Source of the DNA: Bacteriovorax sp. Seq25_V
GTDB taxonomy: Bacteria; Bdellovibrionota; Bacteriovoracia; Bacteriovoracales; Bacteriovoracaceae
Length of the DNA stretch: 64,000 bases
Reading direction: 5' to 3'
Assembly (NCBI RefSeq): GCF_000447795.1
Contig: NZ_AUNI01000014.1
Coordinates: 1-64,000 of the forward strand
Shown here: positions 1 through 64,000 of the stretch, one piece after another
How the letters are laid out: each line of letters opens with the position of its first letter
How positions within the stretch are numbered: position 1 is the first letter of the stretch
Position numbers and translations under genes: made by a program
Notes under the pieces: generated by a model
The model's database searches: none
What the model was told of the DNA's origin: nothing
What the model saw: only the letters and a program-made list of their open reading frames with translations

Positions 1-190
1 CATAAAATTTAATCGAGGGGATACTAAGTGCACCATCTCCTTCAAGATGAGCAAAGGAGAGCACCCATCTTGAGCCATCCTCCATCTCATCTTTAGAAAA
101 ATACTTCGAGGCCCCATCATTATTAAGTGGGATATCCGTCTTCGCAAAAATCGAAATTGAAAACATCAGTAGTAACAAAAATTTATTCAT
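1..190 (-). CDS. Secreted protein of unknown function, N-terminal part (paralogue of the next gene)
   Basis: The first 63 codons of a gene read leftward off the window edge; the start codon is at 188-190. The product begins with a short basic and hydrophobic signal peptide (MNKFLLLL..., probable cleavage after FA) and continues almost word for word like the complete gene at 260-1198, including the stretch around SRWVLS and IPSIKFY. It is therefore one copy of a tandem duplication in the same orientation. No enzyme motif is visible. Function unknown; export to the periplasm or beyond is inferred from the signal peptide only. Confidence 0.75.
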   Translation of the reverse strand, partial: MNKFLLLLMFSISIFAKTDIPLNNDGASKYFSKDEMEDGSRWVLSFAHLEGDGALSIPSIKFY

Positions 191-259
191 AATCTATCCC
201 ATTAACAAAAAGAGAAATCAATCTTGCTTAATTCTCCTCCCCAAAAAAGAAGATGCCAC

Positions 260-1198
260 CTATCGTAAGTAAGATAGAGCAATTAATTGACTAAGATGCC
301 ACTGACCAGAAAAATACTCAAAACTCAGAGCAACCTTACTCGACTCTACCGTAAAAAATCTTCCATACCTCGACACATCAATCCGTTGCATTTCCATAGA
401 CATATAACCGATATAACTTCTTTTCAAAACATCTCGAACAAACTTTTCCTTATTTTTTATTCCTTTCATAAACAGTTCTTTTGTTTTAAATGTAAACAAC
501 AACGTATGAAGAAGTGAGTCTTTTCTATCACGCCCACGCAGAACTTTTTCATACAACTGCTCAAGCGTTGCCGTCTTTAAAAAATCTCTAAATTCAACTA
601 AGAATTTATTCAGAGCTATCATCTCTTCATCTGATAAATTCTCTTTTAAAATTGTTTCAGTGTCTTTTTCTATTTTTCCTGCTTGAGATAAAAATGGCTT
701 AACATCAAAAAAGAGTCTTTGTTTCTTATATCTAAAACTTCCAATGTCTCCTTCTACATTTATTCTCATTTCTAAATAATGGGCATCTGCCCCTCCCACA
801 GGATCACGCAAGATCGGAAATGAATCACAAATCTTAGCATTTGTCGCCAAACTCGTTTCTCCAGTATCCTTATCTCCGAGATTCTTAAAATCCACCAAGA
901 CCGAGAAGCCTTTAAATATTTCTGCCACATAGCACTTCTTCACTCCATTGATAAAATATTCACCATTCTTAATTTCTCCAATGACTTTACCCTTTAAATC
1001 TTTCTGTTCATAAAATTTAATCGAGGGGATATTAAGAACGCCATTACCATCGAGGTAAGAAAGGGAAAGCACCCATCTGGAACCGTCCTCCATCTCGTTT
1101 TTAGAAAAATACATCGAGGCTCCATCATTGTTGAGAGGGATATTTGTTTTTGCAAAAGTTGAAATTGAAAATATCAATAGTAATAAAAATTTATTCAT
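260..1198 (-). CDS. Secreted protein of unknown function, complete tandem paralogue
   Basis: 312-residue product with a clean Sec signal peptide (MNKFLLLLIFSISTFA, then KTN). The mature part has no domain I recognise; it is a mixed alpha/beta chain with two cysteines (in KKCYVAEI and AKICDSF) that could form one disulfide. The N-terminal ~60 residues match the truncated gene at 1-190, about 0.8 kb away, so the pair arose by duplication and the coding copies remain open. The gap between them (191-259) is short and holds no terminator, so co-transcription is possible. Role unknown; a periplasmic or released protein is the most that can be said. Confidence 0.75.
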   Translation of the reverse strand: MNKFLLLLIFSISTFAKTNIPLNNDGASMYFSKNEMEDGSRWVLSLSYLDGNGVLNIPSIKFYEQKDLKGKVIGEIKNGEYFINGVKKCYVAEIFKGFSVLVDFKNLGDKDTGETSLATNAKICDSFPILRDPVGGADAHYLEMRINVEGDIGSFRYKKQRLFFDVKPFLSQAGKIEKDTETILKENLSDEEMIALNKFLVEFRDFLKTATLEQLYEKVLRGRDRKDSLLHTLLFTFKTKELFMKGIKNKEKFVRDVLKRSYIGYMSMEMQRIDVSRYGRFFTVESSKVALSFEYFSGQWHLSQLIALSYLR

Positions 1199-1313
1199 GA
1201 ACTTATCCCTTTGGGAATATTTGCAAAGCTTTAAATGCTCGACTGAATCAATAGGATTAAGGAATTTATCGGAATAGGTCAGTAGCTGACTTAATTAAGT
1301 TTTCTTAATCGAA

Positions 1314-2927
1314 TTAATAAAGCGCTCTCACCCAAGGAACCTTTAAGGAAGTCTCTTTACCATATTCTACAATAATTTTTGAAAGTGGAGACTGATAGCT
1401 ATTATAAAGGATATCTGAAGAATCAATGACAAAGACCAGACTGTGATCTCGATCGACCTTGTAAGAAGTTGTATTCAGATCAAATTTTAAAATATAATTT
1501 TGAAAAGGAATAACTGACCTTTTTGTTACTACCCCGTGTGTAATTAGCTTCGCAATATTTCGTGGCCCGACATCATAGAGATAACCAATAAGATGAATAT
1601 TCTCATCAGTTGATTTAACCTTCAAACTAACTTCAACATTTCCTTGCACCAACAAAGTTTCAGAAAGCCTCTTTCCCTCAAACACAAGAGCATGACGACG
1701 AAATAATCGCGGGATATACTCAAATTTTGGAACACTAAAATTCCCATCAATAAGATCAGAAATAAATGGAATCCCACTGCCCGCAAAGGAATCAAAATAA
1801 GAAAAGTACTCATCACTTTCTTTTAATACCGGATAAGTCCCAAGTAATTTACCTGCTCCAAGCACTCCCCTCTCATTAAGATAAAGTGGTTTCTTAAAGC
1901 GATCAAACCTCTTAGAAGAAACAATGTTGCGTTCCTTTTTCAAGTCAGATTCTATAAACATATCCTTATCATGAATAAAAGGATGATCAATTCCTTTGAG
2001 CCAATAATCAAACCAAATCTTGGCAAAATTAAAATGAATATTCTTCTCAAAGAATAACCCACCAAGCTCTGTCGTCGCATGAGTTCCTTGAGCAAGAATT
2101 AATTTCTTAGGGCCTTTTAGTTTTTTAAAATACGAAAGAACATTATTTGGAGTAAAAAGATTATCGCCAAAATTATTAGCAATCATCACGGGAACTTTTC
2201 TCTTATTGACCTCGTCAATAAATTCAACAGGACTTCTCTCCTTCGCCCATTTTATAATATGCGCGATCTCTTTCTCATCAGAAGTCTCACTAAGCTTGTC
2301 AAAATATTCTTTCACATACTGAGGAGCGTTCCCCAAATACTTACCAGAGATAATTAAGAAATCTCCCCAAAACTTTCGAGGTGTTTCATTGGCATAAAGA
2401 GCATCAAGTAATGACCCCCACGCGCTCATGGCCACCACTGTTTTAATCCTCGGCTCTTTTGCGGCCATCATTAAAGACAACCCCCCACCATAAGAAATTC
2501 CAGATAGCCCAATTCTCTTCATATCAACCGAAGTATGATCTCTTAACCAATCAACAACCAACTTAAAGTCTGACGTGTCACTTGGACCAATAATATCAAT
2601 CTCACCTTCAGAACATCCCCAACCACGAAGAGAGTAACTTAAAACCTGGTAACCTTCCTTCGCTAAACGCGTCGCCTGTCGTAAATACTCATGCTCATCA
2701 AGCAGCCAGCTATTCCCAAAAATAATTGTTGGAAACTTATTTCCATTCTTCTCTTTAGCATTAACCTTTGGCACCAAAAGATTTGCGCTTAGGACGAAAC
2801 CATCATGAGTTTTGATTTTAATGTCATTTTGAAATGTGTAGAACTCACTATCTGGAACTTTAACATCCAAACAAATATTGGCCTTAGCCGATAAGGTAAA
2901 AACTAATAGCAACATAAATATTTTCAT
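1314..2927 (-). CDS. Exported CocE/NonD-family alpha/beta hydrolase
   Basis: Serine hydrolase of the X-Pro dipeptidyl-peptidase (S15)/CocE type, predicted to cleave ester or peptide bonds in the periplasm or outside the cell. The nucleophile elbow reads GLSGISYGGG, the acid is likely in NNFGDNLFTP and the histidine in QGTHATTE, giving a complete triad in the right order. After about residue 380 comes a beta-rich C-terminal part (VQGNVEVSLKVKS) typical of the jelly-roll that follows this hydrolase domain. I place the start at the ATG at 2925-2927, because it opens a signal peptide (MKIFMLLLVFTLSAKA); the longer frame up to 3041 would overlap the divergent marC start. Substrate unknown. Confidence 0.8.
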   Translation of the reverse strand: MKIFMLLLVFTLSAKANICLDVKVPDSEFYTFQNDIKIKTHDGFVLSANLLVPKVNAKEKNGNKFPTIIFGNSWLLDEHEYLRQATRLAKEGYQVLSYSLRGWGCSEGEIDIIGPSDTSDFKLVVDWLRDHTSVDMKRIGLSGISYGGGLSLMMAAKEPRIKTVVAMSAWGSLLDALYANETPRKFWGDFLIISGKYLGNAPQYVKEYFDKLSETSDEKEIAHIIKWAKERSPVEFIDEVNKRKVPVMIANNFGDNLFTPNNVLSYFKKLKGPKKLILAQGTHATTELGGLFFEKNIHFNFAKIWFDYWLKGIDHPFIHDKDMFIESDLKKERNIVSSKRFDRFKKPLYLNERGVLGAGKLLGTYPVLKESDEYFSYFDSFAGSGIPFISDLIDGNFSVPKFEYIPRLFRRHALVFEGKRLSETLLVQGNVEVSLKVKSTDENIHLIGYLYDVGPRNIAKLITHGVVTKRSVIPFQNYILKFDLNTTSYKVDRDHSLVFVIDSSDILYNSYQSPLSKIIVEYGKETSLKVPWVRALY

Positions 2928-3033
2928 CTTTTTAGGTTCTCGTTGTATTAGGATTGTGTCAAACACATGTTTGTCTTTGTCAGAAAAAGAATTCATGTTA
3001 AAATAGGATAAGTATATAAAAATAGGATAAATA

Positions 3034-3669
3034 ATGGACATCGATTACGGAATAGTCGGACAATTCTTTATAGCAATGCTTTCAATTCTTAACCCAATTG
3101 GTGCCATACCAGTTTATATCTCCATGACCGAAGACCTCTCTCGTCCTCAACGAAAGAGTATGACACGGGCCTGCTCCATTGCAGTCTTCATTACCATTAC
3201 TGTATCCCTACTCCTAGGAAGTGATATCTTAAAATTCTTTGGTATCTCCATCCCATCATTTACCGTTGGCGGTGGCGTTCTTCTCTTCACTATGGCCCTA
3301 AGTATGATCCAGGCCAAAAACGTTGAGGCCAAGATGAACACTCAAGAGATCACAGAGAGCTCACTTCGCGAAATTGGTATCGTTCCCCTCGCGATCCCTC
3401 TCCTATCAGGCCCAGGAACTATTTCAACTTCCATTATCTACTCAAAGAACTTCCACTCGACTTTTGAATGGATTGCAGGCATTGCCCTGATGGCCGTACT
3501 CTCCACATGTGTCTACTTTGTTCTTATCAATGCTGATAAAATCAGAGAAAGACTTGGCGATCTCGGCGTTAACGTCATGACTCGAATCATGGGTCTTATC
3601 CTTCTTGCCATGAGTGTAGAAATGATGGTTGGTGGCCTCAAGAAAATGATTCCATTGCTTAATTCATAA
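3034..3669 (+). CDS. MarC-family integral membrane protein
   Basis: 211-residue membrane protein with six predicted transmembrane helices and the family signature NPIGAIPVY near the N terminus, plus the glycine/proline-rich PLLSGPGTIST in the middle. MarC/YchE proteins are inner-membrane proteins whose transported substrate is not established despite the old multiple-antibiotic-resistance name. The length is normal for the family. It is divergent from the CocE-like hydrolase, with about 106 bp between the chosen starts, so the two probably share a promoter region. I assign the family confidently and the function not at all. Confidence 0.9.
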   Translation: MDIDYGIVGQFFIAMLSILNPIGAIPVYISMTEDLSRPQRKSMTRACSIAVFITITVSLLLGSDILKFFGISIPSFTVGGGVLLFTMALSMIQAKNVEAKMNTQEITESSLREIGIVPLAIPLLSGPGTISTSIIYSKNFHSTFEWIAGIALMAVLSTCVYFVLINADKIRERLGDLGVNVMTRIMGLILLAMSVEMMVGGLKKMIPLLNS

Positions 3670-3743
3670 TTTTTACACACCGCGTCGACAACGGTACTTT
3701 CATGTGATACAACCCCTCAAATTCGAGAGTTCGAGGGACGTAT

Positions 3744-5057
3744 ATGAAAAATTGCTTATTGAAATCGACAGTGGCACTTGCAATATTATCAAGTAGTTAT
3801 GCTATTGAAACCGATGCTGTAACCAAAGCATGGAATACCAAGATGGCGGAGTTTAATATGACTCCTAAGTACCATGGGTTTTGCTATTCGGCCCCAAATG
3901 GAGACATTCTAGGCCCAAATCCCCACCGCCGAGTAAGGCTTGCCTCGACTTCAAAATTAATTACGACTTTAATGGCCATTGAGAAACTAGGCCTTGATTA
4001 CGAATATACAACAAGCTTCTATTATGACGGTGAAAACCTACACATCAAAGGTGATAACGATCCTGTTATGAGTAAGAGAAAATTATTCTTTCTCATCTCG
4101 CAATTAAATAACCTTGGGATCACGAAGATTAAGAATCTTACATTTGATAAAGAATTCAAGGTCTTTTCAATGGTTGAAGATATTGCTCACTCCGAGAAAA
4201 GACCAAGTATCGAATTAACGACAAAATCTTTAAAAGACTACTTCACTGTTAGTGAGTGGAACCTCTTAAAAACGGCCTATGAAAAGTTCATCACAGAAAC
4301 ACCACAAGAGGTCATCGATGAACTGCAAATAAGAACTTCACTCGAAGACATTCAACTGAGCGTAGATTCAATTTCTCACGTTGATAAGAATCCTTTGAAA
4401 GAAGAGAATCTTAAAACTTATGAAATGATTTCTCCAATAATTGCAAAGTATTTGAAGATCATGAATATCGACTCCAACAACTACATCGCTGATCAGGTGT
4501 TTGATAAAATCGGTGGAGAAAAAGAGTATAAAAAATATATCGAAAAATTGGTGGCCGATAAGTTTGGTGATTATAAATCACTCAGAGAAGAGTTTGATAA
4601 GAAAGAAGATAACTTCGCTTTCTATACAGGCTCGGGCCTGAATACAACGAGAAATGGCCAGCGAGTTGATAACTATGCCACATGTGCCATTATGGTTGAG
4701 CTGATGAAAGTTCTTGATGAGAAGCTCGATTCAATTACAAGAGAAATGCAGGAAGTTGTAGCAGTCCCTGGAGTTGATGGTGGAACGTTTAAAACACGTT
4801 TAAATACACCAAGACTAGCACGATCAATTGTTGCCAAAACAGGAACGCTCAAACACACTTCCACTCTTCTTGGAAAAGTTAGTGCGGAACAAGGTGATCT
4901 CTTCTTTGGTATGTTCCATCAAATGGCAGGCTGGAAAGGAAATGCCAAAATTGTACAAAACATGATGGTCAGTGAACTCCTAGACAACTATGGTGGACCA
5001 AAGAAGTTTGAATACAAAAAAGAATTCTTCTTTCCGGCTAGCGCTCCACTGAAATAA
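3744..5057 (+). CDS. dacB: D-alanyl-D-alanine carboxypeptidase/endopeptidase, PBP4 (S13) type
   Basis: Periplasmic penicillin-binding protein that trims peptidoglycan stem peptides. The three active-site motifs of the serine-transferase fold are visible: SxxK as STSK at residues 68-71, SxN as SNN at about 244-246, and KTG at 365-367. Residues 1-20 form a signal peptide (cut probably after SYA). At 437 residues it is somewhat shorter than E. coli DacB, consistent with a reduced insertion between SxxK and SxN. In predatory Bdellovibrio, PBP4-type enzymes remodel the prey wall; whether this copy serves the cell itself or predation cannot be told from sequence. Confidence 0.85.
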   Translation: MKNCLLKSTVALAILSSSYAIETDAVTKAWNTKMAEFNMTPKYHGFCYSAPNGDILGPNPHRRVRLASTSKLITTLMAIEKLGLDYEYTTSFYYDGENLHIKGDNDPVMSKRKLFFLISQLNNLGITKIKNLTFDKEFKVFSMVEDIAHSEKRPSIELTTKSLKDYFTVSEWNLLKTAYEKFITETPQEVIDELQIRTSLEDIQLSVDSISHVDKNPLKEENLKTYEMISPIIAKYLKIMNIDSNNYIADQVFDKIGGEKEYKKYIEKLVADKFGDYKSLREEFDKKEDNFAFYTGSGLNTTRNGQRVDNYATCAIMVELMKVLDEKLDSITREMQEVVAVPGVDGGTFKTRLNTPRLARSIVAKTGTLKHTSTLLGKVSAEQGDLFFGMFHQMAGWKGNAKIVQNMMVSELLDNYGGPKKFEYKKEFFFPASAPLK

Positions 5058-5074
5058 TTTAGTATAATAGGGAG

Positions 5075-5821
5075 ATGAAAAAACTCTCCCTATTAAAAAT
5101 ATTATTTCTTATCATTACTATCGCATTTGCAATTTACAGCTTTCAAAATTTCTACCTCAAACCAAAAAATAAAAAAATACTTTCTATCTCACCAGAGAAT
5201 ATTGAGAGAATTAAATCTAAAATGCTTCCAATAGAAAATCGTCCTCTCTCATATGACTTCAAAACAAACCAAGAAAATAAAAATGTAGATAGTGACAGTG
5301 AATATCTCGACGAACTCATCAAGCGCTCAGGCATCGACTACATCTCGCCAAAAGAAGGGATGAATATTCTCATGCTTGCGATTGAAGCGAATCGAGATGA
5401 CCTTTTTGAAAAATACCTCGATCACTTCAAAGATCTCGAATATAAAAATAATTTTGGAGCAACCGCACTCGTTCTTGCAAGCTCGGGAGGCGACATAAAC
5501 TTTGTGAAAAATCTTCTCAATAAAGGTGCCGATCCGAATGTGGAATTTAACAGAGCAAAATTCACACTTCTCATGGACGCGGCCATGGAAGGCAACACAG
5601 AACTCATCAGACTACTTCTCGCAAAAGGTGCTCGAGTCAACGATATCGACAACACAGGCATGACAGCACTTCTCTACGCAAGCAGAGAGGGACACACAGA
5701 AGTTGTTCGAATACTTATTGAAAACAATGCAGACAAGAGCGTACAAAATAAAAAGAAGATGAAAGCGATTGATTACGCCTATCTCTATAAGTTTGATGAG
5801 ATCATCTCAATTTTAAAATAA
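5075..5821 (+). CDS. Membrane-anchored ankyrin-repeat protein
   Basis: 248 residues: an N-terminal transmembrane anchor (about residues 7-25), a charged linker, then four to five ankyrin repeats from about residue 95 to the end. The repeats are recognisable by the G-x-TAL/L-x-A pattern (FGATALVLASSGG, TLLMDAAMEGN, GMTALLYASREGH) and the LL-x-KGA(D/R) turns. Ankyrin domains bind protein partners; no catalytic part is present. It starts 17 bp after dacB on the same strand and is probably co-transcribed with it, so a periplasm-facing scaffold linked to wall enzymes is a possibility, but that is only inferred from context. Confidence 0.85.
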   Translation: MKKLSLLKILFLIITIAFAIYSFQNFYLKPKNKKILSISPENIERIKSKMLPIENRPLSYDFKTNQENKNVDSDSEYLDELIKRSGIDYISPKEGMNILMLAIEANRDDLFEKYLDHFKDLEYKNNFGATALVLASSGGDINFVKNLLNKGADPNVEFNRAKFTLLMDAAMEGNTELIRLLLAKGARVNDIDNTGMTALLYASREGHTEVVRILIENNADKSVQNKKKMKAIDYAYLYKFDEIISILK

Positions 5822-5839
5822 AAATTGGGCCTTGATGTT

Positions 5840-5971
5840 AAAAAAACTGTAATGAAGATGTGAAATTGAGGATTTTGAAAGCACCAATTCTGATACCTTT
5901 ATAGGGGTTGGTTAAAGGTGGGATGAAGACATTTGCAATTTTCATCAAGGCCAGGACCAACCTGTTGTTAC
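5840..5971 (-). ncRNA. Candidate sigma-54-dependent small RNA
   Basis: There is no coding frame of note here. The minus strand begins about 10 bp downstream of a perfect sigma-54 promoter (5981-5997) and runs to a T7 run (A7 on the plus strand, 5840-5846). The expected transcript folds well: an outer 7-8 bp stem pairs 5906-5912 with 5956-5962 (GGTTGGT/ACCAACC), and an inner 6 bp stem pairs 5922-5927 with 5941-5946 (GATGAA/TTCATC), separated by an internal loop. Start and end are estimates; no tight terminator hairpin precedes the T-run, so the 3' end is the weakest part. It could alternatively be a long leader antisense to the 3' end of the ankyrin gene. No Rfam family was recognised. Confidence 0.4.
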
Positions 5972-5980
5972 TTATATATA

Positions 5981-5997
5981 AGCAAGAGGCGTGCCAA
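5981..5997 (-). promoter_or_regulatory. Sigma-54 (-24/-12) promoter
   Basis: Read on the minus strand the sequence is TTGGCACG-CCTC-TTGCT, an exact match to the RpoN consensus YTGGCACG-N4-TTGCW with GG and GC spaced correctly. It sits in an intergenic gap and points away from the cysteine desulfurase, toward the 3' end of the convergent ankyrin gene, so it has no protein-coding target nearby. Transcription should begin near 5971. An activator (enhancer-binding ATPase) would be needed; its site was not identified. Confidence 0.7.
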
Positions 5998-6129
5998 AAA
6001 ACTTGACTAGAAAAGTAACAAATAGGGCCAATGTGACATCTAAGATTGGGGACAAAAGAGAATTAACGTTATCTGTCAGCACCACGCATTGCGTCATTGA
6101 TTCATTTTTGGCTAAATTGTACCGAGAAC

Positions 6130-6285
6130 AAACTGCTCCAGATAAATGGGGATAACATTGGGACTTACCTTCGTTATAATAGATCTTTAGCCGCTAAATA
6201 TTTCAACTGCACAAAAAAATAGGATTTACTGCTAAGTAATTATTGAGTTTTCGAGCTTTCTATCCCCATTTAACTAAAGCAGTTT
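6130..6285. mobile_element. MITE-like non-autonomous element, about 156 bp
   Basis: A 156-bp segment bounded by imperfect 25-bp terminal inverted repeats. The left end (from 6131) and the inverted right end (to 6284) both start AACTGCT and both carry TAAATGGGGATA at the same distance; they differ at only 3 of the first 24 positions. Both ends share AACTGCT-N9-TGGGG with both ends of the IS1-like element at 41356-42393. The interior contains no open frame of note, so it would need a transposase in trans. No clear target duplication is visible. The right edge overlaps the TAA stop of the cysteine desulfurase. Confidence 0.6.
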
Positions 6286-7477
6286 ATTTGAGAAAACGAG
6301 AAAGAATCGAATTTAATTTGGGAGAAAGGGTTTGCGCCTCTTCCATTGAAAAACTATAAGGAAAAGAAATTCTAATTGAAGACTTTGCTTCTTCTTCAGA
6401 GTAACCCATGGCCAAAAGAACTCGACTTGGCTTAACTGCACCAGAAGAACAAGCAGAACCAGATGAAAGATCAATCTGTGCCATATCAAAGGCAGTAATT
6501 AAAATATCCGTCTTAGCACCATGAACGACGAGGTAAATAGTATTGAGATTTCTAAAATCTGCATCTGCGGCCGTTATTGTAATTCGTTCTTTAAAATTCT
6601 GAGTTAAAGAATTTTCAACAAAATCTCGCGCATCTTTTAATTCTTGTGGTTTGAAATTAGCCAGAAGCTCTACTAAAGCAAGCTTTAAGGAATAAATTCC
6701 ATGAACATTTTCTGTTCCAGATCTCATTCCGGCCTGTTGGCCACCACCACGAATGAGAGCGCACCAATGGATGAGTCTTTCTTTGGCAAAAGAAAAACCA
6801 ACTCCCTTCATCGCACCAAACTTATGGCCAGAGAAAGTATAGAAATCAATTTCACTATCAAGGTGAAGCGATGAATCTGTTTTACCAATAAGTTGAACGG
6901 CATCGACGTGAACAAAACAATTTGTTTCATTCTTTATTTTTGTTGCATCAGCAATTGGCCAAATAACACCGGTCTCATTATTAACATGCGTGAAATTCAA
7001 AAGAACATCACCATCTAATTTCTTAATATACTCAATCACTGAATTCAGATCGTACATACCATTACGATCGACGTTCATTGTGTGAAATTTTCCACCAAGC
7101 AATTCAATATGCTCTTTCTGGTTTACAACACAAGAGTGATCAGTCGCAAACGCAACGACATGAAAGTTTTCTTTCTTTGCTAAAGAATAAAAACAAAACC
7201 CTTTAATAACGTCGTTAATCGCCTCTGTTGCACCAGAGTGATAAAAAATTTCAAAGTACGGGAGATTAAAAGTTCTTTTAAGATAATCAGTCGTCTCATT
7301 GATAAGACGTTTTGATAATTTTCCAGACGAATGAATTGAACTAGGATTACCAAAAGGTAAAGCCCCTGAAGCAAACCAGTCAGTGACTGATTTAGCTAAA
7401 GGAGCTGTTGCGTTATAATCAAGATAGATTCTATTATTGATTAATTTCACCAATGCTTGTTCTAATTCCTGAAGCAA
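6284..7477 (-). CDS. Cysteine desulfurase, NifS/IscS type (PLP-dependent)
   Basis: Transfers sulfur from cysteine to acceptor proteins for Fe-S cluster or thio-cofactor assembly, in the cytoplasm. Seen: YLDYNATAP at the N terminus, the PLP lysine in SGHKFGAMKG, and the active cysteine loop in SSGSACSSG followed by the conserved RISF region. The longest frame starts at a TTG (7477) and overlaps the upstream iscR-like gene by 44 bp; a GTG at 7450 would give an N terminus closer to the usual one and still overlap, so the pair is probably translationally coupled. No iscU, iscA, hscA or fdx follows, so the acceptor cannot be named and I give no iscS/nifS symbol. The stop codon coincides with the edge of the MITE-like element. 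Confidence 0.85.
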   Translation of the reverse strand: MLQELEQALVKLINNRIYLDYNATAPLAKSVTDWFASGALPFGNPSSIHSSGKLSKRLINETTDYLKRTFNLPYFEIFYHSGATEAINDVIKGFCFYSLAKKENFHVVAFATDHSCVVNQKEHIELLGGKFHTMNVDRNGMYDLNSVIEYIKKLDGDVLLNFTHVNNETGVIWPIADATKIKNETNCFVHVDAVQLIGKTDSSLHLDSEIDFYTFSGHKFGAMKGVGFSFAKERLIHWCALIRGGGQQAGMRSGTENVHGIYSLKLALVELLANFKPQELKDARDFVENSLTQNFKERITITAADADFRNLNTIYLVVHGAKTDILITAFDMAQIDLSSGSACSSGAVKPSRVLLAMGYSEEEAKSSIRISFPYSFSMEEAQTLSPKLNSILSRFLK

Positions 7478-7988
7478 ATGCGCTCATTCCACCATCTGTA
7501 GTAGCAGTAGTTGCAGCATTGTTTGCTTGTTGTTGTGCTTTTTCAGCATTAATTCTTTCAACATCACCTTGTACTTCAGAAGATTTTCTAACTAGGTCAC
7601 CAAGAGAAGTTGTCGCAAGATAATCTCTCATGATAAAACCAAGGTTTTGAAAGTAATTCTTTGATAGGTGAAATTCAACTGTGTTTGCAGCTTCAGCTTC
7701 TGTTCCAACAATATCCTTTGCAGGATTAATGTTTTCTCCAACACAATCAAGAATGTCTTTTACAGTGATTTCATCCATGTTTCTAGATAAAACATAACCA
7801 CCACCTGGTCCTCTTACAGATTTAACTGCTTGACCATTTCTTAGCTTTCTAAAAAGTTGCTCTAAGTAATGTAGTGAAATGTTCTGTCTTTCAGAAATTT
7901 CCTGTAAACGAACTGGGTTTCCGTTTGAGTGAGTTGTAAGATCGAGCATTGCTCTAACTGCGTAACGTCCTTTAGATGTAAGTCTCAT
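7434..7988 (-). CDS. Rrf2/IscR-like transcription regulator lacking the cluster cysteines
   Basis: 184-residue winged-helix regulator; the first ~75 residues are very close to E. coli IscR (MRLTSKGRYAVRAMLD, ISLHYLEQLFRKLR, SVRGPGGGY). IscR senses Fe-S status through three cysteines between about residues 90 and 105. Here that segment (GENINPAKDIVGTEAEA) has none and only a single cysteine precedes it, so a cluster bound in the IscR manner is unlikely. The C-terminal ~40 residues are a low-complexity Ala/Gln/Thr tail not found in E. coli IscR. It heads a two-gene operon with the cysteine desulfurase, the standard place for IscR, so it probably regulates sulfur mobilisation by another signal. 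Confidence 0.85.
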   Translation of the reverse strand: MRLTSKGRYAVRAMLDLTTHSNGNPVRLQEISERQNISLHYLEQLFRKLRNGQAVKSVRGPGGGYVLSRNMDEITVKDILDCVGENINPAKDIVGTEAEAANTVEFHLSKNYFQNLGFIMRDYLATTSLGDLVRKSSEVQGDVERINAEKAQQQANNAATTATTDGGMSAFASGIRTSIGEINQ

Positions 7989-8128
7989 TGGCCTTCCTCC
8001 ATAAATCCAAATGTAAAGTTTTCTGATTCAAACAATTTTAAGCAAGTGTGTGCTTCTTGGGTTTCGCGTTCCTTGCTCACCCAGTCCAGTGAAGGCTAAC
8101 AATCAGTTATCAACCTTCTTCGAATAAT

Positions 8129-8158
8129 AGTATGACAAGGTTAAACGGTGTAAGTCAA
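8129..8158 (-). promoter_or_regulatory. Predicted sigma-70-type promoter for the iscR-like operon
   Basis: On the minus strand TTGACT (8153-8158) and CATACT (8129-8134) are separated by 18 bp, upstream of the regulator start at 7988. This leaves a leader of about 130 nt containing a small inverted repeat (AGCA...TGCT near 8040-8055). The rest of the 7989-8316 gap holds no open frame of note; I saw no convincing IscR binding site, though autoregulation would be expected for this family. Confidence 0.35.
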
Positions 8159-8316
8159 CATGATTTAATCAAATAATAAAAAAATAAATTTTATAGGCCT
8201 GATATGACCCTTGAGGGCACTAAAAATGAATAATAACAAGAGGTTATAAGTATCAAAATATCTTCAAGATTCTTGAGCAAAGTTTTTTACTCGGCTAAAT
8301 TTGCTCACTTGAATCG

Positions 8317-8778
8317 CTATATTTTAATCTGCTTAAAAAAGAAGTTTCGCGATGGAAATTCTTCTGCACTTTTTAATTCATTCATCGTTATTTCTAAGAG
8401 ATAAAAATTAAAACCTTCTCCTACTTCGCGAACCAAATCATTTAAATATTCTCTTCCCCATTCAATAAGAAAAAAATCTTTTCCTTCAAGATAAAGAGGA
8501 ATTTCTAAATGAATGATTTCATCACGATTTTCGAGACGATAAAAATCTGCATGAACAATATTATCAACTTCGTTAATGATTGAATATGAAGGAGAAGTCG
8601 TAGATGATTTTTGATCAATAAATTTTTTTGTAAAAGTTGTTTTACCTGCGCCCACTACACCTTCGAGTACAATCACAGACGGTGTTTTAACGGCTTCTTT
8701 TAATTCAATAATAATATTATCAAGATCGTTTTCGTAAACTTTTTTCCAAGAGCGAACATCTGACAGTTCAAGACTCAT
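8317..8778 (-). CDS. tsaE: TsaE, ATPase for tRNA t6A modification
   Basis: Small ATPase that works with TsaB and TsaD to make threonylcarbamoyladenosine at position 37 of ANN-decoding tRNAs. Seen: Walker A GVVGAGKTT, the SPSY motif (TTSPSYSI), the HADFYRL motif and LIEWGRE, all in family order. The start chosen is the ATG at 8776-8778, which has AGAGGAG at the right distance; a longer frame to 8826 lacks such a site. 153 residues, normal length. It is last in the run cdaA-cdaR-glmM-pdxJ-tsaE, 84 bp after pdxJ. Confidence 0.9.
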   Translation of the reverse strand: MSLELSDVRSWKKVYENDLDNIIIELKEAVKTPSVIVLEGVVGAGKTTFTKKFIDQKSSTTSPSYSIINEVDNIVHADFYRLENRDEIIHLEIPLYLEGKDFFLIEWGREYLNDLVREVGEGFNFYLLEITMNELKSAEEFPSRNFFFKQIKI

Positions 8779-8862
8779 TGTATCTCCTCTAAAAAATTTC
8801 TTTTTTCTATTTTCGTCGAAGAACAAAATTTATCATAGCAGGCAAATAATTTTCTAAACATT

Positions 8863-9612
8863 TTACATTGGATACTTTGAGAATAGGTCTAAGAATTTCT
8901 TTGTTACTGAATCAATTCCCTCAAAGATTGATTGAGCAATAATCCAATGTCCAATATTGTATTCTCTAAAAATTTTAAGCTCTAGTAGTGGAACAACACT
9001 CTCAAGAGTTAGGCCATGACCAGCGTGAAAAAGCATAGAAGAATCTTTTACAAGATCATAAGCCGACTTAAACTTCTCAAGGTATTCAGCAATATCTTCA
9101 CCTTCTAAGAAGGCCTTTGCATATTGACCTGTGTGGATCTCAACTGCATCAGCTTTTAGTTCAAGAGAACGCTTCATTGTTTCTTCAGATGCTTCTACAA
9201 ATAATGATATCTTTACACCCGGAATATTCTCTTTTAAATATTCCATCGTTTCTTTTACCTTCGAAAGATTAGCATCACTTAGATCGAGTCCACCTTCAGT
9301 CGTTTTCTCTTCTCTTTTTTCTGGAACAAGACAGATCCACTCAGGAGAACTCGCAACAGCAATTTCTGCAATCTCACGAGAACATCCCATTTCAAGATTG
9401 AGTGGAACACCAAACTTTCTTGTTACAAGAAGTACGGCCTGAACATCGGTATCTTGAATATGTCTTCTATCTTCCCTTAAGTGAATGGTAATTTGATTCG
9501 CCCCAGCTCTTAATGTTGCATCAGCAGCGTCCACAAGACTTGGATATCCCTCATCTCTTTGTTGTCTTAGAGTTGCGACGTGATCAATATTTACACCTAA
9601 TTTACTTATCAT
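8863..9612 (-). CDS. pdxJ: Pyridoxine 5'-phosphate synthase
   Basis: Condenses 1-deoxyxylulose 5-phosphate with 3-amino-2-oxopropyl phosphate to give pyridoxine 5'-phosphate, the last step of the DXP-dependent vitamin B6 route. The protein begins with the family hallmark LGVNIDHVATLRQQR and contains ITIHLREDRRHIQ, EMGCS and FHAGHGL in the expected positions of the TIM barrel. 249 residues is typical. It lies 6 bp after glmM; a pdxJ next to tsaE or acpS is common in proteobacteria. Confidence 0.95.
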   Translation of the reverse strand: MISKLGVNIDHVATLRQQRDEGYPSLVDAADATLRAGANQITIHLREDRRHIQDTDVQAVLLVTRKFGVPLNLEMGCSREIAEIAVASSPEWICLVPEKREEKTTEGGLDLSDANLSKVKETMEYLKENIPGVKISLFVEASEETMKRSLELKADAVEIHTGQYAKAFLEGEDIAEYLEKFKSAYDLVKDSSMLFHAGHGLTLESVVPLLELKIFREYNIGHWIIAQSIFEGIDSVTKKFLDLFSKYPM

Positions 9613-9618
9613 TATTTT

Positions 9619-10983
9619 CTATCCTATTTCTTTTTTAATAATTGCAACTAACTCATTACAAATTTCATTAACAAGCTTGATATTGTCACCTTCCACCATA
9701 ACTCTCGCTAAAGGCTCTGTTCCTGAGTAACGAATGATAATTCTTCCACGATCCTTGAGCTTAGCTTCGGCTGCTTTGAGTGCATCTTGTAAAGGAGCAA
9801 TTGCTTCAAAAGCAACCTTATCTTTAACTGTAATATTTTTTAGGACTTGTGGGAAAAGTTCGATTTCTTCCGAGAGCTCCTCCATCGACTTGCCAAAATA
9901 TTTCATGGCCTCAACTGCTTTTAGTGCGCCAAGAGTTCCATCCCCAGTCGTTGCGTAGTCAAAGAAGATAATATGACCTGAAGGTTCTCCTCCAAGTTTT
10001 GCATTACTTTCTTGCATATATTCCATGATGTAACGATCACCAACGCTTGTTCGATGAAATTTAAGCCCAAGTGACTTCAGGTAAATTTCAAGACCAATAT
10101 TTGACATCACTGTACCAACAACTGTGTCACCTTTTTTAAGTTCTCCAGAGGCAAGCATAAGTTTTGCGAAAATCCCAATCAGCTTATCACCATCAATGAG
10201 AGTTCCATTCTTATCAATAATCTGAACTCTATCAGCATCACCATCAAGACAAATACCAAGATCAGCTCTAAGTTTTAACACCTCACTCTTTGCCATATCT
10301 GGATGTAAGCTTCCACAATTGAGGTTGATATTCTTTCCATTTGGATTAACTCCAAGAGAGAATACCTCGGCTCCAAGTTCAGAAAGAACCATTGGAGCGA
10401 CTTTGTAACTTGCGCCGTTAGCGCAATCGACAACAATTCTCATTCCCGCAAGATCATACTCATCATCTAGTGCAGTCTTCACGTGAACGATATAACGTCC
10501 CTCAACACCTTCAAGACGTTTTGCACGACCAATATCTCCACCAACTTTGATTGGCATCTTATCCGGATTTAAAATAAGATCTTCAAGAATAAGTTCTACT
10601 TCATCAGGAAGTTTAAATCCGTCAGCATCAAAAATTTTGATTCCATTATCGTCAAATGAATTATGAGAAGCAGAAATCATCACTCCTGCATCAGCTCTCA
10701 TACTCTTAGTTACAAAAGCTACACCTGGAGTTGGAAGCGGTCCCGTGAAAATAACACGTCCACCTTGAGAACAAACACCTGAGGCAAATGCCTGTTCAAG
10801 CATGTAGCAACTAAGTCTTGTATCTTTCCCAACTATAACAAGTGGTGTTTTGTTATTTTGGTTTTTCTTTTGAAAATAGTAAGTAACGGCACGTCCAAGT
10901 GCTGTTGCAACTTCAGAAGTCATTGGGTATATATTTGCTTTCCCTCTAATTCCATCTGTTCCAAATAATTTTCTTTCTGACAT
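9619..10983 (-). CDS. glmM: Phosphoglucosamine mutase
   Basis: Interconverts glucosamine 6-phosphate and 1-phosphate on the way to UDP-GlcNAc for peptidoglycan and LPS. Seen: FGTDGIRG at the N terminus, the phosphoserine loop MISASHNSFDDNG, the metal-binding DGDADR, the sugar-recognition GGEPSGH and the phosphate-binding RYSGTEP near the C terminus. 454 residues, usual length. It sits directly after cdaA-cdaR; this trio is conserved in Firmicutes, where GlmM binds and restrains the cyclase, so a similar control of c-di-AMP is plausible here. Confidence 0.95.
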   Translation of the reverse strand: MSERKLFGTDGIRGKANIYPMTSEVATALGRAVTYYFQKKNQNNKTPLVIVGKDTRLSCYMLEQAFASGVCSQGGRVIFTGPLPTPGVAFVTKSMRADAGVMISASHNSFDDNGIKIFDADGFKLPDEVELILEDLILNPDKMPIKVGGDIGRAKRLEGVEGRYIVHVKTALDDEYDLAGMRIVVDCANGASYKVAPMVLSELGAEVFSLGVNPNGKNINLNCGSLHPDMAKSEVLKLRADLGICLDGDADRVQIIDKNGTLIDGDKLIGIFAKLMLASGELKKGDTVVGTVMSNIGLEIYLKSLGLKFHRTSVGDRYIMEYMQESNAKLGGEPSGHIIFFDYATTGDGTLGALKAVEAMKYFGKSMEELSEEIELFPQVLKNITVKDKVAFEAIAPLQDALKAAEAKLKDRGRIIIRYSGTEPLARVMVEGDNIKLVNEICNELVAIIKKEIG

Positions 10984-11011
10984 ATATTCCTCTTTAATAA
11001 TTTTGAACGAA

Positions 11012-11929
11012 TTAAAAAACGTTAACTGATATCACTGGCGGGTTTATATTTAGTAAGTGTATTCCCTCAGGTAACTCGGCCCTTAGTCTTACATCAAATT
11101 TCCCTTTTTTACCATCCGGAATTTCAGCAAAAACCTTGATATCTCCAGCTGTTAGAACTCTTCCCTCAGGGGCTAGAACATCGAGGGAAACCATTGTTTT
11201 TGACGCTTTGAATCTTTGATGAGATGTCACAAACTTAATCTCTATCTTTTTAAGGGTTAGATTCGCACTCTTTGGTTTTATATTGTAAATGAACTTAAAA
11301 TTAGGCTTTTCAAGGTAGGTGATAAAATCAGGTGGTTCAACTAGCTCCACATCTAACTCTCCGTTACCTGAAAGTGAAGCGAGATCAATGCCACGAGTCT
11401 TAGTGATTCCAAAACCTTTCATTATACTACGAGGACCCTCAACCATCACTGTTGCCGGAGCAAGAGTACTGTCAACAAGCTGTAGCTCATCTGCAAGATT
11501 TGTTTGAAACTGACTTTTAACTGGAATTTTCTTCTTAATCACGCGATCAAAGCCTAACTGAATCATCTCTGGGGCAAATTCAACGATATCGACACCGAAA
11601 GGAAGGATAAAGTCGTGCTCTGAAATTGAATAAGTTAAAGGCTTCTCGATATTTACTTTTCTCTTAGATAAATCAATTGTGATCTCATTATCATTTTCTC
11701 TAAATTCTTTTAAAAAGGCACGTGCGCCTTTTAGAGTCACCTCAACCTTTGACGATGACATCTGATCAACACCAACTCCAACAGGAGAGACAATATTAAT
11801 CTTAAAAGAGCGCTTTAACTGAATTGGTTCTGAGTTAACAACATAGAACCACAAAAAAGATGCAGTTATAAAGCTTAGTACTTTGAGGATATGTCCCTCT
11901 AAAAATTTATTTCTCTTATCAAAAATCAT
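11012..11929 (-). CDS. cdaR: YbbR-domain membrane protein, CdaR-like
   Basis: 305 residues: one N-terminal transmembrane segment (VLSFITASFLWFYVVN) followed by an extracytoplasmic part made of repeated beta-rich YbbR modules of about 80 residues (patterns such as VEVTLKGAR, VMVEGPRSIM, VSLDVLAPEG). CdaR is the known partner and modulator of the diadenylate cyclase CdaA. The gene overlaps cdaA by 4 bp (11926-11929) and precedes glmM, exactly the order seen in Gram-positive bacteria, which supports the assignment beyond the modest sequence signal. Confidence 0.8.
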   Translation of the reverse strand: MIFDKRNKFLEGHILKVLSFITASFLWFYVVNSEPIQLKRSFKINIVSPVGVGVDQMSSSKVEVTLKGARAFLKEFRENDNEITIDLSKRKVNIEKPLTYSISEHDFILPFGVDIVEFAPEMIQLGFDRVIKKKIPVKSQFQTNLADELQLVDSTLAPATVMVEGPRSIMKGFGITKTRGIDLASLSGNGELDVELVEPPDFITYLEKPNFKFIYNIKPKSANLTLKKIEIKFVTSHQRFKASKTMVSLDVLAPEGRVLTAGDIKVFAEIPDGKKGKFDVRLRAELPEGIHLLNINPPVISVNVF

Positions 11930-12729
11930 AATTTACTCACTACCTGCATTTTTTCTTTAGAAATTGAGTTTCCTAGAAGTTGTGTTAATTTCTTTCTAAG
12001 CTCATTCTCACTTGAACACTGAGTGAAGAAACCTTCACTGCAAGTACTAATTCTTCCTGTCTCCTCACTTACCGTGATAACAACAGCATCAGATAATTCA
12101 GTGATCCCAAGGGCCGCACGGTGACGTGTCCCATAGTGACGATCGATGTCAACATTCTTCGAAAGCGGAAGAAAGCATCCCGCAGCAACAAGCATATTAT
12201 CTCTAATGATAATCGCACCATCGTGCAGAGGAGATTTCGGTTGGAAGATAGCATAGATTAAATCACTGTGGATTTTAGAATCAAGACGAGTTCCTGTATC
12301 GACATAATTTTCAAGTCCATTTTTCTTTTCGAGAACAATAAGTGCACCAGTGCGTTCTTTGCTTAGAACACTACAAACACGAATGATCTCTTCGATATCA
12401 AAATCAATTGGAGAGCGATCAAAGAATTGAAACATCTTCCTCCCCGTTCCAACATTGGCAAGAGCTGCTCGAATTTGATCCTGGAAAAGAATAATAAAAA
12501 TAATAAAGAAGTAATCGAAGAAATGATCAAGAATCCAGTTCAAAGTATAAAGGTTATAGCTTACTCCGATGGCAAATAGTATCGAGAGAAAAACCATCCC
12601 CGTTAAGATCTGAACAGCTCTCGTTCCTTGAACGATTTTTAAAACTTGATAAATCATCAAGGCTACAATTGAAATATCAATGAAATCCTTGAAAGTAATT
12701 TGATTAGATAGAACCGTAATGAGATTCAT
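11926..12729 (-). CDS. cdaA: Diadenylate cyclase, CdaA type
   Basis: Makes the second messenger c-di-AMP from two ATP. Three transmembrane helices occupy roughly residues 15-90, followed by the DAC (DisA_N) domain. The catalytic motifs are intact: LHDGAIIIRDN (DGA) and GTRHRAALGITE (RHR). 267 residues matches CdaA of Firmicutes. First gene of the operon; the start at 12729 is an ATG. A c-di-AMP cyclase in a Gram-negative predator implies control of osmolytes or the cell wall, though no c-di-AMP receptor or phosphodiesterase was found in this window. Confidence 0.92.
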   Translation of the reverse strand: MNLITVLSNQITFKDFIDISIVALMIYQVLKIVQGTRAVQILTGMVFLSILFAIGVSYNLYTLNWILDHFFDYFFIIFIILFQDQIRAALANVGTGRKMFQFFDRSPIDFDIEEIIRVCSVLSKERTGALIVLEKKNGLENYVDTGTRLDSKIHSDLIYAIFQPKSPLHDGAIIIRDNMLVAAGCFLPLSKNVDIDRHYGTRHRAALGITELSDAVVITVSEETGRISTCSEGFFTQCSSENELRKKLTQLLGNSISKEKMQVVSKL

Positions 12730-12902
12730 ATATATACACCTATTCTTTTTTAAGTATGTTCAGTCAATTATGACACAACGTGCGTCTTTATATAATGCTG
12801 AAATATCATGCCTAGTGACTCAAAACCTATTTTAACCGACCTAGAACATCAAGAAAAAATCGCCCAATTCACACAACCCAGTAATCCAGTAGAATAATAT
12901 TT

Positions 12903-14219
12903 ATGAAAAAATTATTACTACTGACACTCTTAGGCCTTTTAAGTTCAACCCTATTTGCTAATGATGAAGTATTCCTACAAAACTCATCTTCAAGCATACC
13001 TCCAAATTTTGAGAGAGGAACACTTCCAATCCCAGAAGACACGCAGGCATTAAAAAATATAAGGGTATTAATCTTCCCACATACTTTGAAAAATGACTGG
13101 CGCCATGGAGTTCCAGATAATGCTACAACTTTTAAAATTAAGTCACCTGATAGTGTTATTATCACAGACAACAAGATTAGTCAGAAAATAACTGATGCAA
13201 CAATAACTTTTAAAAATAAAACAATTTATGCGACTGTTGGAAAAAAGAAGATTAGCTTCAACTCACCTATTACGTTTACAGCGAAAAGACCAATTCTTAT
13301 CGAACGTCTTGGTAACGAGACAAAATCGAACTCATACTATGGAAAGTTTAAAGTTGGAATTAACGAAAGTGGACTTTATATCGTTAATACGATTGATATG
13401 GAAAACTATCTCTTAGGTGTTGTTCCAAGTGAAAGTTCTGCGAGCTGGCCAATTGAATCACTAAAAGCACAGGCCCTTGCGGCCAGAAGCTATGCTCTTT
13501 ACCACCTTCTTAACACGAAAACGAATAAGGACTGGGATGTCGACGACACTGCAAGATACCAAGTCTACACTGGTATTAATCATAGAAAGCCATCAACAGA
13601 TAAGGCTGTAAACGATACTGCCGGTGAAGTTATCACTTATAACGGTGAAGTCATTGTCGCGTTCTTTCATTCTTATTCTGGTGGATATACAGATAGTGCA
13701 AAAAATATCTTTGGTTCAAACGAGGCTCCATATTGTGATATTTCAACAGAGGTTTTTACAAGAGATCACCTAAGAGAAAACCTATCTAAATCATCACAGT
13801 GGATTGTTGAGTCGAGAATGGTTTGGAAAAAGTCAGAGATCATCAAAAAACTAAAAGAAAGAGCAGACACAGCACAAAGATTTAAAAACTTTGATATCAA
13901 CGGTGAACTTTCATTTAACATCCTAACAACGAATGTAAACTTTGATTCTGCACGTGATTTTGAACTAATCCAAGGCGACAATAGAGAAGAGATTTATTTC
14001 CGTGATTTTAGAGCAGCGCTAGGATGGTCGAATTTCAAAGGTTATCACTACTACTTTGAAGATGAAACGCCAACAGAAGTAACAATTAAAGGTTATGGCT
14101 GGGGTCACCATGTGGGAATGTCTCAATGGGGAGCTTATATGATGTCAAAGTATTTTGACTACAAGTATGATGATATCATTAAACACTATTATCATAATAT
14201 TGAGATTACAAAAATTTAA
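12903..14219 (+). CDS. Exported SpoIID/LytB-domain protein
   Basis: 438 residues with a signal peptide (residues 1-19, cut after LFA). The SpoIID/LytB core spans about residues 150-430: NYLLGVVPSE, the conserved LKAQALAARSYAL and, near the end, GYGWGHHVGMSQWGAY. SpoIID proteins are lytic transglycosylases acting on peptidoglycan that lacks stem peptides, or enhancers of amidases (LytB). Outside sporeformers they are thought to work in wall turnover or septation. Here it could act on the cell's own or prey wall. It stands alone, divergent from cdaA, and ends in a strong terminator. Confidence 0.85.
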   Translation: MKKLLLLTLLGLLSSTLFANDEVFLQNSSSSIPPNFERGTLPIPEDTQALKNIRVLIFPHTLKNDWRHGVPDNATTFKIKSPDSVIITDNKISQKITDATITFKNKTIYATVGKKKISFNSPITFTAKRPILIERLGNETKSNSYYGKFKVGINESGLYIVNTIDMENYLLGVVPSESSASWPIESLKAQALAARSYALYHLLNTKTNKDWDVDDTARYQVYTGINHRKPSTDKAVNDTAGEVITYNGEVIVAFFHSYSGGYTDSAKNIFGSNEAPYCDISTEVFTRDHLRENLSKSSQWIVESRMVWKKSEIIKKLKERADTAQRFKNFDINGELSFNILTTNVNFDSARDFELIQGDNREEIYFRDFRAALGWSNFKGYHYYFEDETPTEVTIKGYGWGHHVGMSQWGAYMMSKYFDYKYDDIIKHYYHNIEITKI

Positions 14220-14244
14220 GGGCCAAATTAATGGCCCTTTTTTT
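14220..14244 (+). terminator. Rho-independent terminator after the SpoIID gene
   Basis: GGGCC (14220-14224) pairs with GGCCC (14233-14237) across an 8-nt loop, followed by a run of seven T. It overlaps the last codons of the convergent regulator gene (ends at 14243). Confidence 0.85.
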
Positions 14245-16201
14245 ATGCTGCTTTTTTATCTGAATCAAAATCTAAATCTTGGTCTGTTGGACCTTCGATT
14301 TGGTCTAGAACATCATTTGAAATTAGAAGTTTCTTTCTTAGGGCCTCTCGAGAAATCCCCATCTCTTTCGCTGCTTTTGACTTATTTCCATTATTACGCT
14401 TTATTTCCGCTAAAATCATCTCTCTTTCAACAAGAGCTAATCTTTCTTTTAGAGGAATACTAAAGTCTGAAACATATGGAATCGCGCCAAACATTCTCTG
14501 CTTCTGAGCAACATCAATTAGCGGAATCGCATCATTTTCAAATGCAACTTCAGTAATGATATGTGCCTTTGGATTGTAAAGAACTGCTTTCTCTACACAT
14601 TTTCTAAGCTCTGCAATATTTCCTGGCCAGTCATACTGAGTTAATTTCTCCATAGCTTTTGGAGAAAAGCTCTTAAGTAGTAAACCTTGTTTCTTACATT
14701 CACTCTTTAAGAAGTATTCTACAAGATGTTCAATATCATCAGCTCTTCTTCTAAGTGACTCAATTGACACATAAGAAGTTGATAAGTACTCATGTAACTC
14801 TTTATTAAAAGTTCCTGCTTCAACCATCTCGCCAAGATCCATAGATGTCGTCGCGATAATTTTTGAGTCAAAAGAAACTCGGCCTCCATCAAGACCTTTA
14901 TTTTTTAAAATATGCAATAACTTATTTTGCATTTGAACATCAAGTTTTCCAACTTCATGAAGAACAACCGTTCCTCCTCGAGTAGTAGCAAAGACACAGT
15001 CAACTTCATTTGGACCAAATAGCTCTTTACTCAAAGTATCAAGATCTTTTGTTCCACAATCAATTGTTCTAATCTCATTCAGTCCACGACGTCCTTCATG
15101 GTGAAGAATTGTCGCATAAAGACTCTTTCCAACACCTCTCTCTCCATAAATAAGAGTCGGGTCTGCAATATCTTTAAGCTTCAAAATTGAATTTCTAAGT
15201 GAACCAACATGAGGTGTTTTTCCAATTAGAGCAAACTTTCTATCATATGGAGCAGAAAATCTTCTAATCTGTGACTTATCACTTACTGGATTGTAGTTAT
15301 GAAATACAGATGAGAACACAAGGGCCAAAACCTTCATTGTTTTTTCATCTTCAATCGTAAATCGATCTTGATTTCTCTTATTAATAATCTCAATTACACC
15401 GATGATTTTATCTTCACGATTATGAATTGGATGACAGACAATCGACTTCGTTTTAAAATCGAGAACTTCGTCAAATTGATTATTAAAACGCGACTTATCA
15501 TTATTTGTGTCAATATTTAGAGCAACACCTGTTGTAAAAACAGATCCGGCAATCCCCAAACGATAATCAAATTTTAGTGAACTCTTATCAACACCAAGAG
15601 CTGCAATCGCTTCAAGTTCATTTGTATCTGGATTAATAAGGAAAATACTTGCTCTTTGAGCATTAAGAATTCTTACAACTTCCTCAAGCATTGAATCGAG
15701 GAATCCATCTTTATCTCCAAAATGAGTAATATCTTTAAAAAGAGACAAAAGTAGAGAGAACATTTCAAAACCATCGCTGGCCTTTGTATATCTTTCTTTA
15801 AGAGCTGAATCGATTAAACAGTCCTTAAGGCGATCATTTGAAAATGACATCACGTAAGCTTCAAGAAACTTTTTAATTTTATCTTCTGTCTCAATCTCGA
15901 CACCATAAATAATCTCTTCATCATCAAGACTATTAGTAAATGCACGAACGACAGATCCTGAAAGATCAAGGTGATACTTTTTAAATTGTAAAGAAATCGA
16001 TAACTCAGTCCCTACTGATATTCTATCTTTTGTAGAAAATCCAAAACCTGTAACAGATATGTCAACGAGTTTAGCGTCTTCTATATATGTTAGATTACCT
16101 AAATCATCTTCTTGCTGTACTAGAAACCTTAAATTATCGGCCTCTTCAACAGGTATTCTGAACGACTGATAAAATTTGAATTCTGAAAAACTTGCAAGCA
16201 T
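14243..16201 (-). CDS. PilZ-GAF-AAA+-Fis regulator, degenerate enhancer-binding protein
   Basis: 652 residues: a PilZ-like segment (about 15-110, with VDISVTGFGF), a GAF domain (about 155-300, with ASIFLIN and GIAGSVF), an AAA+ domain (about 320-550) and a Fis-type helix-turn-helix at 600-635 (NKSKAAKEMGISREALRKKL). Enhancer-binding proteins drive sigma-54 promoters. Here the sigma-54-contacting GAFTGA loop is missing (after ELFGPNEV comes DCVFATTRGG), and Walker B reads VVLHEVG instead of the usual LFLDEIG. Walker A (GERGVGKS) is kept. It may therefore bind DNA without classic sigma-54 activation. Start at 16199-16201 because AAAGGAG precedes it at good distance; longer frames lack this. Confidence 0.8.
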   Translation of the reverse strand: MLASFSEFKFYQSFRIPVEEADNLRFLVQQEDDLGNLTYIEDAKLVDISVTGFGFSTKDRISVGTELSISLQFKKYHLDLSGSVVRAFTNSLDDEEIIYGVEIETEDKIKKFLEAYVMSFSNDRLKDCLIDSALKERYTKASDGFEMFSLLLSLFKDITHFGDKDGFLDSMLEEVVRILNAQRASIFLINPDTNELEAIAALGVDKSSLKFDYRLGIAGSVFTTGVALNIDTNNDKSRFNNQFDEVLDFKTKSIVCHPIHNREDKIIGVIEIINKRNQDRFTIEDEKTMKVLALVFSSVFHNYNPVSDKSQIRRFSAPYDRKFALIGKTPHVGSLRNSILKLKDIADPTLIYGERGVGKSLYATILHHEGRRGLNEIRTIDCGTKDLDTLSKELFGPNEVDCVFATTRGGTVVLHEVGKLDVQMQNKLLHILKNKGLDGGRVSFDSKIIATTSMDLGEMVEAGTFNKELHEYLSTSYVSIESLRRRADDIEHLVEYFLKSECKKQGLLLKSFSPKAMEKLTQYDWPGNIAELRKCVEKAVLYNPKAHIITEVAFENDAIPLIDVAQKQRMFGAIPYVSDFSIPLKERLALVEREMILAEIKRNNGNKSKAAKEMGISREALRKKLLISNDVLDQIEGPTDQDLDFDSDKKAA

Positions 16202-16472
16202 ATTGGCTCCTTTCACGACAAAGCGCTTCATTTCAAAAGATTTATCGGTCAGCAGAACTAAAAACTTTAGCTTCTCGCCAACTTTTGATGGCACAGAGTG
16301 AACTGCTCAAGATTAAACTAGCCTGAAATAGGGTTAAATCATTTGATGAAAAATCTGTGACGTAAATTTAGATATTTCTGGTCCCCTTCTTTAGAAATAA
16401 GACTCATTTACAGAGGTGAATAACCCTACAAGCGGATTTAGGTTATAACAGAAAGATAAATTTTGACTCAAT

Positions 16473-16509
16473 CAGTAACCTCAGGTCAGCACTCCTTTAG
16501 TCGTTACTG
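16473..16509 (+). promoter_or_regulatory. Hairpin in the leader region of the AdoMet decarboxylase gene
   Basis: CAGTAAC (16473-16479) is complementary to GTTACTG (16503-16509), enclosing a 23-nt loop, about 140 bp upstream of the decarboxylase start. The whole 16202-16649 gap contains no convincing open frame; otherwise I see only AT-rich sequence. A leader structure before a polyamine gene would fit metabolite control, but no known SAM or polyamine riboswitch consensus was recognised, and a 7-bp repeat could be chance. Confidence 0.25.
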
Positions 16510-16649
16510 ATAAATGAAAGCTATTGAACGTGAAAATCTTACTACTTTCCACGGGTTATATTAGCAAATAAGGAAAAATCATAGACAAGACTCATAGTTT
16601 TTGGCATTAAATACATATTACAAAATTAACATTTAAATTGGAGTAAACC

Positions 16650-17579
16650 ATGATTTTTGAGGGTTCTGAAAAGAAGGCCGAGATTATTATTGATAAAGAG
16701 AAACTAAACCTTCTTGAACTTGATAATTCCCTCTGGACAAAACTTGTTGCTAAAGCAAACGCAACAATTCTTTCATCAATTGAGAATGAATACATAAAAG
16801 CATTCCTACTTTCAGAATCAAGTCTCTTTGTTTACCAAGATAGAATACTCATTATCACTTGTGGACAGACAACTCTCATTGATGCAATCAACTTCTTCAT
16901 CAATGAACTTGGAAAGCTAAATATTAAGCAACTTATTTTTCAAAGAAAGAATGAATACTTCTCATATCTTCAACCTACAACATTCTTCGATGACATCAAA
17001 ATTTTAGAAGAAAGTTTTGAAGGTCATGCATTTAGAATGGGAAATATGGATGATCATCATAACTTCGTCTACCATCTAAGAAACTCTTACTGCCCAGATG
17101 CAGACGATAGAACATTTGAATTACTACTTTATGAAATCTCTCCAAAAGCGAGAGATATCTTAATGAAAGAGAATGTAACAAAGGAAGAAATTAGATCATT
17201 TTTAAAACTCGATGAAATTCTTCCAGGATTTCAAATTGATGATTTTGTTTTCAAACCATATGGTTATTCATTAAACGCAATTAAAGATCAAGAGTACTTT
17301 ACGATCCACATTACTCCACAGGAAGAAAGTTCTTACGTGAGTTTTGAAACTGATATCAACCTTAAAGATCATATTGATAAAATCATTGAAGCTTTTGAAC
17401 CAGGAGCTTACGACTTTATCGAATTTAGACCTGAGAATGCAGGTTGTGGAAAAACAACTCCTGGTCTTTATGAATTAAAAACACAAGCACAGAGTCACCT
17501 GTCTTGTGGATACACAATGTACTTCTCTCACTTCTACAAGAAAAGAGAAGGACTATTAGCTCCATATACAATTTTATAA
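16650..17579 (+). CDS. S-adenosylmethionine decarboxylase proenzyme, eukaryotic-type class
   Basis: Supplies decarboxylated AdoMet for spermidine synthesis. 309 residues closely patterned on the eukaryotic enzyme rather than the short bacterial SpeD: FEGSEK at the N terminus, the self-cleavage site LLSESSLF with the predicted pyruvoyl serine at residue 57 (after Glu56), the cysteine of ITCGQT (C71), FKPYGYSLN (equivalent of human Ser229) and FTIHITP (equivalent of His243) followed by SYVSFET. All processing and catalytic residues are therefore present. It is followed after 14 bp by spermidine synthase. Start ATG at 16650 with GGAG upstream. Confidence 0.92.
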   Translation: MIFEGSEKKAEIIIDKEKLNLLELDNSLWTKLVAKANATILSSIENEYIKAFLLSESSLFVYQDRILIITCGQTTLIDAINFFINELGKLNIKQLIFQRKNEYFSYLQPTTFFDDIKILEESFEGHAFRMGNMDDHHNFVYHLRNSYCPDADDRTFELLLYEISPKARDILMKENVTKEEIRSFLKLDEILPGFQIDDFVFKPYGYSLNAIKDQEYFTIHITPQEESSYVSFETDINLKDHIDKIIEAFEPGAYDFIEFRPENAGCGKTTPGLYELKTQAQSHLSCGYTMYFSHFYKKREGLLAPYTIL

Positions 17580-17593
17580 ACGAAGGATATTTT

Positions 17594-18469
17594 ATGCACA
17601 GTAATTTATGGGTAGAAGAAGTTTTTGAAGATATATACGGAATGAGATTTAAAGTTGAAAAAGTACTTTATTCTCAAAAGAGTGAATTTCAAACAGTAGA
17701 CGTTGTTGAAACAAAGGGGCATGGTAAAATGCTTCTTAACGACGGCCTGGTAATGATCACAGAGAGAGATGAATTTGTTTATCACGACATGATCACTCAC
17801 GTTCCACTATTTGTTCACCCTAACCCAAAAAAGGTACTTGTTATCGGTGGTGGAGATGGTGGTACAGCACGTGAAGTTTTAAGACACGCAGCTGTTGAAA
17901 AATGTGTCATGGTTGAAATTGATAAATGTGTAATTGATGCATGTATCGAGCATATTCCACAAACTTCTGAAGTTCTCAAAGGTCACGAAAAGCTCGAACT
18001 AATTGTTGGAGACGGAGTTAAGTACGCTAAAGAAACAACAGAAAAATTTGACGTTATTATCGTAGACTCAACAGACCCAATCGGTCCTGCGGCTCCACTA
18101 TTTGGTCCAGAGTTTTATAATGATATCTATAGCTGTCTAAGTGAAAATGGAATTGTTGTTTCTCAGGGAGAATCACCATTTTTTAATGCTGATGTACAAA
18201 AGAGTATGCTTGAAGTTCTTAATGGAATCTTTCCAAAAGTTTTCATCTATAACTTCTCTAACCTATCTTATCCAGGTGGTTACTGGTCATTTACTTTTGC
18301 TTCAAAAGGTCTTGAGCCAATCAAAGATTTTGACGCTTCAAGAGTTGATGCTAGCAAGCTAGAATTTAACTACTACAATAAGGGCCTACATACGAGTGCT
18401 TTCATGATTCCATCATTTCACCGTAAGCACCTAAAAGGTCTGATCCAAAATCCAGAGACTCTTTTCTAA
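17594..18469 (+). CDS. speE: Spermidine synthase
   Basis: Aminopropyltransferase that adds the aminopropyl group of decarboxylated AdoMet to putrescine. 291 residues with the family signature VIGGGDGGTAREVLRH, the acidic MVEIDK, GDGVKYA, and the catalytic loop IIVDSTDPIGPA. The start is the ATG at 17594 (AAGGA upstream); a longer frame would overlap the decarboxylase gene. The order AdoMet decarboxylase-speE, with speA on the other strand 2.4 kb away, gives most of an arginine-to-spermidine route, lacking only agmatine-to-putrescine genes in this window. Confidence 0.95.
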   Translation: MHSNLWVEEVFEDIYGMRFKVEKVLYSQKSEFQTVDVVETKGHGKMLLNDGLVMITERDEFVYHDMITHVPLFVHPNPKKVLVIGGGDGGTAREVLRHAAVEKCVMVEIDKCVIDACIEHIPQTSEVLKGHEKLELIVGDGVKYAKETTEKFDVIIVDSTDPIGPAAPLFGPEFYNDIYSCLSENGIVVSQGESPFFNADVQKSMLEVLNGIFPKVFIYNFSNLSYPGGYWSFTFASKGLEPIKDFDASRVDASKLEFNYYNKGLHTSAFMIPSFHRKHLKGLIQNPETLF

Positions 18470-18472
18470 AAA

Positions 18473-18934
18473 ATGAACTACTGGATTTTTAAGTCAGAGC
18501 CAGACACTTTTTCGATTGATGATCTAAAATCACGTCCAGGGCAAAAAGAGCCCTGGAATGGTGTTAGAAATTACCAAGCGAGAAATTTTTTGAGAGACGA
18601 GGTCAAAGTTGGTGACCTCATCCTCTTTCACCACTCAAGCTGCAAAGTGCCTGGGATAGCAGGAGTTGCAAAGGTTGTGAAAGCAGCCTACCCAGACCAT
18701 ACCGCACAAGACAAGACAAGCGATTATTACGATCCAAAAGCAACTCAAGAAAATCCAATTTGGTACATGGTAGATGTTCAATTTGTAGAGAAATTTACAG
18801 ACGTCATTACATTAAAAGAAATTAAGGAAAATCCGAAATTCGAAAATCTCATCCTTACTCGTAAAGGAAACAGACTTTCAATTATGCCGATCTCAAAAAA
18901 AGAATTTGAAGAGCTTAGTAAATTAAGATCTTAA
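18473..18934 (+). CDS. EVE-domain protein
   Basis: 153-residue single-domain protein of the EVE/PUA-like class (relative of human THYN1 and of YTH domains). Seen: YWIFKSEPDTFSIDDL at the N terminus, WNGVRNYQARNFLRD, GDLILFHHSS and PIWYMVDVQF, in the usual order. EVE domains are proposed to bind modified bases in DNA or RNA; the exact target of this bacterial group is not settled. It begins 3 bp after speE and is almost certainly co-transcribed with it. Its last 20 bp overlap the convergent small membrane gene. Confidence 0.9.
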   Translation: MNYWIFKSEPDTFSIDDLKSRPGQKEPWNGVRNYQARNFLRDEVKVGDLILFHHSSCKVPGIAGVAKVVKAAYPDHTAQDKTSDYYDPKATQENPIWYMVDVQFVEKFTDVITLKEIKENPKFENLILTRKGNRLSIMPISKKEFEELSKLRS

Positions 18935-19211
18935 GCCCCTGCAAGAATTCTCGCCCCGGCCCCGTATAGGAAAACATAAGAAGAGCTGTCGTCATCACGA
19001 TAGCGATAGCAAAAGTCGCAAGGATAAAAATCCCAGTGGTCCCAACACGATTTTTAAAACTCTGTTCGAAGTATAAATGAAGATCTTCCGTCTTATTATG
19101 AAGAGGCGCTTCAACCATCTCCGGTTGATGATCACCACCGAAATCACCTTGTAAATTTTCTTCTGAACTTGATGATGAACCACCATCTAAATCTAAGTTT
19201 GCTAAATCCAT
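18915..19211 (-). CDS. Small single-pass membrane protein of unknown function
   Basis: 98 residues: an acidic, serine- and glycine-rich N terminus, a charged middle and one transmembrane helix at about residues 58-82 (GTTGIFILATFAIAIVMTTALLM), then a short tail. No known domain. It follows the chemoreceptor-hemerythrin gene on the same strand after 42 bp, and its ribosome binding site (GGAG) lies inside a perfect 10-bp hairpin (19214-19243), which argues for regulated translation and so for a real gene. The 3' end overlaps the EVE gene by 20 bp. Confidence 0.6.
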   Translation of the reverse strand: MDLANLDLDGGSSSSSEENLQGDFGGDHQPEMVEAPLHNKTEDLHLYFEQSFKNRVGTTGIFILATFAIAIVMTTALLMFSYTGPGREFLQGLKILIY

Positions 19212-19213
19212 AA

Positions 19214-19243
19214 CTAGTCTCCGAGGTACTTATCGGAGACTAG
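19214..19243 (-). promoter_or_regulatory. Hairpin burying the ribosome binding site of the small membrane protein gene
   Basis: A perfect 10-bp stem (CTAGTCTCCG at 19214-19223, CGGAGACTAG at 19234-19243) with a 10-nt loop. On the minus strand the 3' arm contains GGAG, 7 nt before the ATG at 19211. There is no T-run, so it is not an ordinary terminator. The stem would hide the Shine-Dalgarno sequence; the 5' arm continues CTCCGATA, as at 51686-51693. Confidence 0.55.
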
Positions 19244-19253
19244 CAATCAAATA

Positions 19254-20729
19254 TTAAGCGCTTTGTAGTTTTGAATGTTTAGCGTATTGAGTGTCAACCC
19301 CAAGGATATGACTTACGAGCCAGTTTTTAAGGAAGGCTACAAACTTCTTCTTATCAAGAGTATTAGATTTTAACTGCCCTTCATATTCCCCAAATTTTGC
19401 GAGCATATTTTCATGAATCTTCTTATGAGCAGCATAATCTGGGTAATTAATACTTCTCATAAACTCCTCTTCTTCCGAAAAATGAAACACAGTAAAGTTC
19501 TTTAATGATTCAAACCTTTCCATTGTCTCGCTTCTGTCGTCATCATTAAGAGAGAGAACAAGGTAATTAATCTTTTCAATCAACTCCTGGTGCTCTTCAT
19601 CAACTTTATCAATACCGATAAGGAATTTATCATCCCACTTAAAGTCAGCTAAAACTTGCGTTACCTTCTGACCAGAAGTGACTTCTTCATAAGTTGATTC
19701 AAAAGACTCATCAAGTTCTTTAAACTCATCATTTAATGAGGAAGCAATTTGATAAGCCTGTTTTGCCACAAGAGTTGTTCTTTGATTATTTTGCTCTAGT
19801 AGATAAATGGCTTTTGAAATTTGCTCAACACCGATCGCTTGCTCAGAAGTTGATCTTGATATTTCTCCAATCTTTGCTGAAACAATATCCACAGTACTTG
19901 CGATCTCATTGAAAGTTCTCATGCTCTCTTCAACACTTTGGCTTCCTACTTCAATATTACGGGAAGCCATTTCAATAAGTGTATGTACTTTGTTAGTTGT
20001 ATCATCAACAATTCTATTAACTGTCGTTAGACCTGACTCAAGGATTGCCGAAATCTCTTTCGCCGCTTCCCCTGACATATTAGCAAGGTTTCCGACCTCT
20101 TCAGCAACAACAGCAAAACCTTTACCGTGCTCACCTGCACGAGCCGCCTCAACAGATGCGTTGAATGAAAGAAGTTTCGTTTGAAAAACGATATCATTAA
20201 TAATTTTTGTTTTTTCAGAAATTTCAGAGATTACGTTTTTAATTTGATCAAACTCTTTTGTATTTTCACTCATTGAAACTTCAAATTCATTATTACCATC
20301 TTTAATAACAGAGAATGCTCCGCCAAGTTCAGACATTACTTTCTGACCCGCACGCACTTTCTCAAGACAAGAAGTTGTCTCTCTCAATGACTCATCAGTG
20401 AAGTCACGATTAACTCTCAGTGTTGCATTGATCTGATCCATCGCTGAAACTGTTTGATGAAGTTGCTCAGCCTGCTCAATCGCCCCTTCAGAAAGGTTGC
20501 TACTTGTAGAGGAAATTTGATCAGAGACACCTGATAGAGAGTCAATTTTCATTTTTAGATTTGCAAGATGGGAAGAGACCTTCTTACTTTTTCGGTAATC
20601 AAGAATTTGAATAACTGCAATAATGGCCAACAAAAGGACACTAAAACCAAGTGTAAAAAAATTATCGCGATGATATAGAAAATTATAAACAATGTTACAT
20701 GTCAATAAAGTTAATATGACTTTCATCAT
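19254..20729 (-). CDS. Methyl-accepting chemotaxis-type signalling protein with C-terminal hemerythrin domain
   Basis: 491 residues. Two N-terminal membrane helices with almost no periplasmic loop (about residues 2-45), a long coiled-coil signalling domain with the chemoreceptor hairpin tip (VFQTKLLSFNASVEAARAGE and FAVVAEEVGNLA), and a C-terminal bacteriohemerythrin (about 360-485). The di-iron ligands are visible: DEEHQEL, FTVFHFSEEEEF, AAHKKIHENM and the terminal HILGVD. Hemerythrin binds O2, so the protein probably senses intracellular oxygen and signals to CheA. AGGAG lies 3 nt before the first ATG and 6 nt before the second (20726); the second may be the true start. No che genes are nearby. 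Confidence 0.9.
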   Translation of the reverse strand: MMKVILTLLTCNIVYNFLYHRDNFFTLGFSVLLLAIIAVIQILDYRKSKKVSSHLANLKMKIDSLSGVSDQISSTSSNLSEGAIEQAEQLHQTVSAMDQINATLRVNRDFTDESLRETTSCLEKVRAGQKVMSELGGAFSVIKDGNNEFEVSMSENTKEFDQIKNVISEISEKTKIINDIVFQTKLLSFNASVEAARAGEHGKGFAVVAEEVGNLANMSGEAAKEISAILESGLTTVNRIVDDTTNKVHTLIEMASRNIEVGSQSVEESMRTFNEIASTVDIVSAKIGEISRSTSEQAIGVEQISKAIYLLEQNNQRTTLVAKQAYQIASSLNDEFKELDESFESTYEEVTSGQKVTQVLADFKWDDKFLIGIDKVDEEHQELIEKINYLVLSLNDDDRSETMERFESLKNFTVFHFSEEEEFMRSINYPDYAAHKKIHENMLAKFGEYEGQLKSNTLDKKKFVAFLKNWLVSHILGVDTQYAKHSKLQSA

Positions 20730-20850
20730 GATCTCCTGAGCATTTTATAAATTCTCAAGCCAGTTCGGATTTTTGTCAAATAATTGTAGCCATTTAGAGA
20801 CATGATAATAATCATTAAAGAATCTTAATATTTTAAATACCTGAAAAAAA

Positions 20851-20870
20851 AAGGAGTCTTAAGACTCCTT
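20851..20870. terminator. Bidirectional rho-independent terminator
   Basis: A perfect 20-bp palindrome (AAGGAGTCTTAAGACTCCTT) flanked by A and T runs, placed 3 bp beyond the speA stop codon. It would end speA transcripts on the minus strand and stop read-through on the plus strand. Confidence 0.85.
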
Positions 20871-20873
20871 TTT

Positions 20874-22790
20874 TTACATTTTTAAGTAAGTATAACCTTT
20901 TAAACAATCTTCATAGAAGTCAGTAAGGCCTACCCCTTCTCTCGGATTTATTAACCCGCGAGAAACCTGGTGATCAATTGCCTTTTTTACAGTGAAGGCC
21001 ATGAACTGTGGATTGTACTGCATTGTTGAAAGAACTTGTGCAGCCGAAGTTCCTTTAATGATCTCTTCAATATAAAATCCTTTCGGATCATCTTCATGAG
21101 CGTAAACGTGAACTTCAGTAAGGCGTCCAAAAAGGTTATGCATATCACCCATAACGTCTTGGTAAGCACCTGTCAGGAAAATTCCAAGATAGTAATCCTC
21201 ACCAGAAGCAAGGTCATGAAGAGGAATTGTCTTCTTCACACCTGTTTCCATATCAATAAACTTATCGATCTTCCCATCACTATCACAAGTAATATCAACG
21301 AGAGAAACTCTCTTCTCTGGACGTTCATCAAGTTTTGCGATTGGTACTACTGGAAGTAATTGGTCAATGGCCCAACTATCCGCTGCAGATTGGAATACAG
21401 AGAAGTTACATAGGTACTGACCAGCTAAATAATCTTCAAGATCAAGAGCTGTATCGTGTACGTAATCTTCTTTAGAAACAAGACTTGAAACTTTCTTTAA
21501 GACTTTCCAATAAATTGTTTCAATTTTAGCTCTCTCTTCAAGAGAAAGAATCCCAAGAGAAAATGCATTAAGAGCATCTTCTTTTAGTTTAGAAGCATCG
21601 TTGTATGCCTCCTGCCAATTTCTATACTTATCAAGTTCTTCATCAAGCTCTCTCATGTTAGAAACAAGGATATGCTCGCCTGTAGTTTTCTTCGTATCAA
21701 AATCAACATTTGTATTATCAATTTCACCAATAATATTTGTAATAACACAACTGTGGTGAGCAGTAATAGCACGACCTGATTCTGTAATAATATTTGGGTG
21801 ATCAACGTCTTCAAGATCACAAACCTGCTTCAAACCATAAACGATGTCAGCAACATACTCTTCAATTTGATAGTTAATCGATGAATCATTTGTTGAACCA
21901 GTTCCGTCGTAATCGACACCAAGTCCACCACCAACGTCAAAGTACTCAAGAGGAACCCCAAGCTTAGCAAGCTTACAGTAAATTCTTGAACCTTCAGCAA
22001 TGGCATCTTTGATCGCTCTAATATCTGTAATTTGAGAACCAATATGAAAGTGGAATAACTTTAATGAATCAAGAAGATCATTTTCTCTTAGAAGGTTTAC
22101 AGCGAGAAGAATTTCACTAATTGAAAGACCAAATTTGGCCCTCTCTCCACCAGAACTCTCCCACTTTCCTTTACCCTTAACAGTCATCTTTGCTCTAATA
22201 CCAATTAATGGTTGAACATTAAGTTCTTTTGCCAGACGAATAATTTTTGTAAGTTCAGTAAATTTCTCAACAACAATAAGCATCTTACGATTAAGCTTTC
22301 TTCCAAGAAGAGCAAGCTTAAGATACTCCTCATCTTTGTAACCATTAAGAACAGTTAGTGAGTCTTTATTTGTATTGTATGCAAGAACAGCTATCAGCTC
22401 TGCTTTTGAACCAGCTTCGAGTCCAAAGTTATACTTACTTCCAGCATCAACGATCTCTTCAACAACTTCTCGCATCTGGTTTACTTTAACAGGATAAACT
22501 CCAAAGAACTTTCCTTCGTAACTTGCATCTTCGATTGTATCTCTGAAAGTCTTATTTAGAAGCTTAACTTGAGCTCTAAGAATATCGTGAAAACGAAGAA
22601 CCACAGGAAACTGAACGCCTTGAGATTTGATTTCTTCGATAACATCACTAATCACGATCTTTTGTTTTGAGCGCGATTTTTGAGGAAGAACGGAAAGATT
22701 CCCTTCTTCATTAATTTCGAAGTAACCTGCTCCCCATTTAGAAACATTATAGGCCTTATCCGCATCCTCTACGGTCCAATCATTTTTCAA
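20874..22790 (-). CDS. speA: Biosynthetic arginine decarboxylase
   Basis: PLP enzyme of the alanine-racemase-fold (class III) family that makes agmatine from arginine, first step of the arginine route to putrescine. Seen: the PLP lysine in YPVKVNQ, HFHIGSQ, YFDVGGGLGVDYDGT and ITESGRA, at the expected spacing; about 638 residues, normal for SpeA. No ATG opens the frame: a TTG at 22802 has no Shine-Dalgarno, while a TTG at 22790 is preceded by GGAG at 6 nt, so I choose the latter. With the AdoMet decarboxylase and speE it outlines spermidine synthesis; agmatinase or the AguA/B pair is not in this window. Confidence 0.93.
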   Translation of the reverse strand: MKNDWTVEDADKAYNVSKWGAGYFEINEEGNLSVLPQKSRSKQKIVISDVIEEIKSQGVQFPVVLRFHDILRAQVKLLNKTFRDTIEDASYEGKFFGVYPVKVNQMREVVEEIVDAGSKYNFGLEAGSKAELIAVLAYNTNKDSLTVLNGYKDEEYLKLALLGRKLNRKMLIVVEKFTELTKIIRLAKELNVQPLIGIRAKMTVKGKGKWESSGGERAKFGLSISEILLAVNLLRENDLLDSLKLFHFHIGSQITDIRAIKDAIAEGSRIYCKLAKLGVPLEYFDVGGGLGVDYDGTGSTNDSSINYQIEEYVADIVYGLKQVCDLEDVDHPNIITESGRAITAHHSCVITNIIGEIDNTNVDFDTKKTTGEHILVSNMRELDEELDKYRNWQEAYNDASKLKEDALNAFSLGILSLEERAKIETIYWKVLKKVSSLVSKEDYVHDTALDLEDYLAGQYLCNFSVFQSAADSWAIDQLLPVVPIAKLDERPEKRVSLVDITCDSDGKIDKFIDMETGVKKTIPLHDLASGEDYYLGIFLTGAYQDVMGDMHNLFGRLTEVHVYAHEDDPKGFYIEEIIKGTSAAQVLSTMQYNPQFMAFTVKKAIDHQVSRGLINPREGVGLTDFYEDCLKGYTYLKM

Positions 22791-22800
22791 TACCGACTCC

Positions 22801-22820
22801 AAAAAACTGGTTGAAACCAG
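22801..22820 (-). terminator. Short hairpin with T-run just upstream of speA
   Basis: On the minus strand CTGGTT/AACCAG (22807-22820) is followed by six T, ending only about 10 nt before the proposed speA start. It may end transcripts of the upstream M14 gene or act as an attenuator in the speA leader. The stem is small, so termination strength is uncertain. Confidence 0.45.
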
Positions 22821-22881
22821 AAAAAAATATAATAAAAAATCAGCTCACATATACAGTAAGTCCGATTAAAATAAAAGAATA

Positions 22882-23976
22882 TTAGTTCTTTTTACCTGAC
22901 TCTTCTTCGTTATTTTTTTCACTCATTACTAAATTAGATTTCTTAAGGCTTGAGTGGAAAATAGCATAGTCGATTGAAAGCTTAAATTGCTCCCAGTACT
23001 CTTTATGCTTTCTATTGTCACTAGAAGGTAACTCAAGAGTTATTGTAGGAATATTTCTCTCATTTCCCGCATAGTTCCCTAGGCTTCCTGGAAAGAAAGG
23101 ATAATTCTTTACAGTATAGCCCTTGGCCATCTTGCTCATCTGGTCAAGGAGGTTTTCTGCATTACTGCCAATTTCGTGAAAATGCTTATGTGCCATTGTA
23201 GGCCCATCATAATCAAGAATTGTCAGCGGAGCATGAACAGAAATAATTTTTGTAGGGTTATATCTCTTAATTAAATTAACTTGAAATAAAGTTTCTGGCT
23301 CTGACATTGAAGTCTTGCCTGGATCTCTCCTCTTATCCTTTCCATAACGAGAGGCCCAAAGTTTTCTTGCGCTTTTAGACCAATCTTTTGTTGGAAAGTT
23401 TCTATTTACATCAACACCTCTCGCGTTCGTACGAGTTGGTCTCTTTTTAAAAAATGAATCTGGTGAGACAATAGGTGCAACGACAATTAGGTTATCTTTC
23501 AGCTTTTGCTTACCAAGTTCAGTATGAGTTTTCTGATAAAGGTGGTGAAGAATATCAAAACAGAATTTAATAGGAGTGATTTCATCGCCATGGACACCAC
23601 ACATGATTAGTGTCATATTGCGTGGTTCTTCTTTATGGGCATCCTCATCTCCATAGACTGCCCAAATTAAAGGGTCTCCAAGAACAGAATTTCTTACATG
23701 ATTCCACGAAAAAGAATCACAGTGACTTCTTCCCCATCCATAGTGGTGAAATTTTGACTCAATCTTAGTACAAAAGTCAGACACGGCCTTTGTTTCTGGA
23801 ACTTTTACAAACTCTACTTTTTCTACTTCAGATAAAATAGGTTTTACTAAAGGAGACTCTGTTTTCTCAACTGATACATTTACCTCTTCAGTTTTTGTAA
23901 TAGGATTTTCAATAGGTGTAATATTTGAACACCCAGCAAGAATAAATATTAAAATTAGCGCTATAAACTTTTTCAT
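22882..23976 (-). CDS. M14-family zinc peptidase lipoprotein (murein peptide amidase-like)
   Basis: 364 residues with a lipoprotein signal (MKKFIALILIFILAGC; lipobox LAGC), so the product is membrane-anchored outside the cytoplasm. The M14 zinc carboxypeptidase features are present: CGVHGDE (His and Glu ligands), VDVNRNFPT, SVHAPL (third ligand) and LELPSSD (general base Glu). This pattern resembles MpaA/DUF2817-type enzymes that cut the gamma-glutamyl-diaminopimelate bond of murein peptides. The start is at 23974-23976; the frame open to 24111 would run into the divergent gene. A role in degrading peptidoglycan fragments, own or prey-derived, is inferred. Confidence 0.8.
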   Translation of the reverse strand: MKKFIALILIFILAGCSNITPIENPITKTEEVNVSVEKTESPLVKPILSEVEKVEFVKVPETKAVSDFCTKIESKFHHYGWGRSHCDSFSWNHVRNSVLGDPLIWAVYGDEDAHKEEPRNMTLIMCGVHGDEITPIKFCFDILHHLYQKTHTELGKQKLKDNLIVVAPIVSPDSFFKKRPTRTNARGVDVNRNFPTKDWSKSARKLWASRYGKDKRRDPGKTSMSEPETLFQVNLIKRYNPTKIISVHAPLTILDYDGPTMAHKHFHEIGSNAENLLDQMSKMAKGYTVKNYPFFPGSLGNYAGNERNIPTITLELPSSDNRKHKEYWEQFKLSIDYAIFHSSLKKSNLVMSEKNNEEESGKKN

Positions 23977-24021
23977 ATTAGGCCTATTATATACAGAGCG
24001 AATTAGAAAATACACATAATT

Positions 24022-24831
24022 ATGAAGATTATTATAATAGCAAATTCCCCCCAATTCTATACTGTTAGAAGGCTTTTCGAAGAGATTGAGGCGTATGGTC
24101 ATACAGCTCAATTTATCACTCCAAAGGAGCTTAGTACAAGTCTCGCACCGAGTATCGTTTTGAATCGCTGCAGTGGAATTTCATACGATGACTCAGATCT
24201 CGATACCCTCTCAAAAATAAGAGGAGCACTGGTATCTAATGATATTGAACATACTCGCATATTTAGAGACAAATGGCTCCAGTTTAACTATTTCCAAAAG
24301 TATGGCATCCCGACCATTCCTAGCTTTGAGCTAGGGACATCTACTAATAGGTCTAATATTCCTGAATCGATGCATGGCTATTTATTTAAACCAAAGCGAA
24401 GCAATCAAACAAAAGGGATTATCAAGACGGAAAATATCAATTATCAGACCAAGGACCAGCGCTATATCATTCAACCTCTTCTTGAAAAAAAAGCTGAATA
24501 TCGTGTTCTTATTGCATTTGGAGAGGTTCTTGGCATATTGAAAAAGAACCACAGTGACCCATTCGAACTATTAAACTGTGAAAAATCCCATCTTGAATAC
24601 CTAGAATACGCTCAGGCCACAACTGGATTCAAGCACCTTATCGAAAAAATCATGCCCCATGGGCCTCATTTTTACGGCCTTGATATTCTCGAAGATGTGC
24701 ATGGGGACCACCTACTCATCGAACTTAATAACGTTCCAGGCTTCGAATACTTTGAAAAGATCAGTCATGTAAATGTTGCAAAATCTTATCTCCAGGGCCT
24801 TCTAAATAAATTCAATGACTTATGTAGCTAA
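24022..24831 (+). CDS. ATP-grasp ligase, RimK-like
   Basis: 269 residues with the ATP-grasp outline: an N-terminal Rossmann-like part (IIIIANSPQFYTVRRL), the conserved basic stretch FKPKRSNQTKGI, YIIQPLL with a following EYRVLI, and the metal-binding GLDILED and LIELNNVPGFEYF near the C terminus. RimK-type enzymes ligate amino acids (often glutamate) to a carboxylate of a peptide or protein. It is divergent from the M14 amidase with only 45 bp between starts, so the pair may make and break the same gamma-glutamyl-type bond; that link is an inference from position. Substrate unknown. Confidence 0.8.
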   Translation: MKIIIIANSPQFYTVRRLFEEIEAYGHTAQFITPKELSTSLAPSIVLNRCSGISYDDSDLDTLSKIRGALVSNDIEHTRIFRDKWLQFNYFQKYGIPTIPSFELGTSTNRSNIPESMHGYLFKPKRSNQTKGIIKTENINYQTKDQRYIIQPLLEKKAEYRVLIAFGEVLGILKKNHSDPFELLNCEKSHLEYLEYAQATTGFKHLIEKIMPHGPHFYGLDILEDVHGDHLLIELNNVPGFEYFEKISHVNVAKSYLQGLLNKFNDLCS

Positions 24832-24910
24832 AGTTAAACATTCGTATTTCCGATAAAAATATTGTTTGCCTACTGAAACTTTTAGTATATACTGTTATCA
24901 GGAGTTTAGA

Positions 24911-25102
24911 ATGTATATCTGTATTTGTAACGGAATCACTGAAGAAATGTTGGAAACTGCGGCCAAGCAAAGCCACAGCGAAAGAGAAATCCTTAATCGT
25001 CTAGGGGTTGGAAATTCTTGTGGTATTTGTGTTATCGATGCTATCGAAAAACTCAATCAAAAGAATCTGGCCAAACAAAATAACAACGAAAAAAAATCTT
25101 AA
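24911..25102 (+). CDS. bfd: Bacterioferritin-associated ferredoxin
   Basis: 63 residues. The four [2Fe-2S] cysteines of the BFD fold are visible as CIC near the N terminus and CGIC at about residues 37-40, with the helical segment between. Bfd reduces bacterioferritin to release stored iron. Start at 24911 is set by AGGAG 8 nt upstream; a -10-like TATACT lies just before. The bacterioferritin gene follows after 61 bp, the classical pairing. The asparagine/lysine-rich C-terminal tail is an extension of no known role. Confidence 0.9.
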   Translation: MYICICNGITEEMLETAAKQSHSEREILNRLGVGNSCGICVIDAIEKLNQKNLAKQNNNEKKS

Positions 25103-25163
25103 TTAGACTTTAATTCGAATTCCCCTTAGAATAATTTCATATTTTTAAACAAAGGGAATTCAT

Positions 25164-25637
25164 ATGAAAGGTAATCAACAAGTTATTGATGCTTTAAACA
25201 AAGTATTAACTAAAGAGCTTACTGCCATCAACCAATACTTTCTTCACGCAAGAATGCTTCAAGACTGGGGTCTTGAAAAAATCGGTCAACTTGAATACAA
25301 AGCAAGTATCGATGAAATGAAACACGCTGATGAAATCATCAAAAGAATCCTTTTCCTTGAAGGACTTCCAAATGTTCAAAAACTAGATCGCGTACGTATT
25401 GGTCAAAACGTTAAGGAAATTATCGAAGCTGACCTAGCGGTTGAGCACGAAGCACTTCCAATCCTTAGAGAAGCAATTGAACTTTGTGAGAAACTACAAG
25501 ATTTTGCTTCGAGAGAACTTTTCACAGAAATTTTAGAAAGTGAAGAAGAGCATATTGATTGGTTAGAAACTCAACAAAGTCTTATCGATAAGGTTGGGCT
25601 TGAGAACTACATGCAATCACAAATCTCAATGGATTAA
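25164..25637 (+). CDS. bfr: Bacterioferritin
   Basis: 24-subunit haem-containing iron store. The 157 residues align along nearly the whole length with E. coli Bfr: ELTAINQYFLHARM, SIDEMKHAD (which holds the haem-ligand methionine), RILFLEGLPN and EEEHIDWLETQ. The di-iron ferroxidase ligands (E18, E51, H54, E94, E127, H130 in E. coli numbering) appear conserved by pattern. A strong terminator follows. With bfd upstream this is a small iron-storage operon; the haem-related fusion gene lies immediately downstream on the other strand. Confidence 0.96.
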   Translation: MKGNQQVIDALNKVLTKELTAINQYFLHARMLQDWGLEKIGQLEYKASIDEMKHADEIIKRILFLEGLPNVQKLDRVRIGQNVKEIIEADLAVEHEALPILREAIELCEKLQDFASRELFTEILESEEEHIDWLETQQSLIDKVGLENYMQSQISMD

Positions 25638-25651
25638 TTTCAAAATAAAAG

Positions 25652-25678
25652 TCTACTCAAGGAACCCCCTTGAGTAGA
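25652..25678. terminator. Rho-independent terminator between bfr and the convergent fusion gene
   Basis: TCTACTCAAGG (25652-25662) pairs with CCTTGAGTAGA (25668-25678) around a 5-nt loop, with AT-rich flanks on both sides. It can serve the two convergent genes. Confidence 0.8.
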
Positions 25679-25700
25679 TTTATTTCAGATCAAATTATAA

Positions 25701-28121
25701 TTAAAAATCGTGATTTACTTTTGGCAGTCTTGATACCATCAAGATTGGAATAATTAGAAATAACGCTCCAAAATAATATGGAGTGGCCGAATTAAACTTC
25801 CAATAAACTAATGAAGCTACGATTGGACCAATCACACGGGCCAGGGCCCCTAGTGATCTAAAAATCCCAATACTATGTCCTTGTTGCTCCGCTGGTGAGT
25901 AAATCGAAACAAGCGAAGTTAAACATGGTATTGCCATCGAACTTCCAATTGCCAAGAAGAATAAACCTGCATAGATAAGAAAGCTAGACTCCGCCAGACC
26001 AATAAGCACAAGTCCAGGAATAATTGAAATTAATCCCATTAGTGCCATCTTTTTCTCACCTACCGAGTGAGCCTTTCTTCTTACTACTCCACCTTGAACA
26101 AATGCGATGACGAAACCAATGAAGATAAACATATACGCATTATCCATTGACGAGTAACCAAGTCTTTCGGCCGCAAGGAAAGTTAGTGTAAACTCCATTC
26201 CAGAGAAGCACATAAGAAATAAGAAGTGACCAATATTTGTCGCGTTTACGCCAGCATATGGGAGTGGCTTAAATAGCTTAAAGATATTTGCTGTTCTTTC
26301 TGTGTGATGAACTTGTCTCTTATCTTTTGGAAGAGATTCTTCAAACTTCTTGTAGAGATTGAATAAGTTAAAGAGTGATAAAAGCCCGGCGATAAGAGCT
26401 GGCATTGAAAATGGGTTTACACCAATCGCCACGAGTTCAGGATAAACTTTTGTAAGATCAAGCATTGATGAAATACCACCAAGAGCAGGACCGATAATGA
26501 ATCCTAGAGCAAAGGCGATACCGATCGTTGCCATTCCTTTTGAGCGATTTTCTTTCGTCGTAACATCAGCAACAACTGCAGTGGCCGTAGAAATATTTCC
26601 TCCCATAATCCCACCAATGAAGCGAGCAAGGATTAAAACTGTGAAGCTTCCAGAGAAGAACCAAAGTACGTAACTAAGAAATAGTCCAAAAACTGAAACT
26701 AAAAGAACAGGTCTTCTCCCAATTCTGTCAGAAAGAGCTCCCCACAAAGGTGCGGCAAAAAACTGTAGCAACGAGTAGATTGCTCCCAGAGCTCCACCAA
26801 AAAGTACGATTGAGTTAAAGTTTGAAACTCCACCTGTTTCGGTGAGAGTTGTAATCGATCCAAAGATAGCTTTTAAAAAATAATTATCTCCATCAACAAG
26901 CAGATAGTGTTTTGCAAGAGATGGAAAAAGTGGAAAGATAATTGAGAATCCCACAAGGTCAAGAAACAGCGTTAAAAAAACAATCTTAAGTGATTTCTTT
27001 GCTTGATCCGACATTGGAGGTGTAGTCATTTTTAATTCTGGCATTTCGTTATAATCCTCTTTTTTAATTTCATGTTCGAGAGTTGGAAGTTTTCCTTCGT
27101 CGAGGGCCAAGCATTCAACATACTCAGCAAAATCCTTACACCACTGTTCATCAGTATTAACACATGGTACGTGGAAAACCTCTCCCCCATATTCTTTTAC
27201 TTCATCACCAAGCTCATTGCCAATTTCGTCAATTGTCTCTAAGCAATCTGCAACAAATGATGGACAATAAACGGCAACTTTTTTTCTCCCTGATTTTACA
27301 AGATCTTCAACATACTTGTCAGTATAGGGATCAAGCCACTCTTCGCTTCCAAAGCGAGACTGATAAGTCATGTGAATTCTATCTCGATCAATTCCCTTAA
27401 CCCTATCCTTTATTAACTTAAAAGTCTCAAAGCAGTGTTGATAATATGGATCTTTCTTTTGTAGTACTCTCCTCTTTGGAATTCCATGAAAAGAAATGAC
27501 AAGGTCATCTGGATTTTTTTCAGCGAGCGTTTGTTCGATATTTTTAACCGAGTTATCAATAAATGCTTTTAAGCGATGAAATTGTGTCACTACCCTTAGA
27601 TCAGGAATAATTACTTTTGTTTCTAAAAGCTTTCCTAAGAAATCAATACCCGAAGCAATTGTACTCTCCGAATATTGTGGAAACATAGGTATCACAACAA
27701 GCTTGGTTGCAGGAGCTTCCTTCTCTTGCAGCTCTTTTTCCCATGCGGCATAGACCTCGCCGACTCGCGGAGTGGAAAGAAGAAAAGCATGTGTAACTTC
27801 AACATTCTCACTTGTCAGCTCATTTACTTTTTCAGCAAATTCGCGAGTAATACGCGTTAGAGGAAATTCATTTCCTTCCCAAATCCTTGAATATAATTTT
27901 GCAGAATTTTTAGGTCTAAAGGGCAGAACAAAGAGATTCAATATAATCTTCCAAAGAAATGGATTAATATCCACAACTCTTGGATCACCTAAGAATTCTT
28001 TTAAAAAGACCTTGAGGTCTTTTTTTGTTGGAGCTTTTGGAGAGCCTAATTGGACGAGAACTACCTTTACAACAGGTTTAGTTGTCTTAGGGAGCGTAAC
28101 TAATTCATGCCCTTTTGCCAT
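25701..28121 (-). CDS. hemH: Ferrochelatase fused to a major-facilitator transporter
   Basis: One uninterrupted 806-residue frame. Residues ~18-340 are a ferrochelatase (inserts iron into protoporphyrin IX): VLVQLGSP, FGSEEWLDPYT, the catalytic His212 in ISFHGIP and Glu295 in DCLETIDE are all present. After a charged linker (~341-377), residues ~378-800 form a 12-helix MFS transporter of the drug/H+ antiporter type, with the loop 2-3 motif GALSDRIGRRP. The linker contains several internal methionines, but I see no good ribosome binding site for separate translation of the transporter. A fused haem-making and transport protein would be membrane-bound; exported or imported substrate unknown (porphyrin or haem is only a guess). 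Confidence 0.88.
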   Translation of the reverse strand: MAKGHELVTLPKTTKPVVKVVLVQLGSPKAPTKKDLKVFLKEFLGDPRVVDINPFLWKIILNLFVLPFRPKNSAKLYSRIWEGNEFPLTRITREFAEKVNELTSENVEVTHAFLLSTPRVGEVYAAWEKELQEKEAPATKLVVIPMFPQYSESTIASGIDFLGKLLETKVIIPDLRVVTQFHRLKAFIDNSVKNIEQTLAEKNPDDLVISFHGIPKRRVLQKKDPYYQHCFETFKLIKDRVKGIDRDRIHMTYQSRFGSEEWLDPYTDKYVEDLVKSGRKKVAVYCPSFVADCLETIDEIGNELGDEVKEYGGEVFHVPCVNTDEQWCKDFAEYVECLALDEGKLPTLEHEIKKEDYNEMPELKMTTPPMSDQAKKSLKIVFLTLFLDLVGFSIIFPLFPSLAKHYLLVDGDNYFLKAIFGSITTLTETGGVSNFNSIVLFGGALGAIYSLLQFFAAPLWGALSDRIGRRPVLLVSVFGLFLSYVLWFFSGSFTVLILARFIGGIMGGNISTATAVVADVTTKENRSKGMATIGIAFALGFIIGPALGGISSMLDLTKVYPELVAIGVNPFSMPALIAGLLSLFNLFNLYKKFEESLPKDKRQVHHTERTANIFKLFKPLPYAGVNATNIGHFLFLMCFSGMEFTLTFLAAERLGYSSMDNAYMFIFIGFVIAFVQGGVVRRKAHSVGEKKMALMGLISIIPGLVLIGLAESSFLIYAGLFFLAIGSSMAIPCLTSLVSIYSPAEQQGHSIGIFRSLGALARVIGPIVASLVYWKFNSATPYYFGALFLIIPILMVSRLPKVNHDF

Positions 28122-28204
28122 TTTGACCGCCTAGTGATAATAATGAGATATTCATACAATAAGTATCAAGAAAAGAAGTAATTGAAAACATAAGGATTAA
28201 TAAA

Positions 28205-28762
28205 GTGGCAAAATCACTGGGAAAAAAGACTCAGACAAAAGTCGGACAGAAAAAAATAAACAAAGGCCGTGACGCAAAAGAACTTAGCGCTCACATCCTC
28301 GGGAGTGCTCATACAGAATACCCGAGTACTTATAGCCCAGAGAGCCTAGAGAGCTTTCCGAATAAAAACCCAGGTAAGGATGCATGGACGACATTTGTCT
28401 GTACAGAGTTTACATCTTTGTGTCCAAAAACGAACCAACCAGATTTCGCGCGTATATATATTAATTATATTGCCGACAAAGATATGGTAGAATCTAAATC
28501 ACTAAAGCTCTATTTATTTAGTTTTAGAAATCATGGGGACTTCCATGAGGACTGCGTTCAGAAAATCTGTGATGATCTCACGGCCCTAATGAACCCAAAA
28601 TACCTTGAGGTTATCGGTGAATTTACTCCACGTGGAGGAATTGCAATTTATCCTTATGCTCAAAGTAGTAATAAGCAGAAGAAATATAAGGATTTAAAAG
28701 ATAAGAGATTCTTTGATTACGCCCCGGGGAAGTATTCAATGGAACTTTCTAAAATCTACTAA
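28205..28762 (+). CDS. queF: NADPH-dependent 7-cyano-7-deazaguanine reductase
   Basis: Reduces preQ0 to preQ1 in queuosine synthesis, in the cytoplasm. 185 residues, the short homodimeric (type I) form. Seen: the catalytic cysteine in SLCPKTNQPDFARI, the QueF motif ESKSLKLYLFSFRNHG, and HEDC followed by FTPRGGI. The first ~55 residues are a lysine-rich extension before the tunnelling fold. Start is a GTG (28205) with AAGGA upstream; no ATG fits. tatA follows after 14 bp. No other queuosine gene is in the window. Confidence 0.93.
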   Translation: MAKSLGKKTQTKVGQKKINKGRDAKELSAHILGSAHTEYPSTYSPESLESFPNKNPGKDAWTTFVCTEFTSLCPKTNQPDFARIYINYIADKDMVESKSLKLYLFSFRNHGDFHEDCVQKICDDLTALMNPKYLEVIGEFTPRGGIAIYPYAQSSNKQKKYKDLKDKRFFDYAPGKYSMELSKIY

Positions 28763-28776
28763 GCAAAGGATTAGTC

Positions 28777-28950
28777 ATGTTTGGAATGAGTGAAGGATTA
28801 ATTATTTTAGCAATCGTCGTTCTCTTCTTTGGTGGAAAGAAGCTTCCAGAGCTTGGAAAAGCACTTGGACAATCACTAAATAGTTTTAAGAAAGGTCTTA
28901 AAGACGAAGAAGAAAAAGATAAAATTGAAGATCAGAATAAAAAATCTTAA
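28777..28950 (+). CDS. tatA: Sec-independent translocase subunit TatA
   Basis: 57-residue protein, short but complete: one N-terminal transmembrane helix (GLIILAIVVLFFGG), the conserved FGGKKLPELGKALGQS hinge and amphipathic helix, and a charged tail. This is the pore-forming component of the twin-arginine export system. AAGGA precedes the ATG at 28777. It follows queF by 14 bp. tatC and tatB are not in this window. The missing phenylalanine-glycine variation typical of TatB and the short length support TatA/E over TatB. Confidence 0.9.
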   Translation: MFGMSEGLIILAIVVLFFGGKKLPELGKALGQSLNSFKKGLKDEEEKDKIEDQNKKS

Positions 28951-28959
28951 AAAATGATT

Positions 28960-29340
28960 CTAGGCCTTATAAGCTTTTATGAGGCCTACTATATCCCCAA
29001 CGACGGCCGAGATATCAAATGGCTTCATAATAATTTTTGTTACCCCTAACTTATTAAGTTCCGCTTCATCAAAGTCAATTCGACCAGTAGAAAGAATAAA
29101 TGGTTTTTCTGTGTAATTTGGCAGGGTCTTAATTTTTTCAAGAAATTCAAGTCCTGAGATATTAGGCATTGTAGCGTCAGAAACAATAGCGTCATAACTA
29201 TTGCCACTTTCTATGAATGCAAGAGCTTCCGATGGGCAAGTGAAGCCAATGGCCTCATGTCCTTCCATCTCGAAAATATCCGTACAAAGCTCAAGAAGAT
29301 CTGCTTCATCATCGACTATGATTAACTTAAATTTTTCCAT
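28960..29340 (-). CDS. Single-domain response regulator (CheY-like)
   Basis: 126 residues, a stand-alone receiver domain. Acidic pocket VDDE (residues 9-12), phospho-acceptor Asp55 in SDATMP, the Ser/Thr switch in ILSTGR and Lys106 in IMKPFD are all present, so it should be phosphorylated normally. No output domain and no adjacent kinase, so it likely acts in a phosphorelay or by protein contact. Convergent with tatA across 9 bp. Confidence 0.9.
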   Translation of the reverse strand: MEKFKLIIVDDEADLLELCTDIFEMEGHEAIGFTCPSEALAFIESGNSYDAIVSDATMPNISGLEFLEKIKTLPNYTEKPFILSTGRIDFDEAELNKLGVTKIIMKPFDISAVVGDIVGLIKAYKA

Positions 29341-29393
29341 GAGTTATTATCACCTAGAGCTCATTTTAAACAAAGAAATTTTGAACAAAAAAA

Positions 29394-29411
29394 ACCTTCC
29401 ATACGGAAGGT
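29394..29411 (-). terminator. Rho-independent terminator of the rpsP-khpA operon
   Basis: ACCTTCC/GGAAGGT (29394-29400 and 29405-29411) around a 4-nt loop, with a T-run on the minus strand (AAAAAAAA on plus, before 29394). It lies downstream of khpA. Confidence 0.85.
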
Positions 29412-29454
29412 CTTAATTTTATTGATTTTTTAGTCTTTTGAGTCGACCTAGAAA

Positions 29455-29694
29455 TTATTCGATAATTTCTAGAACTGACCTTTTTTTAAGCTTAGTTGAG
29501 GCAGCGTTAAGAATAGTTCTTAATGCTCTAGCAGTTTTACCTTGCTTACCAATTACTTTACCTAAATCACTCTTATCAACTTTAAGTTCGATAACAGTAG
29601 TTTGCTCACCTACGATCTCACCAACTTCAACTTTGTCTGGCATATCAACAAGTGCTTTACTTACATATGTAATTAATTCTTTTAATTCGCTCAT
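29455..29694 (-). CDS. khpA: KH-domain RNA-binding protein KhpA
   Basis: 79 residues. A single KH domain with the GKQGKTAR loop (GxxG variant) and the family start [17 protein letters not shown]. KhpA proteins bind RNA and in several bacteria pair with KhpB to regulate small RNAs and cell division. It follows rpsP by about 60 bp, the usual position before rimM, but rimM and trmD do not follow here. The start is the ATG at 29694; a TTG two codons upstream is less likely. Confidence 0.9.
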
Positions 29695-29753
29695 CTTCAA
29701 CTCTCTCTTAAAATAAGTACAACTTTAATTTAGCTAATTTAAAAAAATTTTTA

Positions 29754-30002
29754 CTAGTTTAAAGTTACTTTATTTCTTTTAAGAAGAGATTTAACAGTAT
29801 CAGAAATAGTAGCACCAGTAGCTAATAGTTCCTTAATTCTGTCTGCTTTTACGTTTAGTACTTCACCTTCAGATAAGTGTGGATTGTACTGACCAAGTTT
29901 TTCAGAGAAACGTCCGTCTCTTGGCTTTCTTGAATCTGCAGCAACGATTGTGTAAATTGGCATGTGTGTTCTACCACCACGTTGTAATCTAATAGTTAAC
30001 AT
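29754..30002 (-). CDS. rpsP: 30S ribosomal protein S16
   Basis: 82 residues with the S16 pattern: MLTIRLQRGGR, IYTIVAADSRKPRDGR, EKLGQYNPH and DRIKELLATGA. Binds 16S rRNA and helps assemble the 30S body. It heads a two-gene operon with khpA. Confidence 0.97.
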   Translation of the reverse strand: MLTIRLQRGGRTHMPIYTIVAADSRKPRDGRFSEKLGQYNPHLSEGEVLNVKADRIKELLATGATISDTVKSLLKRNKVTLN

Positions 30003-30161
30003 TTATCACTCCTACTTTATTGATCACTTGAATTTTTAATTCTAGCTAACTTTCTTTTTAATACGTTAAAAACAATGTAAATTAATAAAATTACTTAAAA
30101 AAAGCAACAAAATTCTACTTTTATTACATTTAGACGACAAATGTAATAAAATCTTTCTATT

Positions 30162-30845
30162 ATGACAAGTAAAGAATTGAGGCCTGCAAATTTTATTAAC
30201 ATCCATTGCCACAGGCTTTCAAGCGAAAAATCCATATTCTCATACAATCCAGGAATCAACGACTTACCTAAAGGCGTCTTATTTAGTATCGGCATCCATC
30301 CCTGGAGCTTGTCTGGCGAGATTATACCCCAATTACAGGCGATGAGTGAGGTTTATAACCTCGCCCAAGATAATAAATGCCTTATGGTCGGAGAAAGCGG
30401 TATCGACCGCATGAGAGGGCCAAATCTTGAGTTTCAAGAAGACTCGTTGAGAGAGCATATTAGGATTAGCGAGGAGCTAGAGAAGCCCTTAATTCTCCAT
30501 AATGTCCGTGGACTTGATGTGATCTTGAAGCTTCACCGTGAAATGAGGCCCAAGCAGGCGTGGATTTTACATGACTTTAATGGCAATGATATCCAGATTA
30601 AACAAATAAAGGGTAAGAATATTTTTGCCTCACTTGGTCCAACTTTCATGAGAGACAATTCTAAGATTGCTCAGTTTGCAACTGATCTCGATATCAAGAC
30701 GATCTTCTTTGAAACAGATGATGCCAAGGATTTAAAAATCTGCGCAGTTTACGAGAAGTATGCAGGCCTTTTGAATATGGAGCTTCAAACGCTCTGCGAT
30801 CAAATCGAAAAAAATTTCTCTAATTTGTTCGGCTCGAATGTCTGA
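30162..30845 (+). CDS. TatD-family metal-dependent hydrolase
   Basis: 227 residues, TIM-barrel hydrolase of the TatD group (DNases/exonucleases). Metal ligands in order: NIHCHR (in place of the usual DxHxH), GIHPW, GESGID (Glu bridging the metals), LILHNVRG, LHDFNG and FETDDA near the C terminus. Shorter than E. coli TatD (260), and the first motif has Asn for Asp, so activity may differ. Its last 26 bp overlap the convergent response regulator gene. Cytoplasmic, no signal peptide. Confidence 0.8.
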   Translation: MTSKELRPANFINIHCHRLSSEKSIFSYNPGINDLPKGVLFSIGIHPWSLSGEIIPQLQAMSEVYNLAQDNKCLMVGESGIDRMRGPNLEFQEDSLREHIRISEELEKPLILHNVRGLDVILKLHREMRPKQAWILHDFNGNDIQIKQIKGKNIFASLGPTFMRDNSKIAQFATDLDIKTIFFETDDAKDLKICAVYEKYAGLLNMELQTLCDQIEKNFSNLFGSNV

Positions 30846-31233
30846 CCGCAGTTGAGATTTTATTAAAAAGTGTATTCGGGTTTACTGGCTTGATCACATA
30901 GCTATCAACACCAGAATTGATTGCACTCATTACATGATTAGAGTCACGGTCGGAAGAAACCATAATAAAAATAGTTTCCTTAAAGCGCGCATCAATTTTC
31001 ATTTTGGATAGAAGATCGATTCCTGAAAGTCTCGGCATCTGCCAGTCGGCAAGAACAAGCTCAACCGGATCGAAATGCTGGTAAGAATCCTGCATAATCG
31101 AGAGCGCACGAAATGCATCAGGGGCTACCTGAACCCTCGTAAAGCCACGTCTCTCCAGTATATTCTTTATCAGTGATCGTGTATCCGGACAGTCATCAAT
31201 CACCAAAATTTTAAGTGAAGGTTTAAGCTTCAT
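30820..31233 (-). CDS. Single-domain response regulator (CheY-like)
   Basis: 137-residue stand-alone receiver: DDCPDTRSLIKN near the N terminus, phospho-acceptor Asp63 in LADWQMP, VSSDRDS switch, Lys115 in YVIKPVNP. The pattern is close to CheY proper. It lies 23 bp downstream of another receiver gene in the same orientation, forming a two-gene unit of paired receivers with no kinase. Confidence 0.9.
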   Translation of the reverse strand: MKLKPSLKILVIDDCPDTRSLIKNILERRGFTRVQVAPDAFRALSIMQDSYQHFDPVELVLADWQMPRLSGIDLLSKMKIDARFKETIFIMVSSDRDSNHVMSAINSGVDSYVIKPVNPNTLFNKISTAVRHSSRTN

Positions 31234-31256
31234 GAAATCTCCTTAAATCGATATAA

Positions 31257-31721
31257 TTAAGAAACTTTCTTCTCCATCTCAACTTCTACTTCATCACTAT
31301 GTAATCTATCCGCAAGTATTTCGTGCCAGTCATTTAAAAATGAGATGCACTTAGAAACGATCTTAATTAGCTGCCCCTTTGGCAATGGCTTAGTCAGTAA
31401 ATATTTTGCGCCACGATTAAAACACTCGATTGCAGTCATTATCGATGTATCAGCAGTAACACCTATAATTTGGAGTCCACGCTGAAGGTTGATACAATTT
31501 GAAATCACATCAGCACCACTTGTAAATTCAAGATGAATATCAGTGATAACAATATGAACAAGATGTGAGCGAATAAAACTCATCGCCTCATCGGGATTGC
31601 TAAAAGCAGAGATGGAAATATCAGCTTCCGATACACTCGAAAGTTGTTTCCACATAAGATTGAGCATCTCCGGGTCATCATCAATCAAAACAATCCTATA
31701 AGGCCTGGTGAAACTCATCAT
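31257..31721 (-). CDS. Single-domain response regulator
   Basis: 154-residue receiver with LIDDDPEM, phospho-acceptor Asp in ITDIHLEF, the switch threonine in GVTADTS and the lysine in LLTKPLPKG. A C-terminal helix of about 30 residues extends beyond the receiver fold. The start is the ATG at 31721 with GGAG 7 nt upstream; a TTG further upstream (31733) overlaps that site. Probably co-transcribed with the receiver gene at 30820-31233. Confidence 0.88.
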   Translation of the reverse strand: MMSFTRPYRIVLIDDDPEMLNLMWKQLSSVSEADISISAFSNPDEAMSFIRSHLVHIVITDIHLEFTSGADVISNCINLQRGLQIIGVTADTSIMTAIECFNRGAKYLLTKPLPKGQLIKIVSKCISFLNDWHEILADRLHSDEVEVEMEKKVS

Positions 31722-31840
31722 AACAAACTCCAATCATCCTCTTTTTCAGTGACAAGGATAAATTCAACAATTAAATTATACCAAATAACGCTGTTGTTTA
31801 AAAATAAATTAACTTTAGAGAAACTCGCGAAACTGTTCAC

Positions 31841-32881
31841 ATGACAACATATCTTAATAATCATATTAACTTTCCGATCGTTCTCGCCCCGATGGTAGGC
31901 CTCTCCCATGTCGCCCTCCGCGAAACCCTATTAGAATACATTCCAGAAAATTTTCAAACTTTTTGGACGACGGAAATGCTTAACTCGCGAAAACTTCCTT
32001 CACAGGATTTAAGCATTCAACCACAAACTCTAAAGCATGAAAGAGACCATAACTTGTGGCCGCAAATTCTTTGTAATGAAGAGAGCGCAATAAGGGACTC
32101 AATACCAGTTTTAGAAAACTGGGGCGCCAAGGCGATTGATATCAATATGGGTTGTCCTGTTAGAAAGGCATTAAAACATAATTATGGCGTCTCTTTGATG
32201 GGAGATATCGATTACGCGAGTGAGGTCGTTCTTCTGGCGAGTAAATATGCGACAGTACCAATCTCAGTCAAGCTTCGGGCCGGACTTCAAAAAGATGAAA
32301 CTTTTCTACTACGCTTTTGTGAAGCACTAATAAAGAATGGCGCAAATTGGTTAACTCTCCACCCAAGAACGGCAGAAGAAAAACGAAAGGGCGAAGCTGA
32401 CTGGAAACAAATTAAACTTTTAAAAGATAACTTTGATATTCCAATTATCGGTAATGGTGATATTCAATGCTTTCATGATATTGAAAGTCTTTTTGAAAGA
32501 ACTCAATGTGATGCTGTGATGATTGGCCGTGCTTTCACAGCAAAACCTTGGTTATTTCTCGAATACGCAAGATCCAAAGGCATCAAACTGTCTTCGTGGC
32601 AAGAATCACAACTGCCTGATTCACCAGAGGCACAAGCGAAGGCCTATGGTGAATTTTTAAAAATCTTTGTTTCGAATTGCTTTAAACATTTTAGCGATAA
32701 AGATGCGATCAAGAGAATCCTCTTTATGGTGCGTGTGGGTCATGTATGGCTAAACTTCGGACACTCTCTTTCAAAGAAACTTCAAAAGATTTCAGATCTT
32801 CAATCAACTCTTGAAATTATTGAAACATTTTTTATGAACCAAGACCTCACGATGTATGATCGCACGAACCTCAGGTATTAA
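31841..32881 (+). CDS. tRNA-dihydrouridine synthase family protein
   Basis: FMN enzyme that reduces uridines in tRNA. Seen: VLAPMVGLSHVALR, IDINMGCPVRKA (with the catalytic cysteine), VKLRAGLQ, LTLHPRTAEEKRKG, IGNGDI and DAVMIGRAF, all in the order of the Dus barrel, followed by the helical C-terminal domain. 346 residues. A second Dus gene lies at 37807-38904; which is DusA, B or C cannot be settled by eye. Convergent with the MerC-like gene across 13 bp. Confidence 0.92.
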   Translation: MTTYLNNHINFPIVLAPMVGLSHVALRETLLEYIPENFQTFWTTEMLNSRKLPSQDLSIQPQTLKHERDHNLWPQILCNEESAIRDSIPVLENWGAKAIDINMGCPVRKALKHNYGVSLMGDIDYASEVVLLASKYATVPISVKLRAGLQKDETFLLRFCEALIKNGANWLTLHPRTAEEKRKGEADWKQIKLLKDNFDIPIIGNGDIQCFHDIESLFERTQCDAVMIGRAFTAKPWLFLEYARSKGIKLSSWQESQLPDSPEAQAKAYGEFLKIFVSNCFKHFSDKDAIKRILFMVRVGHVWLNFGHSLSKKLQKISDLQSTLEIIETFFMNQDLTMYDRTNLRY

Positions 32882-32894
32882 ATTCAATTAAATT

Positions 32895-33302
32895 TTAGTG
32901 ATGACAAGTATGGCAACGACAAAGCTTAATATTAAGAACGTGTGCAGCGATTAGTGATCCACCACCGATAATAGAAGAAGCTATCTCAATAACTTCAGCA
33001 AGCTCATTTCCAAGAAATGTGTGAAAGAGGTGGCCGCTAATTAGAAAAAGCATTCCCACAATACCGATATAAAGAGGTCTCTTGTCTGAGTGAACTTTTA
33101 ATTTTGAAATAAAAGTATAAAGACCAAGAGGAATCACAAGACCCATCCCGATCATATGAATTAAAGGATTTTCAAAGTACTGGCCAATTGCAGGAGCAAA
33201 CATGATAAGAAACGGAATCGCCATACAGTGAATACAACATAGGGCCGAAAAAATAATTCCCGCTTTATCTGTTATTTCTGTATCCTTTGCGTTTGTACTC
33301 AT
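32895..33302 (-). CDS. MerC-domain membrane protein with Cys/His tail
   Basis: 135 residues, four transmembrane helices, and the MerC signature SALCCIHCMAIPFL with paired cysteines in the first helix. MerC proteins are mercury importers in mer operons, but no merR, merA, merT or merP is present here, so another metal or role is likely. The C terminus ends CRCHTCHH, a cluster of four Cys/His residues suited to bind a soft metal. Start at 33302. Confidence 0.85.
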   Translation of the reverse strand: MSTNAKDTEITDKAGIIFSALCCIHCMAIPFLIMFAPAIGQYFENPLIHMIGMGLVIPLGLYTFISKLKVHSDKRPLYIGIVGMLFLISGHLFHTFLGNELAEVIEIASSIIGGGSLIAAHVLNIKLCRCHTCHH

Positions 33303-33384
33303 ATGTCCTCATCAGTGATTTCTACATGCCCATTTTTAACATTATATAATTAAAAAACAATAGAAAAGTAAAAGAAATGTAATT

Positions 33385-34332
33385 TTAATTACTTAGTAGT
33401 TCTAAAACCTTAGTTATTTTAAAAATACCTTCCCCATCAAAGTTATCTGGGCCACCTGTGCAACTCTTCCCGTCAAAACTACAGGTGTTTACACGCTGAC
33501 ACATCTCTTTACGGTCGAAGTAGTAATCCTCTTTTCCAGAGATCAGTAGGCCAACAACAACCCCTGCTTGATTAAATACTGGCGCCCCCGAACTACCGTG
33601 AAACGAATTAAGTGAACTATAAAAAATATTAGCGCCACTTTCCATCTTCAGTATTTTTCCACCAGGTGAAACTTTCTTAGGAAGACCACCTGGATGACTA
33701 ATTAATGTAAGTTGTTCTTCTCCTGTTAGCTGCTTTTCTGTCAACAAAGTCTTAAGTCCTTTACGATCAGTAACTGGACGATCAAGCTTGACCACCGCAA
33801 AATCACTGGCGAAACTAAAATCTATTTTTATGACTTCTTTACAACGATAAATATCACCAATATTTACTCGTCTCGTGACATCAACATCTGAGCCTGTGTA
33901 ATCAAAGCTCCATACAAAGTCTTTACATACGGCTTCTTCATTATTTAAGTAGGGATAATCCATCCCTTGATAACAATGCCCTGCGGTAATTAGTGTATCA
34001 GGAGAAATTAAAAAACCGCTACACTCAGAAACGACAGGCTCACTATAAAACTTTTCATCGTGACATAAGCTGTGAGTGTCACCATTATTTTGAGAAACAA
34101 GAGCACCATTTGAATTTATCTTACTGACCCTAATCATTGCCCCGACGTTTTCAGCTCGTTCCTGCCAAAAAGGTGAAATTTCGGAGACGTTAACTCGGGA
34201 ATCCATACCGTAGATTACCTTATCCAGATAAGAGAAGTCGAAATTGAATATCTCCTGCCATGAAACTGCATGAACTTGTAAATTAATTAGAATAAAAAAC
34301 AGTTTTATAGCTTTTCTTAACATTTCCTTCAA
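33385..34332 (-). CDS. Exported trypsin-like serine protease
   Basis: 315 residues with an N-terminal signal peptide (about 1-22). The S1/V8-like triad is complete: His119 in ITAGHC, Asp177 in SDFAVVKLD and Ser248 in FHGSSGAP. Several cysteines (C90, C104, C120, C136, C164 and two near the C terminus) suggest disulfides, fitting an extracellular enzyme. The frame starts at a TTG preceded by GAGGG; an ATG three codons in is an alternative. Likely a secreted protease for prey or environmental protein. Confidence 0.85.
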   Translation of the reverse strand: MKEMLRKAIKLFFILINLQVHAVSWQEIFNFDFSYLDKVIYGMDSRVNVSEISPFWQERAENVGAMIRVSKINSNGALVSQNNGDTHSLCHDEKFYSEPVVSECSGFLISPDTLITAGHCYQGMDYPYLNNEEAVCKDFVWSFDYTGSDVDVTRRVNIGDIYRCKEVIKIDFSFASDFAVVKLDRPVTDRKGLKTLLTEKQLTGEEQLTLISHPGGLPKKVSPGGKILKMESGANIFYSSLNSFHGSSGAPVFNQAGVVVGLLISGKEDYYFDRKEMCQRVNTCSFDGKSCTGGPDNFDGEGIFKITKVLELLSN

Positions 34333-34457
34333 AAACCCTCTATATAATAGAAAATTGAATAACTGATACCCTAGGCAGGATGAAATGTACGGAAGACTGA
34401 AAAATATACCTTATAAATCCATTGTTTTATCCGAAATGATTTCAAAAGGATAAGATA

Positions 34458-35585
34458 ATGAGCTTAAAAACACTTAAAAATGACTATTTAGTCAGTATCA
34501 ACGAGGATATTGATAAACTTCAATCACTTTTTTTAAAGTCTAAAATCTCAGCTGAAGAGGAAAGTTGTATTTTTAGAATTATCCACTCAATAAAAGGAAG
34601 TGGAGCAACTTACGACTTTTACATGCTTAGTACAATCGCTCACCAACTCGAAGACTTCCTCGCTAATAATAATTTTAAAAGCCTTACTGAAGACGAGAAA
34701 GACTGTCTCTTAAAATTCATAGATATCCTCACTCTAGTTATTAATGATTATTCCAAGAACGATACAAAGAACTTTGATCATTACCTCAATGTACTTTCTA
34801 ATATTCAGCAACTAGAGGCTTCCAAACAAGAATACTATGGAGGAAAGATTCTCGTAGTGGATGCGACAACGACGATGGGAAATCTTTTAAAGAGAACTCT
34901 TGAGGAAAAGGGCTATCAGTGTAGTATCTCAAAGAATGGACTGAGTGCTTTTAACCGCTTAGTAAATGAAAAATACGATGCCGTCTTTACAAGTTTAAAC
35001 CTTGAAATTCTTGACGGTGTTTCATTAACATCAGCACTTAAATCAACAAGTAATATAAATTCAAATATTCCAGTTGCCGTCATCTCAGCATCAACAAATA
35101 TTGAGTCACGCTTTCCTGTTCACTCAAGGCCGGATTATATAATAAGTAAGGATGATAATCTGATTGAATCAATAAATAATACCCTAGAAAAGATTTTCAC
35201 CGAATCACATCTGACTTCAAAACAAGATGGGCCAGAGAGAATTCTCTATGTTGAAGATGATCCAAAAATGCAGAAGCTTTTCAAACTATCGATCCAAAAA
35301 ACTGAAGGTGTGGAAGTCGAAATAGCGACAGATAAAAAGTCTGCAATTGAAAAATGCAAACAATTCAAGCCTGATATAATAATTCTTGATCAGTATCTAA
35401 AAAATGAAAAAGGCGAAGATATTTTTATAGAGCTACTCGATTTTAATATCCCAATTATTTTCCTAACAGGGTCAGAAGGTTCGATTGATGTTGAGAAACT
35501 AAAAAATCACAGTGAGTTCAAAGGAATTATCACAAAGCCTTTTAGGCCCGCAGCGATTTATAATCAGATCTGCCAGTTCATTTAG
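34458..35585 (+). CDS. HPt-REC-REC phosphorelay protein
   Basis: 375 residues: a histidine-phosphotransfer domain (His43 in IHSIKGSGA), then two receiver domains. The first receiver (about 128-250) is degenerate: at the phospho-acceptor position the sequence is FTSLNLE, without aspartate, and its acidic pocket is reduced to VVDATT. The second (about 262-375) is normal, with VEDDPK, ILDQYL and TKPFRP. It may pass phosphate from the second receiver to HPt or act as a sink. No kinase adjacent. Confidence 0.85.
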   Translation: MSLKTLKNDYLVSINEDIDKLQSLFLKSKISAEEESCIFRIIHSIKGSGATYDFYMLSTIAHQLEDFLANNNFKSLTEDEKDCLLKFIDILTLVINDYSKNDTKNFDHYLNVLSNIQQLEASKQEYYGGKILVVDATTTMGNLLKRTLEEKGYQCSISKNGLSAFNRLVNEKYDAVFTSLNLEILDGVSLTSALKSTSNINSNIPVAVISASTNIESRFPVHSRPDYIISKDDNLIESINNTLEKIFTESHLTSKQDGPERILYVEDDPKMQKLFKLSIQKTEGVEVEIATDKKSAIEKCKQFKPDIIILDQYLKNEKGEDIFIELLDFNIPIIFLTGSEGSIDVEKLKNHSEFKGIITKPFRPAAIYNQICQFI

Positions 35586-35612
35586 AGCTGGCCCAATCAG
35601 CAAATTTATTCA

Positions 35613-37043
35613 CTAGAAGAAACCACCCCACTGGCCACCTTTCTTCTTTTTCTTTTTTGGTTTTTGCATACCAGGAAGTCCAGGCATTCCACCCATCCCA
35701 GGCATACCTGGCATTCCCATTCCAGGCATTCCACCTTTCATCATCTGCATCATTCCACCCATCATTTTTTCCATCTGACGGAACTTTGAAATAAAATCTC
35801 TCACCTGAGCTTCAGTTGTTCCTGAACCTTTTGAGATACGAGCAATACGTGACTCTTTTATTAGTTTGTAATCATCTCTCTCTGAATTTGTCATTGAGTT
35901 GATGATAACTCTCATTCTCTTCATTTCATCTTCAGCAGGAGAAAGATCACCCACCTGCTTGAGAACTCCACCCATACCAGGAATCATCTTCATGATACTT
36001 GCCATTGAACCGAGATTTTTCATCATGTCCATTTGCTTCATGAAATCATTTACAGTGAACTTACCCTTTTCAAGGTTCTTCATCATTGATTCAGCATCTT
36101 TCTCATCAATAACTTTTTCAGCTTTTTCAACAAGTGAAAGAACATCCCCCATATCAAGAATACGTCCAGCAAGACGATCTGGGTGGAAGAGTTCAAGATC
36201 CTTCATCTTCTCACCTGTTGAGATGAACTTAATTGGAACACCTGTTACGTGCTTAATTGATAGGGCTGCCCCACCACGAGCATCAGAATCCATTTTAGAG
36301 AGAACAACACCTGTTAGCTCTACCGTATCGTGGAAACTCTTCGCAACGTTTACCGCTTCTTGCCCAGTCATTGCGTCAGCAACAAGGAGAACTTCTGGTT
36401 CATAATTATTTAGTGATTGTCTCACCTCTTTAATTTGCCCCATCAGTTCTTCATCAACATGAAGACGTCCAGCAGTATCAATGATAACGATATCCTTACC
36501 GTTTTCTTTTGCATATTTCATCGCATCAGCTGCGATATCTTTTGGGTGCTTCCCAAGATCACTATCAAAGTAATCCATATCCATACTCTTTGCCAGAGTA
36601 ATTAACTGATCCTTCGCCGCTGGTCTAAAAGTATCAGCAGGAACGAGAAGAACATTTTTCTTTTGCCCACGAAGGTGAAGTGAAAGCTTTCCAGAGAAAG
36701 TCGTCTTCCCTTGTCCGTTAAGACCAACAATCAGAATTGGAAATGGCGCCGGCTTATCGATATTAAGTTCTGAATTCTTATCACCCATTACTGCTGATAA
36801 TTCATCGTGAACGATTTTGACAAATTGCTCACCAGGATTAACTCCAGAGATAACTTTTTCACCGATCGCTTTTTCTTTAACGTTTGCAATAAAGTTTTTT
36901 ACAACTTTAAAGTTAACATCAGCTTCAAGAAGCGCTGTCTTTACAAGCTTTAGCGTTTCTTCAATATTGTCCTCAGAGATCTTTCCCTTACCTGAGATAT
37001 TTTTGAATGCTTCTGAAAATTTATCACTCAACGTATCAAACAT
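35613..37043 (-). CDS. ffh: Signal recognition particle protein Ffh
   Basis: GTPase of the signal recognition particle, targeting nascent membrane proteins to the translocon. Seen: the NG domain with VGLNGQGKTTFSGKL (P-loop), IDTAGRLHVDEEL, TGVVLSKMDSDARGGAALS, and the methionine-rich M domain from about residue 310. The C terminus is a repetitive Met-Gly-Pro tail followed by a lysine-rich end, longer than in E. coli. 476 residues. No 4.5S RNA gene was seen nearby. Confidence 0.97.
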   Translation of the reverse strand: MFDTLSDKFSEAFKNISGKGKISEDNIEETLKLVKTALLEADVNFKVVKNFIANVKEKAIGEKVISGVNPGEQFVKIVHDELSAVMGDKNSELNIDKPAPFPILIVGLNGQGKTTFSGKLSLHLRGQKKNVLLVPADTFRPAAKDQLITLAKSMDMDYFDSDLGKHPKDIAADAMKYAKENGKDIVIIDTAGRLHVDEELMGQIKEVRQSLNNYEPEVLLVADAMTGQEAVNVAKSFHDTVELTGVVLSKMDSDARGGAALSIKHVTGVPIKFISTGEKMKDLELFHPDRLAGRILDMGDVLSLVEKAEKVIDEKDAESMMKNLEKGKFTVNDFMKQMDMMKNLGSMASIMKMIPGMGGVLKQVGDLSPAEDEMKRMRVIINSMTNSERDDYKLIKESRIARISKGSGTTEAQVRDFISKFRQMEKMMGGMMQMMKGGMPGMGMPGMPGMGGMPGLPGMQKPKKKKKKGGQWGGFF

Positions 37044-37075
37044 TTCTAATCCTCTTCATATTTATCTTCTATTTT

Positions 37076-37750
37076 TTAATTTTGTAGCAATTTTTCTATT
37101 AGTTTTACGCAATCCTTAGGCGTTTTTGCAAGTCCCTCTGGGCCATATGGAAGCAAATACTCCTCAATCTGACTCGACGCCCAACATGCAGCAATAGATT
37201 TACAGCCGAAGTTCTTGGCCCCGACAATATCTGCCGAGCTATCCCCGATCATAATGACCTTTGATTTATCAACATCACCGACCATTTCACGCAGTCCCGT
37301 AGGATTCGGCTTCGGGTCACAATCATCAAGACAACGAAACTCTAAGAAAAACTTCGCCACACCAAGCTCTTTTAAAATTGATAGTGTTGAGCGGCGATCG
37401 CGAGCTGTCCAGACATAGAGTTGGTAGTTTTGCGCAGCAAGCTCCATCACGAGCTGCTTAATTTGTGGAAAGAGTCTAAAACCATTTCCCTTCGTTTCAG
37501 CAAATTCCTTCCAAAGATTGATAAGACGATTCTTTAGAACCTCATCGACTTTTGGATCAAGTCCAAAGTTAAGAGCAATCTGATAAACATCTGAACTATA
37601 TTTTGATATAGCCTCATCAAGAGTGATTTCACGAGCAAGCTCCTTGCCCATTACATACTGAACTCCTTCATAAAGAGCATGAATTGACGAGATTAGTGTT
37701 CCATCACAGTCAAAAACAATATGGCCTTTTGGATTTTCAATATATGTCAT
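37076..37750 (-). CDS. HAD-superfamily hydrolase (phosphoglycolate-phosphatase-like)
   Basis: 224 residues with the HAD motifs: FDCDGTLIS (nucleophile Asp and acid), VWTARDR (motif II variant), KPNPTGL (motif III lysine) and MIGDSSADI (motif IV). Cap-type insertion between motifs I and II as in phosphoglycolate phosphatases. The start is the ATG at 37748-37750 with GAGGAAG upstream; the longer frame would overlap the divergent dus gene. Substrate not determinable. Lies 32 bp after ffh in transcription order inverse (upstream of it), so it is first in a possible HAD-ffh operon. Confidence 0.85.
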   Translation of the reverse strand: MTYIENPKGHIVFDCDGTLISSIHALYEGVQYVMGKELAREITLDEAISKYSSDVYQIALNFGLDPKVDEVLKNRLINLWKEFAETKGNGFRLFPQIKQLVMELAAQNYQLYVWTARDRRSTLSILKELGVAKFFLEFRCLDDCDPKPNPTGLREMVGDVDKSKVIMIGDSSADIVGAKNFGCKSIAACWASSQIEEYLLPYGPEGLAKTPKDCVKLIEKLLQN

Positions 37751-37806
37751 AGTAATTTCTTCCTCGCCATATTGACTGAAGTTAAGCTCACTGATAAATA
37801 ACGGTA

Positions 37807-38904
37807 ATGACAAACTATCGCACTTTTTCACCATCTCTTCAACACAAGATTGACACTCTCAAAGCACGTCGCGAGAGTATTCAACTTGGCTCAATAGGCT
37901 TTGACTCGCCACTTTTACTCGCTCCTATGTCGAGTATTTGTACTGCTCCATATCGCTTATTGATGGAGCAACTTGGGGCAGGCGGAACGGTTAGTGAGCT
38001 CGTTTCTTGTCATGGAATTAATTACAAGAACGATAAGACAATAAAAATGCTCGAGATTCACCCTCTCGAGAAAAATATAGGCCTTCAACTTTTTGGAGAA
38101 GATCCACAAGCAATGGCCGATGCCGCAAAATTTGCTCAAGACTGCAATCCAGATACTCCGACAAAATTTGTGGATATCAATATGGGTTGCCCAGTTAGAA
38201 AAGTTGTTAGTAAAGGTGGAGGCTCTGCTCTTTTAAAAGAACCTGTAAAACTTGGAAAATTCTTTTCAACTATTAAGAAGGAATTAAACATCCCTCTGAC
38301 AATTAAAATTAGAACTGGCTGGGATAGTGATTCTATCAATGCACCAGAAGTTATTCATATCGCTAAAGAAGAAGGAATTGAGTTTGTTGCGATCCATGGA
38401 AGAACAAGAACTCAAGGTTACTCAGGGCTCGCCAGCTGGGAACTCCTCGAAGATATCGCGAAATTAAAAATACTGCCGATGATTGGAAACGGAGATCTTC
38501 ACTCTTCTTATATGGTTAAAGAACGTATGAAGCAAACAGACTGTCAAGCATTGATGCTTGGCCGTGGCCCACTTCGTGATCCATTTATCTTCCTTGATAG
38601 TTACAAAACAGATGAAGATAACTTCCACTTCACTCCGACTGATCATCTCGAAGTTATTGAAAGGTTTCATGAGTACCTTGAAGACTACTGCGACAGAGAG
38701 AGAACAATTCTTATTACTCTTAGAAAGAATATCGTGTGGATGGTTGCAGGTTATCCAAATGTAACTCACTTTAGAAATGCCATGTTCCGTGCTGCAGACA
38801 TTAAAGAAACAATGGCAATCACAAAAGAATTTCTAACTGAGCTTGGGGAATCGAAAAAACAAATCGATCACACACAAACCTTCATGGCCGGTGGGCACGG
38901 TTAG
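37807..38904 (+). CDS. tRNA-dihydrouridine synthase family protein (second copy)
   Basis: 365 residues. Seen: LLLAPMSSICTAPYR, FVDINMGCPVRKVVSKGGGSALL (catalytic Cys in GCPVRK), IKIRTGWD, VAIHGRTRTQGYSG, IGNGDLHS and ALMLGRGPLRDPFIF. The pattern is closer to DusB than is that of the gene at 31841, by GSAL and RTRTQGYSG. FMN-dependent uridine reduction in tRNA. Divergent from the HAD gene; no near downstream partner. Confidence 0.93.
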   Translation: MTNYRTFSPSLQHKIDTLKARRESIQLGSIGFDSPLLLAPMSSICTAPYRLLMEQLGAGGTVSELVSCHGINYKNDKTIKMLEIHPLEKNIGLQLFGEDPQAMADAAKFAQDCNPDTPTKFVDINMGCPVRKVVSKGGGSALLKEPVKLGKFFSTIKKELNIPLTIKIRTGWDSDSINAPEVIHIAKEEGIEFVAIHGRTRTQGYSGLASWELLEDIAKLKILPMIGNGDLHSSYMVKERMKQTDCQALMLGRGPLRDPFIFLDSYKTDEDNFHFTPTDHLEVIERFHEYLEDYCDRERTILITLRKNIVWMVAGYPNVTHFRNAMFRAADIKETMAITKEFLTELGESKKQIDHTQTFMAGGHG

Positions 38905-38980
38905 AAATCGACAAATATTTTTGGCGCTCCAAATTTTCACTTAGTTATATTATTTTCTATGCTAAGTCATTGAATTTAAA

Positions 38981-38998
38981 TCTTATTTATAAATAAGA
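38981..38998. repeat. Perfect 18-bp palindrome upstream of the 768-aa secreted protein gene
   Basis: TCTTATTTATAAATAAGA reads the same on both strands. No T-run follows on the plus strand, so it is not a typical terminator for the dus gene; it lies about 50 bp upstream of the next gene and could be an operator. All A/T except its ends, so chance is possible. Confidence 0.35.
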
Positions 38999-39049
38999 AA
39001 CTAAAGAAAAAAAAGAAGTGTCCGATATTTATACTCAGAGATTAAAATA

Positions 39050-41356
39050 GTGAGTATGAAGATGACGAACAAACGAAATTCAAAAAAAATTCACGCACTT
39101 TTCTTGGGGCTTGTTTTAGTTATTAATAGCAACTCACTTGCATATCAATGTGCTGACAAGAAAAAAGAATTAAAAGAGATAGATGCTCGTCAAAAAGAAC
39201 TCCTAGATAAAAAGAACCCTGGTTCTACAAAAAACTTAGATGAACTACTCACTGATATTGATAAGCTCAATGCTGAAAGAGTCGGACTTCTAGCGCTAAT
39301 GCGTATTAAAGACGATTACAATGATTCTCGGGCAGCATTGGAAAAACTTAATGCCCAGGAGTTCTTATCAAATAATGCCATCGCTTTTCTTAATGATTTA
39401 AGTAATCATATTAAATCAGTTGCTCACCACAATCTTATTATCAATACGATGAACACGCTCTCTCCAGAGCAGATCGTAAATACAAATGCTTCAGACGATA
39501 AATCCATCCTTTTGCAACAAACAGAAAAAATGAATAAGGATGCTTGGCGGATCACACAGACAGTAAAGAAATCGCTGGGACTAAGTGAGGGAAGTTTATT
39601 TGACTACATGAAAGATTGCGCAAAAGACAAAGCTAAAAAATCTATTCACTGCGATCAATTCCAAAAGAACCTCACGAAACTTAGAGATATTGGGAATCGT
39701 TACGGAGACCCTACTTTTCTTGAAAGCTCAAAGAAAGTTATCGACAACTACGGTAAGCTATTGACTATATCAATGAATACAGAGGGAAAATCTCAAAGCG
39801 ATAATGAAGATCAGTTCTATAAAGCAATTCAAGAGCATAAAAGTACTCTACGAGATGTTGATCTTCTAGGAGGTGCTGATATTTTTGGGCTAAATAGACA
39901 CCAAAATGATATCAACGAAGTAGAACTCGCAAAAATCGATCGCCTTCTTGAATACTTTGAAAATGTTCACAGCAATTCAGAGGGAAGAGATACAGCATCA
40001 AATAAGATCGAGTATCAACTTGATTCTACTTTAAATAAGAATAGAAAATCTTTACGCGACAGTGTTGATCTCATCAGAACCTCATTAATCAATATTAAAA
40101 GTAAATGTGATATTTTAAAGACGACATCTTGTGGTGATGACACCGACAGTTCAAATCTAAACCTAAATCGAAAAACACTAACAGACGAACTAATCAGTCT
40201 CAATAAGGCTTTTGCACCTTACAACACAATGGTTAACAAAGATGGTTCACCATACAAAGGAGAGAATTCTCTTCCTCAACTCGATGGAAAAACAATTTTC
40301 AATCCAGAGGTTGCTGATACTCGCAAAAAATATATCGATTTATTGGAAAGTGCATTTACTAAATCAAAAATTGATAATGCTTCTTTTGATAATGTTATAA
40401 GTACAACTTCAGACCCTAATCTAAAACACTGTGGAAAGATGAAAGCAGTCTTTCTTGGTATCGACAAACTCAATAACTTTATCAAACATGATGAAGACGT
40501 GGATACGATAAGAAAATGCCAACTAGGAATATCATCTCTAAATCTTGGAGCAAAAGAAACAGAACTGCAAAGACAAATTAGTGCTAAATCAGCTCAAGTT
40601 CAAAGAATTATTCAAGACACTGATTTTAAAAATCTCGAGATTTTAAAATCAATTCTTTATACAGATTATTACAAGAAGTGTACTAATGAAGATGATATTG
40701 AAAACATGGCAATTAAGGGAACATGCTCTGAGGGATTTATCAATTCACATACAACACAAATCGATATTTTAAAAGATGACTACAACGAAATTAATGATGA
40801 GATAATTACAAGAAATTACCTTAGATATCTAGACATCAACGATCGCGGATCCCTATTCAAAGACCCTAGTCAATGGAATGCAATCTTAAAAGGTCAATGT
40901 GCAGGATATGGAGAAGCAAGGCGACAGTTATCATCAAGCTCTGAGCAATGTGGATTTAAATCTTCTTGTAGTGCTTGTGAAGCCGTTTACAATCTTGGAA
41001 AATCAGCAATTGCTGCTAAAATGTCAGAAGAACTTTCAAATCTACCAATGCACGTCTACCGCGAGTACGATCCCAAGACAGGAACAATGCTAAATAAGCG
41101 CCACCCTATTAAATCAATGGTTGCTCATACCATGATGTATGCAGCCAGAAGAATTCCACAAATTGGTGCGCCATTTATTCAGTGGCAGCAATTTAGAGGT
41201 CAAGCACTTCAAATGCAATACTCAGCACTTCATAGTAAGCAAATGTACACTTGGAATAAGCAGTATAGAGCACAGGCTTACAAAGCCTATGATCTTACAA
41301 ATCCAAACCTTTTTAATCCATACTCAAGAAGCTTTACACCAGGTTACTCATTCTAA
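39050..41356 (+). CDS. Large secreted helical protein of unknown function
   Basis: 768 residues. Basic start, then a signal peptide (HALFLGLVLVINSNSLA, cut before YQC). The mature chain is helix- and lysine/aspartate-rich, with heptad-like stretches (ELKEIDARQKELLDK) and scattered cysteines, including CGFKSSCSACEAV near residue 640. The C-terminal ~60 residues are rich in Tyr, Gln and Met. No known domain. The frame opens at a GTG (39050), but in-frame ATGs at 39056 and 39062 are alternatives; none has a strong Shine-Dalgarno. The stop codon sits exactly at the edge of the IS element, so the original C terminus may have been longer. Confidence 0.75.
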   Translation: MSMKMTNKRNSKKIHALFLGLVLVINSNSLAYQCADKKKELKEIDARQKELLDKKNPGSTKNLDELLTDIDKLNAERVGLLALMRIKDDYNDSRAALEKLNAQEFLSNNAIAFLNDLSNHIKSVAHHNLIINTMNTLSPEQIVNTNASDDKSILLQQTEKMNKDAWRITQTVKKSLGLSEGSLFDYMKDCAKDKAKKSIHCDQFQKNLTKLRDIGNRYGDPTFLESSKKVIDNYGKLLTISMNTEGKSQSDNEDQFYKAIQEHKSTLRDVDLLGGADIFGLNRHQNDINEVELAKIDRLLEYFENVHSNSEGRDTASNKIEYQLDSTLNKNRKSLRDSVDLIRTSLINIKSKCDILKTTSCGDDTDSSNLNLNRKTLTDELISLNKAFAPYNTMVNKDGSPYKGENSLPQLDGKTIFNPEVADTRKKYIDLLESAFTKSKIDNASFDNVISTTSDPNLKHCGKMKAVFLGIDKLNNFIKHDEDVDTIRKCQLGISSLNLGAKETELQRQISAKSAQVQRIIQDTDFKNLEILKSILYTDYYKKCTNEDDIENMAIKGTCSEGFINSHTTQIDILKDDYNEINDEIITRNYLRYLDINDRGSLFKDPSQWNAILKGQCAGYGEARRQLSSSSEQCGFKSSCSACEAVYNLGKSAIAAKMSEELSNLPMHVYREYDPKTGTMLNKRHPIKSMVAHTMMYAARRIPQIGAPFIQWQQFRGQALQMQYSALHSKQMYTWNKQYRAQAYKAYDLTNPNLFNPYSRSFTPGYSF

Positions 41357-42393
41357 ACTGCTAAACTAGACTGGGGTTACTTTTTGATCAACAGACTTGC
41401 AATTTTAGATTTTGAGTAAAAACCAGACTAGTAATTACAGTAACTTGCTAAGACTCATCCTAAACGAATCTTGCATATTACAGGTCATGATATATAACTG
41501 CCCAAATTATAACTGTAATTCATCCACCAAAAATAAATTTGTAAAAAAAGATGGGTTCTATTTTCGAAGAGATGACTCTCGAAAAATCCAGCGTTTTGCC
41601 TGTAAAAATTGCGGAAAGAAGTTTTCCCGCTCGACCTTTTCATTAGAGAAAAATCAGAAAAAAAGAAGAATCAACTACAGAATATTTCAGCTCATGACAG
41701 GGCGATACTCGATGAGAAAGACATCAAGAGACTTAAATATAAGTTATCAAACAGTACAAAGAAAAATGATTTTTCTTGCAAAGAAGTCACAACAAAAGCA
41801 AAAGCGGTATCTTAAAAGTTTAGAAAAGAAAAAAATTAAATCGCTGCAGTTTGACGATCTCGTCACAATCGAGCATACAAAAATGAAACCGCTATCAATA
41901 TCAGTTGCTGTCGACAAGGATTCTCGAAGAATCCTAGGAGCAAGGGTTTCAAGGCTTCCGGCAAATGGTCCACTGGCAGATAAATCTCGAAAAAAGTATG
42001 GTTATCGGAAAAGTAATCATAAAAAAGAACTTAATAATTTACTCAAAACTATTTCAAAATCAGTCGCTCCAAACGCATTAATTGAAACCGATGAGCATGC
42101 ACTCTACCCTAAATATGTAAAAAAATATTTTCCTAAATCAACTCACAAGCAGTACAAAAGTATACGTGGTTGCGTTGCCGGACAGGGAGAATTGAAGAAG
42201 GCCAGATTTGATCCACTTTTTAAGATCAATCATACTCTTGCAATGTTTAGAGCATCAATCAATAGACTTATTAGAAGAAGCTGGTGTACGACAAAGAGAA
42301 TCGACATGCTTCAGAATCATGTCGATATCTTTATCGCATATTTTAATTTTTACTATTTGAGACCTAAACCAGCCCCACACTAAGTTAGCAGTT
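41356..42393 (+). mobile_element. IS1-like insertion sequence, about 1.04 kb
   Basis: One transposase gene bounded by imperfect terminal inverted repeats: from 41356 AACTGCTAAACTAGACTGGGG, and inverted from 42393 AACTGCTAACTTAGTGTGGGG, identical at 16 of 21 positions. The transposase stop codon lies inside the right repeat. No target-site duplication is visible directly outside the repeats, so the element may be old or not duplicate its target. It is inserted between the 768-aa secreted protein and the cysteine-rich lipoprotein gene. The same end pattern (AACTGCT-N9-TGGGG) bounds the small element at 6130-6285. Confidence 0.8.
41487..42383 (+). CDS. IS1-like transposase
   Basis: 298 residues from the ATG at 41487. 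N-terminal zinc ribbon (CPNYNC ... CKNCGKKF), a helix-turn-helix (MRKTSRDLNISYQTVQRKM) and a DDE-type catalytic region: FDDLVTIEHTK (first Asp), ALIETDEHALYPKY (second acidic pair), and a C-terminal NHTLAMFRASINRLIRRSW segment characteristic of this group. The layout parallels IS1 InsA-InsB in a single frame. The longer frame from a TTG at 41412 adds 25 residues before the zinc ribbon that look non-conserved. Intact, so possibly active. Confidence 0.85.
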   Translation: MIYNCPNYNCNSSTKNKFVKKDGFYFRRDDSRKIQRFACKNCGKKFSRSTFSLEKNQKKRRINYRIFQLMTGRYSMRKTSRDLNISYQTVQRKMIFLAKKSQQKQKRYLKSLEKKKIKSLQFDDLVTIEHTKMKPLSISVAVDKDSRRILGARVSRLPANGPLADKSRKKYGYRKSNHKKELNNLLKTISKSVAPNALIETDEHALYPKYVKKYFPKSTHKQYKSIRGCVAGQGELKKARFDPLFKINHTLAMFRASINRLIRRSWCTTKRIDMLQNHVDIFIAYFNFYYLRPKPAPH

Positions 42394-42460
42394 GCCAATA
42401 ATTATAGGGATCAAGTGTGAAAATCAATAAGCTATTCCCTTAAAAAAACGTCCCCAAAAC

Positions 42461-42543
42461 TCAGTAATTTCAAACACTTAACTCTTTTGCTAGGTAATTC
42501 TTGACCTTAAGATTCCATTCATCAATTAGAATTAAATTACTGA
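42461..42543. repeat. 10-bp inverted repeat spanning the promoter region of the giant lipoprotein gene
   Basis: TCAGTAATTT (42461-42470) and AAATTACTGA (42534-42543) are perfect inverted copies separated by 63 bp. Between them lies a -35-like TTGACC (42501-42506) about 95 bp before the gene start. This could be a two-site operator or chance; nothing else is seen in the 42394-42597 gap. Confidence 0.3.
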
Positions 42544-42597
42544 TTTTACAAACCGAAAAGAGAGTTGAAGACGTGTAGTAGTAGAAAGAGAAAATTA

Positions 42598-45500
42598 ATG
42601 AAGACGAACTTTTTAAAGGCCATTTTTTTAGTGATGATGCTTGTGGTGACAGCTTGTGTCCCTTCGTCGCCAAATACAAGAAAAACGGCAAATACAGGAA
42701 CCGACTCTTCGACAGAGACTGAAGAGGATGACACAACTTCAGTTGGGCCAGAGCAGATTTCTTGGTTTTCAAGCTCTACACTTTTCACTGGTGTTCTTGC
42801 ACAAAATTCAAATGCAGTTGCCTCCTTTTATCTTCGCGGAGCTGCTCTTAGTGATTACATCATTAAAAAAAATAAACAGGCACAGACATTTTGCCTTGTT
42901 GCAAACTTCAACAGTGCAACTGGACTTGATAAGAGACAGCTAAGACTTAGAGCATATCCTTTTAGAATATTAACAAGTTCTGAGTATGCATTGAAAATTG
43001 AAGTTTCTAGAACTGCTGATAATAGTAATTTTTGTGGTGGAGACCTAGTTCCTACATATAATTCATCAAATGATATTGTAAGCTATATCAACGAATCTGA
43101 TTCGGCTTTCACATATAGTGAGTTATGTACAAACTGTACTAAAACTTTCCTCTCGGATAGTATTAAGATTTTCGAATCAACAAGCGGAAGCATTGGAAGC
43201 GCACTTCCAATAAGTAAGACGACATTAAATCTGTCAGCTCTTTCGATTAAGATCGATGTCTCTAATAATCAAACATCTGACACTAATACGTGTAGCCTTT
43301 CAGCCTGTCAGGCCGAGGGAAGTGATTGCTGCCTTGAGGGTCAGTGTGTGAAGGATGGCGCGCTAAGACCGAATCCAGATTCTACTCTCCTGAACCAAGC
43401 GCTATATGATGTTTCACAAAGTTATTCTAACTTTAAAAAGTGGCCGACGGTATATTTTGTTTGTCAGGAAAACACAACTCCTCCAACAGATACTGATGAA
43501 GATGAAACTGATCCACTCGATCAGGCAGCGCAAGATCTTGCTGAAATGATCAAAGACTACAACTGTCTTCAAGGAGATGCTTCACAATGTGATCCAGACC
43601 TTACAAGTGTACAGCAAAAAGTTTGGAAGATGTGTGGTTGTATGATGGATCCAATCACAAACGACCCTCTTGATCCTCGTTGTCCAGACTATAGTTTACA
43701 AGTTGAAACAGATACAAGTGGAACAATTACTAAAGTGAGCTGTCTCATTCCACCACTTGAAACTGAGCCAACACCTTTTCAAAACATGACAATTAATGTT
43801 TCAACAAAGAGTGCACCTCACCGTTACTTTAGTGCGGCTGGAACTAACTACGATGATCTTGAAGATGTACCAGAGTTTACGCAACAAGAAGGAACAGGAT
43901 TCTCATATTTAGATGAAACAAATAAAGTTGGACCAACAACCACGTCATTCAACATGAATGCTGTACTAGGACAGATGAGTCTTGACCTTAGTGATGCCTA
44001 TCCGGCAAAGGCCATTGATGTTGATATTGATCAGACCTATATTATTATCGGTAATAGTGGTTACTATACTCCATGTATTAAGTGTCAGACAGATTCTTGG
44101 TACAACGTATTTTCATCTCACCCAGAAATTGCAAGTTCCCACGGGCTTGGTTTCAAAAACTATACAACAAAGAGATACGACTACAATTACAATACAAATA
44201 ACGCAAACTATGAAGACAATATTTTTGGGCGTGCATGCTGGCTTCCTCCAACAATGATACCATTCACTCACAAGGCGAATACTAATGTACAAACACAACG
44301 CCAAAATCGTCTCAATGCGCAAGCAGCTCTTTTTATAAATGGGTATCAAAGAGATTGGTATGGTTTTAACAAAGGTGCACTTATTGCTTCCTTCGACGGT
44401 GTTAAGTGGTTTGCCGTTGGTAATGGTAGAAGAGTACAATCAACTTCAACGAAGCTATTTCTTGCCGTAAACGCACCATTTGCAGATCTTTCACAGCCAA
44501 CAAGTTATAATGTTTCTGTTATTCAAGATCTTGGAGGACAAACGGCAAGTGATTTTGACTGGGACTTTGAGCTTGGACTAAGTGACTCCAAACAAAACCC
44601 AGGAGCTTCATGTCAGTATATGCACCAATGTGAAGTAGATTCTGACTGCGTTACAAAACTTGGCTGGGAGTATGCTTGTGCTGATGTAACAAGTGTAAAA
44701 ACCACATGGCCGAAATTTGACATTAATGGAAATGAAAAAGCAAATAATCAATTTGATAGTGTTGCAATTGCAGACCTTCTCGTTGGAGGTCTCAGTGGTA
44801 ATGAAACAAAGAGATGTGTCTATCGAGGGGCCGGGTCGATTTGTAAAATTAATCCAACAACGCTCACTTCTAATAATCAAAAGGCATTCTCTTGTGCACC
44901 AAATTTTTACTGTGCAAGTCTAAATGCAGCGGCATTTAATCAAGAACTCAAACGTTCACCAAATGACCCGACGAATATTCTTTATGGTCAAGGTGCAAAT
45001 GTTCTTGGGAGACCAAAGGACTATATTAAAGCTAACTACTCGCTAACGAGTACAATTAGAGAGAATATTCTTGAAGGTATTAAGAATGCTCCAGAAACAG
45101 TATCCGCAACTGACTATGGTGTCTGTATGCCAGGAAGAAATACTCAAGGAACGACTCTACTCGCACAACATAATTCAAGAGATAGCCAGCTTAGAACTGA
45201 CTATATTTCGCAAATTGGAGGCTGCGACCCGACATCAACGACCGCTTCGAGAACTCAAGCATGTCCAGTGTTTGATACTGATGGCAACCTTGTTCGTACG
45301 GCAACTCCAAATACAACACTAACTAATGCACAAAATATGTGTGGAGGAGAAAGTCTTGTTTCAGGGACATCAGTATTCTCTTCTATCGAAAAGAGCACCC
45401 TTGATACAGTTGGACTAACAATTACAACTCCAGCAGTTGCTGCAAATGCGTGTTTTAGAAGAGCTGGTTCAGTGTGCCATACAGACCTAGATTGCTCTCC

Positions 45501-47439
45501 AAGCTACCTTCATGAAGAAAGAGCAGGAACTCTTGGAATTGAAAGTTTTGGGGGAACACTTGCAGAACTTAATTTCTGGAAAGAAGGACTAGTCTGTGGT
45601 CAAGGAGATCCTTCACCAATTCTTGGTATCGCTGATCTTACAAGCTATCAAGACTATGATATGGGAAATAATAGATGCTGTCGAGAAATCGCCAAAGACT
45701 TTACAATGTACACTCAATACTCAGGTGCTGACAGTACAAAAGCCCCTGGTTATGATGCACAAAATGCGACTCTAAATATAAATTCAAGTTCATATAATCC
45801 AACGTCTAATGGACGCTATTCTCGCTATGAAATTTCACCTGGAACTGCGACACCATCAGTAGTCATCGCGGCGTCCCCAGGACCTGCCAATGCATTATCA
45901 GGACCGAGTAACAACGATTCACAATGGAAGACAATTAACCAAACAGGATCATTAACTTGTTGTGGCGGTGGGTTCATCAGAAAGTTTGAAGATGGGACTA
46001 ATGATTGGACTCAAAGAAATAGACTACGCCTATCTCCTGAAAACTTTGCATGTATTAACTACAAAGAGAGAACATATAAAGAAGCATTTTCAACTAACGC
46101 TGCTGTTAAGAAGAACTGGACAAGTGATTATACAAGTCTGTGCCTGTACCCTCAAGTTGATGAGAATGGTAATCATATTGGCTGTATTCAAGAAAATATC
46201 GTAGATGTTGATGGGCAATTAACATTTCCAAAACCAACACTATTTACACCTCCGGCAACAGTTTTACTGTCAATGTCTCCAGGAAGTGATTTTGATGGAA
46301 ATGGAACTATTGATCCAGGTCTAATGGTTAAAGAAGGCGTTCCCTATCCTCCGCAAATTATGGTGGCAGACGGTACAGCATACGAAAATACACTGACAAT
46401 TTTTAGAAACCCTACGGCGTTAGACGCAGGTTCTGTTCCTACAAATGCAAATAGAGTAACGATCTACTTTCCAACTTATATGCTAAACAGCTCAATGATC
46501 GTTAATCTCACATACAAAACATATGACGAAGATGGCCTAGTAGCGACTTATAACACAGGAGATATCTTCAATGACTGTACAGCAGCACCTTTGACACCTT
46601 CAATCTGCTATGGAACAGCAACAAGTGGGCGTACCTATATGAGTATGTATGTTCCTGCTCCTGACGATTCATGGCTTTGGGGTTATGCAGATATTGAGTT
46701 TAGTCCAAACATTCTTGCTGGAGCAATGAACCCGGGATCGCAACAATACTATGAAGATAGACTTTCAAAGTTTGAATTGATCGGTATTCCACAAATTAAT
46801 TACCAAGCAGTAAGTTGTAATGATAGCGCATCAAGTGGAGATCTTGATCTTATTCCGGGAATCTTTGATGAGGCCGAAGCTGGAACAACAACTTTTGCAG
46901 AGCTTGATACGAAACTATTTCAGTATAAAACTTCAAACTCTCCTATTTCTCACTCACAGATTTTCTCTGCGGACAACTTTAGATGTTGCTCAAAGCTGGG
47001 TTCTACTGTAGCAGATCCAACACGCTGTTGTTCAGGCTTTGGTTCACTAAATGGAACGTCAGGACAGTACACATGTAAGCTTCCATCTGGAGCAAACCTT
47101 CACCTCTACTTGAATAAATATGTATCAAGTGAGAGTACATTTGAATTAAGTGAAGATGAGAAACTAGAAGACACAGACTTCGACTCAGCAACTGGCTACC
47201 CAAAGTACACTGATGATGTTTATTCAATCATTAGCACATTCGGTAAGCAACACTGCTCAAGTGGTACAGTGAGAAGCGGAGGCGCATTCGGTCATTTCCC
47301 TACTCAACCAGGGGTTGTTGGAAATACTGAATACAACTCAATTGTCGACTCTGTACTTGATTACGATGCGACGACTCAAGCAGGATACGGTGCATTTATG
47401 AGTGGATATCGATGGAATCTTCATAGCTACTGCGAGTAA
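42598..47439 (+). CDS. Giant cysteine-rich lipoprotein of unknown function
   Basis: 1613 residues with a lipoprotein signal (FLVMMLVVTAC; lipobox VTAC, Cys19). After a Thr/Ser/Asp-rich linker comes a long Asn/Thr/Tyr-rich chain with dozens of cysteines, many in pairs or short motifs such as CEVDSDC, CHTDLDC and CSLSACQ, suggesting a disulfide-tied surface protein. Aspartate-rich stretches (DEDETDP, DFDGNGTIDPG) may bind calcium; the latter resembles a dockerin/EF-hand-like loop. No enzyme domain. The start is the ATG at 42598, preceded by AGAAAGAG. Likely located on the outer membrane; adhesion to prey is a guess from size and composition only. Confidence 0.85.
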   Translation: MKTNFLKAIFLVMMLVVTACVPSSPNTRKTANTGTDSSTETEEDDTTSVGPEQISWFSSSTLFTGVLAQNSNAVASFYLRGAALSDYIIKKNKQAQTFCLVANFNSATGLDKRQLRLRAYPFRILTSSEYALKIEVSRTADNSNFCGGDLVPTYNSSNDIVSYINESDSAFTYSELCTNCTKTFLSDSIKIFESTSGSIGSALPISKTTLNLSALSIKIDVSNNQTSDTNTCSLSACQAEGSDCCLEGQCVKDGALRPNPDSTLLNQALYDVSQSYSNFKKWPTVYFVCQENTTPPTDTDEDETDPLDQAAQDLAEMIKDYNCLQGDASQCDPDLTSVQQKVWKMCGCMMDPITNDPLDPRCPDYSLQVETDTSGTITKVSCLIPPLETEPTPFQNMTINVSTKSAPHRYFSAAGTNYDDLEDVPEFTQQEGTGFSYLDETNKVGPTTTSFNMNAVLGQMSLDLSDAYPAKAIDVDIDQTYIIIGNSGYYTPCIKCQTDSWYNVFSSHPEIASSHGLGFKNYTTKRYDYNYNTNNANYEDNIFGRACWLPPTMIPFTHKANTNVQTQRQNRLNAQAALFINGYQRDWYGFNKGALIASFDGVKWFAVGNGRRVQSTSTKLFLAVNAPFADLSQPTSYNVSVIQDLGGQTASDFDWDFELGLSDSKQNPGASCQYMHQCEVDSDCVTKLGWEYACADVTSVKTTWPKFDINGNEKANNQFDSVAIADLLVGGLSGNETKRCVYRGAGSICKINPTTLTSNNQKAFSCAPNFYCASLNAAAFNQELKRSPNDPTNILYGQGANVLGRPKDYIKANYSLTSTIRENILEGIKNAPETVSATDYGVCMPGRNTQGTTLLAQHNSRDSQLRTDYISQIGGCDPTSTTASRTQACPVFDTDGNLVRTATPNTTLTNAQNMCGGESLVSGTSVFSSIEKSTLDTVGLTITTPAVAANACFRRAGSVCHTDLDCSPSYLHEERAGTLGIESFGGTLAELNFWKEGLVCGQGDPSPILGIADLTSYQDYDMGNNRCCREIAKDFTMYTQYSGADSTKAPGYDAQNATLNINSSSYNPTSNGRYSRYEISPGTATPSVVIAASPGPANALSGPSNNDSQWKTINQTGSLTCCGGGFIRKFEDGTNDWTQRNRLRLSPENFACINYKERTYKEAFSTNAAVKKNWTSDYTSLCLYPQVDENGNHIGCIQENIVDVDGQLTFPKPTLFTPPATVLLSMSPGSDFDGNGTIDPGLMVKEGVPYPPQIMVADGTAYENTLTIFRNPTALDAGSVPTNANRVTIYFPTYMLNSSMIVNLTYKTYDEDGLVATYNTGDIFNDCTAAPLTPSICYGTATSGRTYMSMYVPAPDDSWLWGYADIEFSPNILAGAMNPGSQQYYEDRLSKFELIGIPQINYQAVSCNDSASSGDLDLIPGIFDEAEAGTTTFAELDTKLFQYKTSNSPISHSQIFSADNFRCCSKLGSTVADPTRCCSGFGSLNGTSGQYTCKLPSGANLHLYLNKYVSSESTFELSEDEKLEDTDFDSATGYPKYTDDVYSIISTFGKQHCSSGTVRSGGAFGHFPTQPGVVGNTEYNSIVDSVLDYDATTQAGYGAFMSGYRWNLHSYCE

Positions 47440-47451
47440 TTCAAAAAGCTT

Positions 47452-47487
47452 ATGGCCCTTATATGACTAAAAGTTAGACAGGGCCGT
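47452..47487 (+). terminator. Possible terminator hairpin after the giant lipoprotein gene
   Basis: ATGGCCCT (47452-47459) pairs with AGGGCCGT (47480-47487), one G-T pair, loop of 20 nt. It is followed by GTAAAAATTATC rather than a T-run, so termination may be weak or factor-dependent. Confidence 0.4.
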
Positions 47488-47549
47488 AAAAATTATCAAA
47501 TCTTTATACAGTTCAACCTTTCTAACCCCCTGAATCTACGCAAACAACT

Positions 47550-47566
47550 TTGGCACTGCTCTTGCT
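47550..47566 (+). promoter_or_regulatory. Sigma-54 (-24/-12) promoter for the 325-aa secreted protein
   Basis: TTGGCACT-GCTC-TTGCT fits YTGGCACG-N4-TTGCW with a single mismatch (T for the last G of the -24 box) and correct spacing. Transcription would start near 47576, about 37 nt before the ATG at 47613, where GGGGA provides a ribosome binding site. Confidence 0.65.
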
Positions 47567-47612
47567 TTAATAAAAGTACTTAGTTTTTAAATTTGTTTAT
47601 AGGGGAATAAAA

Positions 47613-48590
47613 ATGAAATTTAAAATGATCATCTCAACTCTACTTTTGGCATACGCCTTCCAAGGTCATGCCTCATCACTATCTTGCTCTATCCTAATTG
47701 ATGGTTTTGAAGCTGATGGCAAGAAAACTGTCTACGACCTTTCTAAGAGTGAGAAAGAGAAATATGATAAATGTGTTGATGGAAAAAAACTTCTTCCTAA
47801 TAAGTACAAAGCATTTGAAGAAAGAACCAAAGAGGAAGCACGTAAGCGTAAAGTAGCTTATAAAGAGGCCGAAGAAGATAAGGCCGAGCGTAAGAAAAAA
47901 GAAAAAATTAGAGAGTCTCGTGAGGAATATACATTCTCGGGCGGAGAACTTGAAGAAATGTTTAATAAGCCAATCTTTGCTTATCGTTTAGCAGCTAGAG
48001 TTGGTTTTGCCGATAAGATTGAAGGTCTTCATCATAAGCTTGATAAGCTAACAGATATGGAAGAACTATGTAAGCATATTGGTAAAGAAAATGGGATCGA
48101 CGGTATGCGCGCTAAAGAGGCCATTCTTGACACTAAGAATGGACGTGCAGAAGTTAAGAGACTTAGCAACCAAGGTGTTGTGATACCAGACTCATTCTTT
48201 ACAACTTATGAGTTATTTGAAACATCTGATAAAGATATTAAGAAAATGAAAAAAGATGGTTCTCGCGCAATTAAGATTCTAGAATTTTCTGAGATTACTT
48301 GTGTGGCCAACTCAAATAAGAAAGATGACTTTGATGACTTATCACCAAAGTTAACATTAAGAACGAAAACTGGAAAAGAGATTGATGTTGACCCTTCAGA
48401 AGATGAATTTGTTATCGACGACACTCTTGATGAAGGACAGAGTAGAACTCGCGATATCTTCGCAGGAAATGATGAAGACCTAAGCGATGTTGAAAGAATG
48501 GATACAGGAAGTGAAGTTGACCTTATCCTAAGAACGACAACTGGGGACTATGGAAAATCTCGCCCAGTACAAAGAGTAATCATTAAATAA
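47613..48590 (+). CDS. Secreted charged protein under a sigma-54 promoter
   Basis: 325 residues with a signal peptide (MKFKMIISTLLLAYAFQGHAS). The mature protein has two cysteines near its N terminus and a third, a long Lys/Glu-rich helical stretch (about residues 75-110), then a mixed region ending in an Asp/Glu-rich beta-like part (LTLRTKTGKEIDVDP, VDLILRTTTGDYG). No domain recognised. Followed by a strong terminator; single-gene transcription unit starting at the sigma-54 promoter. Role unknown, but its regulation suggests it is made under a particular signal. Confidence 0.8.
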   Translation: MKFKMIISTLLLAYAFQGHASSLSCSILIDGFEADGKKTVYDLSKSEKEKYDKCVDGKKLLPNKYKAFEERTKEEARKRKVAYKEAEEDKAERKKKEKIRESREEYTFSGGELEEMFNKPIFAYRLAARVGFADKIEGLHHKLDKLTDMEELCKHIGKENGIDGMRAKEAILDTKNGRAEVKRLSNQGVVIPDSFFTTYELFETSDKDIKKMKKDGSRAIKILEFSEITCVANSNKKDDFDDLSPKLTLRTKTGKEIDVDPSEDEFVIDDTLDEGQSRTRDIFAGNDEDLSDVERMDTGSEVDLILRTTTGDYGKSRPVQRVIIK

Positions 48591-48599
48591 TCACATAGG

Positions 48600-48625
48600 G
48601 GCCCGATGATCGGGCCTTTTTTTTT
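48600..48625 (+). terminator. Rho-independent terminator
   Basis: GGCCCGAT/ATCGGGCC (48600-48616) with minimal loop and a run of T's following. Ends the sigma-54-controlled gene. Confidence 0.9.
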
Positions 48626-48657
48626 GACCATTTGTTATAATTTGCTATCATTAAGAA

Positions 48658-49362
48658 GTGAATATACTAAAAATCATCACTACAATTCTGCTAACAATAA
48701 TGGCCTTCGCTGAGAAGCCAGTCGACATAAAGCCCCTCCATATCAATCAGGGCTGTCCCGAAAATTCAAGTTGTTCAAAAGAGCAGGCTTCACGCTATAA
48801 ACAATTTGAATCAATTATTAAGTCAAAAAAGGACGCTAACATAAGAAATCTTTTAAAAGATATTGGCGCTCCCATCACTGGCTGGGCCTTAACTGACAAA
48901 CCAGAAAAAGACATTACGATTTATGATTCGGCCTGTCCTTCTCATAGAAAAGCTGAAGGAAGAGTTTTTGTTTCTGAGATTTTTATTACAAAGAATAAAA
49001 CACCTGAGAACTTTATCCCTCACTATATTTATACCTTTTCATCAATCGACCAAAAACCAATTCGTGTCATGACGCCATATCGAACACTCCCACAAATATT
49101 TATGGGAGACACTGCGGTGATGATGATGGATACAGATGGTGTTTATTACAACTATCTTATCGAGGGCAAGACAAATAAGCTTTCAATTGATTTTAAAAGT
49201 TACCCGTATTTTGAAATTATTGACTCGGAATGTTCCTCTGAACTTTCAAAGCTTTTTAAAGAAGATAATAAAAATAGTATCTACGAGTACTATATGTGCA
49301 AGAAGATCTGGAATGAGAAAACCAAGAAGTATCAAGACGTCCTATATGGAAGAGGTTGCTAG
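48658..49362 (+). CDS. Exported protein of unknown function
   Basis: 234 residues. GTG start followed by a signal peptide (MNILKIITTILLTIMAFA). Six or so cysteines, beginning with CPENSSC and ending RGC at the C terminus, suggest disulfides in an exported protein. No motif recognised. Its stop codon is directly followed by the TTG start of the nuclease-like gene, so translation of the two is probably coupled. Function unknown. Confidence 0.75.
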   Translation: MNILKIITTILLTIMAFAEKPVDIKPLHINQGCPENSSCSKEQASRYKQFESIIKSKKDANIRNLLKDIGAPITGWALTDKPEKDITIYDSACPSHRKAEGRVFVSEIFITKNKTPENFIPHYIYTFSSIDQKPIRVMTPYRTLPQIFMGDTAVMMMDTDGVYYNYLIEGKTNKLSIDFKSYPYFEIIDSECSSELSKLFKEDNKNSIYEYYMCKKIWNEKTKKYQDVLYGRGC

Positions 49363-50262
49363 TTGGAACTCACGGTATGCGTTTACAATTTAGAAAATTT
49401 TTTCCTGGATCAAGAAAGTTTCATTAACACAGACAAGACACCACTAAAGTCAGAAAAGAAAACTAAAGAGATGGCCCAGACTTTTCGCGAGATCGATGCT
49501 GATATTTACGCTCTTAGTGAAGTCGGAGGTATGCGCTCCCTCGAAATATTTAACGAAGAGCATCTGGATTCTCGCTACACTCCCCTGCTACTAAAAGGAA
49601 ATTCGGATCGTGGCATCGAACTTGGCTTCTACATCAAAAAAGATTTGAACTTTAGTTATGAAATGAAAACTAACACAAGTGCAATAATCGATTTTAAATT
49701 TGAAGAGACCGAAAAGAATAAGTACAAATTAAGCCGTGACCTACAAGAACTCTATCTCTCACGAGATGGGAAGCTTGAACTGATCCTTTTAAACGTACAC
49801 TTAAAATCACAACGAGATGAAACAGGACGTGACTTTCGTGGCGAAAAAAGAAGAAAAGCGGAGTTTACTTACTGCCTTCAAAGATATGCTGAAGTATCAA
49901 AGCAATATCCAGAGATCCCAATTTTTATCGTGGGAGACTTCAATGGTAATGCCTCACGTTTTCAAACTGACCCTGAGTTTATTCGTGGCATACACACTTA
50001 TGACATTATCGATGTTCTCGACTTTCGCGATATTCCAAGGGAGCAACGTGCGACATTTTACCTTTTCAAAGGAAGTGATAGAGTCCCAGTACAACTTGAT
50101 TACGCCTTCACTTCGAAAAAGACTCTGACAAGAGTGAGTGATGCAACAGTGTATCGTTATAAGAATGAATTAAATAATCTTAAATTCTTACCGCGTTCTC
50201 GTTTTGATATTTGGGATAATCCATCCGATCACTACCCTCTTGTTTTCACGTTAAACTGCTAA
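49363..50262 (+). CDS. Endonuclease/exonuclease/phosphatase-family protein
   Basis: 299 residues of the EEP (DNase I-like) fold: VYNLENFF, ALSEVGG (metal-binding Glu), LNVHLKSQ (His), FIVGDFNGN (Asp/Asn pair), QLDYAFTS and the terminal SDHYPLVF (catalytic Asp-His). All five motifs are intact, so a phosphodiesterase/nuclease activity is expected. No signal peptide, though the coupled upstream gene is exported. Starts at TTG 49363 immediately after the preceding stop. Its end overlaps a 14-bp copy of the IS end. Confidence 0.87.
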   Translation: MELTVCVYNLENFFLDQESFINTDKTPLKSEKKTKEMAQTFREIDADIYALSEVGGMRSLEIFNEEHLDSRYTPLLLKGNSDRGIELGFYIKKDLNFSYEMKTNTSAIIDFKFEETEKNKYKLSRDLQELYLSRDGKLELILLNVHLKSQRDETGRDFRGEKRRKAEFTYCLQRYAEVSKQYPEIPIFIVGDFNGNASRFQTDPEFIRGIHTYDIIDVLDFRDIPREQRATFYLFKGSDRVPVQLDYAFTSKKTLTRVSDATVYRYKNELNNLKFLPRSRFDIWDNPSDHYPLVFTLNC

Positions 50263-50267
50263 CTTAG
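50254..50267 (+). repeat. Solo copy of the IS terminal sequence
   Basis: AACTGCTAACTTAG is identical over 14 bp to the inverted right end of the IS at 41356-42393, and includes the TAA stop of the EEP gene. It diverges immediately after, with no TGGGG, and no partner end was found downstream. A remnant, a target hotspot, or chance. Confidence 0.35.
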
Positions 50268-50272
50268 CCCCT

Positions 50273-50325
50273 GTTAACACGGTGCAATTGACCTTGGTTA
50301 ACACGGTTGGTAAAACTTTGGTGCA
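50273..50325 (+). promoter_or_regulatory. Promoter with 11-bp direct repeats upstream of the subtilisin gene
   Basis: GTTAACACGGT occurs twice, at 50273-50283 and 50297-50307, 24 bp apart. Between and over the second copy lies TTGACC-N17-TAAAAC (50289-50317), a plausible sigma-70 promoter, so the repeats would flank the -35 box and fall in the spacer, as a repressor or activator site would. GGTGCA also occurs twice (50281, 50320). Spacing is not a whole number of helical turns (24 bp is about 2.3). Confidence 0.4.
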
Positions 50326-50356
50326 CAAAAACAACAGAACACGAATTGGGGTAATA

Positions 50357-51652
50357 ATGAAATTAATTACACTACTTTTCCTATGCGCCCTAAGCGCAAA
50401 GTCTGAAACAATAGTGACAGTTATTGATAACCAAATCGATCTCACTCACTCTAAAATTTCTGGAAATATTTTTTCTAATCAAGAAGAAGTAATTAATGGA
50501 ATCGATGATGATGGAAATGGCTATATCGATGATATCAATGGCTGGAACTTTATCGCAAACTCAAATGAAGTTTTTGACTATAAAGATTATGGTAGTTTTC
50601 CAGCGGAGATTTATGAGTACTACGAACTAAGAGCGAAGAAATCTCTAGAAACGATCTCTGATGATGAGCTTACTCGCTATAAAGAGCTGGCAAAGAATAA
50701 AGAATTCATGAAGACAAAATCTAAGTATACAAAGTATGCCCATGGGACACATGTGGCGTGCCTTGCTCTTGGAATAAATAATGAACAAACAAGTAAAGGA
50801 GTGAAGCTACTACCTATTCGCTACCTTGGTGATGCAAAAGAAGGTGCTTTTTTAAAAGCAGAATTTAAACCTCTATCTCCAGATGCAACAGACGAAGAGA
50901 AAATAAAAAATCTTAGAACTTATTTTGAAAAATATGCTGTCTGGATGGTTGGAAAATTAGAAATTGCAACGAGCTATGCTGCAAAGTTTTCAAATATTAT
51001 CAATATTTCATGGGGTCAGAGCTTCGCCAGTACATACGACGAAGTTGAGTCAGCATGGAAGAAGCAATTTGAAAGTAAGCTTAATGAAGATGTGGCCACA
51101 GAGATTACAAAGAACTTTATGACAACGATTCTTTCTCGTGGCAAGGCCGTGGTAAAGTCCCATGAAAATATTCTCTTTATTTTCTCTGCAGGAAATAAGA
51201 AATTAAATAACGATGAAATTCCTCACTACCCATCAAGCATTAGAGGAATCAATACTATTAGTACTGGAGCATTCTATCTTAATGACAAGGCCTATTTCTC
51301 AAACTTTGGAAAGAAATCAGTTAGTGTCTTTGCGCCAGGCATGGCAGTGACAAGTTGTGTACCAGAGAACTTGTTTCTTCCAATCAACGGTACAAGCCAA
51401 GCAGCACCTCAAGTAGCTTCTTTGGCAGCAAATATTTTAGAGAGATCTAAAGAGCTTAAAATTACATTGAGTATTCAAGATTTAAGAAGATTAGTGCTTG
51501 AGACTAGTGATAAATATGAGACGCTTAAGGATATTAGTGAGAGCTCTGGGGTGATTAATAACCAAAGGGCGCTAAGAGCAACTGAGCTTATGCTAAGCTT
51601 GTCATTAACCGAGGCAATTGCTCAATCATTTATCGATATTCCTAGTATTTAA
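50357..51652 (+). CDS. Exported subtilisin-family serine protease (S8)
   Basis: 431 residues. Signal peptide of about 16 residues, then the catalytic domain begins almost at once, with no propeptide: Asp24 in VIDNQID, His in AHGTHVA (about residue 134), the oxyanion Asn in FSAGNK (about 280) and Ser in NGTSQAAPQVA (about 349). A 75-residue insertion separates Asp and His. The start is the ATG at 50357; the longer frame covers the promoter. Probably degrades protein in the periplasm or prey. Confidence 0.87.
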   Translation: MKLITLLFLCALSAKSETIVTVIDNQIDLTHSKISGNIFSNQEEVINGIDDDGNGYIDDINGWNFIANSNEVFDYKDYGSFPAEIYEYYELRAKKSLETISDDELTRYKELAKNKEFMKTKSKYTKYAHGTHVACLALGINNEQTSKGVKLLPIRYLGDAKEGAFLKAEFKPLSPDATDEEKIKNLRTYFEKYAVWMVGKLEIATSYAAKFSNIINISWGQSFASTYDEVESAWKKQFESKLNEDVATEITKNFMTTILSRGKAVVKSHENILFIFSAGNKKLNNDEIPHYPSSIRGINTISTGAFYLNDKAYFSNFGKKSVSVFAPGMAVTSCVPENLFLPINGTSQAAPQVASLAANILERSKELKITLSIQDLRRLVLETSDKYETLKDISESSGVINNQRALRATELMLSLSLTEAIAQSFIDIPSI

Positions 51653-51682
51653 CAAGGATATTTTCCCTTACTTTTCTTGATC

Positions 51683-51728
51683 AAACTCCGATAGGAATGA
51701 AGAGGCAACTCTAACATCATCGGAGTTT
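51683..51728 (+). promoter_or_regulatory. Hairpin with T-run holding the ribosome binding site of the downstream lipoprotein
   Basis: AAACTCCGAT (51683-51692) pairs perfectly with ATCGGAGTTT (51719-51728) across 26 nt, and the right arm runs into T's and the ATG at 51733. It looks like a terminator for the subtilisin gene, but the same arm contains GGAG 8 nt before the start codon, the only Shine-Dalgarno for the next gene. The element can therefore stop transcription or translation of the downstream gene. Confidence 0.55.
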
Positions 51729-51732
51729 TTTT

Positions 51733-52503
51733 ATGAAAAGAAATCTATCGCTTATTACTATTCTTTCGCTAGTAGCTAGTTGTGGAAGCTACTATAAGAA
51801 ACCTGAGTCAATCGAAGCAAAGATGGCAAGGTACACTTCAAAAGAAGAAAGCGTTAATAAAGTTCCAGAATACAAAGTTTCTGGTTACAAGTACAAGGCC
51901 AGTAGATATCCAGCAAGTGCTGATCGTGAAGAAATCAACGAGAGCAACAAGAGTGTTTACTTTCTTTCTCTCTATGATCAGTATCACGCTATGACAGATC
52001 TTTATCCTCAATATAAGAAACAAATTAAATACTGCCCGACTTTTCACCAACAACTAGTGAAGAAGTCTCCAAAAGAAGTGAAGTATTCACTAAAAGATCA
52101 AATTAGTTTTGAAGATAAGAGCATCGTTTCAAGTCTTGATTATGAGGGACAAGCACCTTCAAGAAAGGTTCTACCAAAAGCAATGGCAAAGTATATGGAT
52201 CAAACCCATGCCGAACTTACTGAGCTTTGTGAAAATGGAGTAAGTAGTAATTACTATATATATGAGAACTTCATTACACTTGCACAAAAAAAAGGTGTTA
52301 TTGGGAAAGATGAAAAGTCACTAAATGCTCTTTATAAGACAACAATCTTTTATAATGAATCACTCTTAAGTTCGATTTCTGCAAAGGAAAAAATTAGAAC
52401 ACGTGGAAGAACAATTGCTTCTACAAGAAAATTAGAAGCAGATTATACCCAAGAAGCAATTAGAAGACTAAGAGCGACTTGGGCACAAGAATCACTTAAA
52501 TAA
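51733..52503 (+). CDS. Lipoprotein of unknown function
   Basis: 256 residues with a lipoprotein signal (LSLITILSLVASC; lipobox VASC at Cys17). The mature part is Tyr-, Ser- and Lys-rich with no motif I recognise, and has cysteines in IKYCPTF and ELCENG. The C terminus is helical and basic. Its only ribosome binding site is inside the hairpin just upstream. It overlaps the convergent bamB gene by 12 bp. Confidence 0.78.
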   Translation: MKRNLSLITILSLVASCGSYYKKPESIEAKMARYTSKEESVNKVPEYKVSGYKYKASRYPASADREEINESNKSVYFLSLYDQYHAMTDLYPQYKKQIKYCPTFHQQLVKKSPKEVKYSLKDQISFEDKSIVSSLDYEGQAPSRKVLPKAMAKYMDQTHAELTELCENGVSSNYYIYENFITLAQKKGVIGKDEKSLNALYKTTIFYNESLLSSISAKEKIRTRGRTIASTRKLEADYTQEAIRRLRATWAQESLK

Positions 52504-53607
52504 GTAAAGACGGTTGCGGGATGACATCATCGCGAGATGGTCATCCTCAACACTCACAACTCCAAATACCGCAGAGTGCACAGACCCCAGGTCATATTTT
52601 GAAATCACATTAAATTTTTGATCGATATAGATCAGTTCTTTTCCAACAGTAGTAATTACATAACCATTCTTCCAAGCACTCATTGAACTAATCGCGCTTG
52701 TTGAAACTTTCACTTCCCTTTCTACATTGAAGCTTGAATCAACAATAACAAGTTTGCCATCAATCGTTCCAAAAACAACCGAGCTACCTAGATAGTAAGC
52801 ATCTCTATTCGTTGTGAACGCCAAACGATTATGAAGTGCTCCACTTTGTGGATCAATAACCTCGGCCTGTCCATTGATTGAGCTAACAATAAGCTTTCCT
52901 CTAAAGTAAGTAGGAGACATATCAACATCAACGAATTTATCTGCCGTTGACATCTTTTTCTCCCATACCACTTGCCCTTCCTCAAGAGAGAAGGCCAATA
53001 GGAAACCATCTGCAAATCCTACGAATACTCTATTTTCTACGACAAGAGGTTTTGAAGTTCTCTGAAGTGTCGAAAAGAACGGGATTGATCTCTTATATGA
53101 CCAAAGAACCTTTCCAGTTAGTGCATCAATTGCAAATAGCTTATGATTTCTTGTGTGAACAAAGAGTCTCCCCTTGCTTACTGTCAAAGTTGAATCAACT
53201 GAAGAACCAAGGTCGAATTGATACTTAAAGTCTCCAGATACGATATCTTTTGCATAAACACGTCCACTCACATCCCCATAGATCAGAAGATTTTCATAAA
53301 CAATTGGAGCACTTTGGAAGCCATCTTTAATTTTCTCTCTCCAAAGTAGCCTTCCATTCTTAATGCTATAGGCATCCATTGTTCCGTTATTATTTCCAGC
53401 GTAAACAACACCGTCATGGATTAATGGACTTCCAAGAGAAATTGGAAGGTTTCCAGTTTCGTAAGCAGGATCGAGGTTCTTAATCCAAGCAGGAGTAAAA
53501 ACATTTTTTGCTTCTCTAACACCTTCTGGCTTATAGACGTCAAACTTAGCACATGAGCCTAGCACAAGAAGGGAAAGTAGAAACAATGGAATTTTCATTT
53601 TATACAT
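52492..53607 (-). CDS. bamB: BamB-like outer-membrane assembly lipoprotein
   Basis: About 371 residues, lipoprotein signal ending LGSC, then an eight-bladed PQQ-type beta-propeller: repeated patterns such as DGVVYAGNNNGTMDAYSIKNG, GRLFVHTRNHKLFAID and LLAFSLEEGQVVWEKK. BamB is the scaffold lipoprotein of the BAM complex that inserts outer-membrane barrels. It follows the yfgM-like gene by 11 bp, as in E. coli (yfgM-bamB-der). Two ATGs (53607, 53598) can open the signal peptide; neither has a clear Shine-Dalgarno and coupling to yfgM is probable. Confidence 0.85.
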   Translation of the reverse strand: MYKMKIPLFLLSLLVLGSCAKFDVYKPEGVREAKNVFTPAWIKNLDPAYETGNLPISLGSPLIHDGVVYAGNNNGTMDAYSIKNGRLLWREKIKDGFQSAPIVYENLLIYGDVSGRVYAKDIVSGDFKYQFDLGSSVDSTLTVSKGRLFVHTRNHKLFAIDALTGKVLWSYKRSIPFFSTLQRTSKPLVVENRVFVGFADGFLLAFSLEEGQVVWEKKMSTADKFVDVDMSPTYFRGKLIVSSINGQAEVIDPQSGALHNRLAFTTNRDAYYLGSSVVFGTIDGKLVIVDSSFNVEREVKVSTSAISSMSAWKNGYVITTVGKELIYIDQKFNVISKYDLGSVHSAVFGVVSVEDDHLAMMSSRNRLYLFK

Positions 53608-53618
53608 TTTAACCAACG

Positions 53619-54281
53619 TTATTTTAAAGTTTGTAAGTAGTGATCAGCAAGTGATTTGAAAACACTTTCAGTATTTAAAGTTTTAACAAATTCAAAACTT
53701 TTCTTGGCCATGTCATTATTACCTTTCTTTAAGTAAAGACGTCCAAGATCAATGTAATTCTTCCCTTCTTGAACTTTTACATCAAGAGTTTGAAGTGCTT
53801 CAAGCTTCTTAATAGCGCCATCAATATCACCACTTTTTTCAAGAGCAACTGCTTGTCTTGTATTAAGTAGGATTGCTTGGAAAGAATTCTTTGCTGTAAT
53901 ATCCTTAATAATTTTTAGGGCCTGAGCATCGTTACCTTTCGCAGTCAGTGCATCAAAAGTTAGAAGAGCTGAAGTGAAAGTTGCATTGTGAGCAGTGTTT
54001 TCTTTACTTACAGTTTCAAATGCAGCAACTAGTGCATCAGCATCAATTTTTGAATCAGTAAAATCTTTTAGAGAAGATACTTCATATGCATGGTAGCTAT
54101 TAGCAGCTTTGGCTTCGTTTTTAAGATCCATTGCATGGAAAACTCCCGCCCCTAGAATTCCAAGAATAACTAGAACGATGATAATAACCATGATCGCCTT
54201 ATTTTTTATAATGAACTCTCCTAGTTCCGTAGTTTTTAACTCTGTTTCAAAGTTTTGAGAATCAGCAGTTTTAGTCGTCAT
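53619..54281 (-). CDS. yfgM: YfgM-like tetratricopeptide membrane protein
   Basis: 220 residues: a short cytoplasmic segment, one transmembrane helix (VIIIVLVILGILGAGVF), and a periplasmic part built of TPR-like helical hairpins (ALEKSGDIDGAIKKLEALQ, GRLYLKKGNNDMAKKSFE). YfgM is an ancillary subunit of SecYEG that hands exported proteins to periplasmic chaperones. AAGGAAGG precedes the start. The order yfgM-bamB supports the identity. Confidence 0.78.
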   Translation of the reverse strand: MTTKTADSQNFETELKTTELGEFIIKNKAIMVIIIVLVILGILGAGVFHAMDLKNEAKAANSYHAYEVSSLKDFTDSKIDADALVAAFETVSKENTAHNATFTSALLTFDALTAKGNDAQALKIIKDITAKNSFQAILLNTRQAVALEKSGDIDGAIKKLEALQTLDVKVQEGKNYIDLGRLYLKKGNNDMAKKSFEFVKTLNTESVFKSLADHYLQTLK

Positions 54282-54406
54282 TTAATTTCCTTCCTTAGTA
54301 AATGGATATAATTCTCTAGGATTTTATATTTTGAAGAGTAAAGTTGTCAAAAATACTTCTCGTAGTTACAATATATTTATAATCTTTTTTTATGGAACAA
54401 GGCATC

Positions 54407-54895
54407 ATGAAATTTCAAGTAAAAATAATTTTCGCATCAATACTTCTCTTTACTTCACTTAATGCGTCAGCAACTGAGCGTATAGGAAGACTAGGACTTG
54501 GTTTTACAAATCAACTTCAAACAGAAATTCCTTCTCTTTCTATAAAATTGCAACGTTCAAAGTCATTTGCCTATAGTGCATTCTTCGGGATTGATACTGA
54601 TGAGACTGGTGGTTGGAACGCTGGTCTAAAACTTTATCGTAATATTTTTAACGAGCCACAACTTACATTCTACACTTTTGGTCTCCTTGGACTTCTAAAT
54701 AAGAAGTACTCTGATGATAATGACAAAAGTGGATTTGAAATTGATTTAGGACTTGGAACAGAGTTTTCTTTCACAGGTCTTGAAAGTTTAGGATTCAGTA
54801 TTGATTTTGGTGTATCATTATATAAACTAAAGGAGTTTAACGTTGAGACTATGGGGAATCACTTCCTTTTAGGTTCCGTTCACTTTTACCTTTAA
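54407..54895 (+). CDS. Small outer-membrane beta-barrel-like protein
   Basis: 162 residues from the ATG at 54407. Signal peptide (residues 1-22, cut after ASA), then amphipathic beta strands alternating with glycines (IGRLGLGFTN, FAYSAFFGIDT, GWNAGLKLYRN, FEIDLGLGTEF, GFSIDFGVSLY) and the terminal HFYL, ending in an aromatic-x-Leu as barrel proteins often do. Likely an eight-strand barrel in the outer membrane. No specific family recognised. Confidence 0.7.
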   Translation: MKFQVKIIFASILLFTSLNASATERIGRLGLGFTNQLQTEIPSLSIKLQRSKSFAYSAFFGIDTDETGGWNAGLKLYRNIFNEPQLTFYTFGLLGLLNKKYSDDNDKSGFEIDLGLGTEFSFTGLESLGFSIDFGVSLYKLKEFNVETMGNHFLLGSVHFYL

Positions 54896-54913
54896 TAGTG
54901 ATAAAATTACTTA

Positions 54914-55693
54914 ATGAAAAATATATTTAAAATTTTAATTCTACTCTCTCTCACTCTTCTAACTCCGGCCCAAGATTTTGGAAGCGGGATGATAGGTATC
55001 GAAGATGATGATCTCTCGGTAGGGGGAGATATTTTCAATGACTTCAACGAGGATCTCGAAGATACACAAATTAGTGAAGACGAAAGATTTTACAAGTACG
55101 GACGCTACTTCACTTTTCAAATTGGTCTAGGAATTACGGCCTTCGATGGCAATCGCGGGCAGGCCTATGCTAATGATCCACCTACTTTTAGTTTATCAAT
55201 CAATTATTTCTCTGACTTTCAGTCTGCTTGGGGTGTAGGTTTTGCTTATTCAAAACACTCCATGTTCTTTGATGAAGAAACAGAGGGTTGGAAAGGACAA
55301 TCTCCCGCAGGTTTCATTGAAGTCTCGATGCTTCGAACATTCTTTAGCTACCGCTACTATGTCGACACATCTAACTTGGGAACGGCCATTACTTACTCTA
55401 ACCCTTATATCGTCGGAAGACTTGAGTACTGGTATGTGACAAATAAGTATCTTGATCAAGATGATATCGCCGATGATAAAGGAGGAGGAATTGGAATGGC
55501 CCTAGGATTTGGGCTTGAATTTCCAATTAAACTTAAAGAGTCTTATCTCAACCTTGAATTCCTACTTCACGATGTTGCTTTCCACGATAAGGAAACAAGG
55601 GAGTTTACTCCTCTTGAAGGAAAGAATGTGGGGTTTGAGAATCTTGCAGGATATGGTTATACAACTGTTCTCTCTTACGTGTGGAACTGGTAA
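54914..55693 (+). CDS. Outer-membrane beta-barrel-like protein
   Basis: 259 residues. Signal peptide of ~19 residues, then an acidic stretch (about residues 25-55, rich in Asp/Glu), then strand-like aromatic/glycine segments (YFTFQIGLGITAF, AWGVGFAYSK, GIGMALGFGLEF) ending YVWNW, an aromatic C terminus typical of BAM substrates. It lies 18 bp after the smaller barrel-like gene and is probably co-transcribed. No family assigned. Confidence 0.7.
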   Translation: MKNIFKILILLSLTLLTPAQDFGSGMIGIEDDDLSVGGDIFNDFNEDLEDTQISEDERFYKYGRYFTFQIGLGITAFDGNRGQAYANDPPTFSLSINYFSDFQSAWGVGFAYSKHSMFFDEETEGWKGQSPAGFIEVSMLRTFFSYRYYVDTSNLGTAITYSNPYIVGRLEYWYVTNKYLDQDDIADDKGGGIGMALGFGLEFPIKLKESYLNLEFLLHDVAFHDKETREFTPLEGKNVGFENLAGYGYTTVLSYVWNW

Positions 55694-55719
55694 TCGGCCA
55701 CACTCACAATAGGAAATTT

Positions 55720-56523
55720 ATGATTGAAACATGTTTAGCATTTTCTCTGAGTGAAAGTTTTGACTTTAAAGCGCTGAGTGAACACTGTAAAATTCATTTT
55801 CACGCTCGCTCATTTCGCGAAGTAATTTCTGTTAATTTCCAAGATCAAGAATTTCATATTTTTGAATTTGGTGTCGTTGTTTACTGGGGAACCAATGGCT
55901 ACAACCCAGAACTTTTCTTTTCTCAAATTAAGAAGTTCTTTATTAATCCTCAATCAGAAAAAACCTTTGATTTTTTCAAAGTCACAGTCATTGATGACTC
56001 TTCGACTGAATTTAGAATTAGAAGAGATCACCTACAACTAAATTCAAGTGATCCACTTCTTCGAATCGCGATTTCTTTTGCAATGGCACAGTCAGTGAAA
56101 CTTGGCGAGATGGAAGAGTTTGTTATCAATGAAATTTCAGAACATTCAAATATTCCGCAAGACCTTGCGACGAGAGGAGATCTCAAACTTTCAAGAAAAG
56201 AGATGGCCAAAATCAGAGGGCGTATTTTTGTAACAGAATCGAGAATTAATCTTAAGTATGACCTTCTTGATAAGCCGGAATTTCTTTGGGATCACCCAGA
56301 GTATGATGAATACTATAACAAAACATATGAGTATCTTGAAGTTCATCAGCGCATGACTGTTCTTAATAAGAAGCTTTCTGTACTTCGTGATATTTTAAAT
56401 ATCCTCGCCGATGAATTACAGTTTAAACATTCGACAAATCTTGAGTGGATTATCATTATCCTAATTGGAATAGAAATTGTTATGTCATTAAGTGAATACA
56501 CAGTGAAGTTTTTTAGTAATTAG
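55720..56523 (+). CDS. RMND1/DUF155-family membrane protein
   Basis: 267 residues of the RMND1/Sif2 (DUF155) family. Seen: FHIFEFGVVVYWGT in the N-terminal domain, DPLLRIAISFAMAQSVKLG, and the C-terminal LEWIIIILIGIEIVMSL, a tail-anchoring hydrophobic helix. In mitochondria RMND1 supports translation at the inner membrane; the function of bacterial relatives is unknown. The start (55720) has AGGAAA upstream. Its end overlaps the convergent receiver-HD gene by 11 bp. Confidence 0.82.
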   Translation: MIETCLAFSLSESFDFKALSEHCKIHFHARSFREVISVNFQDQEFHIFEFGVVVYWGTNGYNPELFFSQIKKFFINPQSEKTFDFFKVTVIDDSSTEFRIRRDHLQLNSSDPLLRIAISFAMAQSVKLGEMEEFVINEISEHSNIPQDLATRGDLKLSRKEMAKIRGRIFVTESRINLKYDLLDKPEFLWDHPEYDEYYNKTYEYLEVHQRMTVLNKKLSVLRDILNILADELQFKHSTNLEWIIIILIGIEIVMSLSEYTVKFFSN

Positions 56524-57715
56524 TCCCTTTTAAGAATGAGTATAGGAGAGGAAAGCTCTCCTTAAACTCCCCTTCTACAAAATTATTCAAATTACTCGTC
56601 TGATGACATATTCCATATGTTGATAGAACATGAGCAGTAATAAATATTTTTTGATTCCTCTCAACTCTATTAAAATGTGTCTCTGTCACATGTAACTTTT
56701 CTAAGAGTTTAGGAATGTTTTCAAAACCATTTGTACTTGCGAATGAAGAATAAGATTTTAGTCTACTTTTTTCCTTCACATGCGATTCAAAGCTAAATCG
56801 TGGAGTATGAATATCGGAATCATGCACCATAGAAGCTGTAAAGAAGTCTTTAACATTTTGATCTGTCCGGTCATTAAATCTGGATAAAAATTTCAAAGAC
56901 AATACATAAGTAAGCATAGAATGAGAAACTAGGAAGTCACCTTTTTTTAAAAACTCATTTAGTATTAGGAACAACTTTTTATCTGTTGAAATACTGTCTA
57001 AAATGGTTGAAATATGAGCAGTATATGTTTGAATTTCATTATTTTCAAAAAGATCGGAAGCATATGTAAAACAAAGGCTAATTTGATTTAACACTCTATT
57101 AACACTATCACCTTTAACATTCGGCCGCGAAAAACAATTAGAAAGAACCTTAGAAAAGCTTTCTTTTGAAACATAAAAGTCTCTAATTCCTTTTTTGTAA
57201 ATATAATCTTTTAACAGCTCTATATTAGGCAACTCCTTACGACTCACTAAAACAAAGTGATCTCCACTTAATTTAATATAAATTTCATCCAACTGATCAT
57301 ATAGATTTAAAAGATCAATACTTCTAATCCTGCAAAATGGAGAAAGAGCTCCATTATCCACCAAGCATTTTCCAACAAGCTCTAACAAGGAGCTTACATC
57401 ACAAGGCTTATCTAAGAAAGCGAGTTGTCCTCCTTCTTCTAGCTTTAACACTCTTTGTAACTCATCAAGAGAAGAGCTATGAAAAATAAAGGGAATCCTA
57501 TACTTTAAATTCTCGTAATAAAGTAAATCCCCATTCCCTTCAGGCATTTGATAATCACTTATTATTAGATTATAGGAAGAATCTCTTCTTAATTCATTAA
57601 TTGCATCCTTACTATTTGAAAAAAAAGAGAGACTTGCACTTCTGTAATTGTCAGAGATCAAAATGCTTAAGAGTTCCAAAATATCAGCATTATCATCTAC
57701 AAGCAAAATCTTCAT
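56513..57715 (-). CDS. Response regulator with C-terminal HD-like domain
   Basis: 400 residues: N-terminal receiver (VDDNAD, phospho-acceptor Asp in ISDYQMP, Lys in FLDKPCD), a middle segment, and a C-terminal part resembling a degenerate HD-GYP domain: SHSMLTYVLSLKFL supplies a His, and ASMVHDSDIH the HD pair, but the GYP triad is not recognisable. It might hydrolyse cyclic dinucleotides or merely bind. AT-rich codons compared with neighbours. The 57716-57906 gap upstream holds no gene. Confidence 0.75.
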   Translation of the reverse strand: MKILLVDDNADILELLSILISDNYRSASLSFFSNSKDAINELRRDSSYNLIISDYQMPEGNGDLLYYENLKYRIPFIFHSSSLDELQRVLKLEEGGQLAFLDKPCDVSSLLELVGKCLVDNGALSPFCRIRSIDLLNLYDQLDEIYIKLSGDHFVLVSRKELPNIELLKDYIYKKGIRDFYVSKESFSKVLSNCFSRPNVKGDSVNRVLNQISLCFTYASDLFENNEIQTYTAHISTILDSISTDKKLFLILNEFLKKGDFLVSHSMLTYVLSLKFLSRFNDRTDQNVKDFFTASMVHDSDIHTPRFSFESHVKEKSRLKSYSSFASTNGFENIPKLLEKLHVTETHFNRVERNQKIFITAHVLSTYGICHQTSNLNNFVEGEFKESFPLLYSFLKGTNY

Positions 57716-57906
57716 TACATCTCACCAAGTTAAGAATTGTGTCACTTACATGGTTTATTATACGCCTTAAGATCTCTAAATAAAATTCCTTAAAAAATTG
57801 CCACATAAAATAACATAATTTATTAATATTCAAAATATTTCCAGCAGCTTAAGGAAGTATCGGACATTACAACACAATAGAGTAATAGACCTTATCTCTC
57901 TATTTT

Positions 57907-58125
57907 TCAGTCCCAAAGTAACTCATTAACAGAGATATGTCCTTCCACAACAGGATCTTCAATACGCGGCCTCGCATCAAGCTTGGAGCCGTAAGCAGTT
58001 CTCCATAAATAGCGTAGAAGCAAGAAGTTCAAAGCGAAGAAGCTAAAAATTAAATCAATGATCAATCTTCTAAAGCTTAGAAATTCAATTTTTAAATGAT
58101 CTTTCAGGCCTAAAGTGGTTCTCAT
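57907..58125 (-). CDS. Small single-pass membrane protein of unknown function
   Basis: 72 residues with one hydrophobic helix (LIIDLIFSFFALNFLLLRYLW) and charged ends. The ATG at 58125 has GGAG 6 nt upstream, which is the main evidence that the frame is translated; a further ATG at 58137 overlaps that site. No family recognised. Confidence 0.5.
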   Translation of the reverse strand: MRTTLGLKDHLKIEFLSFRRLIIDLIFSFFALNFLLLRYLWRTAYGSKLDARPRIEDPVVEGHISVNELLWD

Positions 58126-58347
58126 TTTAAACTCCATTTTGGTTAGATTTTTATATCGCTAGAATAGCTGTAAAGCAGAAGAAGTCACCCCCTCTGCCGT
58201 TAGGATATTATTAGCAAAATGTTATGGTTTCATTGCTTAATACCTGATCAAACAGGTTCGTTAAAAAAATATTGTCGATGTGTTTTAAAAAGTGTCAAAA
58301 TTAATGATTGTCTAAAATTAAATCATATATTTTTTCAGGGAGGAAAA

Positions 58348-59220
58348 ATGATAAAAACTATTAAAACAGTAATGATTTCTTCACTACTAGTTATGAGTTC
58401 AAACTCATTTGCTTGTGACGTAGAAGGAAAGACAGGATTTTTACCAGATAACGATATGTATATTGGTGTATCTGAAAAAGCTGATAATGGAATGACTGAA
58501 GAGATCTTCAATGCTGTTATCGATAGAGTTGAAAATTACTACTCTTCAGTTGTTGCTTCTAAAGGTGCAAATCTTGTAACACTTAGAAAGTGGGAAGATG
58601 GAACTGTTAACGCTTATGCAAATCAAGTTGGTAAGACTTGGCAAGTTCATATGTTTGGTGGTCTAGCTCGTCATAGATCAGTATCTCCAGATGGATTCGC
58701 GCTTGTTATGTGTCACGAACTAGGTCACCACCTAGCAGGTGCTCCAAAGACAACAAGAATGTGGATTCCAACTTGGGCATCTAACGAAGGTCAATCTGAT
58801 TACTGGGCATCAATGAAGTGTTTCAGAAGTGTTTATGGATCAGATAACAATGAAGCAATCGTTTCTAACATGACAATTGACGCTGAAGTAGTTAAGAAAT
58901 GTGAGGCTAACTGGAATACAGATTCTGAAATCGCTCTTTGTAAGAGAGTTTCTCAAGCATCTAAAGGTCTAGCGACTCTTTTAAATGGTGATAGACCAGT
59001 AGATTTCGCAACTCCAGACAAGTCTGTTGTCTCTAAAACAAACCACAAGCACCCAGCTGGTCAGTGTCGTCTTGATACATACTTCCACGGTGCTCTTTGT
59101 ACAAAAGACATCACTGATGAAACTTCAAACACAGATGCTAAAGCTGGTGTATGTAACAGAAGTGAAGATTACACAGACGGTGTAAGACCACTATGTTGGT
59201 TTAAACCATCTAACTTCTAA
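58348..59220 (+). CDS. Secreted HExxH zinc metalloprotease
   Basis: 290 residues. Signal peptide (cut after SFA), then a compact domain with the zinc site HELGH at residues 123-127 and a downstream E147/D151 in SNEGQSDYW as likely further ligand and stabiliser. About ten cysteines indicate a disulfide-rich extracellular protease. The family is not one I can name with certainty. A very strong Shine-Dalgarno (GGGAGGAAAA) and frequent use of favoured codons suggest high expression. Followed by a terminator; stands alone. Confidence 0.8.
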   Translation: MIKTIKTVMISSLLVMSSNSFACDVEGKTGFLPDNDMYIGVSEKADNGMTEEIFNAVIDRVENYYSSVVASKGANLVTLRKWEDGTVNAYANQVGKTWQVHMFGGLARHRSVSPDGFALVMCHELGHHLAGAPKTTRMWIPTWASNEGQSDYWASMKCFRSVYGSDNNEAIVSNMTIDAEVVKKCEANWNTDSEIALCKRVSQASKGLATLLNGDRPVDFATPDKSVVSKTNHKHPAGQCRLDTYFHGALCTKDITDETSNTDAKAGVCNRSEDYTDGVRPLCWFKPSNF

Positions 59221-59248
59221 TTTTTATTAGTAAATTTAGATAAAAAAG

Positions 59249-59271
59249 AAGCCCTGCAAATTGCGGGGCTT
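59249..59271. terminator. Rho-independent terminator
   Basis: AAGCCCTGCAA/TTGCGGGGCTT (59249-59271) with one mismatch, T-run on the plus strand and A-run on the other. Serves the metalloprotease and probably the convergent toxin-like gene. Confidence 0.8.
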
Positions 59272-59291
59272 TTTTATTAAAGAATATATAT

Positions 59292-59858
59292 TCACTTCGC
59301 TGCCTTAGCCTTAACGAACCACTCGAAGACGCTGCCAAATCGCGGGAGTGCTTTTGATTTAAACTCATTATTAATGACTTCAAGACTTGGTTTATAAAGT
59401 GTCCCAATAAGTCCCTTTTCAACAATTAAAAGCTCATTAGTCTCTGGCACATACTTAAATATCCCATTACTATTTTTAATCGTTAAAATATTTTCGGCCC
59501 TTGAACTTGCAATCTCCTGAGCTCGCTTCAGATAGTCTTTTTGTGAGTAACCAGGAAATTCCTTGCCATGTTTTTTAAAGTGTTCTGCATAAACTTTATA
59601 ATTTTTAAAATATTTGGCCTGTGTTGTATGGCTTAAGGCCATCTTCTGAACAAAAGATTCATCAATATCAACACCACTATCAATTTGCTTATTGAGGAAA
59701 TTTCGAAGCTCTCCCCTCACACCCTTTTGCGACAACGCACCTTGCAGCTTTCGCGCTTGTGCAATCTTCTCATCAATATTGCCACAGCCTTTCTTCTTCG
59801 CTGCAAAAATATTAAATGACGTCAATAGAATAAAAGAAATTAAAATTAAAGCGCGCAT
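59292..59858 (-). CDS. Exported protein with a polymorphic-toxin nuclease-like C terminus
   Basis: 188 residues. Signal peptide (residues 1-19), cysteine at KGCGN, a helical middle, and a C-terminal ~90 residues resembling the barnase/EndoU/RelE-like (BECR) nuclease modules at the ends of polymorphic toxins: a helix with YLKRAQEIA, then strand pattern GIFKYVPETNELLIVE and GTLYKPS. These match the general form of such toxins by eye; the catalytic residues are not identified with certainty. It overlaps the preceding gene by 13 bp (59846-59858), so the two are co-translated. No immunity gene lies downstream. Confidence 0.65.
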   Translation of the reverse strand: MRALILISFILLTSFNIFAAKKKGCGNIDEKIAQARKLQGALSQKGVRGELRNFLNKQIDSGVDIDESFVQKMALSHTTQAKYFKNYKVYAEHFKKHGKEFPGYSQKDYLKRAQEIASSRAENILTIKNSNGIFKYVPETNELLIVEKGLIGTLYKPSLEVINNEFKSKALPRFGSVFEWFVKAKAAK

Positions 59859-60907
59859 GTCGCAACCTCCAACGTCAACTTCTCCATCCCATGCCCCGCC
59901 ATAAACTCGAGATCATCAAGGCCCTTCTTATTATCACTCTTCATAATCTTGGAAAATAATCCATTCATCTCATCTCTTGGTATCTTAAGCTTTGAAAGTA
60001 CACCCAACGCCGACTTCACACCTTTTATCAATGAAATCTTACTCGCAAGCGTCGTCAGGGCCCTCGCAAGTCCAGCTGGCCCACCTGTCAAGATACCAAC
60101 CAACGCCGTCGTTCCAATCGATCCCACCAGATTACAAACAATCATCGCCTTCTGCTCCGCTGGCATCCCCGCAATCACTTCACCAACTTCTTTCAAAGAC
60201 GACTTAATATTCATCACAAATTCTTTTGTCTTCTCAAAAGTCGAAACAGCACTATCCCAAAACTTATTCGCGGCCTTAACCGGATTCTTAATAAAACTCA
60301 TAAATCCCGACGCTGCGCTGGCCACCAGTCCCCCAGTCGCTTGCCACGCCCCACTCAACGCTTCACTCAAACAGCTCTTGGCATTCTCCATCAAGAATTC
60401 TGTCTCAACTTTATTACCAATCTGAGACAGACTCGCAAGTTGCGCGCTCGACATCGCCGCAATCTCAACCCCACAAGTGGAGGCATAAGCATTTTGAAAT
60501 AAAGGATTTTTAAATGTGAATTTTGACGTTGAAACTTTTGCTCTAAGCCTCATGACATACTTATCAATATCTTTCCTTTCGATATTGTGAAAAAGCATCG
60601 CCACAGGAACCTTTTCCATCATCTCATGATAGAGATAACCGCCATCTTTAGGTCTAATAACTTTATTATAAGCGCGTGGAAACTCCAGCCCCACTTTTAC
60701 AAAGACCCTTTTCCCGTCATCATTTTCAAAAACCTGATCCACCAACTCATACTCACGATAAGGACTTTGATAAAATCCTTTCAAGTCATACAAATGATCA
60801 AGGGTCCTCACCATATACTTTTGTGTCTTAAACTGTTCAAAAGTATCTTGGTATTCAAAGGCAAAAATATTTAATGATAACAATAGAAATGCTAAAATAT
60901 ACTTCAT
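59846..60907 (-). CDS. Exported protein resembling a toxin carrier/pretoxin module
   Basis: About 353 residues with a signal peptide (MKYILAFLLLSLNIFA). Residues 20-150 are a mixed domain with no match I know. From about 160 the chain is helical, and the stretch around residues 265-315 is a hydrophobic, glycine/alanine-rich segment (GSIGTTALVGILTGGPAGLA) like the pretoxin or translocation regions of polymorphic toxins. Codons are visibly richer in G and C than in neighbouring genes, suggesting transfer. Stop overlaps the next gene by 13 bp. I choose the ATG at 60907 over a GTG one codon earlier. Function inferred only. Confidence 0.6.
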   Translation of the reverse strand: MKYILAFLLLSLNIFAFEYQDTFEQFKTQKYMVRTLDHLYDLKGFYQSPYREYELVDQVFENDDGKRVFVKVGLEFPRAYNKVIRPKDGGYLYHEMMEKVPVAMLFHNIERKDIDKYVMRLRAKVSTSKFTFKNPLFQNAYASTCGVEIAAMSSAQLASLSQIGNKVETEFLMENAKSCLSEALSGAWQATGGLVASAASGFMSFIKNPVKAANKFWDSAVSTFEKTKEFVMNIKSSLKEVGEVIAGMPAEQKAMIVCNLVGSIGTTALVGILTGGPAGLARALTTLASKISLIKGVKSALGVLSKLKIPRDEMNGLFSKIMKSDNKKGLDDLEFMAGHGMEKLTLEVATCAL

Positions 60908-60969
60908 CACTCAATTATGACAAATTGGGCGAGAAAAATGAACGGGGCAAAGCTTACAGCAAAAAAAAA

Positions 60970-60986
60970 CCGAGATATTATCTCGG
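60970..60986. terminator. Rho-independent terminator after der
   Basis: CCGAGAT/ATCTCGG (60970-60986) with a 3-nt loop and A/T runs on both sides; ends der on the minus strand. Confidence 0.85.
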
Positions 60987-60996
60987 CTTTTTAAAC

Positions 60997-62832
60997 TTAT
61001 GATTTTACTTTGGCCATTCTATTAAGAAGGTCAGTTGCTGTTCTAAAAATTAAGTGAATCGGCGTATTATCTAGAGGAAATGCTCTTCTTAAACCGTTTT
61101 TCAAATAAGTTCTATAATTATCAGGAACCCCTTGCGACTTATTCGTAAAGAATAAAAATGTCGGAGGCGACGTCTTAATTTGTGAGGCATACTTCACTCT
61201 AAAACGCTTACCTTTTGATCCTCTTAAAATAATTGGGTGCTTATCAATTAGATCAAGAACGAATCTATTTAACTCACCCGTTGGGATGTTTTGTTGTCTA
61301 ATTAGAATAGTCTTAATCAGTGCCTTTTTAAGACTCTTAATCCCTCTACTGTGCTTCGCCGAAATTGGCATAATATCACAGTAATTTAACCAAGGAATCA
61401 TATCTCTAATATTAAGTAACCACTCTTTCTTCTTCGCTGGATCTCTTACCGTATCACCAAGTAGGTCAATCTTATTCAGACACATAATAACTGAACAACC
61501 CTTCTCAACAGCAATATCAATCAGACGCTTGTCTTGATGTGAAACACCCTTAACTGCATCAATCATGAAAATACAAATATCAGATTCAGCAATACATCTT
61601 AGTGAACGATAAACCGATTGCGACTCAACAAAGTCATCAATCTTTTTCTGTTTTCTAATCCCTGCAGTATCAACGATGTGAATACTTCTCCAGAAGCTTC
61701 CTTCGTCAACTTCTTCTGCCACAACTTCTTCTTGAGCAATCACTTCTTCTTCAGCGAATTCTTGGTTCTCATCAACCTCTTCACCTTCAAAAACCTGCGA
61801 GTAAATTCTATCTCCAGCCTCGTCAGCAAACTCCTGCTCATCTTCGTCTAAGAATCCTTCATCATCATAGTCAAACTCAGCATTATCAAAGATCATATTG
61901 TCTTCATCTTCTTCTTCAAGATTGTAAGAGCTTACAAGAGAAGTATAAAGGTCTGGGTTATTTTGTCTAAACTCTTCATACTGTTGAACAAGTTGGTTAT
62001 CACCACTGAAGTAGCGAAGCTTATTCTCTTCAAGCTTCTTAGCATCATGTCCAAAATATAAATCAAAGAAGCCTTCAATTGGATCAACAGTCGTTCCCGC
62101 GATATCAGAAACAAGTGCTCTTTGACTTCCAACTAAAAGATTTAAAAGAGTCGACTTACCAGCATTTGGTGCACCGATAATTGCAAGTCTTGCAACAACA
62201 TCTTCCTTAGGCGTAACACCTGTTTGAAGCTTCGCTGAAACAAGGGCCTTATCAGATTTAGTAAAGTCTACCATCTCTTTATAGATCGCTTCTCTCAGAG
62301 GATCAACTCCAATATTATGAGCTGCTGATACAGTGAACATCTCGTCACTATTCACACCTAATTGATAGAAATCAATTTCATCACCTCTTTGAGATTCAGA
62401 ATCAAATTTATTAACAACTAGCCACATCTTCTTCTTTTGCTTTCTAATATAATCTGCAATTGTATTATCAAATGGAAGTGCACCTTCTCTAACATCAACA
62501 ACGAACAGAACCAGATCCGATTCATCAATGGCCTGGTGAGCATGCTCAGTCATAATATTAAAAAACTTATTTGCGTTCTCTTCTTGAACGTTCTTTCCTG
62601 TCTCATCAATTTTATCTGGGTAGAAACCACCAGTATCAACTAAGATCGCTTCTAATGGATTTTCTTCACTCACATCTGTGAACTCAGTGATCCCATAGTG
62701 ACGGTCTCTTGTTACTCCAGGCATATCATAAGTAATTGCCTTATGTTGTTTCTTCATCAATCTATTAAAGACCGAACTCTTTCCAACATTTGGTCTTCCA
62801 ATCAGGGAAATTACCATTGCTCTAGTTTTCAT
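60997..62832 (-). CDS. der: GTPase Der with a large acidic insertion
   Basis: Double-GTPase needed for 50S ribosome assembly. 611 residues against ~490 in E. coli. First G domain: GRPNVGKSS (11-20), DTGG (66-69), NKFD (141-144). Second: GAPNAGKST (220-228), GTTVDP switch I (~246-251), then DTAG only at 388-391 and NKID further on; KH-like C-terminal domain follows. Switch I to DTAG is normally about 25 residues, here about 140; the insert (~258-380) is dominated by Glu/Asp. AAGGA precedes the start. Part of rnc-era-der. Confidence 0.95.
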
Positions 62833-62861
62833 TTCTTATCCTTTTATTTTTTAACTCTTAA

Positions 62862-63827
62862 TTATTTTGATTTCCAAACACGAGCAGAATCTTGTGCTCT
62901 ATTTAGTCCAATTTCTTCAAGTACGAAGTTATTCTTAAACCACTTTGGAGAAACCTTAACGTGTAGATTTAGAAAAACTTTCCCGTCAGTCATTGCTTCA
63001 ATTTTCTTTCTTGCCCCTGTACCGATTTCTTTAATCATCGATCCCTTAGTCCCTACAACGATCGCTCTTTGTGATGGACGATTAACAAGAATAGAAGCAG
63101 AGATATGTGAAGTAAAAGAATTATCCTTTCCTTTGATATCTTTATACTCTTCGATAACAACCGCTAACTCATATGGTAGCTCGTCTTTTAATAATTCAAA
63201 TGCCTGCTCTCTAATATATTCAGTAGCAAAGAATCTTTGATTCTTATTAGAGATTGAACCATCTTCATAGAAGTGTGGTCCAGGAATAGCAGCATCAACA
63301 AGTGCACCAGTTAAAAGGTGGACATTGTCACCAGTTTTTGAGGATAGGCTAAAGTGCTTTTCAATTGTTGGAATAAGCTCTTTCGCTTTTTCAATAACCG
63401 CATCAAGAGGTAGATTTTCAGCATTCTCTACTCTATCAGCTTTTGTAAACACAACCCAAGTTGGTCCTAGGTCACGATTAATATTTTCAACGAATTCTTT
63501 GAATTGATTTAAAACATCTTTAGTTAGGTCAATAAGAAGAAGGTTAAGGTCTGCCCCCTCTAGTCCTTCTCTCGCCTGTTGATTAATACGCTTGTTAAGC
63601 TCTTGGCTTGACTTGTGAAGACCTGGAGTATCAACGAATACGATCTCCGTTCTATCTACTTGCATAATACAGTGAAACTTATTTCTCGTTGTTTGTGGCT
63701 TACTTGTAACAATACTAAGATCCATCCCAATGAGGTAATTAATTAAAGAACTCTTTCCTACGTTTGGAGCTCCTAATACAGCGACAACAATTGACTTATT
63801 ATCTGGGTGTTGATTTTCAATAAGCAT
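62862..63827 (-). CDS. era: GTPase Era
   Basis: Binds 16S rRNA 3' end and checks 30S maturation. 321 residues: GAPNVGKSS (P-loop), TTRNKF switch, DTPGLH, FTKAD, and the C-terminal KH domain with GSMIKEIGTGARKKIE. An extra N-terminal stretch of about 10 residues precedes the usual start. GAGGAG precedes the ATG. Lies between rnc (12 bp) and der (29 bp). Confidence 0.97.
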   Translation of the reverse strand: MLIENQHPDNKSIVVAVLGAPNVGKSSLINYLIGMDLSIVTSKPQTTRNKFHCIMQVDRTEIVFVDTPGLHKSSQELNKRINQQAREGLEGADLNLLLIDLTKDVLNQFKEFVENINRDLGPTWVVFTKADRVENAENLPLDAVIEKAKELIPTIEKHFSLSSKTGDNVHLLTGALVDAAIPGPHFYEDGSISNKNQRFFATEYIREQAFELLKDELPYELAVVIEEYKDIKGKDNSFTSHISASILVNRPSQRAIVVGTKGSMIKEIGTGARKKIEAMTDGKVFLNLHVKVSPKWFKNNFVLEEIGLNRAQDSARVWKSK

Positions 63828-63839
63828 ACATTCTCCTCA

Positions 63840-64000
63840 TTAATTCTTAATTTGTTCCAATAAATTATTTTCTAAACAGTATTTTGCTAATTCTTTCATT
63901 GCTCTCTTCTTTGAAATATTTGTGAGTTCATGCAGTTTCACACCACAAACAGAAACACTCACAAGAAACTCTTCTCCATTCTTTGAAGACAAGTACTCAG
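63840..64000 (-). CDS. rnc: Ribonuclease III, C-terminal end (cut by the window edge)
   Basis: The last 53 codons of a frame entering from the right, ending at TAA (63840-63842). The peptide GEEFLVSVSVCGVKLHE...SKKRAMKELAKYCLE has the form of the beta strands and last helix of a double-stranded RNA-binding domain as in RNase III. Position directly before era is the classical rnc-era arrangement. Only the dsRBD end is visible, so the catalytic domain cannot be checked. Confidence 0.8.
   Translation of the reverse strand, partial: EYLSSKNGEEFLVSVSVCGVKLHELTNISKKRAMKELAKYCLENNLLEQIKN

Follow-up and report, generated by a model that had tools for sequence, protein, structure and literature searches.

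A predicted family of sigma-54-controlled small RNAs with a pseudoknot and a GAAU hairpin in Bacteriovoracaceae

The locus and its sigma-54 promoter

The window analyzed here, a 64,000-nucleotide stretch of the Bacteriovorax sp. Seq25_V genome, contains an intergenic gap flanked by a plus-strand gene for an ankyrin-repeat protein (5075–5821; Pfam Ank_2, 4.4e-26) and a minus-strand iscS-like gene (6284–7477; Pfam Aminotran_5), with an iscR-like gene (7434–7988, minus strand; Pfam Rrf2) behind the latter. The minus strand of this gap reads TTGGCAC-GCCTC-TTGC at positions 5997–5982, which is the exact sigma-54 -24/-12 consensus (TTGGCAC-N5-TTGC, with the GG-N10-GC element at the correct spacing); dinucleotide shuffles of the window yield an expectation of 0.01 such sites. 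Thus, the original prediction of a perfect minus-strand RpoN promoter is confirmed, and the promoter indeed faces no gene, the next one in its direction being the convergent ankyrin ORF. The iron-sulfur gene pair lies upstream of the predicted RNA on the same strand. The genome from which the window comes encodes RpoN itself (PF04552 match, E 1.3e-65). A second exact sigma-54 site, TTGGCACTGCTCTTGC, is located on the plus strand of the window at 47550–47565, about 50 bp ahead of an ORF at 47614 with a signal-peptide-like start (MKFKMIISTLLLAYAFQGHA...).

The RNA predicted downstream of the promoter is about 155 nt long (minus strand, 5970–5815), with the start set 12 nt past the -12 element and the end set at a U-tract; a covariance model of the homologous transcripts (R2, described below) matches 5808–5973 with an E-value of 3.0e-22. 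Placement of the 3' end is uncertain, given that a short hairpin following the closing stem P1 is predicted in many homologs as well. The RNA had been proposed to end at a T7 run (5846–5840), but the 3' strand of the main stem (5837–5828) and a U-tract (5824–5815) lie beyond that run, so that an interval terminating at 5840 loses half of the main helix. The U-rich tail (CAAUUUUUAUUUU, 5815–5827, minus strand), a likely terminator, has T-rich counterparts after P1 in most homologs.

Fold and conservation of the RNA

A DNA search identifies copies of the whole promoter-plus-RNA unit, 69–76% identical, in three other genomes, and a first covariance model, built from four sequences, retrieves further full-length copies across Bacteriovoracaceae. 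The 33 transcripts aligned with promoters left out (hereafter, class I) display a single architecture that consists of the closing stem P1, a pseudoknot that crosses it, and the hairpin P2 (all window coordinates are for the minus strand). P1 joins the 5' region to the 3' end; in the window, its 5' strand GGCCUUGAUG (5943–5952) pairs with CAUCAAGGCC (5828–5837), and double changes are found in 9 of the 12 alignment pairs. The pseudoknot, GGUUGGY/RCCAACC, is represented in the window by GGUUGGU (5956–5962) and ACCAACC (5906–5912), with 97.4% of the cells paired and with compensatory changes. P2 (5878–5899) carries a GAAU loop (5887–5890) that is invariant in 33 of 33 homologs, whereas its closing pair varies among the sequences (C-G, A-U, G-C or U-A). 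The hairpin is located between two C-rich motifs: AUCCCACCUUUA at 5913–5924, a candidate seed or protein-binding site with the consensus AUCCYACCU in the 33 homologs, and the weaker UUCACAUCUUC... at 5846–5864, where the column logo of segment J4 contains an invariant CU.

Over the 28 pairs of this fold, 87.0% of the cells are paired compared to 74.5% in shuffled alignments, and 143 cells show double changes compared to 46.8 ± 7.0 after shuffling, a value reached in none of the 500 shuffles; controls with slid partners give 28–50 such cells. The predicted P1, pseudoknot and GAAU hairpin are all backed by compensatory changes. By comparison, single-sequence folding of the window RNA is not significant (z -1.37), and the exact nested stems of 7–8 bp and 6 bp that had been drawn from the window turned out to be wrong. 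Given this z-score and the lack of Rfam matches, the claim of a non-coding RNA rests on comparison of homologs. An RNA on the plus strand was considered and rejected (folding z -0.18).

The transcript-only model R2, from which promoters were excluded, finds matches in 41 of the 129 Bacteriovoracaceae genomes with E-values of 1.1e-10 or lower (E-values of such home-made models are rough), a single copy in each except for a tandem pair in one genome (G056). This prevalence of about one third is a lower bound because some of the genomes are incomplete. Among 369 genomes of the phylum, no hit beyond the family had an E-value better than 0.007. Seven strong hits within the same threshold (L178–L183 and L076) were held out, and a -24/-12 element is correctly placed in all seven; among five hits with weaker E-values, from 4.5e-6 to 0.0044, the promoter is good in two (L185 and L187), imperfect in one (L188) and missing in two (L184 and L186). 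Promoter and stems are both kept among the homologs in the family, that is, in the close relatives where the original prediction called for them. Tandem arrangements of class I loci are represented by L054 (G056:C114:5301 and 5611) and L064/L218 (G021:C4:295534 and 295774). At several class I loci, the iscR-iscS pair recurs upstream and a gene for an uncharacterized protein of about 215 amino acids is found downstream, an arrangement that appears to be the ancestral setting of the RNA gene.

A second RNA class and the upstream palindrome

Some of the weak hits of the class I model represent a different RNA on the same theme. This class II has the same type of promoter, a GAAU hairpin and C-rich motifs but lacks the pseudoknot, and a search pattern that combines the promoter, TCCYAYC and GAAT yields additional loci. 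Six aligned copies share a long closing stem beginning with AGCU and the GAAU hairpin, with 95.1% of the cells paired and 38 double-change cells compared to 14.0 after shuffling. The corresponding model, R3, detects 15 loci in 11 genomes of the family (E of 4e-8 or lower) and nothing outside Bacteriovoracaceae at 0.005. A -24/-12 element is present in all 9 of the R3 loci outside the training set, some of which have an AAAU loop in place of GAAU. The two classes occur together in two genomes (G044 and G047), and the genome of the window has class I only.

A motif search over 40 class I upstream regions recovers a 17-bp palindrome, approximately GGggCCAAATTGGccCC, with the best score of 1567 compared to 498 for shuffled sequences. 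The palindrome has 76 matches compared to 2.6 in shuffles, and most of these start 60–140 bp ahead of the -24 element. Bacterial enhancer-binding proteins (bEBPs) usually bind 60–140 bp ahead of the -24 element, or about 80–150 bp before the transcription start, and the palindrome fits a putative site for such a protein. In the window, there is one candidate site (GATGTCACATTGGCCCT, 6024–6040, minus strand), which is closer to the promoter than in most relatives. Because the motif matrix was trained on the same class I promoters, only its application to class II is an independent test. The matrix matches all 15 of the class II promoters, compared to 2 of the 13 other sigma-54 promoters that served as controls (one control, itself a class I locus, was removed from this set), which makes a single activator common to both classes likely. 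A dyad, TGACGCxxTGCG (6085–6096, TGACGCAATGCG), was also considered as the activator site on visual inspection and rejected, being present in only 4 promoters, those of the window and of three other class I loci; the 17-bp palindrome is the better candidate. A strict composite pattern of palindrome plus promoter is too strict and retrieves one locus only, in G055.

At several other loci, L200 (G068:C3), L203 (G105:C209) and L187/L202 (G072:C55), the sigma-54-driven RNAs also combine C-rich motifs with a GAAU hairpin but are divergent; these fit neither class model well and possibly represent further classes. There is also a third, unrelated family of short sigma-54-driven transcripts (L072 at G000:C20:336309, L067, L071, L081 and L199), with the layout GTGTGTGTG-GGAG...AAAAAGGATTTTTTC...TGTCTCTC and, after this, a strong terminator; this family is found in at least five Bacteriovoracaceae genomes including that of the window.

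Predicted mode of action and relationship to known small RNAs

Computation thus recovers a promoter, an upstream motif and a fold whose joint conservation extends over about 25 genera. Given that these elements are kept while the neighboring genes change, a sigma-54-driven small RNA, as originally proposed, is the best reading of the locus. With a probability of roughly 75%, the minus-strand segment 5970–5815 is predicted to be a stand-alone non-coding RNA controlled by sigma-54 and a bEBP and most likely acting in trans independently of Hfq. We infer that the locus is transcribed when a bEBP binds the palindromic upstream sites, whereupon RNA polymerase with sigma-54 would produce the RNA of about 155 nt. 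By bringing together the 5' region and the 3' end, the long-range stem would close this RNA into a ring, and the pseudoknot would lock its 5' end into the interior, so that the GAAU-capped hairpin would be displayed between two unpaired C-rich motifs of the UCCYACCU type. The presence of these two motifs around the hairpin suggests that they either base-pair with G-rich ribosome-binding regions or form a site for a protein. In both cases, the RNA would most likely act in trans without Hfq, through pairing of its C-rich motifs with G-rich translation-start regions or through a protein that recognizes the GAAU hairpin. By either route, a signal sensed by the bEBP would be converted into post-transcriptional control. 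A search for antisense targets (AGGTRGGAT ahead of ATG) identifies no recurrent gene, and most of the sites are not true gene starts; as this simple search gave no result, antisense pairing and protein binding are put at similar odds.

The strongest rival is that the RNA serves chiefly to bind a protein or to act as a decoy for it, comparable to GlmY with RapZ or CsrB with CsrA. The GAAU hairpin would then form the protein site together with the pseudoknot, and mRNA pairing would be incidental. This is a plausible but less favored explanation. It agrees with the combination of an invariant GAAU loop and a freely variable stem sequence, with the retention of this loop in most class II RNAs, and with the failure to find recurrent antisense targets. 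It is also in line with the result that no PF17209 (Hfq) match was detected in the window genome; the same search was positive in 5 of 14 control genomes. The single-stranded C-rich motifs are conserved too, however, and a CsrA sponge in particular is unlikely because the window RNA contains no GGA triplet.

Action in cis on the convergent ankyrin gene, as an antisense RNA, a terminator element or through transcriptional interference, is improbable. The U-rich 3' end of the RNA does overlap the ankyrin stop codon (5819–5821), and in genera g1 and g16 a related ankyrin gene adjoins the class I element with related overlaps. Elsewhere, the next gene differs, encoding a response regulator, the uncharacterized protein of about 215 amino acids or a MarC-like protein, or lying on the same strand, so that nothing is constant apart from the RNA and its promoter. 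Since the neighbors vary or converge, the RNA is not the leader of one conserved gene. It is highly improbable that the locus encodes a small protein of 35–40 codons. An ATG frame of 35 codons is indeed present in the window (5946 to about 5838), contrary to the original statement that there is no coding frame, but the frame is not conserved: among the 33 homologs, the frames (8–51 codons) differ in start and length and have unrelated products, and substitutions preserve base pairs. A chance promoter match next to an unstructured spacer, which the modest z-score by itself would allow, is refuted by the conservation, the covariation and the held-out tests and hardly merits consideration.

A search of Rfam with the window and 20 homolog loci, at gathering and at permissive thresholds, detects nothing relevant; a narK match stays at 14.5 bits, below the cut-off of 43.2, and reflects only the shared sigma-54 promoter. 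Neither the window nor the homologs match the Rfam covariance models of GlmY/GlmZ or Qrr, and membership in these families was rejected. The Qrr RNAs of Vibrio, which are driven by LuxO and sigma-54 and sometimes occur in several copies per genome, are similar with respect to sigma-54/bEBP control but depend on Hfq, for which the genome of the window yields no match. RsaE-type small RNAs have C-rich seeds with the motif UCCCC. The two C-rich single-stranded motifs described here, with their potential for pairing with G-rich ribosome-binding regions, are reminiscent of these seeds, but the motif is UCCYACCU, the phylum and the fold are different, and the target pairing is putative. The small RNA GlmY is transcribed from a sigma-54 promoter that is activated through upstream sites by the enhancer-binding protein QseF/GlrR (PMC6075780), and GlmY and GlmZ are two related RNAs that function in one circuit with the protein partner RapZ (PMC7073468). 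The present RNAs resemble this system of Enterobacteriaceae in being predicted sigma-54/bEBP-driven small RNAs and in comprising two classes, but share no sequence or covariance-model similarity with it and differ in fold, upstream motif and phylum. The Pxr RNA of the predatory soil bacterium Myxococcus xanthus, also presumed to be expressed from a sigma-54 promoter, is about 108 nt long, forms three stem-loops and adjoins nla19 (PMC5568312); membership was rejected here as well, given that the window RNA has a predicted long-range stem and pseudoknot and adjoins iscS and ankyrin or other genes. In Bdellovibrio bacteriovorus, the attack-phase RNAs include three with FliA promoters and merRNA with a c-di-GMP riboswitch, and no conservation of these was found outside Bdellovibrio (PMC3627812). 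These are likewise stand-alone non-coding RNAs of a predator from the same phylum, whereas the matches to the class I and class II models are confined to Bacteriovoracaceae. Thus, on the best reading of these comparisons, the family is new: it shares the sigma-54 small-RNA logic of GlmY, Qrr and Pxr but belongs to none of them. In agreement with the original prediction, no RpoN-dependent RNA described in this group was found in Rfam or in a literature search of limited coverage, which also returned no publication dealing with Bacteriovorax small RNAs.

The Bacteriovoracaceae include known bacterial predators, and few regulatory RNAs are known in the wider group to which they belong. Tentatively, one dedicated bEBP might switch a small regulon that consists largely of the GAAU-hairpin RNAs of both classes, which would act jointly without Hfq, perhaps via a dedicated RNA-binding protein, and set a phase of the life cycle. 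The promoter, the activator-type site, the fold and the distribution are predicted precisely enough to be tested simultaneously, and the two apparently co-controlled classes with their common GAAU hairpin would offer a handle on RNA regulation in bacteria where Hfq is not detected.
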